Below, in pieces: positions 1 through 36,803 of a stretch of 36,803 bases of DNA. Below the pieces are notes generated by a model. It saw only the letters and a program-made list of their open reading frames with translations. It was not told the origin of the DNA and made no database searches. The DNA is taken from contig JASEES010000011.1 in NCBI GenBank assembly GCA_030019395.1, forward strand, positions 1,010 through 37,812, in the 5' to 3' direction. Origin of the DNA: Methanolinea sp. (lineage in GTDB: Archaea > Halobacteriota > Methanomicrobia > Methanomicrobiales > Methanospirillaceae). Position numbers and translations under genes: made by a program. How positions within the stretch are numbered: position 1 is the stretch's first letter; each line of letters opens with the position of its first letter.

Positions 1-15
1 TATGAGGTGAGTGAG

Positions 16-756
16 ATGGCAGAGAAGAAATCACCAGCAAGCGGGTGGCCGATCGTCCAGGGAGACTTCCACGCCGGGGACCCACAGAGTCCCGTCGCGG
101 TCATGACCTGCGGGTCACACCTCGATGAGAAAGCCATCTGCGATGGCGGAGCCGCTATCGCCGGGTCCTGCAAGACCGAAAACCTCGGTCTCGAGAAGGT
201 CATCGCCAACATCATCTCCAACCCCAACATCCGGTTCCTCCTCCTCTGTGGAACCGAGGTCAAGGGGCACCTCGCCGGCCAGACAATGGCCGCCCTTCAC
301 AAGAACGGTGTCAAGGACGGCAGGGTCGTCGGTGCAGAGGGTGCTATCCCCTTCATCGAGAACCTCAAGGAGGACGCCATCAAGCGTTTCCAGGAGCAGG
401 TCGAACTGGTTAACATCATGGAGGCCGAGGACCTCGGCGCCATCAAGGCCAAGATCGCCGAACTCAAGGGACGTGACCCGGGTGCATTCGCCGCCGACCC
501 CATGGTCGTCGAGGTCAAGGAGTCTGCGGCAGGCGGGGTCGAAGTTGCCGCTGCAGGCGTCAACCCCCAGTTCCTGGAGATTGAGAGACGGCTTGACAAG
601 ATCGAGAAGAAGATCGAGTTTGTCGATGCAGAGGTTGCCCAGCGCGTGGGCAGGAAGATCGGCCGGGATATTGGCATCCTCTATGGACTGGTCGCCGGAC
701 TGACAGTATTCGTCATGCTGCTGGTCCTGCTCCCGAAGCTGAATATGATGATGTGA
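16..756 (+). CDS. mtrA: Methyl-H4MPT:coenzyme M methyltransferase subunit A with MtrG-like C-terminus
   Basis: MtrA is the corrinoid-carrying subunit of the membrane Na+-pumping methyltransferase that moves the methyl group from methyl-H4MPT to coenzyme M. The 246-residue protein has the MtrA domain at about residues 1-165, with His85 in the motif [11 protein letters not shown] matching the family's axial cobamide ligand (His84 in Methanothermobacter). After an Ala/Gly-rich linker (about 165-183), residues 184-246 hold a charged helix, the motif [13 protein letters not shown] and one membrane helix (about 220-240). That part resembles the separate small subunit MtrG. The ATG at 16 is preferred over the GTG at 7 because GAGGTGA at 4-10 gives correct SD spacing and MAEKK is the usual N-terminus. 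mtrH follows 17 bases later, with no mtrF or mtrG between them. The MtrA call is firm; the fusion reading is inference. Confidence 0.95.
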
Positions 757-773
757 AGGAGGTGTGAATTCAG

Positions 774-1811
774 ATGTTCAGGTTTGAGAAAGAACAGAAA
801 GTCTGGGACTTCAATGGCACCAAGATTGGTGGTCAGCCTGGAGAGTACCCGACAGTACTTGCATGTTCAATCTTTTACAACAAGCACGAGATTGTGCTTG
901 ACGAAAAGACCGGAAAGATAGACAAAGCAGCCGCAGAAGCACTCTGGAACAGGTGCCAGGAACTCTCCGACATGGTGGGTATTCCTCACTTCATCCAGAT
1001 CCTTGCGGAATACCCGCAGGCATTCGAAAGCTACTTCCAGTGGTTCGACAGCATTGACAACAAGACTGCGTTCCTCATGGACTCCTCTGTGCCCGCGTGC
1101 CTTGCACACGCGTGCAAGTACGTGACAGAGGTGGGTCTTGCACACCGGGCAATCTACAACTCCATCAACGGGTCCATCCTGCCGGAGAACGTGGAGGCCC
1201 TCAAGAACAGTGACGTTGATGCTGCGATCGTGCTGGCATTCAACCCCGCAGACCCGTCCGTTGCAGGGAGAGAGAAAGTTCTCGTCGAGGGTGGAGTCGC
1301 CGGTCAGGCCAAGGGTATGCTCCAGATTGCCGAGGAGTGCGGTATCACCCGCCCGATCCTCGACACCGCTGCAACACCGCTCGGCCTTGGATCCGGGAGT
1401 GCTTACCGCGAGATCCTTGCCTGCAAGGCAATCCACGGTTACCCGACCGGTGGTGCTTACCACAACATGACGGTTGCCTGGACCTGGCTCAAGCGCTGGA
1501 AAGGCTCAAAGAAGAACCCGTCCCAGCTCGTCGAGTCCCTGAAGGGGAAGGACATTTACTTAAAACAGCTCCTCCACCACTACCAGGGCGGTATCGAGGG
1601 TGTCGTCCAGGCTGCATGGTCTGCTCCCGATATCGGATGCAACCTCGTCGCGAGCACTCTCGGTGCGGACCTCATCATGTACGGACCCATCGAGAACGTC
1701 GAACCCATGATCACAGCGCAGGCCTACATGGACATCGTCACCCTGGAGGCAATGCGCCCCCTGGGCATCGACTGCAAGGCCGATAACCACCCGATATTCA
1801 AACTCATTTAA
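774..1811 (+). CDS. mtrH: Methyl-H4MPT:coenzyme M methyltransferase subunit H
   Basis: MtrH is the peripheral cytoplasmic subunit that transfers the methyl group from methyl-H4MPT to the cobamide on MtrA. It has a TIM-barrel fold in the dihydropteroate-synthase-like methyltransferase superfamily. The 345-residue product starts MFRFEKEQKVWDFNGTKIGGQPGEYP and is full length or slightly longer than typical MtrH (about 310-320). A strong SD, AGGAGGTG at 757-764, precedes the ATG with 9-base spacing and touches the mtrA stop, so the two genes are cotranscribed. It ends the operon: a T8 run and a perfect hairpin follow the stop. Confidence 0.96.
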   Translation: MFRFEKEQKVWDFNGTKIGGQPGEYPTVLACSIFYNKHEIVLDEKTGKIDKAAAEALWNRCQELSDMVGIPHFIQILAEYPQAFESYFQWFDSIDNKTAFLMDSSVPACLAHACKYVTEVGLAHRAIYNSINGSILPENVEALKNSDVDAAIVLAFNPADPSVAGREKVLVEGGVAGQAKGMLQIAEECGITRPILDTAATPLGLGSGSAYREILACKAIHGYPTGGAYHNMTVAWTWLKRWKGSKKNPSQLVESLKGKDIYLKQLLHHYQGGIEGVVQAAWSAPDIGCNLVASTLGADLIMYGPIENVEPMITAQAYMDIVTLEAMRPLGIDCKADNHPIFKLI

Positions 1812-1813
1812 AC

Positions 1814-1850
1814 TTTTTTTTGTGCATGCACATGCCGCAGGCATGTGCAT
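1814..1850 (+). terminator. Terminator of the mtr operon
   Basis: An eight-T run (1814-1821) starts two bases after the mtrH stop, as is usual for archaeal termination. A perfect 11-bp inverted repeat follows (arms 1826-1836 and 1840-1850, loop GCA). The hairpin lies downstream of the T-run rather than before it, so it may protect the 3' end of the mRNA instead of causing release. Confidence 0.7.
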
Positions 1851-1851
1851 A

Positions 1852-2462
1852 TCCCCATGGATCCATACTTTTCAGAGGCAGAAAAGCTGCTGATGTCAAC
1901 GTAACCGGATTCAATAGGGACTGATGATCCGGAAAATCCCTTCCCCTCCCGCATTATTTCCCAGTTCTTTTCCGGGCCTGTCATCATGTGAAGGCATCGT
2001 ATCAGGTGGAACAAAAAATACCGCCAGATTTCACACCTGCCCGGGAAGCCGGTATTTTCTAAACTCTATTATGCTATACATAACGGGAGGGGCGTCTGGC
2101 ATGCGGACAGGGAGATTATGCAGGAAGAAGAGCGGGTAGTGAAAAACATGAGGGGACTTGCGCTGCACGGGGGAGTGTGACCTGCAGGTCTCCTGATAAA
2201 AAAACGCGTTGGCTGTTCTCATGCCAAAACTGCTTTCGTGATTTTCAAAACTTTTGCCCGGCTGCACGGTGGACATGGGGGGGTTGCCATGGGATTGCAC
2301 CCATTCATTCATGCGACAGGGCTGATACGGGATGGCAGCGTATACTTCTTATCCGGGAAAAAATCTGTGAGTCCCCCCCCGTCGGCCCATGAACCGGGTT
2401 GGAGCAGCAGAAATGAGAGGATCAGGTCAGAGAGGGTCTCCATCAACCGGTTTGGTCCCCGG
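1852..2462. other. Intergenic region without a convincing gene
   Basis: These about 610 bases between mtrH and the radical SAM gene hold only short open frames with no recognisable domain, poor codon bias and no SD. Visible landmarks are a 12-base palindrome (2179-2190), runs of G7 (near 2276) and C8 (near 2372), and several A/T-rich patches. No tRNA, small Cys-rich peptide or clear promoter was found on either strand. Confidence 0.6.
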
Positions 2463-3638
2463 TTAACGCTTTCTCCTTCCCTCTTTCATGGCCTGGAATC
2501 GCATCAGGGCCATGACACCGGGTTTATCCTGCTTCTGGCGCGGAGCCCCGAAACACATCATCTCCATTGCCGGAGCCTCTGCCATCTCGCTGTTCAGCCG
2601 CCCCGAGATCTCGTCAAAAATCCTGTGGTATGCCCTGCAATACGGGTCGACCCCTCCGATAGTACCGTGACCGGGGACCATGGCATTGTAGGGACACCCG
2701 CCACGGCAGTACCGGATGTGCGGGCAGTCCGCACAAGCCTTGTCCACGAAACTCCGGAACTCCTGCATAGCCTCGCCGACGGGAGACGCAGCAAGGTCTT
2801 CTGGCAGAGGACAGTCCGAAACATGTCCCATCACGTATTCCGGCATGCCGACAAACCGGTAGCAGGGGTATATCGAGCCATCCGGACCGACGGCAAACGT
2901 GCTCCCCATGCAGTCCACGAACGTGCAGACGGTCCCATGCCGGAAGAAGACACACTTGCAGAGGTCATTGATATTCATGATCTCAAAGGACCCCAGGTTC
3001 TCGAGAGAGACATCGAGGAGGTATACGAGGAGATCCCCGTAATCATCCGGTGAGAGTGTCCACGGCTCGGGATTATCGTTGCGGAGCGATGGCAGTGCCG
3101 GGTGGAGCTTGAGTGTGAACCCGTTCTCCCTGAAGAACCGGACGATCTCCTCTTTTTCCCGGAAGGATTGCGATGTAAACGTGCAGATGAAACTTACCCG
3201 GAGCCCGTGTTCCCGTGCGATGCGGCACCCCTTCATCGTCTTCTCGAAGTACCCCTCACCACGCTGGACATCATTGATCCGGGCAGGACCGTCGATACTC
3301 GTCCCGATCGGAACGTGGTATTCGGCAAGGATCCCTGCGATTTCAGGGGTCATGAGCCAGAGGTTGGACTGCATGGCAAACTCGGGGTTTGCCTGCGCCA
3401 CCCCCTCGGCAAGGAGGGGGAGGGCCTCGCGGTAGAAAGCCGCACCTGCAAGGAGGGGCTCGCCACCATGGAACGTGAAAGTCACCCGCTCCTTTCCAAG
3501 GGATGATACCCACTCGACAACGTCCCTGACTGTCGCAATGCTCATCCGGGGAGACCCCGGTTCGGAACTCCAGCAGTACCTGCACCGGGCGGGGCACCCC
3601 AGCGTGGGGATGAGCATCACGTGGAAGGGATTCTTCAT
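2463..3638 (-). CDS. Radical SAM/SPASM protein, putative peptide- or protein-modifying enzyme
   Basis: The 391-residue protein opens with the radical SAM cluster motif CxxxCxxC (Cys15, Cys19, Cys22, in GCPARCRYCW) and an HGGEP motif near residue 58. Both are typical of the group containing anaerobic sulfatase maturases and peptide-modifying enzymes. The C-terminal third (about 227-334) is rich in cysteines: CKC, CTFVDC, CYR, CADCPHIRYCRGGC and YC. This is the SPASM arrangement that binds one or two extra 4Fe-4S clusters. Methanogens have such enzymes in a family named after Mhun_1560, thought to modify short peptides. No sulfatase or obvious Cys-rich peptide lies next to it, so the substrate is unknown. 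The product starts directly at MKNPFHVMLIPTLGC. No good SD is visible. Confidence 0.85.
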   Translation of the reverse strand: MKNPFHVMLIPTLGCPARCRYCWSSEPGSPRMSIATVRDVVEWVSSLGKERVTFTFHGGEPLLAGAAFYREALPLLAEGVAQANPEFAMQSNLWLMTPEIAGILAEYHVPIGTSIDGPARINDVQRGEGYFEKTMKGCRIAREHGLRVSFICTFTSQSFREKEEIVRFFRENGFTLKLHPALPSLRNDNPEPWTLSPDDYGDLLVYLLDVSLENLGSFEIMNINDLCKCVFFRHGTVCTFVDCMGSTFAVGPDGSIYPCYRFVGMPEYVMGHVSDCPLPEDLAASPVGEAMQEFRSFVDKACADCPHIRYCRGGCPYNAMVPGHGTIGGVDPYCRAYHRIFDEISGRLNSEMAEAPAMEMMCFGAPRQKQDKPGVMALMRFQAMKEGRRKR

Positions 3639-3788
3639 GATTACATGAGTTTTTTGCCAGGTCGGAGTTAAGAGTTACCTTTACCTTTTCAGCTGGCCGG
3701 AACAGGCCGTGCCGGCACTTTCACCCCGCCTGCCCCACCCTTCATCATGGTGTGACTGCCATGCTTCACTGCGAGGATGGATGCAGAC

Positions 3789-4049
3789 ATGAACGGGCAC
3801 GTTCTACCGGCCGGGAACCGGAAAGGGCGGGCCGATCTCCATGAGACTGCCGATCGCTGGCTCCGGGCAGCACGAGCCCTCCCTGCAGAAGACAGGCCTT
3901 ACGCGGAATGCCTTGCTGCCATGATCCGGTCCCATGCCATCGACGGGATGCCGGCTATCAGGGACCCTCTTGAAGCCGCAGTCTTCTCCCTGCTCATCGA
4001 GCTTGTAAAAGCCCGGGAGGGGGCAGATGGCTGTGTACGACTCCGCTGA
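3789..4049 (+). CDS. Small hypothetical protein
   Basis: This is an 86-residue protein with no recognised domain: soluble, mostly helical in appearance, rich in Ala, Arg and Leu (motifs such as ADRWLRAARALP and EAAVFSLLIELVKA). Third positions are G/C-rich as in neighbouring real genes. GAGGATG at 3773-3779 would be the SD for the ATG at 3789. The in-frame ATG at 3777 overlaps that SD and is less likely. A hairpin with a T-run follows at 4059-4077. It diverges from the radical SAM gene, so a functional link (partner or substrate) is possible but unsupported. Confidence 0.5.
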   Translation: MNGHVLPAGNRKGRADLHETADRWLRAARALPAEDRPYAECLAAMIRSHAIDGMPAIRDPLEAAVFSLLIELVKAREGADGCVRLR

Positions 4050-4058
4050 TCCGGAAAT

Positions 4059-4077
4059 ACTCCCTAAAAGGAGTTTT
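4059..4077 (+). terminator. Hairpin plus T-run between convergent genes
   Basis: The stem ACTCC (4059-4063) / GGAGT (4070-4074) with a six-base loop is followed by TTT. It lies ten bases after the small gene ending at 4049 and overlaps the stop of the rubredoxin gene on the other strand, so it probably terminates the plus-strand transcript. Confidence 0.5.
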
Positions 4078-4484
4078 CAGGGGATATAGAGCGGTTCGAA
4101 CCCCTGCTTGAACACCTTTCCAAACTGGAGCGAAATCTTCGGGTCAAGGTTGCATACCGGACAGGTGTAGTCATCGGGGAGATCCTCGAACGGTGTTCCC
4201 GGCTTGATGCCCCGGTGGGGCTCTCCCCTGTCCTTGTCGTATACGTACCCGCAGACGACACAGATATATTTCGTCGGGACCCACTCCTCAAAACCCCACT
4301 TCCCTATCTTGCCCTTGCCCTCCATTCCACAGATGGGACAGACGTATGTCTCGGGGAGGTCCTCAAAGGCGGTTCCTGCGGGAATACCGTTGTGGGGTTC
4401 ACCGCGAAGGGGTGAATAGATGTACCCGCAGATCCGGCACCGGTATCTCTTCACATTCTGGTCCGATTTCCTGCTCTTTTTCAT
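4077..4484 (-). CDS. Two-domain (tandem) rubredoxin
   Basis: The 135-residue protein consists of two rubredoxin domains. The first has Cys16-x2-Cys19 and Cys49-x2-Cys52; the second has Cys75-x2-Cys78 and Cys108-x2-Cys111. Each set of four cysteines should bind one Fe(III/II). Both domains share the unusual phrase RGEPH-xGI-xxGT-xFEDLP before the second Cys pair, so they look like an internal duplication. Most rubredoxins are single domains of about 53 residues. Rubredoxins pass single electrons, in methanogens often to rubrerythrin, superoxide reductase or flavoprotein oxidases during oxygen defence. The SD GAGGA (4495-4491 on the minus strand) overlaps the stop of a possible upstream small gene. 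The divergent neighbour encodes F390 synthetase, itself an oxygen-response enzyme. Confidence 0.93.
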
Positions 4485-4493
4485 TGTTTTTCC

Positions 4494-4607
4494 TCATCCG
4501 TCTTCCGGACATTTACGAGAATTTTCCTCCAAGGTGTTAATGGTATTTCTCAGGGCAGCAGGATCCTTTGCGTCTTCGGTGCGCGGTTTGTCCATGCAGT
4601 GATCCAT
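4494..4607 (-). CDS. Possible very small protein (37 aa) ahead of the rubredoxin
   Basis: A short open frame starts at ATG 4607 (an in-frame ATG at 4631 would give 45 aa). Its TGA overlaps the SD of the rubredoxin gene, which starts nine bases later. That geometry suggests translational coupling. The peptide is acidic and polar, has Cys at residues 4 and 33, and contains NTINTLEENSRKCPEDG; no family is recognised. A TATA-like element (minus strand, about 4650-4642) would place the transcript start near 4621, just upstream of ATG 4607. It has no clear SD of its own, so it may be chance. Confidence 0.35.
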   Translation of the reverse strand: MDHCMDKPRTEDAKDPAALRNTINTLEENSRKCPEDG

Positions 4608-4657
4608 GTGTTGCACAACGGTGAGTCTCATCATCTTGCACGGTATATTCTCTCCTC

Positions 4658-6007
4658 ATGGGGAGAGACCCATTCTTTGACCCGGCCATTGAGACCATGT
4701 CCCGCGGCGATCTTGATGCTCTTGTTGACGAGCGGGTCCGGTACACCGTTGCATATGCCCAGGAACACTCGCCTTTCTACCGCAAGTGGTTTCGGGAGCA
4801 TGGTATCGAACCTGGTGCCATTCGCGAACATGAGGATCTGCTGACCCTCCCCATCGTCTCGGGAAAAACGATTCGTGAGAACCAGCCCCCCCTGACCCCT
4901 GAATTCATGTTCAGGAGTGTCTCCTGGGACGAGATATTCACCGTGCACGAGACCAGCGGCACATCGGGGACTCCGAAGAGTTTCTTCCTCACGTGGGAAG
5001 ACTGGAAGAGATACGCTGCAAAATATGCCCGGATATTCGTATCCCAGGGCTTTGGAAAAGGAGACAGGGTCGTGATATGCGCGTCCTACGGGATGAACGT
5101 GGGTGCAAATACGATGACGCTTGCCGCGAGGGATATTGGAATGACCATCATTCCGACGGGGAAATGCTCGTTCCCGACACGGATCCTGAATAGCTACAGG
5201 CCGACCGGCATCGTGGGAAGCGTCTTCAAACTCCTTCACCTTGCCGACCGGCTGAAAAGCGAGGGCATTGACCCGAAAGAGACGTCTCTTGAGAGGCTTG
5301 TTGTCGGGGGGGAGAGTTTCTCGGAGGAGGCGCGTGCGCACCTTGCCAGGGTCTGGGACAGAAATGTCTACAACACCTACGGGAGCACCGAGGGGACGAT
5401 GTGCGGGGAGTGTGCCGAGCGTCAGGGACTCCACGTCCCTGAAGATCTCGTCCATCTCGACGTTTATGACCCTGCTCTCAGGACATTCGTGCACGAAGGA
5501 GAATGCGGACGCGCAATACTCACCACACTCCTTCCTCCCGGTGGCCGGTGCGGAACGCTCCTCATCAATTATGATACCGAGGATACGACAGTTATCCTCA
5601 CGCGCGGCCCGTGTTCCTGTGGGAGGACGCACATGAAGATCTTCACCCCGCAAAGGGAAGCAGAGACTGTCTGGATTCACGGGATCCCGGTTAACAGGGT
5701 TGACATCGAGCGGGGCGTCTTCCAGCCGGAAAACATGGATTACCTGACCGGGGAATACGAAGCATTCGTCTACGCAGGAAAAGACGGGGGTGTCGTTATC
5801 CGGGTGAGTATGGAGGCCCGTGATCCCGGCGCAGTGCGAAGAGAAGATATTGAGGAAAGGTTTCTTTCCTCCTTTTTCCGCTATAAACCAGGCCTTGCCC
5901 CCCTGATCGGGGATGAACTGGAGATTGTCTTCTCCTTTTTACCACCCGGCGGCCTTGAACTGTACCGCGTAAAGGGGCGGCCCAGGCGGCTCGTGGACAG
6001 GCGGTGA
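4658..6007 (+). CDS. ftsA: Coenzyme F390 synthetase (PaaK-like adenylate-forming enzyme)
   Basis: This enzyme adenylates or guanylates the 8-hydroxy group of coenzyme F420 to give F390, a signal made when methanogens meet oxygen or redox stress. The name ftsA here is the methanogen F390 synthetase name, not the cell-division gene. The 449-residue protein belongs to the phenylacetate-CoA ligase-like superfamily: ATP-binding loop SGTSGTPK at 100-107, YGSTEGT at 241-247, NYDTEDT, and the C-terminal RVDIERGVFQPENMDYLTGEYE characteristic of F390 synthetases. Length is near the characterised enzyme (about 430). A bacterial-type phenylacetate-CoA ligase role is less likely, as no paa genes are present. 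No SD precedes the ATG; the N-terminal FFDPAIETMSRGDLDAL fits the family and supports this start. It diverges from the rubredoxin. Confidence 0.88.
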   Translation: MGRDPFFDPAIETMSRGDLDALVDERVRYTVAYAQEHSPFYRKWFREHGIEPGAIREHEDLLTLPIVSGKTIRENQPPLTPEFMFRSVSWDEIFTVHETSGTSGTPKSFFLTWEDWKRYAAKYARIFVSQGFGKGDRVVICASYGMNVGANTMTLAARDIGMTIIPTGKCSFPTRILNSYRPTGIVGSVFKLLHLADRLKSEGIDPKETSLERLVVGGESFSEEARAHLARVWDRNVYNTYGSTEGTMCGECAERQGLHVPEDLVHLDVYDPALRTFVHEGECGRAILTTLLPPGGRCGTLLINYDTEDTTVILTRGPCSCGRTHMKIFTPQREAETVWIHGIPVNRVDIERGVFQPENMDYLTGEYEAFVYAGKDGGVVIRVSMEARDPGAVRREDIEERFLSSFFRYKPGLAPLIGDELEIVFSFLPPGGLELYRVKGRPRRLVDRR

Positions 6008-6452
6008 CGGGGGTGGTAGAATTATTCTGCAGGGATAAGGTCCGGTCTTTTTTCCAGGCATTTGTGCGGCATTTTTCCTGACTCCGTAAAAGAATGAGGA
6101 CGCTTCCGGCCTTCCTCTCCTCTGTTCATCGCCAGTCTGAATAGTATTTAATGTTGAAAGGAAAAACAGTACATGCTCTCTGGATGAGTCGCCTGGTCTT
6201 TTTGTTTGCCGGATACCCCCAGAATCTGGCATCAACCCCCCTATCAATCAGGGACAATCCAGATGAGCATCCTCTCTCCAGGCGATGGTGATTCGACTCC
6301 CCTGTTCTGGCATTATCGCTTATTCCAGTCAATTTTAACCTTTTGCTTTTTGTCGTACAATCCCTCACAAGTGAACCGCCCGGCTGTCCCGGGTCCCCTA
6401 TCTCCCTCTTCCGCGGATTTAATACTCACCGTGAGAAACCATCTCACCAGAC
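6008..6452. other. Intergenic region, one possible promoter
   Basis: Nothing firmly coding was seen in these 445 bases. A TATA-like GTATTTAATG (about 6141-6150, plus strand) is followed 35 bases later by a 35-codon frame starting at 6185. The frame has no SD or recognisable motif. The promoter of the MarC-like gene lies at the right end. Confidence 0.4.
6417..6425 (+). promoter_or_regulatory. TATA box of the MarC-like gene
   Basis: ATTTAATAC is centred about 32 bases before the ATG at 6453, predicting a transcript with a leader of only about six bases. CTCAC-C-GTGAG at about 6425-6435 forms a small dyad just downstream and could be an operator. Confidence 0.5.
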
Positions 6453-7040
6453 ATGGCAGATTTCCTGGGTTCTCTCCTGTACGCGTTCTCGGCACTCTTC
6501 GTGATTCTCGACCCCATTTTGAGCGTCCCGATATTTGCGTCCATGACCCGCGGACAGTCATCTGCCGAGATAAGCAAGCAGGCCGTGATAGCGGTCGCAG
6601 TTGCAGGTTTTCTCCTCTATATTTTCCTCTTTTTCAACTTCTTCATCTTCGATATCCTTGGCATCAGCCTGCCCAGTTTCCAGGTCGCAGGCGGATTCCT
6701 CCTCTTTATTCTCGGGATGCAGATGGCACTTGGTATCGATATCGGAAGGCCGAAAGATCATTCGCCTTCTGCTGCAGGGGTCATCATCGGGACTCCGCTC
6801 CTTTGCGGCCCGGGTGCAATAACGACTGTAATTCTCCTCGTCAACGACATGGGGATACTGATACCTGCCGTGGCAATCGCCCTCTCCCTTGGGGCCACGT
6901 GGATCATCCTCCGCTTCTCGGCAGAGATCCAGAAGTTACTTGGCGATTGCGTGACCGAGATCATGGCACGCGTCCTGGGGATGCTCGTGGCAGCAATCGC
7001 AGTCAAGATTATTGCCGATGGGATCATCGGGCTGATCTGA
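6453..7040 (+). CDS. MarC family (UPF0056) integral membrane protein
   Basis: The 195-residue protein has about six hydrophobic helices and the family signatures LFVILDPILSVPIF near the N-terminus, GISLPSFQVAGGFLLFILGMQM in the middle and GTPLLCGPGAITTVI around residue 110-125. MarC proteins are inner-membrane proteins of unknown activity; an early link to multiple antibiotic resistance in E. coli was not upheld. Length matches the family (about 190-220). It stands alone behind its own TATA box with almost no leader. Confidence 0.9.
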   Translation: MADFLGSLLYAFSALFVILDPILSVPIFASMTRGQSSAEISKQAVIAVAVAGFLLYIFLFFNFFIFDILGISLPSFQVAGGFLLFILGMQMALGIDIGRPKDHSPSAAGVIIGTPLLCGPGAITTVILLVNDMGILIPAVAIALSLGATWIILRFSAEIQKLLGDCVTEIMARVLGMLVAAIAVKIIADGIIGLI

Positions 7041-7231
7041 TAATTTTATATTCACCAGAAAAGTCGTCTGGTCTCCCTGGAGGGGGTCACTGTGTCGCAA
7101 CCATTCCCCCAAAAGGACACGTAAATGGAATAAGCAGTCTGATGTGAATCTGCAAACGAAAAAGCCATCTCAAAAAATGGGGTATCCCACTTCCCCGAAA
7201 GGGGAACGGGTGGCTGGATGGATATATCTTT

Positions 7232-7675
7232 TTAGTACCGGAAGACGACGTTGAAGTCCATCGATTTTGCACCGAAGAACTCCTTGCAGAACCTGGCAGT
7301 CTTCTCGGGGGCATACTCCTTGCAGCTGAAGATATCCAGGTATGCTGAGTTCGACTCGTTGGCAAAGTGCCCGGAGACGAGGCTCGTCTCGATCAGCTGG
7401 GTCATGGAGTAGCCTGCAACCTTGGCATTGGGGCCAAAGTGGACTATGGTGGGGTCACCAAACCTCTTCATCTCAATGAGATCACAGAGCTTGATGATGA
7501 ACTCGTGGATCTTCTCCGGGTCCCTGATGGTCTCCGGGTTGCACTGCTTCAAGTCCACCATGGTACACAAACCCCACGCCTTGTCTTTCTTGAACTTCCT
7601 GATCACATCGTCGTCCTTCATGTTCCGGACGGCCATTTCACGCCTCATTTCAAGCATGTTTCTTTCTCCCACCAT
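7232..7675 (-). CDS. Divergent S-adenosylmethionine decarboxylase-like (SpeD-like) protein
   Basis: The C-terminal half resembles the pyruvoyl-dependent AdoMet decarboxylase fold. It contains ETSLVSGHFANE followed by AYLDIFSC, which aligns with the class motif ESHxSIHTWPE...DxFTC. Ser98 (pyruvoyl precursor), His103 and Cys118 have the same 5- and 20-residue spacings as Ser63, His68 and Cys83 of Thermotoga SpeD. The residues flanking the cleavage Ser differ, however (Thr for Glu before it, Leu for His after it). A 30-residue charged N-terminal extension precedes the fold. The longest frame starts at 7810, but the TATA box at 7717-7728 (minus strand) puts the transcript start near 7697. ATG 7675 (147 aa) or ATG 7657 (141 aa) is therefore more likely. 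No polyamine genes are nearby; substrate unknown. Confidence 0.75.
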   Translation of the reverse strand: MVGERNMLEMRREMAVRNMKDDDVIRKFKKDKAWGLCTMVDLKQCNPETIRDPEKIHEFIIKLCDLIEMKRFGDPTIVHFGPNAKVAGYSMTQLIETSLVSGHFANESNSAYLDIFSCKEYAPEKTARFCKEFFGAKSMDFNVVFRY

Positions 7676-7728
7676 AGTTCCCTCAATGGAACTACTTACT
7701 AAGAGGTCTAACGCTCGTAATTTAAATC
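7675..7728 (-). promoter_or_regulatory. Promoter and 5' hairpin of the SpeD-like gene
   Basis: On the minus strand GATTTAAATTAC (7728-7717) is a good TATA box. A 7-bp perfect inverted repeat (arms 7675-7681 and 7688-7694, six-base spacer) sits where the transcript should begin, and its last base is the A of the ATG at 7675. The minus-strand loop and right arm contain GAGGG, a possible SD, so the hairpin could gate translation. Confidence 0.5.
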
Positions 7729-8007
7729 TTTCCCTCGGATCCCCCCACTTTGCGGGCTCCTTTTTTGATATCGAAGGCATATTTTTGCCAGTTTTGAGAA
7801 AATATGTCAATAAATGCCTCTATTTGAAAACGGCACAGATTGGCACTGATTTGGAACGCGCACCGATGATCTCCCGCAACAAAACGGACCGCAAAATAGG
7901 CATATTTTTCGACCTATATTTTTCAATTTATTTTTATTGAAGAGATTTTCCCTGTTACCTTGATTATATCCCGCGCAGTCACTTTTTCGAGGGATAGAGG
8001 GAAGATC
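7676..8007. other. AT-rich intergenic region with short repeats
   Basis: These 332 bases hold the SpeD-like promoter at the left. To the right is an AT-rich tract with near-identical copies of (G)GCATATTTTT at 7776-7787 and 7899-7909, plus TATATTTTTC at 7915-7924. No gene was recognised. The minus-strand T-rich parts may end the upstream DUF2156 transcript. Confidence 0.45.
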
Positions 8008-8916
8008 TCACACGAGCCGCGCGAGATCATCTCTTGCGACAGAGAATACCTTGACCATGTGGTGGGGGTGATAGCGCATCTTTGCCTCGCGGAGACCCGG
8101 GACACCCATATCACTCTCGCGGTTGATGTAAGTGTACCTGTGCTCGAGAAAACGAGCCGTCTCGGCATTGATGGCTTTGTAGATGCCCTCGCAGTCCGGA
8201 AGGCCCTTCTCGAAGTGGACGACCGCGGTCTCCCGGTTGAGCTCCTCGAAAATGGCAATAGCCCCAATTTTTTCCCCTACCCTGATTGCCAGGCCTTCAA
8301 GACCGAGTTCGCAGAATTTTTCGATGGCAAAAATGACGGCATTCTTTTCATAAGAGAGAAAAGGATGCTCATTGCACTGCTTCCACTCGCACCACTCGTG
8401 TAAAAACGTCCTGACATCCGCGAGGTTACCGGGATTTATCTCTTCCACTGTGTGGTGACACCTGTCGACGAACCTGTTCAGCTGCCTGCGGATCGAGAGG
8501 TACTTCCCGCCGGAGAGGCGGGCAAGATCCCGGGTCAGGTAGACGTATTCCCAGTAATCCCTGTCGGGTTGGAGGGAAAGGTCAGGAAAGAGCGTCCGTA
8601 TCCAGGCAGTTGTCGGTTCATCCACGAGGACAAGGGGCCTTTCTCCCCCTTCGCGGACCGCAAGATCGATCACGTCAAGGAGAACTTCCCCGTCCCTCGG
8701 TCCTATCGGCGGTCTGAATGTCGTTACCCCCTGGACGGTGCTGCTGATGATGAGGCATCCCTTATGCCCGGCGTACGTGTAGTGGGCAAAATGGTTCCAG
8801 CACGCAATGTTCGAGAAGAGGTTATCACTGTGCTCGGGCGGATACAGTGCGTAATGGCGGGAAAACACATCCCGATCATCCATCGTGACGGGCCGGAACC
8901 GGGAGATTGTCAGCAT
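8008..8916 (-). CDS. DUF2156 (LPG synthase C-terminal-like) protein
   Basis: The 302-residue soluble protein matches the DUF2156 family, which has two GNAT-like folds and is related to the catalytic C-terminal domain of lysyl-phosphatidylglycerol synthases. Visible family features are RPVTMDDRDVFSRHY at the N-terminus, DYWEYVYLTRDLARLSGGKYLSIRRQLNRF in the centre, and HFEKGLPDCEGIYKAINAETARFL near the C-terminus. There are no membrane helices, so it is not a full lipid synthase. Its start overlaps the end of the GNAT gene by seven bases, so the two are cotranscribed. The acyl or aminoacyl substrate is unknown. Confidence 0.85.
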   Translation of the reverse strand: MLTISRFRPVTMDDRDVFSRHYALYPPEHSDNLFSNIACWNHFAHYTYAGHKGCLIISSTVQGVTTFRPPIGPRDGEVLLDVIDLAVREGGERPLVLVDEPTTAWIRTLFPDLSLQPDRDYWEYVYLTRDLARLSGGKYLSIRRQLNRFVDRCHHTVEEINPGNLADVRTFLHEWCEWKQCNEHPFLSYEKNAVIFAIEKFCELGLEGLAIRVGEKIGAIAIFEELNRETAVVHFEKGLPDCEGIYKAINAETARFLEHRYTYINRESDMGVPGLREAKMRYHPHHMVKVFSVARDDLARLV

Positions 8917-9347
8917 TCGCTCCCCTTACCCCGGAAGCGCATCGGGACGTGCCCTTCCATCGGTACAAAACCGCTGCCTGCATAAAAGTCCGCGGTCCCT
9001 GGTTCAGCTACGAGCGCTATCCATGTAATCCCCCGGGAGAGGCACACCCCGACGAGCTTCTCGAGGATCATTCTCCCTGCACCGCTCCCCCGGAATTCCG
9101 GCAGCACGACAAGGTCCTGGATGTACGCATCCGACACTCCATCCGATAGTGCTCTCCCCATCCCGATCGTCTTCCCGCTCTCGCGGTGGATGGCAATAAC
9201 AAAAGCGAAACTCGATCGCACCAGGCGGGGAATCTCGGAGATATCCCATTCTTCCTTCCACCAGCCGCCCGCACGGTAGAGCATTGCCAGGGCGTTTGTA
9301 TCCCAGTCTTTTACGACCATGACAACAAATTTATCACCAGAAGACAT
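8910..9347 (-). CDS. GNAT family N-acetyltransferase
   Basis: The 145-residue protein has the GNAT acetyl-CoA site DLVVLPEFRGSGAGRMILEKLV (about residues 73-95) and the terminal fold elements ALVAEPGTADFYAGSGFVPM. Length is typical of single-domain GNATs. The target is unknown; it could be an amine, an amino acid or a protein. The start is uncertain: ATG 9347 gives MSSGDKFVV, and an in-frame ATG at 9320 gives MVVKDWD. A TATA-like element at 9335-9326 (minus strand) could favour a later start. It shares a transcript with the DUF2156 gene. Confidence 0.85.
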   Translation of the reverse strand: MSSGDKFVVMVVKDWDTNALAMLYRAGGWWKEEWDISEIPRLVRSSFAFVIAIHRESGKTIGMGRALSDGVSDAYIQDLVVLPEFRGSGAGRMILEKLVGVCLSRGITWIALVAEPGTADFYAGSGFVPMEGHVPMRFRGKGSEC

Positions 9348-9462
9348 TGCTCAAACAACCTCTCAATTCGTGGATTGTTCCCTGGCCTGTTTCACCCGGA
9401 CATGCATGCCCGCCGGCTTCTCCCCTGGACCCTGCTGCCGGGTTATGAATACCCCCTGTCGT

Positions 9463-10308
9463 TTACCGGTACTCACATTCCCACCCGGAACCAATTTCCT
9501 CAACCTGGAATGCACTGGAAAGACTGCAGCGGGCAGCAAAACCCGTGCAGTGGCAGGGATGCATGCGCGTGACCCCCATCCCCGCAAGGGTCGAAACTGT
9601 CTTCTCGATCCTCGTTGCGGATGCCCCCACAAGGTGAAAACCACCGATGATGTCAAGAACCTTGTCTTTCCCGCAGACTTCGCGGGCATGCGCCACGATG
9701 TTGCAGATCCCGGAGTGCGAGCATCCCGTGATGATGACAAGCCCCTCCTCTCCCACGTATGCGAGTGCGGTATCGTCAGGGAGCGTATCGGGAACGAGCC
9801 CCCCGGGGCTCTTTTTCATCCTCTTCCCTGACTGCACCATCTCCTCGAACCCGAACCGCCGTGGTATCTCCCCGAGGAAGACGAGGTCCGAAAAGAGCCA
9901 TACGGGCTCTTTCGAGAGATCCAGATCGAAGTGTTCCCGGCACTTCTCCTCCGAGAGCAACATTCCCGTTTCGGGCAGCTCCCCGGTCTTTTTTGTCAGG
10001 AAGACTTCAGGATGGGCAACCAGCCTGGGGCGGGAAACCGGTTTTTTTCCAATCCGGCCCTCGGTTAGTGCCATAATATAGGGAATGAGTCCCCAGGTAT
10101 GGTCGAGGTGCCCGTGAGAAAGGACAACGTAACGGACATCGAGGATCTCTTCTCCCATCCTGCGGGCATTTTCGAGAAATGCACAGGAATAACCGAGGTC
10201 GAAGAGAACCTTGCCGCTCCTGGTCTCAATGAGGGCAGAAAAAGCTGGTTCTGCAAGAAGATAGCGGTCGATGTGGGTGGAATTGTCGACGAGGATTCGT
10301 AACCGCAT
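9463..10308 (-). CDS. Metallo-beta-lactamase-fold protein (COG1237-like)
   Basis: The 281-residue protein carries HGHLDH (His65, His67, Asp69, His70) for two-metal binding, TGCSHSGICNIV with a further metal His, and GGFHLVGA plus a C-terminal PCHCTG. This layout matches the family of the M. jannaschii 7,8-dihydropterin-6-methyl-4-(beta-D-ribofuranosyl)aminobenzene-5'-phosphate synthase of methanopterin biosynthesis. A role in H4MPT synthesis is plausible for a methanogen but is inference, because COG1237 proteins vary. The SD AGGTGA overlaps the cmk stop, and ATG 10308 lies six bases beyond it, so the gene is the tail of the ribosomal-secY-cmk operon. Confidence 0.82.
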   Translation of the reverse strand: MRLRILVDNSTHIDRYLLAEPAFSALIETRSGKVLFDLGYSCAFLENARRMGEEILDVRYVVLSHGHLDHTWGLIPYIMALTEGRIGKKPVSRPRLVAHPEVFLTKKTGELPETGMLLSEEKCREHFDLDLSKEPVWLFSDLVFLGEIPRRFGFEEMVQSGKRMKKSPGGLVPDTLPDDTALAYVGEEGLVIITGCSHSGICNIVAHAREVCGKDKVLDIIGGFHLVGASATRIEKTVSTLAGMGVTRMHPCHCTGFAARCSLSSAFQVEEIGSGWECEYR

Positions 10309-10314
10309 TGGTCT

Positions 10315-10866
10315 TCACCTGGCCTCCCCTCTCTTTTTCTCCTCGATAACCCGTATTGCCGTTTCAACGATTGCAGAGAGTTCTTCGACCGCAAACTTCT
10401 CGGAATTCAGGACAAGGTGGTAGGGCGAAAGATCGCGGATATCGATGGAATAGTAATCCTGATACCGGCGGGCCTCGCAGGCTTCCCTCTCCTGGGTCAG
10501 GAGCCGGGCTGTCTCCCTGTCCTGGATCGTATCCCGGGAAAAAATGCGTTCCACCCTGCAGGAAAGGGGCGCCTGGAGCCATATCCTCAGGTCCGCGTTT
10601 CCAACGAACCACCCCGAGAGTCTCCCCTCGGCAATGATATCGTCCTCCCTTTCTGCAATCTCGCGCTGCCTGAGGTCGATCTCCCTGTCAATTGACGGTT
10701 CGGTCTCTGCAATCCTGCCAAATTCCCGGAGATCGAGACCCCTCTCCCGCGCCATCTGCCTGAACACTTCCCCGGCTGATATCAATCTGTATCCACGGAT
10801 TTCTGCAAGGTGGCGGGCAAGGGAGGTTGTTCCACTCCCGGGAAGCCCGCTCACCGTGATCCGCAT
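10315..10866 (-). CDS. cmk: Cytidylate kinase (archaeal type)
   Basis: It phosphorylates CMP and dCMP to the diphosphates. The 183-residue protein has the archaeal P-loop GLPGSGTTS at residues 7-15 (the usual Lys is Thr, as is common in archaeal Cmk), ISAGEVFRQMARERG and the LID-like arginines SCRVERIFSRD. Its ATG overlaps the TGA of the DUF106 gene (TGATG). This position after adk and DUF106 is conserved in many archaeal ribosomal clusters. Confidence 0.94.
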   Translation of the reverse strand: MRITVSGLPGSGTTSLARHLAEIRGYRLISAGEVFRQMARERGLDLREFGRIAETEPSIDREIDLRQREIAEREDDIIAEGRLSGWFVGNADLRIWLQAPLSCRVERIFSRDTIQDRETARLLTQEREACEARRYQDYYSIDIRDLSPYHLVLNSEKFAVEELSAIVETAIRVIEEKKRGEAR

Positions 10867-11459
10867 CAGATACCCCCGATATTGAGGGATTTCCGGATAA
10901 CCTGGCTGATCGTAAGGGAACAGATCATGTACCAGAGGATCCAGGCCGGGACCGGTCCGAGGACCGCCTCGGAGAGCGTATGCTGCCCGAAGAACGGCAT
11001 GACGATGGGTGCATGGGGGGTAACACCGAGTCGGAAAAGGAGCCAGAAGAATATGGGGACAGTTATGATGAGGATGTAAGCCATGGGTATGAACTGCTGC
11101 TGGGAGAGCTCGAGCTGCTCCTTCATCACGCGATCCCTCTTTGCGTCAAGTTTCTTGATTCTCTTTTCGTCCCCGGAAAGCTGGGCCTCGCGGTACTCTT
11201 TCTGGAAGACCTTCATCCGTTCCTGGACCTCGGTCATCCTCTCGTAATCGATCGTGTACTTCTGGATGATGGAGGAATAGAGAGCCGTGATAGCCGAGAG
11301 GATAACGATGAGGATGAAAAAGGGCATCATCTCCGCGAGCGGCCCAAGCACGCTATCAAGCCCCCGGCCGACGCCCTCGCGCAGGGGTGCGATGCTGTAG
11401 GAAAATATCATCGCCATCGCGACCATGAGGGCGAGGATGCCCCCGAACCTGCTCTTCAT
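10866..11459 (-). CDS. DUF106 (EMC3/TMCO1/YidC superfamily) membrane insertase
   Basis: The 197-residue protein has an N-terminal membrane helix, a second one at about 45-70, a charged coiled-coil (YERMTEVQERMKVFQKEYREAQ...KKLDAKRDRVMKEQ) and two more membrane helices near the C-terminus. This is the pattern of archaeal Oxa1/YidC-like DUF106 proteins that help insert membrane proteins. It sits between adk and cmk and downstream of secY, fitting that role. ATG 11459 is preferred because GGTGA lies five bases before it; an alternative GTG is at 11468, next to the adk stop. Confidence 0.88.
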   Translation of the reverse strand: MKSRFGGILALMVAMAMIFSYSIAPLREGVGRGLDSVLGPLAEMMPFFILIVILSAITALYSSIIQKYTIDYERMTEVQERMKVFQKEYREAQLSGDEKRIKKLDAKRDRVMKEQLELSQQQFIPMAYILIITVPIFFWLLFRLGVTPHAPIVMPFFGQHTLSEAVLGPVPAWILWYMICSLTISQVIRKSLNIGGI

Positions 11460-11464
11460 AAGCC

Positions 11465-12037
11465 TCACCGGAGCACGTCTGCCATCTCGCGCACCGCAAG
11501 GTCAAGGAGGTGGTCCGCGTTCGTGATGTACTTGATGGTACAGCCTGTAAGCATCGAATAGGAAGCTGCAATCGCCCTGTTGAACTGCTGGTGATCGGCG
11601 ATTGCTCCCGAACCCTCGCGGTCTCTCGCCCGCGTTTCGTCAGAAAGCCTCCTCATGAGGATCTGGTCAGGGTCTGTCTCGACGAGGATGATGGTGTCAG
11701 GCATGAGTTCCCGCAGCACCCACTCGGGAAGGCCGGCAAGGAACCCCCGGGGGGTCTTGACAGATGCATGCGTGTCGATGAGGAGGTTTCCGTCTTCCTT
11801 GGACATTGCCCGCGCTGCTAACTGCTGGAGCCTCTTTTGGGCATCTCCGGGAAGCCTTCGCATCTCATCCCGGTCCCGGACAAGCCCCTGTGCCACGGCA
11901 GTCTCAAACATGTACGTCCCAAAATTGAGGGATTTGTAGGGTATTCCTTCCTCCTCGAGGAGTTTCAACGCCCCGGTGACAACCGTTGTCTTCCCGACGC
12001 CGGGGACACCTGTCACTATCACTCTCCTTCCCGTCAT
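11465..12037 (-). CDS. adkA: Adenylate kinase, archaeal AdkA type
   Basis: AdkA interconverts ATP + AMP and 2 ADP. The 190-residue protein has the P-loop GVPGVGKTTV at residues 9-18, DTHASVKTPRGFLAGLP for nucleotide binding and TRARDREG near residue 140, and it matches archaeal AdkA length (about 190). The frame is open far upstream to 12433, but that extension overlaps secY in another frame. ATG 12037, with GGAG six bases before it and two bases after the secY stop, is the true start. secY-adk order is conserved in archaea. Confidence 0.95.
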   Translation of the reverse strand: MTGRRVIVTGVPGVGKTTVVTGALKLLEEEGIPYKSLNFGTYMFETAVAQGLVRDRDEMRRLPGDAQKRLQQLAARAMSKEDGNLLIDTHASVKTPRGFLAGLPEWVLRELMPDTIILVETDPDQILMRRLSDETRARDREGSGAIADHQQFNRAIAASYSMLTGCTIKYITNADHLLDLAVREMADVLR

Positions 12038-12039
12038 AC

Positions 12040-13473
12040 TTACTCCTTTCCGAAAAATGTCCTCATGAAGGGGTACATCTCCATGATCTGCTGGCTTGCG
12101 ATCTCCTCGTATAACCTGTAGGTGATGGAAACAGTGAGCAGGAGGCCCGTCCCGCTCACTGACCCGATTACGCCGAAGAGGTTGGCAAACACCGAGAGGA
12201 CGCCGATGAAGACACCGCCTATCACAGTCACCCGGGGGATGTACCTGTCGAGGTATTTTTCGAGAACCTGCGGGTTCCGCCGGTACCCGGGAATCGACAT
12301 CCCCGACATCTGGATCTGGCGTGCGACGTCCTTTGAGTCCATACCTGCCGTCTTGATCCAGAAAAGGGCAAATATCGCGCCGCCGACCACCACGATCAGG
12401 ATATCGATACCCATCCTGAGGAGGACTTCCCACGGGGCATGACCGAGGTCATAGATCCACCACATCCAGTCATCGGGCCCGTTGATGGGGGCAAGGAAAT
12501 ACATCAGTCCGCTGACAGGGGTTGCCCCCTGGAATGTTCCGAGAATCGTTATCCCCACGTTGTTCAGGAAGAGGCCGATCATCTGGATATTTGCCTGGAG
12601 CACCCGGACGAGGATCATGGGAAGGACACTTGCATAGATGAGCTTGACCGGGAACCGTGCACGTGCGCCTCTCACCTGGGCATGGGCAAGAGGTATCTCG
12701 ATACGCGTCGATTCCACGTATACGATGACCAGAAATATTCCTATGGTGGTGATGAACGCGATCAGGTCTGTCCCCATATACTGCAGGAAGTTTGCGCTGT
12801 CCAGAATGACTGCGACCATGCGGGGAAAGAACCCGACGGGATACTGGTCACTGACCGGTGCCCAGTTGATGAAGCCGTTGATGATTGCCTGCGAAATGCC
12901 GGCTATGATGAAGAGGCCGACGCCCGATCCTATTCCCCACTTCGTGACCACCTCGTCCATGAAGACGATCAGGACACCGCCGATGCATATCTGGATGAAG
13001 ATGATGAGCGAGACCAGGAACAGGTTTCCGCCGAAGAACATGTCCGCAACGACAGGGTCCGGCAGGAGAAAACCTCCGACGAGGTTCGGGGCCGCCTCGA
13101 TGATGATCATCACGAAGATGAGGAGTTTCTGCAGGCCCATGTACTGGATCTGCCCGTGAAGTTCGCTCGTGTCGATATGGATCAGGTCTGCCCCCTTGAG
13201 GAGTTGCAGAACGATCGAGGCTGTCACGATGGGGCCGATACCCAGCTGCACGAGCGACCCGCTTGCCCCTGCAAGGAGTGCCCGCCAGTAGAAGAAGATA
13301 TCCTGCGAGTTCGGATTAAGCCCGAAAAGGGGTATGTTGGTGAGGACAAAGTAGAGGATGAGGATTCCCGCTGTCCAGGCAAGCTTGTTCTTGAAGTGAA
13401 CGTGTCCCTCGGGGCCTTTTACCGTGGGCATCGCTGCAAGCAGCGGTTCCATTCGGTCCAGTAGTTCTCCCAT
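12040..13473 (-). CDS. secY: Protein translocase subunit SecY
   Basis: SecY is the channel of the Sec translocon, which exports unfolded proteins such as the S-layer precursor and inserts membrane proteins. The 477-residue protein has about ten hydrophobic helices, an N-terminal amphipathic segment (MEPLLAAMPTVKGPEGHVHFKNKLAWT), the plug-region GASGSLVQLGIGPIVTASIVLQLLKG and the cytoplasmic loop RIEIPLAHAQVRGARARFPVKLIY. It follows L15 in the operon and precedes adkA. Confidence 0.96.
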   Translation of the reverse strand: MGELLDRMEPLLAAMPTVKGPEGHVHFKNKLAWTAGILILYFVLTNIPLFGLNPNSQDIFFYWRALLAGASGSLVQLGIGPIVTASIVLQLLKGADLIHIDTSELHGQIQYMGLQKLLIFVMIIIEAAPNLVGGFLLPDPVVADMFFGGNLFLVSLIIFIQICIGGVLIVFMDEVVTKWGIGSGVGLFIIAGISQAIINGFINWAPVSDQYPVGFFPRMVAVILDSANFLQYMGTDLIAFITTIGIFLVIVYVESTRIEIPLAHAQVRGARARFPVKLIYASVLPMILVRVLQANIQMIGLFLNNVGITILGTFQGATPVSGLMYFLAPINGPDDWMWWIYDLGHAPWEVLLRMGIDILIVVVGGAIFALFWIKTAGMDSKDVARQIQMSGMSIPGYRRNPQVLEKYLDRYIPRVTVIGGVFIGVLSVFANLFGVIGSVSGTGLLLTVSITYRLYEEIASQQIMEMYPFMRTFFGKE

Positions 13474-13491
13474 TCTTTCACCAAAGGGGGA

Positions 13492-13917
13492 TCAGATAAC
13501 CAGGGCCTGGCCACCTATCGCTTCTATCTTTTCTTTTGCCTGTCCGGAAAATGCACGTGCCGTAATGCGCATCTTCTCTGTGACTTTTCCGCTCCCAAGT
13601 ATCTTATCGATGCCGATCTGTTCTGCAGATATGACAATGGCATCGCCGTCGCGTGAAGCGAGACCCGCAGCCAGTAGCTCGTCAAGCATCTCCTGGAGTC
13701 TTCCAACGGAAATCGTCCGCATCCTGTCAGATGTCGGGTTCACGAAGCCGTGCTTTCCGTTATGAACTTCGCCATAGACCCAGTAGTGGGAGAAGCGGTG
13801 GTCACGGTGACCTGCACGGCCCCTGCCGCCGCGGTTCCCCGCACCCCTCCTGTTCTTATGCGTGCCTCCCCCGCACGTCCGGGATCCCCGGTATTTCGAC
13901 CTCTTGTTGACTGGCAT
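13492..13917 (-). CDS. rpl15: Ribosomal protein L15 (uL15)
   Basis: Large-subunit protein, 141 aa, starting MPVNKRSKYRGSRTCGGGTH with the Gly/Arg-rich N-terminal tail typical of uL15 that reaches into 23S rRNA. GAGGTGA five bases before ATG 13917 decides the start over an in-frame GTG at 13926 that overlaps the L30 stop. It lies between L30 and secY, the conserved spc order. Confidence 0.95.
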   Translation of the reverse strand: MPVNKRSKYRGSRTCGGGTHKNRRGAGNRGGRGRAGHRDHRFSHYWVYGEVHNGKHGFVNPTSDRMRTISVGRLQEMLDELLAAGLASRDGDAIVISAEQIGIDKILGSGKVTEKMRITARAFSGQAKEKIEAIGGQALVI

Positions 13918-13922
13918 CTGTC

Positions 13923-14384
13923 TCACCTCATCTTGTAGAGGAGCTCGTTTATCTCCTTCCCGTAGTACCCGAGGGCTCCTCCCTGCGGAAATGTCCTCTT
14001 GATCGTCCTGTATCCCTTCCGGGGCGGGTGGAGCCGGAGAACCGGTTTGACGCCGGGGATGTCGGCAAGGCGCACTTCCCCTGCAGCAAGAGCCGCTGCA
14101 AGTTCCGCGATTCCATTGTAGGACGAATTCTCCCGGACATACTCGTCGGTGAGCGGGCGGTTACCCTCGATCCGTCCGCGGGTCCGCAGGATCGTCTCGA
14201 TCGTTTCCGCGTCCACCTCCCCCCATGCCACAAAGTCCTTGACCTTCCGGATCATCCCCAGGTATTCGGGCGTATCAGGCACGAGGACACAGTGGTTGAT
14301 GTGATGGAGGCGGAGCATTTTAAGGGTGTCCCTGATGTCCCGCCGGGTATTGACAACCCCTCTCACCTGCACGATGGCGTACAT
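13923..14384 (-). CDS. rpl30: Ribosomal protein L30 (uL30)
   Basis: Large-subunit protein, 153 aa, in the long archaeal form ([33 protein letters not shown]), about 2.5 times the bacterial length. The start is one of two adjacent ATGs (14387 or 14384). The second leaves more room behind the purine-rich GAGAGGG. Its start region overlaps the S5 stop, so translation is coupled. Confidence 0.95.
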   Translation of the reverse strand: MYAIVQVRGVVNTRRDIRDTLKMLRLHHINHCVLVPDTPEYLGMIRKVKDFVAWGEVDAETIETILRTRGRIEGNRPLTDEYVRENSSYNGIAELAAALAAGEVRLADIPGVKPVLRLHPPRKGYRTIKRTFPQGGALGYYGKEINELLYKMR

Positions 14385-15001
14385 CATCCCTCTCCCCCTG
14401 TCCGGATCATGTTCGTTGCCCTGAGGGCATTGAACGTGGCCTTTGCAAAGTTGATCGTCGTCCTCGTCTGTCCCCTCGCAAAGGTCCAGACGTCCCGGAT
14501 ACCGGCAAGTTCCAGAACTTTCTTGCTGATTTCACCGGTAACGAGCCCTATCCCCTGCGGGGCAGGCTTGAGGGTTACGCGGACGCTGCCTGCAGCACCC
14601 TCGACGACCATGGGAATCGAGTGCGCGGTGTTGCAGCCGCATTCCCAGCTGCCACAACCACGACGGACCTTGATGAGGTTGATCTTTGCATCAACGATCG
14701 CTTTCTTGATCGCATCTCCCACCTGGGAATCCTTTCCCTGGCCAAACCCTATGTACCCGTTCCTGTTCCCGACGACCACCACGGCGCGGAACTTGACACG
14801 CCTGCCGGAGTCGGTCATGCGCTGTACCATGGTGATGTCCAGAACCTCGTCTTCGAGGTCGGGAAGGAAGAGATCCACGATCTCGGGTTCCTTGATGGGC
14901 CGGCCGCTCTCCAGGACCTGGTCGATGCTGGAGAACTCTCCCGCGGCCACCTTTTTCCCAAGGCCGGTCAGCGGGACCCATTCCACTTTCTCGTAGGCCA
15001 T
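14384..15001 (-). CDS. rps5: Ribosomal protein S5 (uS5)
   Basis: Small-subunit protein, 205 aa, with the double-stranded RNA-binding N-terminal part ([24 protein letters not shown]) and the C-terminal S5 domain (GVGSWEC-like region [21 protein letters not shown], archaeal in character). It contributes to decoding accuracy. It is one base downstream of the L18 stop. Confidence 0.96.
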
Positions 15002-15002
15002 A

Positions 15003-15530
15003 TTACTCCAGCTCCTTCATGATGGCGTCCATAGTCTGTTCAACGTTCTGTACCAGGTCGCCGGCACGGTCGGGTGCATATGCTGCAATGTGAACTCCTT
15101 TCACCCTGTCATCATCGGGGAGTATCTCCTCCCCGTGGGGGACATCAAGCCCTGCGGTTACCGCTCCCTTCAGTGCGGCAAAGACCCGTGCCCCTTTCGT
15201 TGCCCTGTGGAGACCAATATCGAGGATCGCAGAGTCATACCCACTGTTCTGGGCTTTCACCGCAAAGAGAACCCCTGTGAGGAACGCTGCGGGCGTACTT
15301 GAAAGGGATCCCCTGAACCCGTACTTTGAAAGTTCACTGGAGTGTGCGGTCACACGTGTGAGGTCCCCCTCCTTCTCTGCCTGGACGAGCTGGATGATGA
15401 TATGGCGGTTCGTGCGGCGCACCACCATACGGGGCTTCCCGGAGACAACGAGTCGGGCACGGGCATAGTAGTCTGTCTTGCCTTCCTTTCTCCTCCGGAA
15501 GGGGATGAAGTAGCGTGGTCCGGTCGCCAT
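15003..15530 (-). CDS. rpl18: Ribosomal protein L18 (uL18)
   Basis: 5S rRNA-binding protein, 175 aa, in the archaeal form. ATG 15530 gives [28 protein letters not shown], the usual L18 start, one base after the L19e stop. The open frame runs upstream to 15668, but that part lies antisense-shifted inside L19e and is not used. Confidence 0.95.
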
Positions 15531-15531
15531 T

Positions 15532-15984
15532 TTACCGTGCCCTCCCCATGATGATACCGAGGTGGGCCCTGAGATGACCCACGCTCCTGAACTGCCCTCC
15601 GGCTGCCTGGCGGTAGAGCAAACGGTAGAGACGCGGCTCAATCTCTCCTTTCTCGCGCAACTCTGCAAGGGTCTTCCGGAGTGCCCGGATCTTCCGAATC
15701 CACTGGCGTTTCGCGGGATTTCTTGCCCCTGCGGCTCCCTTGCGCCGACCCGGCCCTCTGCAGTGCCCGTATGCTCTCTTCGCCATCAGGGCGCGCGCCC
15801 TTCCCCTGCTGTTCCCTCTGATCTGGCGTGCAATGATTGCCCCATCCCCGATGAGCTTCCTGATGTCCTCGCGCGATATGGCGTTCTGGATATCCGTAAG
15901 CCGGTCAGGGTCAAACCATACCCTGTTCATGCCGCACGAGAGCAGCTCCGCTGCAATCCGCCGCTGGGAGGAAAGGTCAGTCAT
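15532..15984 (-). CDS. rpl19e: Ribosomal protein L19e (eL19)
   Basis: Archaeal/eukaryotic large-subunit protein, 150 aa, starting MTDLSSQRRIAAELLSCGMNRVWFDP, then a highly basic helix-rich stretch (RGRARALMAKRAYGHCRGPGRRKGAAGAR). It has no bacterial counterpart. It overlaps L32e by eight bases. Confidence 0.95.
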   Translation of the reverse strand: MTDLSSQRRIAAELLSCGMNRVWFDPDRLTDIQNAISREDIRKLIGDGAIIARQIRGNSRGRARALMAKRAYGHCRGPGRRKGAAGARNPAKRQWIRKIRALRKTLAELREKGEIEPRLYRLLYRQAAGGQFRSVGHLRAHLGIIMGRAR

Positions 15985-16414
15985 CGCTCTCCTCCTCCTG
16001 TTCTTCGCTCACTGCAGGTGCCGGTTCTTCGACCGGTTTTTCTTCCCGCGGGTTGAGAATCTTCAAACCTGCCTGGATAGCCTTCTCCTGAATGACTGCT
16101 CTCTTCTTCGCGCCGACGCCGGCAGCGATGCGAATGGCATCCCTTTCCGGGTCAAGCCCGTCGAGCTCGGCCGGAGTGTGGACCCTCACGTCACGGTACC
16201 CGCTCGGGTGCAGGCCCCTTGCTGCAAGGGGACTTCCATATCCCGGTGTCGGGAGAGGGCCCTTGGCCTTCTTCTGGATCCGCTGCTTGTTGTGGAGTCC
16301 CCTCGGCTTTCGCCAGCTCTCCGAGAGCTGCTTCTTCTTGCCAAAACCATCGCGCTTGAACCGGGCGGACTTCGCTGCACGGACCCTGATTGCCCGAATT
16401 GTATCTTCTGCCAT
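15977..16414 (-). CDS. rpl32e: Ribosomal protein L32e (eL32)
   Basis: Archaeal/eukaryotic large-subunit protein, 145 aa. The core is the conserved eL32 region RFKRDGFGKKKQLSESWRKPRGLHNKQR. After it comes an acidic C-terminal tail (EEKPVEEPAPAVSEEQEEESDD), longer than in many archaea and probably a disordered extension. Confidence 0.95.
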   Translation of the reverse strand: MAEDTIRAIRVRAAKSARFKRDGFGKKKQLSESWRKPRGLHNKQRIQKKAKGPLPTPGYGSPLAARGLHPSGYRDVRVHTPAELDGLDPERDAIRIAAGVGAKKRAVIQEKAIQAGLKILNPREEKPVEEPAPAVSEEQEEESDD

Positions 16415-16421
16415 TGTTCAT

Positions 16422-16946
16422 TCACCCCCTCTGGACCCGGTATATCCCGTCCTGGAAGATGCGGGGGTCCCTGTACTTTATTTTCGTCGCGTGCTCGATA
16501 TTCGCAGAGGTTATACCCAGTTTCTCACGGTCGATGCCCGTGAGGATAATTTCGTCGTTCCCCACCTTTGCGGTCACACCGGGGACGATCTGGGCATACC
16601 GGGGTTTCTTCTCACCGAGGAAGTTGTTGATCTCGAGCCTGTCCCCCGACAGCTTGAGCTGTATCGGGAAATGGCTGTAGACGACCTTCATCCGGTATTC
16701 AAACCCTTCTGTCACACCCCTGACCATGTTCTGGACGTGCGCCTGGATGGTTCCAACCATGGCGATTGTCCTTTTCCTGTCAGCGGTGGTGGAGATGACC
16801 AGCGTGTCATCCCGGAGCGTGAGCGTGATCTGGGGGAAACGGAATGTCCTCTCGAGCTGGCCCCTGGGGCCGCTGACGCGGACCGTCGGCCCGTCGACCT
16901 CGATCTTTACGCCCTTGGGAATGGTCACGGTGCGTTCTGTTGCCAT
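16422..16946 (-). CDS. rpl6: Ribosomal protein L6 (uL6)
   Basis: Large-subunit protein near the GTPase-associated region, 174 aa, with two tandem L6 folds. The N-terminal phrase VTIPKGVKIEVDGPTVRVSGPRG and the C-terminal GIDREKLGITSANIEHATKIK are typical of archaeal uL6. It lies between S8 and L32e. Confidence 0.95.
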   Translation of the reverse strand: MATERTVTIPKGVKIEVDGPTVRVSGPRGQLERTFRFPQITLTLRDDTLVISTTADRKRTIAMVGTIQAHVQNMVRGVTEGFEYRMKVVYSHFPIQLKLSGDRLEINNFLGEKKPRYAQIVPGVTAKVGNDEIILTGIDREKLGITSANIEHATKIKYRDPRIFQDGIYRVQRG

Positions 16947-16959
16947 CTGTCACCCCTCC

Positions 16960-17352
16960 CTAGTAGACGTACCCCAGGAGTTCTCCCCCTACGTGTTCCC
17001 GGCGGGCCTGTTCGTGCGTGATGACCCCCTTTGACGTGGAGAGGATGAGGATTCCGAAGTTCTTGCCCGGGAGATACTGCGTCTCCCAGTATTCCAGCTC
17101 GTCGAGGCGGACGGAGTAACGCGGCGTGATTGCGCCACACCGGTTGATCCTGCCGTTAAGGTGGACCCGGAACTGTCCTCCGCGCCCGTCCTCGATATAC
17201 TCGAACCCGTTGATGTACCCTGTCTCCTGCATGATGCGGAACATCGCACCGAGCAGCTTGCTGGCGGGCTCCACGATGACCGAGGATTTGCCCCCGTCGG
17301 CCGCGTTTTTGAGGGCGCACATGCCATCAGCGATTGTATTGAGTCTTGCCAT
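16960..17352 (-). CDS. rps8: Ribosomal protein S8 (uS8)
   Basis: 16S rRNA-binding small-subunit protein, 130 aa: [35 protein letters not shown] and the C-terminal [31 protein letters not shown], which holds the STSKG RNA-binding motif. Full archaeal length. Confidence 0.96.
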
Positions 17353-17367
17353 TGGAACTGCCTCCCC

Positions 17368-17523
17368 CTAGTTCATCTTCTTGAAGCCCATTTTGTGCGC
17401 CCATTCACGGAAACACTGGCGGCAGAACATGATGTTGTACCGCCGTACAAGGGCCTGCTTCCGGCCGCAGATCTTGCACTCGTGTGCTCCGCGACCGAAT
17501 ACCTTCGTCTTCTCTCCACCCAT
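17368..17523 (-). CDS. rps14: Ribosomal protein S14 (uS14), zinc-binding type
   Basis: This is a 51-codon gene of the small-subunit head. Reading the minus strand from 17523 gives [20 protein letters not shown], then [19 protein letters not shown]. Cys16-x2-Cys19 and Cys34-x2-Cys37 form the Zn ribbon of the C+ form. Its ATG overlaps the L5 stop by one base (TGATG), and S8 follows. The size and order match archaeal spc operons exactly. Confidence 0.95.
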
Positions 17524-18029
17524 CAGTACACCTCCACCCTGTGTGCCTCCTTCAGGTACCGGGCTGCATCGTCCTGTGTGACCCGCTGCTTGATGGGGAG
17601 GCGACGCTGCTCGATCGACCGGCGGGCTACCCTGATACCCCTGCGGGCCAGGACGACGTTGATGTCCATCCCGTATATCCCGATCTGGGGGTCATAGCTC
17701 ATGCCCGGGAAATCAGTATGCTCTTCGATCCCGAACGAGAAATTGCCCCACCTGTCAAACTGGTTCCTCGCTATTCTCCGGTCTACGATATCCAGGGCCT
17801 TACTGAGGAATTCTGCCGCTTTCCTGCCACGCAGGGTCACACGGCAGCTGATGGGAGCCCCCTTCCGGATGCCAAACGATACGTTCGTCCTCTTGGCATT
17901 GCTCCGGACCGGCGTGTTCCCTGTGATGGTCTTCAGGAGATCAACCGCCCGCGTGAGCTTGTCTCCGGCTTCGCCGACTCCCATGTGCACTACGACCTTC
18001 TCGACAAAGACCTCGCGCATCGGGTTCAT
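17523..18029 (-). CDS. rpl5: Ribosomal protein L5 (uL5)
   Basis: 5S rRNA-binding large-subunit protein, 168 aa, beginning [28 protein letters not shown] and containing [17 protein letters not shown]. The ATG at 18029 forms ATGA with the S4e stop; Met4 (MREVFVEK) is a possible shorter start. Confidence 0.95.
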
Positions 18030-18751
18030 TCTTCAATCCCCCACTCTTTGAGGGCTGGCTCCTCGCGACCAACCATGTAGATGTATTCATCGATGGTCTC
18101 GAAACGCGACCCGTCGGCCGGGTCTTCCAGGATGACCCTGTTGGGAACACTTCCCGGAACCTTCTCGATCCCGACAATCCGTGCGACCTTCCCCGAATGC
18201 CTTCCGCCGATGACCATGGCCATGTTCCCTACCGCGAACGGGAAGTGGTCAAGGATCGCAAACCGGTTCTCGGGTTCCAGAGAGAGGACGATGGAGTCCC
18301 CGGGGTGGTACCTGTTGTCCGCGATGACATTCGCACCGAACCGGAGATTCAGCTGGACTTTCCCCCCCGGCACGATTGTCTTGTTGCGGATCTTTGCGAG
18401 CCGGCTCTTTGCTGCCTCGGCATCGATCTCGATCGTCTTGTGCCTGCCCTTCTTGTCCCGAAGAATACGGAAGTGCCTGCCGATCCGTGGTATTGAAATG
18501 ATGTCAAAGATCCCGATACCCATCCGGGGATTCCGGCATGGCCTGCCATTGATGATGACCTCCTTCTGCTGGAGGATCTGCCTGACTTCCTTTGCGTTCA
18601 CCGCAAGGTGCATGTGGTCCCGGAGCCAGACTGCAACAGGCATTGCGTTGGCGTTGTGCGGGCCGGGGGATGTCTTGGCGATGAACTTGCTCGTCTTCTT
18701 GGCAACGTGCCAGGAATCAGGGGCATTGAGCCTCTTCAAATGGTCTCCCAT
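18026..18751 (-). CDS. rps4e: Ribosomal protein S4e (eS4)
   Basis: Archaeal/eukaryotic small-subunit protein, 241 aa, with an S4 RNA-binding domain (VWLRDHMHLAVNAKEVRQILQQKEVIINGRP) followed by the eS4 central domain and a KOW-like element (GNMAMVIGGRHSGKVARIVGIE). Its ATG overlaps the L24 stop. Confidence 0.95.
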   Translation of the reverse strand: MGDHLKRLNAPDSWHVAKKTSKFIAKTSPGPHNANAMPVAVWLRDHMHLAVNAKEVRQILQQKEVIINGRPCRNPRMGIGIFDIISIPRIGRHFRILRDKKGRHKTIEIDAEAAKSRLAKIRNKTIVPGGKVQLNLRFGANVIADNRYHPGDSIVLSLEPENRFAILDHFPFAVGNMAMVIGGRHSGKVARIVGIEKVPGSVPNRVILEDPADGSRFETIDEYIYMVGREEPALKEWGIEE

Positions 18752-19116
18752 TATTCAGCCCCTCCCAGTTTCTCTGCCCTCTTTGGGTCTTTCAGGTTCA
18801 GCCTGGTTATCTGCACGTTCGAGGGTGGGATAGGTCGTGGGACTTCGGTTCCATCTGCCTTGTTGACAGAGACTCCCTGGACCACGATCGTGGACTTTTT
18901 CGTGTCCACCATGTCCACGAGCCCTTCTGTTCCTGCCGACTCCCCGCGGAGGACTTTGACGGTATCGCCCACCACGACCCGCATACTGCGCCTGTGGTAC
19001 TGTTCCCTCAGGGCAGGTGCGAGCGGCGCCCGGAGGAAGTGGTTCCTCGCGTGGGCAGGTGCCGCATACCGTGCTTTTCTCTGCTTCCTTGGTTGTTTGC
19101 TCTCGACTCGGACCAT
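18751..19116 (-). CDS. rpl24: Ribosomal protein L24 (uL24)
   Basis: Assembly-initiator protein of the large subunit, 121 aa, with a KOW motif ([38 protein letters not shown]) after a basic N-terminal extension typical of archaeal uL24. It follows L14 by nine bases. Confidence 0.95.
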
Positions 19117-19125
19117 GGATCTGCC

Positions 19126-19524
19126 TCACACGATGATGGTGGCCATGGAACCGATCTTGGGGAACCGCTCCGCCACTTCGCGCGCGACCGGCCCCTTGAT
19201 CTCGGTCCCCTTCGGTTCGTTCTTGTCATCCACCACGACCACTGCGTTATCCTCGAAACTGACACGCATGCCGTTTGGCCTCCGTAACTCCTTCTTCTGC
19301 CGGATTACGACTGCCCTGACGAGCTTGCGGCGCATGTCGGGCGTACCTTTCTTTACGCTCACGGTCGCGATATCGCCCAGTCCCATTTTCGGCTGGCGTC
19401 TCCGCACACCATGGTAGCCGAAGACGGATACGATCTGCACCTCCCGCGCACCGGTGTTGTCAGCGCACAGGAGTCGCGTCCCGGTCGAGAGTGCGCGTGG
19501 AATGTTCGACTGCTTTGCCTTCAT
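19126..19524 (-). CDS. rpl14: Ribosomal protein L14 (uL14)
   Basis: Large-subunit protein of the intersubunit face, 132 aa: [34 protein letters not shown] and the C-terminal [25 protein letters not shown] 19524 overlaps the S17 stop as ATGA. The frame extends to 19578 inside S17, but homology starts at MKAKQS. Confidence 0.95.
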
Positions 19525-19847
19525 GATGGCTGCACCTCCACCACGACGTAAGTGGTGGTCTTGGAGAGCGGCCTGCACTCAGCGATGCGCACGGTATCAC
19601 CGGTCTTCGCCTGAATGCAGGGTGGGTTGTGGGCATGTATCTTGCTGTTCCGCTTTTCGTAGCGGTTGTATTTGCCCACGTAGTGCAGGTATGCCCGCTC
19701 CACCACCACTGTCCCTGTCATCCGGTCGCTCACGACTTTACCGGTGATCACCTGGCCGCGCACCGGTAAAGTGCCGTGAAACGGACAGAACGCGTCATTG
19801 CATTCCCTCTCGGGAGGCCTGACGCTCAATCCGATGTTCCTTGCCAT
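19521..19847 (-). CDS. rps17: Ribosomal protein S17 (uS17)
   Basis: 16S rRNA-binding small-subunit protein, 108 aa, with an N-terminal archaeal extension containing two Cys ([11 protein letters not shown]) and the OB-fold signature [29 protein letters not shown]. Directly abuts Rnp1. Confidence 0.95.
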
Positions 19848-20131
19848 TATTTCCCTCTTGTCTTCTGAATTGCGTTGATCCGCTTTTCTGGTGCCATGAC
19901 CAGCGCGGAGCCGTCTATCTCCACCAGGACACCATCCGGAAGGGTGACCCGGAACCGGGTCCCGGCTTTCTGGACCCTCTTTGTCCCATGGTCCCCCCGG
20001 ATCACCAGTGTGTTCCTGGTCTCATCGATAATCCGGCCCGACAGGCCATGCAGTGCGGGGTTACTGGCCCCGGTCACCAGGACCTCCAGCCCGATTAACT
20101 CGTGCCGGAGGATGTTCCGCGGCAGGATCAT
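19847..20131 (-). CDS. rnp1: Ribonuclease P protein component 1 (Rpp29/Pop4 family)
   Basis: One of the archaeal RNase P proteins needed for efficient 5' processing of pre-tRNA. The 94-residue Sm-like beta-barrel shows [44 protein letters not shown]. In this family such small proteins bind the specificity domain of the RNA. It sits between L29 and S17; in many archaea eIF1 (SUI1) is also found here, but it is absent in this window. Four-base overlap with L29. Confidence 0.93.
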
Positions 20132-20337
20132 GAAACGCTGCGTCTCCTGGTGTTCTGTTCGGTCTTCATCCGGGCAATCGTCCGGCGGAGCTCCCTGATC
20201 CGACCCGGGTTCTCTGTCGAACCCCCGGCGCTGACCTTGCCGTAATGCTGGATGAGCTCGATTTTCAGCTTCTCCATCTGCTCGGAGAGCTCGACGTCCG
20301 AGAGCTGCTTCACGTCCCTTGCACGGAATATGGCCAT
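20128..20337 (-). CDS. rpl29: Ribosomal protein L29 (uL29)
   Basis: Small helical hairpin protein by the exit tunnel, 69 aa: MAIFRARDVKQLSDVELSEQMEKLKIELIQHYGKV, then PGRIRELRRTIARMKTEQ. It forms part of the docking site for SRP and chaperones. One base separates it from the S3 stop. Confidence 0.95.
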   Translation of the reverse strand: MAIFRARDVKQLSDVELSEQMEKLKIELIQHYGKVSAGGSTENPGRIRELRRTIARMKTEQNTRRRSVS

Positions 20338-20338
20338 T

Positions 20339-21058
20339 TCATTTCCTCCTCAGCAGTTCTTCCTCGTCAAACTCGTCGGGCTCCACAGGGATGTCGTCCT
20401 CTGCGAGGTCTTCACCGACACTGACAACCGGTATCTCGATACCTTTCTTTTCGGGTTTCTCCCTTTTTGCCGTGACTTCGAAGTGATCGGGAATCTTGGC
20501 GCCGGCGGGGATGATCTTGACCTGGACCCCGATGACTCCGAGCTTCTTGACCGCGACGGCGTACCCCTTCTCGACGATCGTGTTGACAGGCTCGCCCGAG
20601 TGCTTGATGTATCCCTCGGTGAACTTCTGGACCCTTGCCCGTGCTCCGGTGAGCTTTCCTGCGATAATGACCTCGCATCCGAGTGCGCCGGCATCCATCA
20701 CCCTGCGGATGATGCTCTGCCCGGCCTTCCTGAAGTACCACCCTCTCTCGAGGGCGTTGGCCAGGCGTTCAGCCATGATCTGGGCGTTGAAGTTCGGGTT
20801 CGGGACCTGCTGGACCTCGATCTGGGGGGACTCGACTGCAAAGTCGGTGGCGAGGTCCTGCGTGAGCTGGCGGACGAGTTTCCCGCCTTTCCCGATGACG
20901 ATACCGGGTTTCTCGGCAAAAATGGTGACCTGGGTTCCAAGGGGAGTCCTCTGGAGATCCATTCCCCCGTAGCCTGCCCGCTTGAGCTCCTTCTTGAGGT
21001 GCTTTTCAACGCGTGCCCGCCGCGCTCCCTCGGCCACGAATTTCCTCTCTACTGCCAT
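20339..21058 (-). CDS. rps3: Ribosomal protein S3 (uS3)
   Basis: Small-subunit head protein at the mRNA entry, 239 aa, with a KH domain (VTIFAEKPGIVIGKGGKLVRQLTQDLA; GxxG is GKGG) and the S3 C-terminal domain, then an acidic C-terminal tail (DLAEDDIPVEPDEFDEEELLRRK). Its ATG touches the L22 stop. Confidence 0.96.
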   Translation of the reverse strand: MAVERKFVAEGARRARVEKHLKKELKRAGYGGMDLQRTPLGTQVTIFAEKPGIVIGKGGKLVRQLTQDLATDFAVESPQIEVQQVPNPNFNAQIMAERLANALERGWYFRKAGQSIIRRVMDAGALGCEVIIAGKLTGARARVQKFTEGYIKHSGEPVNTIVEKGYAVAVKKLGVIGVQVKIIPAGAKIPDHFEVTAKREKPEKKGIEIPVVSVGEDLAEDDIPVEPDEFDEEELLRRK

Positions 21059-21525
21059 TACTGCACTTCCCTGACCACTATCTCGATGTTCACGGTCTCC
21101 CTGCGCTTGGGCGTGGCCCGGCCCATTGCCCTTGGAAAGATACCGCGGAATGCACGACCGCGGTTTGCTGCTGCATGCACAATTTCGAGGTTCTCGGTAT
21201 CGAGTCCGAGGTACTCGGCGTTCTTGATGACCGAGTTGAGGAGCCGGATGTATGCCCTCGACGCTTTCTTTGGAAACCTGCCGGCATCCCAGCCGGAGAG
21301 CCCCCTCTTGTGGGCAACTTTCCGGTTGAACCTGCGGAACGGGATAGCCTTTTTCCCCTCGATAACCTGCTGGAGGTAGGGGATGACCTCCGATATCCGC
21401 TTGTTACGGATGAAAGAGGCAATTTCCATTGCGTGTTTGGGAGAGACCTGGATCTCGTTGACCTTGCCCCGGGCATATGTGTCGCCTTCGAAAGACCGGG
21501 AATAGAGTGTCCTTGCCATGTCCAT
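21058..21525 (-). CDS. rpl22: Ribosomal protein L22 (uL22)
   Basis: Lines the peptide exit tunnel; 155 aa in the archaeal form ([39 protein letters not shown]). The start is one of ATG 21525 (TGATG overlap with the S19 stop) or ATG 21519 (MARTLYS). The first is chosen for coupling; no clear SD separates them. Confidence 0.93.
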
Positions 21526-21938
21526 CACTTCAGCGGCACGTACTTGCTCGACCGGGTTGCCCCGATACCGGCACTCCCGTGAGTCACCTTCTTCCGTGTG
21601 AGGGCGAACTCGCCCAGGTAATGGAAGAGGGCCTCGGGCATGATCTCGACCTTCACGAACTCTTTCCCGTTATGGACCTCGATTGTCCGTCCGACCATCT
21701 CGGGCATGATGACCATGTCGCGCAGGTGGGTCCGGATGACCTGTTCCCCTTTCCTGAACTGGGTGAGGAGGTGTTCTTCCCCGCGCGTGAGGCCACGCAC
21801 CAGCTTCCGCCGGGCACGCGATGGCATGACCGGGAGCAGCTCGGACCTGCCCATTGCCCGCAGGTCGTCCAGGCGGAACCCGCGATACGTGAATTCTTCG
21901 CGACGCCTGGGAAGTCTCTTCTGTGTCTTCTTTGCCAT
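21525..21938 (-). CDS. rps19: Ribosomal protein S19 (uS19)
   Basis: Small-subunit head protein, 137 aa, with the conserved [49 protein letters not shown]. The basic N-terminal extension ([20 protein letters not shown]) is archaeal. Confidence 0.96.
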
Positions 21939-21948
21939 ATGCTATCAC

Positions 21949-22665
21949 TCACTTCTTGGAAAGCCCTGTTCTCCTCGCTGCAATGTGGCCGACCGCCCGG
22001 CCCGGGGGAGTCCCGCGGCCCACGGTCTTTGGCCTGCCGGCGTGCTGGTGTCCACCACCACCGAACGGGTGATCGATCACGTTCATCGCAACGCCCCGCA
22101 CCCTTGGCCAGTTGGATGCAGTGTTCTTCATCTTGTGGTACTTCTTCCCGGCCTTGACAAACGGTTTCTCACCGCGCCCGCCACCGGCGACAATACCCAC
22201 AGTCGCGCGGCAGCGGCTGCTGAACCATTTCGTTTTCCCGCTCGGCATGGTCACGCCGACGCGATCCTCGGTCCTGTCGACGACGACCGCCTGGACCCCG
22301 CCTGACCGGACAAACTTACCCCCGTCGTTGGGCTGGGCCTCGATGTTACATATGAACGTTCCTGCAGGGATCTGCGCGAGGGGGAGCGTATTTCCGTTCT
22401 TTACCTCGGCACCCTCTCCCCATGCAACCTGGTCTCCCACACCCATGCCTTCCGTGGCAAGGATGGAAACCTTCGTCCCGTTCTCGAGGCGGACAAGTGC
22501 GAGTGGAGCATTGCGTGCGGGATCGTGCTCGATATCCACGACGACCCCGCGGACAAGTCCGCCGGTGCTGTTCACGTGCCGAAGCGCGGCCTTATACCTG
22601 TGGGAGGGGGCACGGTATGTCGGCCCTCCTTTTCCCCGGCTCTGCGTGGTTATGCGATGTCCCAT
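21949..22665 (-). CDS. rpl2: Ribosomal protein L2 (uL2)
   Basis: Universal large-subunit protein near the peptidyl-transferase centre, 238 aa, starting MGHRITTQSRGKGGPTYRAPSHRYKA and ending with the conserved RGVAMNVIDHPFGGGGHQHAGRPKT. ATG 22665 is preferred to GTG 22674 because GGTGG precedes it at SD distance and the family begins MGxRI. Confidence 0.96.
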   Translation of the reverse strand: MGHRITTQSRGKGGPTYRAPSHRYKAALRHVNSTGGLVRGVVVDIEHDPARNAPLALVRLENGTKVSILATEGMGVGDQVAWGEGAEVKNGNTLPLAQIPAGTFICNIEAQPNDGGKFVRSGGVQAVVVDRTEDRVGVTMPSGKTKWFSSRCRATVGIVAGGGRGEKPFVKAGKKYHKMKNTASNWPRVRGVAMNVIDHPFGGGGHQHAGRPKTVGRGTPPGRAVGHIAARRTGLSKK

Positions 22666-22674
22666 ATTCCCCAC

Positions 22675-22923
22675 CTACATGATACCCAGCCGGGACAGTA
22701 TCTCCTCGGCCGCTTTCTCGTTTGCAAAACTGATCACTGCCTTCTTTTTGCCGTCCATTGTCATCATCGTGGACACGTCGGTGACTTCCTGCTCGAAGGC
22801 GCGCTCGATCTCCCGCTTTATCTCTTTCTTCGTCGCGTTATTGTCGACGATGAACTGGAGCTTGTTCTGGTTCTCGAGCATCATCATGGCCTTTTCCGTG
22901 ACATACGGGTAACGGAGCACCAT
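22675..22923 (-). CDS. rpl23: Ribosomal protein L23 (uL23)
   Basis: Exit-tunnel protein and SRP docking site, 82 aa: MVLRYPYVTEKAMMMLENQNKLQFIVDNNATKKEIKREIERAFEQEVTDV. Archaeal length. The L2 frame begins immediately after its stop. Confidence 0.95.
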   Translation of the reverse strand: MVLRYPYVTEKAMMMLENQNKLQFIVDNNATKKEIKREIERAFEQEVTDVSTMMTMDGKKKAVISFANEKAAEEILSRLGIM

Positions 22924-22925
22924 GG

Positions 22926-23675
22926 TTACTGTTCACCTCCGAGCCGTGCGATTGCACTCTCTGTCCAGACAGTGAGCCGCCCCGGGAGTGTGCCCGGTGC
23001 AAGGAGTTCGCAGTTGAGCTGGTCCACGGTCGCGACGTCGACTCCCGCGAGGTTCCCTGCGGCTGCAAGGGGCTTTTTCCCGGTCACGATGAGGAGGCTC
23101 TTCTTCTGCTTGTATCGCCTGCCCCTCATCTTGCCGCGGCCTGCACGGACTTTCCGGCTGACCTTTGCCTTCTCGATGTCCCCAAGGACGCCCGCGGCTG
23201 CAAGGACCGGGATGACCTCGCTCGTCTTCTTGAGGTCTTCGAAACGGTCTTCGAGGATGATGGGGACCTTCGCGGAAAAGACGTGTCCCCGTGCCCGGAC
23301 AATCTCTTCGCTGACTGTTGCTGCGAGTGCTGACCAGAATGCTTTCTGTTTCTCCTTCTTGTTGATCCTGCGGACGAGCACCTTTTCGACGACCGGCGGG
23401 TGGGCTTCCCTTCCACCTTTCGCCTGGGGCACCTTTGCTGCCCGGGAACCTCCCTTGATGCGGGGCACCTGGGCAACACCGCGCCCTGAACCCCAGCTGT
23501 GGGCTGACGAGAGTATCCCTGCATAGGGGTAGGTCCCGTGGGGCTGGCGCCGGGTGCTCTGCAGGGCAATAACAGCCTTTTTAATGAGGTCCGGCCGGTA
23601 CTCCTCCTCGAAAACTCTGGGGAGCTCTATCTCGCGCAACACCGAACCATCAAGCGATAATACCTGTGCTTTCAT
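22926..23675 (-). CDS. rpl4: Ribosomal protein L4 (uL4/L4e)
   Basis: Tunnel-constriction protein, 249 aa, in the archaeal L4e form (MKAQVLSLDGSVLREIELPRVFEEEYRPDLIKKAVIALQS). The long flexible loop lies around GSGRGVAQVPRIKGGSRAAKVPQAKGG. In bacteria L4 represses its own operon through the leader, which is relevant to the long leader upstream of L3 here. Confidence 0.95.
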   Translation of the reverse strand: MKAQVLSLDGSVLREIELPRVFEEEYRPDLIKKAVIALQSTRRQPHGTYPYAGILSSAHSWGSGRGVAQVPRIKGGSRAAKVPQAKGGREAHPPVVEKVLVRRINKKEKQKAFWSALAATVSEEIVRARGHVFSAKVPIILEDRFEDLKKTSEVIPVLAAAGVLGDIEKAKVSRKVRAGRGKMRGRRYKQKKSLLIVTGKKPLAAAGNLAGVDVATVDQLNCELLAPGTLPGRLTVWTESAIARLGGEQ

Positions 23676-23682
23676 CCCTGCT

Positions 23683-24696
23683 TCACCCCTGTTTGCTCTC
23701 CGTGCTCACGAACTCGATGGCCGGCTGACGGACGACGTGTTCACCCTGCCTCATGGCCGGGCGGATACGGACAAGCCTCTTGACCGGTCCCGGGATAGAC
23801 CCCTTGATAAGGACGTACGGGTTTCTCAGCATCCCATAGTGCAGGAATCCTCCTGCAGGACAGATCTCGTCACCATTCTCGCCGATCTTGAGTATTCTCT
23901 TGTTGAACTCCGTCCGCTGCTGAAACCCCATCTGGCCCATCTGGGGAACCTGCCATCGCACATGGTGGGGGTTCCACGGCCCGAGGTTGCCGACGTGCCT
24001 TTTCTTGCCTCCCCGCGCGTGTTTCCTCTTGCGCAGCTTTATTCCCCAGCGTTTCACCGGACCCTGCGTCCCCTTGCCGGTTGTGACTGCAGTGATATCG
24101 GCATAGGCACCCGGCTGGATGATATTTTTAAGGTGGACTTCCTTTCCCAGGAGTCCCGCGATGAACTCGAACCGCTGCTGAACAGTCCCGCCGGCGACCC
24201 GGATCTCCATGATCTCCGGGACTTTCTTGGGAACACCACTGACCTGCCCGGGCAGGGTGTGCATCACGGCAAAGATCTCTTCAGCCACCCCTTTTGCAAT
24301 GGCATCCTTGAGTGCCTCCATTGCCCCGGAAAAGTCGTATTCCTTGGGGAGTGTGATCCGTTTCCCGAGTGCCTTGTCAAGCTCGCCGGCCCACACTTCC
24401 GTGAGGGGATGCCTGCCGTAGGTGTCCCTGCTGTAAGCCCGGATGGCGGCCACCTTCATGGGGGGGATCTCGACAACGGTGACCGGGACCATGATATCCT
24501 TGCCCTCTGTCGGGCTGTTCTTGTGGTCATCCACCATGATCACGTGGGTCATACCCACCTTGTAGCCGGCAAAGCCCTGCAGCACGGGGTCCCCCTGGTA
24601 CGAGGGCCATGACTGGTACCGGGGTACCGGGCTCTTCGCCCTTTTCCGGGGTGAAAAAGCCAGGGATCCTTTTCGTGGCTGGTTTATCTTGGGCAT
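23683..24696 (-). CDS. rpl3: Ribosomal protein L3 (uL3)
   Basis: First gene of the ribosomal operon, 337 aa in the archaeal form ([31 protein letters not shown]; later [41 protein letters not shown]). It is an assembly initiator of the large subunit. ATG 24696 is preceded by a purine-rich stretch rather than a strong SD. About 0.5 kb of untranslated, hairpin-rich sequence lies upstream. Confidence 0.96.
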
Positions 24697-25273
24697 GTTT
24701 CAATCAATCCTGCACTTGCATTGTGTCGCAGGCCACTCCTTGTGGCCTTTACCGGTATTTCCGGTTTTTTCGCCTATCTTCGGCCAGAGCATACCGGAGA
24801 TGTGTGACGTGTCCGGGCTCCTGTCGCGCGGAGGGGGAAAGGGCGATGGATAGATGTCCAGGCACCCGTCTATCCCTCCGTCAGCAGTATGGAGTGGGTT
24901 TTCCCCCTCCAGGTGCAGTACTCCAAAAAGACGGCCCTGTTCCTGGTTAGTGACCGTCTCCCTGTGACCTGTCTCGCAAAGAGATCCTGAATCCGGCATG
25001 CACCTGCCTCTTTTTATGGGCAGATGACGGGCCCGTATCCCAGGGGATTCGTCCACCCTGCATGCCTGTTTCAGCGACACCCTGTCAGCCGGTGGTGACC
25101 ATTCACCACATTCTCACGCAAAGACACGCGTTCCTGGAACCCGTGTCCCTGACCTCTCATGAGGCCTCTGCTCCGCGGACTGCATACCGGGGACAGATAA
25201 CCCTCATATAGGCTTCCATAATAATTCGAGAGAAAAAGATATAAACCTTGTTCAACCGGGAACGTAGAAACGG
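24697..25273 (-). promoter_or_regulatory. Promoter and long structured leader of the ribosomal operon
   Basis: Two TATA-like elements on the minus strand (25245-25238, and 25212-25203) would start transcripts near 25216 or 25183, about 490-520 bases before L3. The leader contains several inverted repeats. One is a 6+5-bp interrupted dyad centred on 25135 (25123-25147). Another is a 7-bp stem (25092-25098/25103-25109). A third is GACGG/CCGTC (24958-24954/24934-24930) followed by T5 at 24929-24925, which looks like an attenuator. Two hairpins, 24751-24765 and 24731-24747, lie just before L3. The open frame 24700-25080 inside it has weak codon bias and no homology. No known RNA family was recognised. 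Confidence 0.5.
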
Positions 25274-25678
25274 TCAGCTGAAATAGAGATCTCCCTCTTC
25301 TGTGATATAAACGTCTATATTCTCTTTCACAAAACGGGCTTTAAAACGTTCAGGTACTGCGTCGCGGATTTTATTGATGAGGGCGATCGTATCATACCTG
25401 ACCTTGATCCCGAGTTTCTCTGCTTCGCGGTAAATGAGCGATGCAACCTCGAGCAGGTCCGTCCCTCCCGGGATGGTGCAGAGGTGTGTGGCATCGAGAG
25501 TGTAGAGGAATTCCAGCGTCTCCTTTGCCCTCCTGATATTCTCCATTGCAGACTTTTCGATGGTGCACACGTTGGCCTTCGAGGTTTTGATGAGATCTGC
25601 TATCTGCTGTTGTGTGAGCCCCTGTTTCCTGTATCGCAGGACTTCCTTCTGCCGGTCTGTCAGCAGACTGTCCTTCAT
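25274..25678 (-). CDS. tfx: Tfx family HTH transcriptional regulator
   Basis: Tfx was described in Methanothermobacter, where it binds downstream of the fmdECB (molybdenum formylmethanofuran dehydrogenase) promoter. The 134-residue protein matches it. An N-terminal sigma-70-region-4-like HTH covers about residues 4-50 (LTDRQKEVLRYRKQGLTQQQIADLIKTSKANVCTIEK), and a conserved C-terminal domain contains LDATHLCTIPGGTDLLEVASLIYREAEKLGIK. TATA TTTAAATA (minus, 25707-25700) is centred 25 bases before ATG 25678, so the mRNA is probably leaderless. It diverges from mtd and lies upstream of the ribosomal operon, so either could be a target, but this is inference. Confidence 0.88.
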   Translation of the reverse strand: MKDSLLTDRQKEVLRYRKQGLTQQQIADLIKTSKANVCTIEKSAMENIRRAKETLEFLYTLDATHLCTIPGGTDLLEVASLIYREAEKLGIKVRYDTIALINKIRDAVPERFKARFVKENIDVYITEEGDLYFS

Positions 25679-25699
25679 GATGAACGGTATTGCCTGACG

Positions 25700-25707
25700 T
25701 ATTTAAA
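25700..25707 (-). promoter_or_regulatory. TATA box of tfx
   Basis: Minus-strand TTTAAATA centred about 25 bases before the tfx ATG, predicting a leaderless transcript. A purine-rich BRE-like sequence precedes it. Confidence 0.55.
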
Positions 25708-25835
25708 CACTTTTCGTTAACTTTTGGGGAAAAACTGGTGAGAAGACGTAACGTCCCCGGGAGATATGTTCTCTTTTGAGGTGCACCAAAATCAGGAAAA
25801 TAAGGCTGATTTGGGGGAAAAAAGATTTCAAAACG

Positions 25836-25871
25836 TTTATAACAGTACCGGCAGATAGTAACCTGTTATAA
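25836..25871 (+). promoter_or_regulatory. mtd promoter with 9-bp inverted repeat
   Basis: The TATA box TTTATAA (25836-25842) predicts a start near 25864 and a 30-base leader. A perfect 9-bp inverted repeat (TTATAACAG at 25837-25845, CTGTTATAA at 25863-25871, 17-base spacer) covers both the TATA box and the start site. A dimeric regulator binding here would compete with TBP. The half-sites are themselves partly palindromic (TTATAA). Confidence 0.6.
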
Positions 25872-25892
25872 CCCAAAAAAGAGGTGAATTAC

Positions 25893-26732
25893 ATGGTTGT
25901 GAAAGTAGGAGTTGCTAAGCTGGGCAATATCGCGAGTGGTGTGATGGCCGAGCTCCTCCTCGATGAGAGAGCTGACCGTGAGGACATGCAGACATTCATG
26001 GCCACGAGCGGGACGAAACTCCAGCCCGAGGACATTGACCGGGTCGTCAACAACATGATTGCCTGGAAACCTGACTTTGCCATCGTTGTCTCTCCAAACG
26101 GCGTCCTTCCCGGACCCACCGGTGCCCGCGAGAGACTGGCAGCTGCCGGTATCCCGACGGTCTTCATCACCGATGACGTGACGACAAAGAAGGAATGGGC
26201 CGAGATCAAGGACGGCAAGTTCGGGTATATCATCATGAAGGGAGACGCCATGATCGGGGCACGCAGGGAGTTCCTCGACCCCATCGAGATGGCGGATTAC
26301 AATGGTAACCTGATCAAGGTCCTCTCCGTCACAGGTGCTTTCCGCAAGCTCCAGACGGCCCTGGACCAGATCATCGACCAGGTCAAGGCCGGGAAGAAGG
26401 GTGCAGAACTCGTACTGCCCAAGCTCGTGGTCACCTCTGACAAGGCTGTCGAGGGAGAATTCACGAACCCGTATGCAATGGCCAAGGCCCGCGCAGCCTA
26501 CGAGATTGCCCAGTCTGTCGCAATGGTCAACGTCAAGGGCTGTTTCATGACAAAGGAGTGGGAGAAGTACATCCCGATTGTCTGTTCCGCGCACGAGATG
26601 ATGCGGATCGCTGCTGCACTCTGTGACGAGGCCAGGGAGCTTGAGAAGGCCTGCGACGGTGTTGTCCGCAAACCCCACAAGAAGGACGGCGTCATCGTCT
26701 CGAAGACCAAGCTCATCAGCAAACCCGAGTAA
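25893..26732 (+). CDS. mtd: F420-dependent methylene-H4MPT dehydrogenase
   Basis: Mtd reversibly reduces methenyl-H4MPT to methylene-H4MPT with reduced F420, step four of CO2-to-methane conversion. The 279-residue protein starts [31 protein letters not shown] and includes [17 protein letters not shown] and the C-terminal [21 protein letters not shown], all typical of Mtd. ATG 25893 is chosen over an in-frame GTG at 25884 because that GTG is part of the SD GAGGTGA (25881-25887). It is single-gene, with its own promoter and a T8 terminator. Confidence 0.97.
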
Positions 26733-26742
26733 ACCCAAAAAC

Positions 26743-26750
26743 TTTTTTTT
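26743..26750 (+). terminator. Oligo-T terminator of mtd
   Basis: An eight-T run starts ten bases after the mtd stop, the same arrangement as behind mtrH. Confidence 0.6.
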
Positions 26751-26812
26751 GTTTTCATGGCGTTTCATGACCCGGCAGGATATCCGGGTAATCATCCGGC
26801 GTATCCTTTTCT

Positions 26813-27736
26813 TCAGCCTTTCCTGTAATAATGCCCGAGTTCCTCGGGGAGCGTGAGTATCACGGGTTCCTGGTGAATCCGCTCCATGAACGCAGAATCA
26901 CTTGTCGAGGAAACGTTCGGGTTAATTCGCGAGATAACAGAACAAAACCCGCGAAAACCGTTTTCCGTCTTCCTGTTGTCAAAAAAGAGTGACATGTTGA
27001 AAGCGTGTGTACCGAGGCTGCGGTACATGCGCAGGACCGAGAGGAGCCCTTTGACAAAAGTGCCGATGTAGGGCTCAAAATCAGGCATCGTTGATACCGG
27101 CAGGACCGCCCTGACTTCCCTCTCGCCGAGGGGAACGGCCTGGGCCATCCAGATGATCTCGTCCCCGAAGAGAAACCGCTCGCTGTTGCGTTCGTGCTCG
27201 ATGAGCCTGTCCCAGTAATTTTCTCCGTGCCTTATCAGGAAACGGAATCCACCCTCCATGTACCGTTCGGCAAGGACGGCCGGCCTCCTGTCCACGAGCC
27301 CCTGGAGGTGGGGGTGCGCAATACTCGCCCCTGCCGAGGGAAGGTAATTCCAGTTGATGCTCGGGTAACCGGACTGGCCACCGAGTGACTGCACCTGTCC
27401 CGTCAGCGCATCTTCTATCTGCCGGGGAGAAAACCCGTCGACACTGTGTGCACGGGTTATGATCGTGACGGTGTGCCATTCGGCAAACGGGAAGAGGTTC
27501 GGGAATGTCAGGCTCTCGCCGACGGAAATGCGTGTCCCGTTGGAAAAGGTCGGCGTTACCCTCTCCACCTCTCCCTCGCAGAACGGGCACCGCGCCGGAA
27601 CGGGAGGAGGAACGTATGCTGCATCCAGCCTGCGGTTCAACCTCGCGGGAGATATCTTGCAGCGGAGTCCGGAGACGTGTTCTTCCCGGAACTGGATTCT
27701 GGTGGTTCCGGACCTGACCTCGGTGATGGTGAACAT
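26813..27736 (-). CDS. GalT-like (galactose-1-phosphate uridylyltransferase family) protein
   Basis: The 307-residue protein has the GalT/HIT-superfamily layout: a Zn-type CPFCEG (Cys50, Cys53) and the nucleotidyl-transfer motif SAGASIAHPHLQ, with HPHLQ at 141-145 holding the catalytic His. GalT moves UMP between UDP-glucose and galactose-1-phosphate; related enzymes act as ADP- or UDP-sugar phosphorylases. Without a galactose pathway here the sugar is unknown, and a role in making sugar nucleotides for S-layer glycans or cofactors is a guess. It lies downstream of mer on the same strand, after a terminator-like hairpin, and converges with mtd. Confidence 0.85.
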   Translation of the reverse strand: MFTITEVRSGTTRIQFREEHVSGLRCKISPARLNRRLDAAYVPPPVPARCPFCEGEVERVTPTFSNGTRISVGESLTFPNLFPFAEWHTVTIITRAHSVDGFSPRQIEDALTGQVQSLGGQSGYPSINWNYLPSAGASIAHPHLQGLVDRRPAVLAERYMEGGFRFLIRHGENYWDRLIEHERNSERFLFGDEIIWMAQAVPLGEREVRAVLPVSTMPDFEPYIGTFVKGLLSVLRMYRSLGTHAFNMSLFFDNRKTENGFRGFCSVISRINPNVSSTSDSAFMERIHQEPVILTLPEELGHYYRKG

Positions 27737-27769
27737 TGGGTCCCTGGCCTCTCCTGGGCCTCCGGATGG

Positions 27770-27803
27770 AAAAATAAGTGGGTTTTATCCCCTTGAAAAG
27801 GGG
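27770..27803 (-). terminator. Terminator of mer
   Basis: On the minus strand a 6-bp hairpin (27803-27798 / 27794-27789, loop of three) follows the mer stop closely, with T5 at 27774-27770. The same T/A-rich stretch may serve as the TATA region of the GalT-like gene. Confidence 0.5.
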
Positions 27804-27806
27804 TGC

Positions 27807-28796
27807 CTAGACAATGTACTTGCCGAGCAGCCGGATCGAATTGGTCATGTCCGGGCCGAGAGGTGACCCGAAGATGATCTGGGTGACACCAGCCTTTGCA
27901 AGGTCCTCGCACTTCTGCTTGACGGTGTCCGGAGTCCCGGCGATGGTGAATGCGTCGATGATCTTGTCGTCAACGTTCTCTCCGGCAGTCTTGAAGTCGA
28001 ACTTGGCCAGGGCTGCCTTGATGGTTGCCACCTTGTTCGCATCGAGGCCGTGGCGCTGGATCAGCTCGGGAGGAGACCCTGCAGCGATAAATGCAGCCAC
28101 TATCTTGGCCGCATTGCGGGCCTTCTTCTCGTTCATGTCGATGGACATCGCAGTGTAGGCACCGACATCAAAGTTCTTCTTGCCGACCTTGTCACAGGCT
28201 GCCTTGATGATCGGGATTGCAACGGCAAAGTCCTTCGGGTTCGAGGCGTTGATCAGTGCACCGTCACCGACCGTTCCTGCAAGTTCGAGGACTTTCGGTC
28301 CCTGGGCACCGATGTAGATCGGGATTCCCTTCTTGCCCGGCAGGGTGACACCGGTGAGCTTGGCGCCATCATAGTCAAAGAACTCCATGCCGGATTTCTT
28401 GACCTCTTCACCCGCAACAAGCCTGCGGATCTGGGTTACTGCCTCGTTGAGCCTTGCGACCGGCTTGACCGGGTTGATGGCAAGCTTGGGCAGCGTGGAG
28501 AGGTCCCCGGGGCCGATACCGAGCACTGCACGACCGTCGGATATCTCGTTGAGAGTGCAGACAAAGGAGGCCATTGCTGCAGGCGTGTCGGTAAAGGCGT
28601 TCATGATACCCGGACCCATCTTGAGCGTCGTGGTGTTTGCCGCGATCATGGCAAGGGTGGGGTAGCAGTGGCGGTTGTTGTAGTGGTTGGTAATCCATGC
28701 ATAGTCAATGTCTTTTGACTCTGCGAGTTTGCAGTAGTTCACGACCTGCTTGACATTGACTGCGCCTGGTACGAACTCTATTCCATAGGTTGTCAA
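27807..28796 (-). CDS. mer: F420-dependent methylene-H4MPT reductase
   Basis: Mer reduces methylene-H4MPT to methyl-H4MPT with F420H2, the step feeding Mtr. The 329-residue protein is in the bacterial luciferase-like superfamily: YGIEFVPG at the start, ITNHYNNRHCYPTLAMIA, LGIGPGDLSTLPKLAINPVKPVARL, and GSPLGPDMTNSIRLLGKYIV at the end. The best start is TTG 28796 (MTTYGIEFVPG), because the SD GAGGTG at 28811-28806 lies nine bases upstream. The GTG at 28808 overlaps that SD, and the longer frame to 28880 runs through the TATA box (28842-28833). TTG is an unusual start for such a highly expressed gene. Confidence 0.95.
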   Translation of the reverse strand: MTTYGIEFVPGAVNVKQVVNYCKLAESKDIDYAWITNHYNNRHCYPTLAMIAANTTTLKMGPGIMNAFTDTPAAMASFVCTLNEISDGRAVLGIGPGDLSTLPKLAINPVKPVARLNEAVTQIRRLVAGEEVKKSGMEFFDYDGAKLTGVTLPGKKGIPIYIGAQGPKVLELAGTVGDGALINASNPKDFAVAIPIIKAACDKVGKKNFDVGAYTAMSIDMNEKKARNAAKIVAAFIAAGSPPELIQRHGLDANKVATIKAALAKFDFKTAGENVDDKIIDAFTIAGTPDTVKQKCEDLAKAGVTQIIFGSPLGPDMTNSIRLLGKYIV

Positions 28797-28798
28797 GG

Positions 28799-28842
28799 TT
28801 CCATTCACCTCATGGAATAGTATCGAACGAAGATTTAAATAC
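28799..28842 (-). promoter_or_regulatory. mer promoter and SD-containing hairpin
   Basis: TATA TATTTAAATC (minus, 28842-28833) predicts a start near 28812. A 6-bp stem (28817-28812 / 28804-28799) has a seven-base loop GAGGTGA containing the SD. If transcription begins slightly upstream of 28817 the hairpin forms in mRNA; otherwise it may act as a DNA operator. Confidence 0.5.
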
Positions 28843-29158
28843 GTTATGATTTTCTTTTCCCCAAACCTTTGGCTAATCACCGGCTCATGTTAAAATAACA
28901 AATATTGGGGTTCAGTTCCTGAAAATCCTGCATCCTCCGGGGAAAAACGCACTGGTCTTTTCATTGGAGGGATTGAATGTGCGGGCCTTCCTGCAGTGGC
29001 CCGCATAGATCCTGCAGTACCTGAATTGACCTTGTGTGATCCAAAAATTGTATTTTTTCTCCAATCCGCCCTGATACACGGGGGAGAACGGTTATTGCGG
29101 AAACAGAAGTGCTTTATCGTAACAGGAAAAAAACTCACAGGAACGGAAGAAGGCGATC

Positions 29159-30334
29159 ATGCGCATTCTTGCAATCGGTCTTGGCGGGGCGGGCTCGCGT
29201 ATCATCGACAAACTGCTTGAGCATGACAGGATGAGTGCAATACACTGCGTCGAAGGACTCGCCGCGGATAGTGATGCAGATGAGCTTGCGTCGCTTGAGA
29301 TGGTACCTGCTGGCCGCCGTCTCTTCTTTTCCCCGCTCGATCCCTCTCAACCTGATGATATAGCGGCACACCTTCCAAAGGAGGAGATCCTTTCTCACCT
29401 CCAGGCAATGGACGATGGTGATATCGATGCACTGGTACTCTGCTGCGGACTTGGGGGTACCCATGCCTTGGTTGCCCCGGATCTCGTTTCTTTCCTGAAA
29501 AAATCCCTCGTGGAACCGGTATTTGGGTTATGTACACTGCCCCGGGGAAGCGAGGGAGACCTCTGCCTTGCTCGTGCTCTTGACCAGCTGGATATGCTCC
29601 TCGCAACGCTTGACGGGATCATTGTCTTTGATAATGAGGCATGGAAAGAGAAGGTCCCCGCAATCACCGAACCTGAAACAGCGCTGGATGCAGATGCCAT
29701 TGCCGGAAAACTGCTCGAAAAGTTACGTCCTGACATTCCAAGGAAACCCGTCGATCCCTTCCATGAGGCGATGGATACTCTCATCGCCAGGAGACTATCG
29801 CTCCTGCTCCGGGCCGGCGAATGTTCCATGCGGGAGCCGGACAACCTCCCGGAAGTAGTGCTCGATGCCGGGGAGATCCTCAATACCATCCAGGGGATGG
29901 GCCTCCTGACAATAGGGTATGCCAGGGAGGAACTCCCTCCTGCCCGCCCGTTGGACCATATTCTCCGTTTCGGTCCGCATACCCGTTCTGTCAGGGAATG
30001 CCATGTGAAAGCGTCACGGGTCGTCGACCTTGCAAAAAGGGCGGTGTTCCAGGAGATTTCAGCCGACACCGACCTTTCCCAGGTAAAAAAGGCCCTCATC
30101 CTCATCGCGGGTCCGAGCCACGAGATGAGCATGAAAGGGTTCATGACGGTACGGAGGTGGCTTGACAGGAGTATCCAGGGCCTCGAACTCCGTTCCGGCG
30201 ATTACCCCGTGAAGGAGACGAGGTACCTTGGCGTCCTCGTCATCCTTGCAGGGATGGAGACCCTGCCCCGCATCGGGGAATTGCGCAGGACAAGGGAGCG
30301 TTTGCAGGAAGAAAACGGAACGAAAAAAGTTTAG
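29159..30334 (+). CDS. Non-canonical FtsZ/tubulin superfamily protein
   Basis: The 391-residue protein begins MRILAIGLGGAGSRIIDKLLEH, the GxGGxG nucleotide-binding start of FtsZ and CetZ. Around 95-105 it has CGLGGTHAL in place of the tubulin signature GGGTGTG. It continues CTLPRGSEGDLCLARALDQLDMLLATLDGIIVFDNE, as in FtsZ. The T7 catalytic-loop region reads LPEVVLDAGEILNTIQGMG, with D..E rather than NxDxxD. So the fold is clear, but the GTP-binding loop is altered. It is neither a normal FtsZ nor an obvious CetZ. A cytoskeletal or regulatory role is likely; function unknown. It has its own promoter area (GCTTTATCG near 29111) and converges with nrpR, the stop codons overlapping in TTAG. Confidence 0.82.
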   Translation: MRILAIGLGGAGSRIIDKLLEHDRMSAIHCVEGLAADSDADELASLEMVPAGRRLFFSPLDPSQPDDIAAHLPKEEILSHLQAMDDGDIDALVLCCGLGGTHALVAPDLVSFLKKSLVEPVFGLCTLPRGSEGDLCLARALDQLDMLLATLDGIIVFDNEAWKEKVPAITEPETALDADAIAGKLLEKLRPDIPRKPVDPFHEAMDTLIARRLSLLLRAGECSMREPDNLPEVVLDAGEILNTIQGMGLLTIGYAREELPPARPLDHILRFGPHTRSVRECHVKASRVVDLAKRAVFQEISADTDLSQVKKALILIAGPSHEMSMKGFMTVRRWLDRSIQGLELRSGDYPVKETRYLGVLVILAGMETLPRIGELRRTRERLQEENGTKKV

Positions 30335-31278
30335 TCCTGGATAATCCGTGAAAAAGGGATTGTCCCCGCTCCGATTTCTGTCCGTATCGGGACCTTCTTT
30401 TCGTATGCGTGGGCCACAAGGTTCATTCCCGAATATGCCACGAGTGCCAGCCTGTAGGGGTCCAGGACGAGGTTGAACACCGAGCTTCCCATGGCAACGG
30501 GAAATGAAAACCCGGCTTTCTTCATTCGTGCAACGATCTCGCGGGCCCTGTTCTCGGCAAGGGCCGGAATCTCGCGGACGTTTGCAAGTGCAGTCCCCGA
30601 GCCGGTCGAGACAAGGGAGGACAGTGATGTCAGTCCCGACGAGATGAAGAGCTGGAGGGGGTCTATCGTTGTCCCCCGGTACCCTATCAGGTCCACGAAG
30701 TGGGTAGCCTCGTCATGCTGCATGGCAAGCCGGCCTCCATATGCCATCCGGACAGGGATCCCTTCCCTGCGGAACACACCATCCATGGTGATGCTGCAGA
30801 TGCTCAGAATACCGGCACTTCCATGGGGGATCCTCGGGTCGTTATCGATGACCCGGTACCCGGAAAAAAAGCCCCATTTTCTTGCAACTATCTCGTCGAA
30901 TGCGGCCGTTGCATCGGCAAGCCTCTCCTCCGGTACGATGGAGAGGTTATAGGCCACGTCACCGGTGGAGGTCTCGGGGTTGAAGGAACACCTGTAGGCA
31001 AGACGTTCCAGTTTGGAGATGATGAAACCCACGCGGTCTCCGACGAGGGCGTTTTCCGTCTCCTCGTGGCCATAGGGTGTCAGTACCCTCCCCATGTTCC
31101 CGACCTTTTTCGTAAACCCCATCTCGTCGAGGTATCGGAGGTAGTACTGGACTGCCCGGTCACTCAGGACAAAACCCCTCTCGGCCATCAGTTCCGAGAG
31201 CCTCTTTGCACCCATCGGTTCCGTGTGTTCCTTCAATATGCGGAGAATCTCGATGTACTTTCTCTCTGTGCGGATCAT
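30331..31278 (-). CDS. nrpR: NrpR family nitrogen regulator (single NRD domain)
   Basis: NrpR represses nif and glnA in methanogens and is released by 2-oxoglutarate. The 315-residue protein has a winged helix (about 1-70: ERKYIEILRILKEHTEPMGAKRLSELM, then AVQYYLRYLDEMGF) and one NrpR regulatory domain (DUF128, about 80-310: GRVGFIIS-like region, SAGILSICSITMDGVF, EIPALAENRAREIV). The M. maripaludis protein has two such domains; Methanosarcina splits them into NrpRI (HTH + one NRD) and NrpRII. This is the NrpRI form, so an NrpRII partner would be expected elsewhere. The start follows the dcd-like stop immediately (31278/31279). Confidence 0.9.
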   Translation of the reverse strand: MIRTERKYIEILRILKEHTEPMGAKRLSELMAERGFVLSDRAVQYYLRYLDEMGFTKKVGNMGRVLTPYGHEETENALVGDRVGFIISKLERLAYRCSFNPETSTGDVAYNLSIVPEERLADATAAFDEIVARKWGFFSGYRVIDNDPRIPHGSAGILSICSITMDGVFRREGIPVRMAYGGRLAMQHDEATHFVDLIGYRGTTIDPLQLFISSGLTSLSSLVSTGSGTALANVREIPALAENRAREIVARMKKAGFSFPVAMGSSVFNLVLDPYRLALVAYSGMNLVAHAYEKKVPIRTEIGAGTIPFSRIIQD

Positions 31279-31716
31279 TCATCTCGCCTGTATGACTCCC
31301 ATGCTGTCCTGGTACCTGCCATCGTATCCCTTTTCGCCGTCCGTGACCTGGAAAAAGATGATCTGGGCCACCCTCTCATTTTTCCTGAGAGTCAGGTGTT
31401 CACGTCCCATGTTCACGAGGCAGAGGGTGAGCTGACCCCGGAAACCGGGGTCAACAAAGCCTGCCGTGAGTATCACCCCCATCCTCCCGAATGTCGACCT
31501 GCACCGGAGAGTTGCCGCAATGTCCCTTGGCAGTTCGACTCTCTCGAGGGTATTGACGAGCGTGCACACTGCCGGCGGCAGGATAAAGTCCCCGCCGACC
31601 CGCAGGTCATAGGATGCGGGCTGCTGACACTCCTCGCTGTAAGGATCGATGACAAGGAAGCCCTCCCGGCTGTCGGGCCCGATGCGCCTCCTGATCTCGG
31701 ATGCAGAAAGGATCAT
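31279..31716 (-). CDS. dcd: dCTP deaminase / dUTPase family protein
   Basis: This protein belongs to the dCTP deaminase-dUTPase fold, which makes dUMP or dUTP for thymidylate synthesis. The 145 residues include ASYDLRVGGDFILP, the substrate loop RCRSTFGRMG (71-80) and TAGFVDPGFRGQLTL (84-98). In dCTP deaminases the residue after the last L is the catalytic Glu (TLE); here it is Cys99 (LTLCL). The Asp of VDPGF (Asp89), also used in dUTPases, is kept. At 145 residues it is short for the deaminase (about 190), nearer the dUTPase size. Activity could be dUTPase, both or neither. It precedes nrpR with no gap and probably shares its transcript. Confidence 0.8.
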   Translation of the reverse strand: MILSASEIRRRIGPDSREGFLVIDPYSEECQQPASYDLRVGGDFILPPAVCTLVNTLERVELPRDIAATLRCRSTFGRMGVILTAGFVDPGFRGQLTLCLVNMGREHLTLRKNERVAQIIFFQVTDGEKGYDGRYQDSMGVIQAR

Positions 31717-31743
31717 GGTTAGAGATTATTTCCGCAGAAAATG

Positions 31744-31752
31744 CTTAATATG
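31744..31752 (+). promoter_or_regulatory. TATA box of the tRNA-Arg gene
   Basis: CTTAATATG is centred about 26 bases before the first tRNA base, the usual spacing for an archaeal tRNA promoter. Confidence 0.55.
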
Positions 31753-31774
31753 TTGTCCTCCCAACGCCTCTTCC

Positions 31775-31846
31775 GGATCCATGGGGTAGAGGACATCCTC
31801 TTGGGCTTCGGACCCAAGGACGCGGGTTCGATTCCCGCTGGGTCCG
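31775..31846 (+). tRNA. tRNA-Arg (UCG)
   Basis: The 72-base sequence folds as a cloverleaf. Acceptor GGATCCA pairs with TGGGTCC (one G-U). The D arm is GGGT...TCCT. The anticodon stem TTGGG/CCCAA encloses loop CTTCGGA with anticodon TCG, which reads Arg CGN codons. The T arm GCGGG-TTCGATT-CCCGC and discriminator G73 complete it. No CCA is encoded, and no intron is seen. A T/C-rich stretch follows as terminator. Confidence 0.93.
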
Positions 31847-31993
31847 CTCTTCTTTCCTCCTGTCATGGCAAGCATGGTCAAATCCGGAGGCTCTTTTCCG
31901 TTTGATTGCCCCGATGCCACCACATTCACATGTCCCTGGGAAAAGAGGGGGACGTTGATGAAGAGAATAAAAACCGGTTTGGTGTGCCTTCAT

Positions 31994-33520
31994 TTACGTC
32001 CAGCGCGTGTCCTGCGGGACACGGTCGAGGAGCATCCCCTCGACGACCACAGGCATGAGCTGCCGTCCCTCCTCTATCGCTTTCTGGAGCCTCCAGCTTC
32101 TCTCTGCATATATCGTAAAGATTGGCTCCCCTTTTTCGACGCGGTTGCCTTTCTTTGCATGGAGGAGGAGGCCTGCACCCTTGTCATGCGGTGCACCGGC
32201 GGTGCGGGCAAGGCTGATTAATGCCTTGTTGTTGAGCTCGATCACGTACCCTGTCGCAGGAGCATTGACGACGAACTGGTGCCTTCCCGGTTCTATATCG
32301 TCTGATTTCACGTTGGGATCTCCACCCTGGATCTCGATGATCTGGCGGAGCTTCTTCAGCGCATCACCCTTCTTCACAATCTCTGCAGCCATCTCCGCTC
32401 CTTTCCACCTGGCTGCCTTGCCCGACATCTCGAGGGCCATACCGGCGATTGACACGCTCTTTTGCAGGAGCGATCCGGGACTCCCTGCACCCTCGAGGAT
32501 ACGGAGAGCCTCGATGACCTCCAGTTTCGGGCCGATTGCCCGCCCAACGGGAGAATCACCGTATGTTATCGCGCATTCCACCTGTATCTTCAGGCGGTCT
32601 CCAAGCTCGATGAACTCGCGGGCGAGTCTCCTCCCATCCTGGACTGTCTTTACCTTTGCATGGGTTCCGACAGGGATATCGATCACGGCGAGGTCGGCAC
32701 CGACTGCAAACTTCTTGGCCATGACACTTGCAAGCATCTGGCCCCTTGCATCGATCCGGAAGGGATATTCCTGTATGATGATCTTGTCGTCGGCTGGTGC
32801 AATATTGGTCGCCCCGCCCCAGACGATCGCTCCTCCCACTTTCTCGGTCATCTGCTGGACTTCTGCGGCAGAAAAGTTGACCGGGGCGAGGACTTCCATC
32901 AAGTCCGCCGTTCCCCCGGCCCCGGTTATGGCGCGGGAACTGGTCTTGGGTATCTTCAGGCCGCTCGCAGCGATGATGGGTACAACCAGGAGCGAGATCT
33001 TGTTGCCCGGAACCCCGCCGATGGAATGCTTGTCCACGATCGGGTGGGTGTGGAAACGCAGTCTCTCACCCGTATCGACCATAGCCCGGGTGAGGTGCTC
33101 CACCTCGTCCATGTCCATCTCGTTGATATAGCAGGCCGTGATGTAAGCTGTCAGTTCCGCAGCCGAGAGGTTGTCCTCGACGACATCCCTGATTATCGCG
33201 TATGTCTCCTCCTTCGAAAGGTGCTCGCCATCCATCTTCTTCCGGATGAAGTCCAGCGTTACGGGCCTTTCCGCCCTCCTCACCTCGACCGCACTCCCTT
33301 CGGTGACCTGCAGCCGTTCGTTGGTGATCCGGTAAATCCCGATCGTCCCTTTCGGCAGGAGCGATGTTGTCGTGTCAACGAAAGCTGCGACTGTAACACC
33401 ACTTCCTTCATTGAGAATCTGGACGCGGTCCCCGGGCATGACCCCGATATTTCCGGCATCTTCCGTGTGCAGGAGGACTTCCCGCGTCCCGATGTCCATC
33501 AGTTTGACTGTAAGTTTCAT
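31994..33520 (-). CDS. AMP phosphorylase (thymidine phosphorylase family)
   Basis: Archaeal AMP phosphorylase cleaves AMP (also CMP/UMP) with phosphate to the base and ribose-1,5-bisphosphate. This feeds R15P isomerase and type III RuBisCO in the archaeal nucleoside monophosphate pathway. The 508-residue protein has the family's extra N-terminal domain (about 1-85, [21 protein letters not shown]) before the phosphorylase core: [55 protein letters not shown], and a C-terminal [19 protein letters not shown] domain. Length fits (about 500). ATG 33520 is chosen because the homologous start is MKLTVK; the frame opens to 33544. The partner genes are not in this window. The TATA region is near 33607 (minus). 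Confidence 0.93.
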
Positions 33521-33673
33521 TATCCCCGTCTCCCGCAGAATCAAAACCTTTTTCCCTGTGCCGAAGGCCCCTGACCCGTCCGGCCGGAGAAGAATCTTTC
33601 TTCCTTAAATTCCGTCCTCCGGACTAATAGTGGTTTTGTGTCCGGGCAGAAAGGTGTAAATGAATCACTGTAT

Positions 33674-33701
33674 CCTGCCGGAGGCAGGGTTCGAGAAAAA
33701 A
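33674..33701 (-). terminator. Terminator of the S-layer gene
   Basis: On the minus strand T6 (33701-33696) follows the S-layer stop by about 20 bases, then a 6-bp hairpin (33688-33683 / 33679-33674, loop of three). The T-run-then-hairpin order is the same as behind mtrH. Confidence 0.5.
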
Positions 33702-33722
33702 GTGAGGATTTTTGATGTTCTT

Positions 33723-36239
33723 TTAGTGCCTGCGCACGATGAGGAACGCCACTGCACCAAGGCCGACAAGGGCCACCAGGGCACCGAATCCCGGTGATGT
33801 CGGGGTCGGGGTCGGGGTCGGGGTTGTCGGCACTGTGGTCACAACGGTCGTCGGTGGGGTCGTGGGCGGCATGGTGGTCGGTATGGTTGTCGGCGGCTTC
33901 TCAACGACATTGAAGAGTGCCGTTGTGGTGACGTCAACAGTCACACCGGATGCCTGCACGATGTACTCATCGGGCTTGAAGTTGGCCGTGTCAACCGGGA
34001 AGGACCATGTGTTGTAGCCCTCTGTTCCCTTCTTGACCTTGACCGTTCCGGTTGCACCGCTGAACTCTCCGCTCTCGGTCTTCTTGGTTGCCTTGAAGGA
34101 CGAGGAGACGACTTCAACCAGGATCTCGTCATCGACGGCCAGGTTGGTGGTGCCTGTGATCTCGAACTTCTCGCCAACTGCCTTCTCGGTGATCGGGGAG
34201 ATCCGGATGACCGGTGCTTCAATCAGGAACTGGAGCTTGGTGTAGGTGTCGTCAACGTAGGAGTTGTCGAGCGCGGTAACGAGTGCCTCTGCAGCGTCAG
34301 ATCCCTGCAGGCTGCCTGCTCCCTGGAGCTTGAAGATCCTGGAGTTGGCTGTCGGGTAGGGTCCGACCACGTAGGTTCTCGTTCCATCGGGGTAGACATC
34401 AAGGATATCGTTGTACATCGGGTGCTGGACGACCACGAAGTACTGGCCTGCCGCCATGTTGGCAGTGATTCCCTGGTTGACTTCCTTCTCGAAGCTTCCG
34501 TCGTTGTTGACGCTCTCGGTCTCATACAGGACGTAGTTCTTGCCCAGGATCCAGATTGCCACTCCCGGTGAGGGCTGGCCCTCTGCAACGCCCCGGATGT
34601 AGAACTTGTCACCCTGGGCGATCGTGGACTGGGATGCGACCGCGGTCACGAACGGCTTCCTGATGATGATGGAGACGGTTGCGTACTGGGTGTCGGCAAG
34701 GTTGTTCTTGTCGGACGGAGTTGCGACTGCATAGATGGTGTAAGTACCTGCGTCGATGTTCAGGTTGGCAGTCTGCCACTTGTACTCCCATGTGTTGTCG
34801 TCCAGAACGTCAGCTGTGGTAAAGGTTCCGGTGTTTCCATTGACAACGCCGGTCCTCGGGTCGGTCAGTTTGCCACCCTGTGAGGGGAGGTTCGGACCTG
34901 TGATGAAGAGGTACACGGTGTCAGTCTCGGAGTTCGTACCGGAGAGCTTGACCTCCTGTCCGAGGAAGTAACTCTGGTCGCCGGCTGCGACAACGGTCAC
35001 TGTTCCCTTCTCGATCTTGACATCCACTTCGTCAGACTTGTAGGCACTGCCATCGAAGCGCTCGACACGGAAGGTGTACTTCTTGTCCTTGGTGGCCTGG
35101 GAAGTCTGCCATCCGACAGTGACGGTGCCTGAGTTGGAGGTCTTGACCTTGGCGTAGTAATAGACACCATTGCTCGGGGCTGCCGGGACATCCTGCTTGA
35201 TGGTGCGCCCTGCTCCACCCTCGTACTGGTAGCTGCCGATTGTGTACGGACCACCCACCGGGTCGTTCGTGACGTCCTTCTGGCTTGCAACGAGGAGTGG
35301 CGGCTGGTCGAGGGCTGCACCGGTCATCTGGCCGGTACCCTTCACCCAGAGGTAGTACTCGGTGTTGGGCCTTCCGGTAATGGTGACTGAGAATGGATTG
35401 CCACGGACAACGACGTCCTTGCTGGCCTCGATCTTCACGGTGTCGGCGGTGATTGTCACCGTCTGGGTCGAGGAGATCGTCTTGCCGGTGTAGTCGCTGC
35501 CGTCAGGTGCCTTGTAGTTGTCCTTGATCTTGTTCAGGTCAAGCTCTGCATACACTGTGTAGGTGCCTGCCTTGTACATCCGGGCGCCGTTTGCATCAAG
35601 GACACCGGTGTTCCATCCCTGCCCGTCCGCTGGCGGGTTGGGTCTCCAGTACCAGAGGTCACTGGTGGGCCTCATGTTGTCGATAGGATAGGATGCGGAT
35701 GTTGTCTCGAAGAGAGACGTATAGACTGCACCATCGGATGTCTTCACGCGGACCTTCACGAATCCCTGTGTGCCGGCATCTCCTCTCGCAGTAACCGAGT
35801 AGGTATTGGTCTCGATCCTGAAGTTGAGATAGTTGCCTGGCGGAACAGACTTGCCGGAAACGTCCTTGCCGGCGGTGTTGTCCCAGACCTTCACGACGAT
35901 GGCAGGGTCAACCACGTTGAATGCAACGGGGCCAACAGTACCTGCCCACTGGTACCAGTTCCCGGTCTTGCCCACAAAGGTCTGCGGGGAGACGTAGAAG
36001 CTGGTCGGAGTTCCGACAGTCAGCACGTAGTCTGGTGTCGAGGTGGCGGGGTCATTTCCTGATGCGAACCAGGCAACCTGGGTTGCTGTTCCGATTGCCG
36101 CGGATACATCAAGACCCTCTTCACCAATGAACACATCTCCGCCTTGCGGGACCTGCTTGATAGTTGCGGCGGATGCCGGCAGCATAAGTGCGGCCAGTAC
36201 GACCACTGCAATCAGTGCAAGGCTAAAGCGCTTAATCAT
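33723..36239 (-). CDS. Major S-layer glycoprotein with PGF-CTERM anchor
   Basis: The 838-residue surface protein forms the cell wall lattice. Signal peptide: MIKRFSLALIAVVVLAALMLPASAA, cleaved near residue 25, then GGDVFIGEEGLDVSAAIG, the S-layer N-terminal motif of Methanomicrobiales. The body (about 40-770) is a chain of beta-rich, Ig-like units with phrases such as AGTYTVYAE, AGTYTIYAV and AAGQYFVVV. Next come a Thr/Pro stalk (about 780-810), likely O-glycosylated, and the C-terminal SPGFGALVALVGLGAVAFLIVRRH. That is the PGF-CTERM tripartite signal processed and lipidated by archaeosortase A. ATG 36239 has the SD AAGGAGG (36254-36248) seven bases before it; the longer frame to 36296 has none. 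A leader of about 124 bases is predicted. Confidence 0.93.
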   Translation of the reverse strand: MIKRFSLALIAVVVLAALMLPASAATIKQVPQGGDVFIGEEGLDVSAAIGTATQVAWFASGNDPATSTPDYVLTVGTPTSFYVSPQTFVGKTGNWYQWAGTVGPVAFNVVDPAIVVKVWDNTAGKDVSGKSVPPGNYLNFRIETNTYSVTARGDAGTQGFVKVRVKTSDGAVYTSLFETTSASYPIDNMRPTSDLWYWRPNPPADGQGWNTGVLDANGARMYKAGTYTVYAELDLNKIKDNYKAPDGSDYTGKTISSTQTVTITADTVKIEASKDVVVRGNPFSVTITGRPNTEYYLWVKGTGQMTGAALDQPPLLVASQKDVTNDPVGGPYTIGSYQYEGGAGRTIKQDVPAAPSNGVYYYAKVKTSNSGTVTVGWQTSQATKDKKYTFRVERFDGSAYKSDEVDVKIEKGTVTVVAAGDQSYFLGQEVKLSGTNSETDTVYLFITGPNLPSQGGKLTDPRTGVVNGNTGTFTTADVLDDNTWEYKWQTANLNIDAGTYTIYAVATPSDKNNLADTQYATVSIIIRKPFVTAVASQSTIAQGDKFYIRGVAEGQPSPGVAIWILGKNYVLYETESVNNDGSFEKEVNQGITANMAAGQYFVVVQHPMYNDILDVYPDGTRTYVVGPYPTANSRIFKLQGAGSLQGSDAAEALVTALDNSYVDDTYTKLQFLIEAPVIRISPITEKAVGEKFEITGTTNLAVDDEILVEVVSSSFKATKKTESGEFSGATGTVKVKKGTEGYNTWSFPVDTANFKPDEYIVQASGVTVDVTTTALFNVVEKPPTTIPTTMPPTTPPTTVVTTVPTTPTPTPTPTSPGFGALVALVGLGAVAFLIVRRH
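33801..33824. repeat. Hexanucleotide repeat in the S-layer stalk (G-quadruplex pattern on + strand)
   Basis: Four in-frame copies of CGGGGT encode part of the Thr-Pro stalk in the S-layer protein. Read on the + (template) strand they give four GGGG runs joined by two-base TC loops, an ideal four-tetrad quadruplex pattern. Copy-number changes would lengthen or shorten the stalk without frameshift. Confidence 0.7.
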
Positions 36240-36392
36240 TCTTTTGTCCTCCTTACTCATGTCCAAATCCTGAACGTTCAATCCATGCACACGCAAGAAC
36301 CGCCATCGACAGATGCCGAATGCCGGTTCTCCCGTGCTCCATACTCCGAATAACGGAATATGATTGAATATTTGTGGAATGCCTCATATATC
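36240..36392 (-). promoter_or_regulatory. S-layer promoter and long 5' leader
   Basis: TATA GATATATGA (minus, 36392-36384) lies behind an A-rich BRE-like sequence and predicts a start near 36363, giving a leader of about 124 bases. The leader contains a nested stem: AGAACCG (36296-36302) with CGGTTCT (36324-36330), enclosing CATC/GATG (36304-36307/36312-36315). Long leaders are known for archaeal S-layer mRNAs and are thought to add stability. Confidence 0.5.
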
Positions 36393-36639
36393 CTTTTTGG
36401 TCGGGAGATGGAGAAGAGAAGGGGAAAAAACCGTTTAATCCCGAAATTGGTCAGCATTTTCACTTTTTTTCCTGTTTGGTGTCCGGTTATTCACCGGGTT
36501 CTGGCGGGCACCCCGTTCTCCCTTATTCATCCGATAGCCACGCATACGCGCACACTACTTATTAGTACAGCATTATATAGATTATATATTCTAGTGAATT
36601 TTATCGAATTTTGAATGCCTTCAAGAGATTAGTGGAATG

Positions 36640-36803
36640 AGATAATTGTGGTGAGTTGAACGACCTTCCCTTTCGAACTCTAGTCCTAATGCTGCCTGCC
36701 ATCCACCACTATAACCAGAAAAAACGAGGGGGGGAACGGAAAACATTACTTTAGCCCCCTTACCAACTCACCATTCAGAGAGCCTCTGTAAATCGATCTT
36801 TTT
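36640..36803 (+). ncRNA. Candidate small RNA cut off by the window edge
   Basis: Two TATA-like elements (36573-36579, 36583-36590) predict a start near 36602-36612. No open frame with an SD follows. A perfect 10-bp inverted repeat (36649-36658 with 36764-36773) encloses about 105 bases. Within it a G-run (36728-36734) can pair with the C-run near 36754-36759. A CAGAG-AGC-CTCTG hairpin (36776-36788) and T5 at the window end follow, as in a terminator. No known family (SRP RNA, RNase P RNA, tRNA, C/D box) was recognised. Confidence 0.35.

Follow-up and report, generated by a model that had tools for sequence, protein, structure and literature searches.

The window, a 36,803-nt stretch of contig JASEES010000011.1 (assembly GCA_030019395.1) of Methanolinea sp., order Methanomicrobiales, carries the genes of ribosomal proteins L3, L4, L23 and L2. 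A 577-base gap (24697–25273) separates L3 from a Tfx-family regulator, both read from the minus strand (Table 1). The nearest named relative, Methanolinea sp. A05DMB-I-21 (locus L057), has an L3 that is 97% identical. A first-pass annotation, made from the sequence alone, had read the gap as a structured leader of ∼0.5 kb with no convincing gene before L3. The sole leader-strand open reading frame of at least 40 amino acids contained entirely within the gap (24700–25080, 126 aa) had no match in Pfam or NCBIfam. Compared with the nearest relative, its protein was 54% identical and its DNA 91% identical, and the weaker matching pieces found elsewhere in the genus (best in L059, E 5e-8) are those expected from conserved DNA, so that this frame does not resemble a conserved protein. 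The open reading frame list, Pfam, NCBIfam and the genus comparison revealed no conserved gene in the gap, and this part of the earlier reading was borne out.

Table 1. Features of the predicted L3 leader and of the neighboring genes (positions are those of the window).
Feature	Position	Strand	Evidence or remark
Tfx-family regulator	25274–25678	(−)	Next gene upstream of L3 on the same strand
TATA box TTTATAT of the L3 leader	25239–25245	(−)	∼0.55 kb upstream of L3
Predicted untranslated L3 leader, ∼520 nt	24697–25217	(−)	Putative extent
Genus-level hairpin with the 25-base dyad (25123–25147)	25116–25153	(−)	9 sequences
Hairpin GUGGUGA/UCACCAC directly 5′ of the core	25092–25109	(−)	Alignment of 13 leaders with the methyltransferase genes of the 4 keepers
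Core element, three-way junction, 88 nt	24987–25074	(−)	RF03135, R2, fold, covariation
P1	25074–25071/24990–24987	(−)	
P2	25066–25060/25001–24995	(−)	
P3	25058–25055/25032–25029	(−)	
P4	25025–25019/25008–25002	(−)	
Conserved 3′ extension GAUCUCUUUGCGAGACAGGUC	24966–24986	(−)	Outside the Rfam match; alignments
Attenuator-like hairpin of the first-pass annotation	24925–24962	(−)	T5 not conserved
Likely ribosome-binding region GUGCAGGAUUGAUUGA before the L3 ATG	24700–24715	(−)	Conserved in 9 genus sequences; putative role
Ribosomal protein L3, first operon gene	23683–24696	(−)	PF00297, 305.6 bits
Ribosomal protein L4, published ligand guess	22926–23675	(−)	PF00573, 127.6 bits
Ribosomal protein L23	22675–22923	(−)	PF00276, 56.1 bits
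Ribosomal protein L2	21949–22674	(−)	PF03947 + PF00181

The TTATA of the TATA box was invariant in all nine genus sequences, the window included. We compared 84 Methanomicrobiales leaders without the methyltransferase gene discussed below (gene-less leaders); L094, whose leader is cut by a contig end, and L106, whose L3 start was unmatched, were excluded. A TATA-like hexamer was present at most 350 nt upstream of the conserved RNA element in 75 of the 84, and only one leader had a TATA-like site in the stretch from the element to L3; a promoter close to L3 was not seen. With the TATA box at 25245–25239 and a nearer signal so rare, the leader probably starts near 25217, where the transcript start is predicted at a conserved GGAAGCC, and would measure ∼520 nt. 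The region GGAAGCCTATATGAGG at this position (25202–25217, minus strand) is nearly invariant within the genus and may be an initiator or a 5′-end structure. The stretch from the TATA box to this region matched at 80–83% over 51 bases in three genomes of two other genera (G019, G026 and G035).

The predicted leader folded better than shuffled sequences (z −5.26, 0/100), and the 88-nt core gave z −3.14 (1/200 shuffles). As proposed in the first-pass annotation, the leader is structured and holds real hairpins. The 25-base dyad is part of one of them, with 130 of 144 cells paired and compensatory changes in 6 of 16 pairs across the nine genus sequences. The hairpin first read as an attenuator-like stem was likewise real (85/99 cells paired, 3/11 pairs compensatory, nine genus sequences), but its attenuator reading did not hold: the T5 that follows it was found in only 2 of the 9 sequences. 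T runs occurred in 13 of the 84 gene-less leaders vs. 7.5 in simple shuffles, which is no clear enrichment, and an intrinsic-terminator attenuator was not supported.

Sequestration of the Shine-Dalgarno region was not supported either: when duplex energies were compared with dinucleotide shuffles, none of the 84 leaders reached p ≤ 0.05 (mean z +0.25), and start-region pairing was at chance level in all of them. In consensus folds, a CUGCAC/GUGCAG complementarity to the L3 start (24913–24918 with 24710–24715, minus strand) is conserved in the genus. In Methanoculleus, a conserved AUCAACUGUUUCCCUU is complementary to AAGGGUUGAU of the start region, with energies no better than those of shuffles.

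The core of the leader matched the Rfam family RF03135 (“L4-Archaeoglobi”) with 37.4 bits (gathering cut-off 34.5, E ∼1e-5). This match was reported when the gap alone was scanned; a default scan of the whole window gave only a tRNA, so that routine annotation may miss the element in this group. L3, L4, L23 and L2 (rplC, rplD, rplW and rplB) follow in order downstream on the minus strand, and the secondary structure is backed by covariation in alignments fitted to the model. The window belongs to Methanomicrobiales and lies outside the published range of the family, Archaeoglobi, which is no criterion of the model. RF03135 is among 20 predicted ribosomal leaders, with Archaeoglobi as its lineage and a borderline rating (Eckert and Weinberg, 2020; PMC7247131), and is listed in Rfam 15 among the families gaining covarying pairs. 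The element forms a three-way junction in which P1 is an almost invariant CUGA/UCAG, P2 is variable in sequence, P3 consists of GGGY, three unpaired bases and CG set against CG.GCCC, and P4 is a hairpin without a common sequence. Our own model R2, with the window outside its training set, matched the window core with 35.1 bits (E 4.6e-6).

In Halobacteria-type genomes the element falls within the gene immediately preceding L3, and this gene matched PF02598, Methyltrn_RNA_3 (192.8 bits). We take this family to correspond to COG2106. A role in forming m3U2619 of 23S rRNA has been proposed for COG2106, whose Haloferax volcanii member would be HVO_2565 (PMC2584109). A methyltransferase reading frame was present in all 30 best-scoring loci. 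Among 40 loci drawn over the phylum, the methyltransferase covered the motif in 32 (30 outside Methanomicrobiales and 2 inside), and the remaining 8 all belong to Methanomicrobiales. The frame stayed open over the element in all 48 coding loci checked in three groups, and fourfold-site differences inside/outside the element were 0.27/0.39, 0.46/0.65 and 0.44/0.66, respectively (the test took 20 of the 30 Halobacteria-type loci). The 15-codon windows outside the element that were as low as its 5′ part numbered 3/247, 3/238 and 19/170, and those as low as its 3′ part 36/247, 0/238 and 0/170, so that the lowered synonymous variation is plain for the element as a whole and not for both of its ends in each group. 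The open frame and the lowered fourfold differences suggest that the same bases are selected both as codons and as RNA.

An unaided alignment of 66 sequences (MAFFT and RNAalifold) recovered only four pairs, all of P3, since P2 and P4 vary too much, and model R1, built on it, was set aside. R2 was trained on 13 gene-less sequences picked for a P4 that aligned in register, which makes the covariation of these 13 that of a selected set. It matched all 84 gene-less loci, its 13 training sequences among them, and all 56 coding loci given to it, and Rfam's separate RF03135 model agreed with it. The coding search took 20 of the 30 Halobacteria-type loci and held two genomes twice, both Methanomicrobiales that keep the methyltransferase (keepers), leaving 54 distinct rows of 56.

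The covariation figures use every locus given to the search. In the 82 distinct gene-less sequences, 96.0% of cells were paired and 15 of 23 pairs showed compensatory changes (324 cells); none of 500 shuffles reached any of five measures, and sliding the structure by 1 to 3 columns lowered pairing to 30–42%. In the 54 distinct coding sequences, 95.0% of cells were paired, with compensatory changes again in 15 of 23 pairs (132 cells), 0/500 shuffles, and 32–53% pairing in slid structures. These alignments were fitted to the model, which favors the structure. Covariation in related genomes, named in the first-pass annotation as a check of the leader, was strong in both classes of locus.

PF02598 was found in only 4 of the 199 Methanomicrobiales genomes by a six-frame profile search reading through stops. 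The same search gave no match in the window's genome (G000), and a PF02598 pseudogene in the window was rejected, as no domain was recognizable. The gene order was mtd–Tfx–methyltransferase–L3 in the four keepers, and mtd–Tfx–leader–L3 in L057 and the window. Thirteen chosen leaders and the codons of the four keepers shared conserved blocks over ∼160 bases, with indels between them: a hairpin GUUGUG..CACAAC with GGCUGACA, corresponding to EGVVL.HNGLTD; GGAUCUGA, to GSD; GGGUGGACGU..ACGAGCCC, to WVDVGATSP; and UCAGGAUCUAUUCGCGA, to VRIYSR. In the genomes that keep the gene, the counterparts are codons EGVVL..HNG for the hairpin directly 5′ of the core and codons ..RI[S/Y]SR.. for the first half of the 3′ extension. 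As judged by these alignments, we show that the element is homologous to a coding stretch of the PF02598 (COG2106) gene that elsewhere lies directly upstream of L3. The Methanomicrobiales leader is, on this evidence, visibly derived from old methyltransferase codons, and part of the window leader would descend from a lost gene that was invisible to the first-pass annotation. Protein traces were detected by tblastn in 27 of the 84 gene-less leaders, several of them in different frames, vs. 65 of 65 coding loci. A stop-free frame crossed the short element in 78 of the 84, so stops alone do not prove that coding was lost.

On a quick L3 tree of 91 rows, the keepers were nested among gene-less lineages. 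Parsimony counted four gene changes, or eight losses if the gene was never regained, and at least two changes were forced by well-supported branches (those under 95 collapsed); in the few keepers the gene could have been regained by transfer.

For the wider search we used R3, a model made from 72 coding and gene-less members; another search, given 73 of the loci, matched 72 of them. Outside Methanomicrobiales, 184 genomes of the 392-genome set carried the gene, 176 of them with the element, and one of the eight gene-bearing genomes without it held a gene fragment only. Two genomes of other families, G068 and G363, had the element before L3 (R3 whole-genome E 3.1e-11 and 2.8e-10, respectively) and no PF02598 match even at E 10. 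RF03135 scored 29.3 bits on G068, under the cut-off, and did not list G363. G095, which has the same genus code as G068, retains the gene. In G363 (L186, 1501–1588, minus strand), P4 is reduced to a few bases and L3 lies 71 nt downstream of the element; this compact leader is perhaps the smallest working version. TATA-like sites lie 72 and 136 nt before the element in the G363 leader. By this survey, the host gene is missing in three separate groups in which the structured RNA is retained.

The RF03135 model matched 224 of the 392 phylum genomes, 202 of them above the cut-off, and also the control genome of Haloferax volcanii. With R3, the element was found in 252 of 392, a count in which genomes that contributed to R3 match by construction. 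The element is thus phylum-wide with strong covariation, beyond the published Archaeoglobi range, and this is new. Within Methanomicrobiales it was detected in 174 of 199 genomes (121/132 of the better ones), many of which had contributed to R3; Rfam's model alone, under strict filters, matched 47 of the 83 Methanomicrobiales of the phylum draw. At least seven of the 25 Methanomicrobiales genomes in which the element was undetected belong to one genus. In this genus (code g12, of the window's family), G023, G034, G485, G489, G491, G495 and G511 had no element match, and that of a further member, G499, was weak (E 0.006). None of the four keepers belongs to this genus, and its RNA appears to be lost too, or changed beyond recognition. 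Eight of the 186 methyltransferase-bearing genomes of the phylum had neither an RF03135 nor an R3 match (G082, G131, G160, G184, G190, G252 with a weak methyltransferase match, G263 and G327); a repeat search of four of the eight with RF03135 at E 10 again gave no match. These eight genomes may delimit where the element arose. Undetected in 25/199 and 8/186 genomes, the element is not indispensable.

Where the gene is gone and the RNA kept, a function of the RNA itself is very likely; there the RNA works independently of the methyltransferase, which cannot be its ligand. L3 was the next gene in all 70 loci checked (30/30 best-scoring and 40/40 drawn over the phylum), and this constant place before L3-L4-L23-L2 makes a ribosomal protein encoded by the operon the best ligand candidate. 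We infer that the element most likely autoregulates this operon; L4 as the ligand is a published guess by precedent. The first-pass annotation had offered an archaeal counterpart of the autoregulatory ribosomal leaders, and this prediction gained support: the RF03135 score above the cut-off, the neighborhood, the conservation and the covariation all fit it.

The best explanation, which we consider probable, is that the leader carries a cis-acting RF03135 RNA, made from the codons of a lost gene, through which a ribosomal protein autoregulates the L3-L4-L23-L2 operon. An excess of an operon protein, with L4 the most likely and others possible, would bind the three-way junction in the mRNA and thereby lower operon expression. 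Where the gene is present, the bound protein would block methyltransferase translation, and the resulting uncoupling would halt transcription of the operon downstream. Where the gene is absent, binding would exert its effect via the untranslated leader itself, through either premature termination or an altered fold before the L3 start. The element ended 200–327 nt before L3 in the 84 gene-less leaders, and the median of 273 nt is far for a direct block of translation.

It is possible, though unlikely, that the element is a functional cis-acting RNA that senses no ribosomal protein and serves mRNA stability, processing, ribosome loading or a general RNA-binding protein instead. Mimicry of rRNA, for one, was not found: when four Methanomicrobiales 23S loci were searched with unfiltered R2, the best E was 3.6, and short-motif patterns gave scattered 23S hits only, none with both strands of P3. 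The ligand L4 was assigned to RF03135 by precedent in bacteria, and some such predicted leaders may bind no ribosomal protein (PMC7247131, section 7). The constant place of the element before the operon argues against this reading, and the near-invariance of the bases at the three-way junction and in the loops would fit recognition by a protein.

A small RNA separate from L3, with a promoter and a terminator of its own, the other option of the first-pass annotation, is very improbable. A stable hairpin and T5 do follow the core in the window, but the T5 is absent from most of the genus sequences, and with the element ending at least 200 nt before L3 and a TATA-like site between them in a single leader of the 84, L3 would be left mostly promoterless. 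Scarcely credible is the reading in which the RF03135 similarity reflects protein-coding conservation only and the window holds a decaying, functionless gene remnant: 176 of the 178 element-bearing genomes outside Methanomicrobiales also have the methyltransferase, and the tblastn traces and stop-free frames described above would suit it, but strong compensatory changes occurred where no methyltransferase gene was found, P2 and P4 differ widely between genera yet remain paired, PF02598 is absent from 195 of the 199 Methanomicrobiales while the element is present in 174, and a neutral relic would not be expected to keep its pairing across most of the order.

Returning to a ribosomal-protein-sensing leader made from old codons, these data suggest that (i) an RNA domain inside the codons of a 23S rRNA methyltransferase likely controls a ribosomal protein operon; (ii) this domain was freed as a leader by repeated gene loss; and (iii) codons and regulator coexist in some archaea, by extension from related genomes also in Haloferax volcanii, where the element would lie in HVO_2565, with the regulator standing alone in others. 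The gene-less leaders separate selection on the RNA from selection on the protein and thus make a strong case for a functional RNA. The locus clearly illustrates how a structured RNA embedded in codons can outlive its protein gene. Haloferax volcanii has established genetics, and its RF03135 match makes autoregulation of an archaeal S10-type operon directly testable.

The leader described here shares with the RF03135 family the three-way junction, a score above the gathering cut-off and the placement before L3-L4-L23-L2. The family is known already; that it is nested in a gene and survives the loss of that gene appears to be new, as neither turned up in searches of an open-licence literature collection. 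As published, RF03135 is confined to Archaeoglobi with a borderline rating, and the word “methyltransferase” is absent from the main text of that paper (PMC7247131). In contrast, the element found here spans the phylum, covaries strongly and continues into a conserved 3′ extension that the Rfam match leaves out. It is nested in the methyltransferase gene in those lineages outside Methanomicrobiales that were checked, but free in most Methanomicrobiales. The bacterial L4 leader is exemplified by the S10 operon of Escherichia coli, whose leader has a U-stretch attenuation site. This site is without a conserved counterpart here. Both are structured leaders before an operon for L3, L4, L23 and L2, and L4 is the established ligand of the bacterial one (PMC7247131); the two likely follow the same logic.
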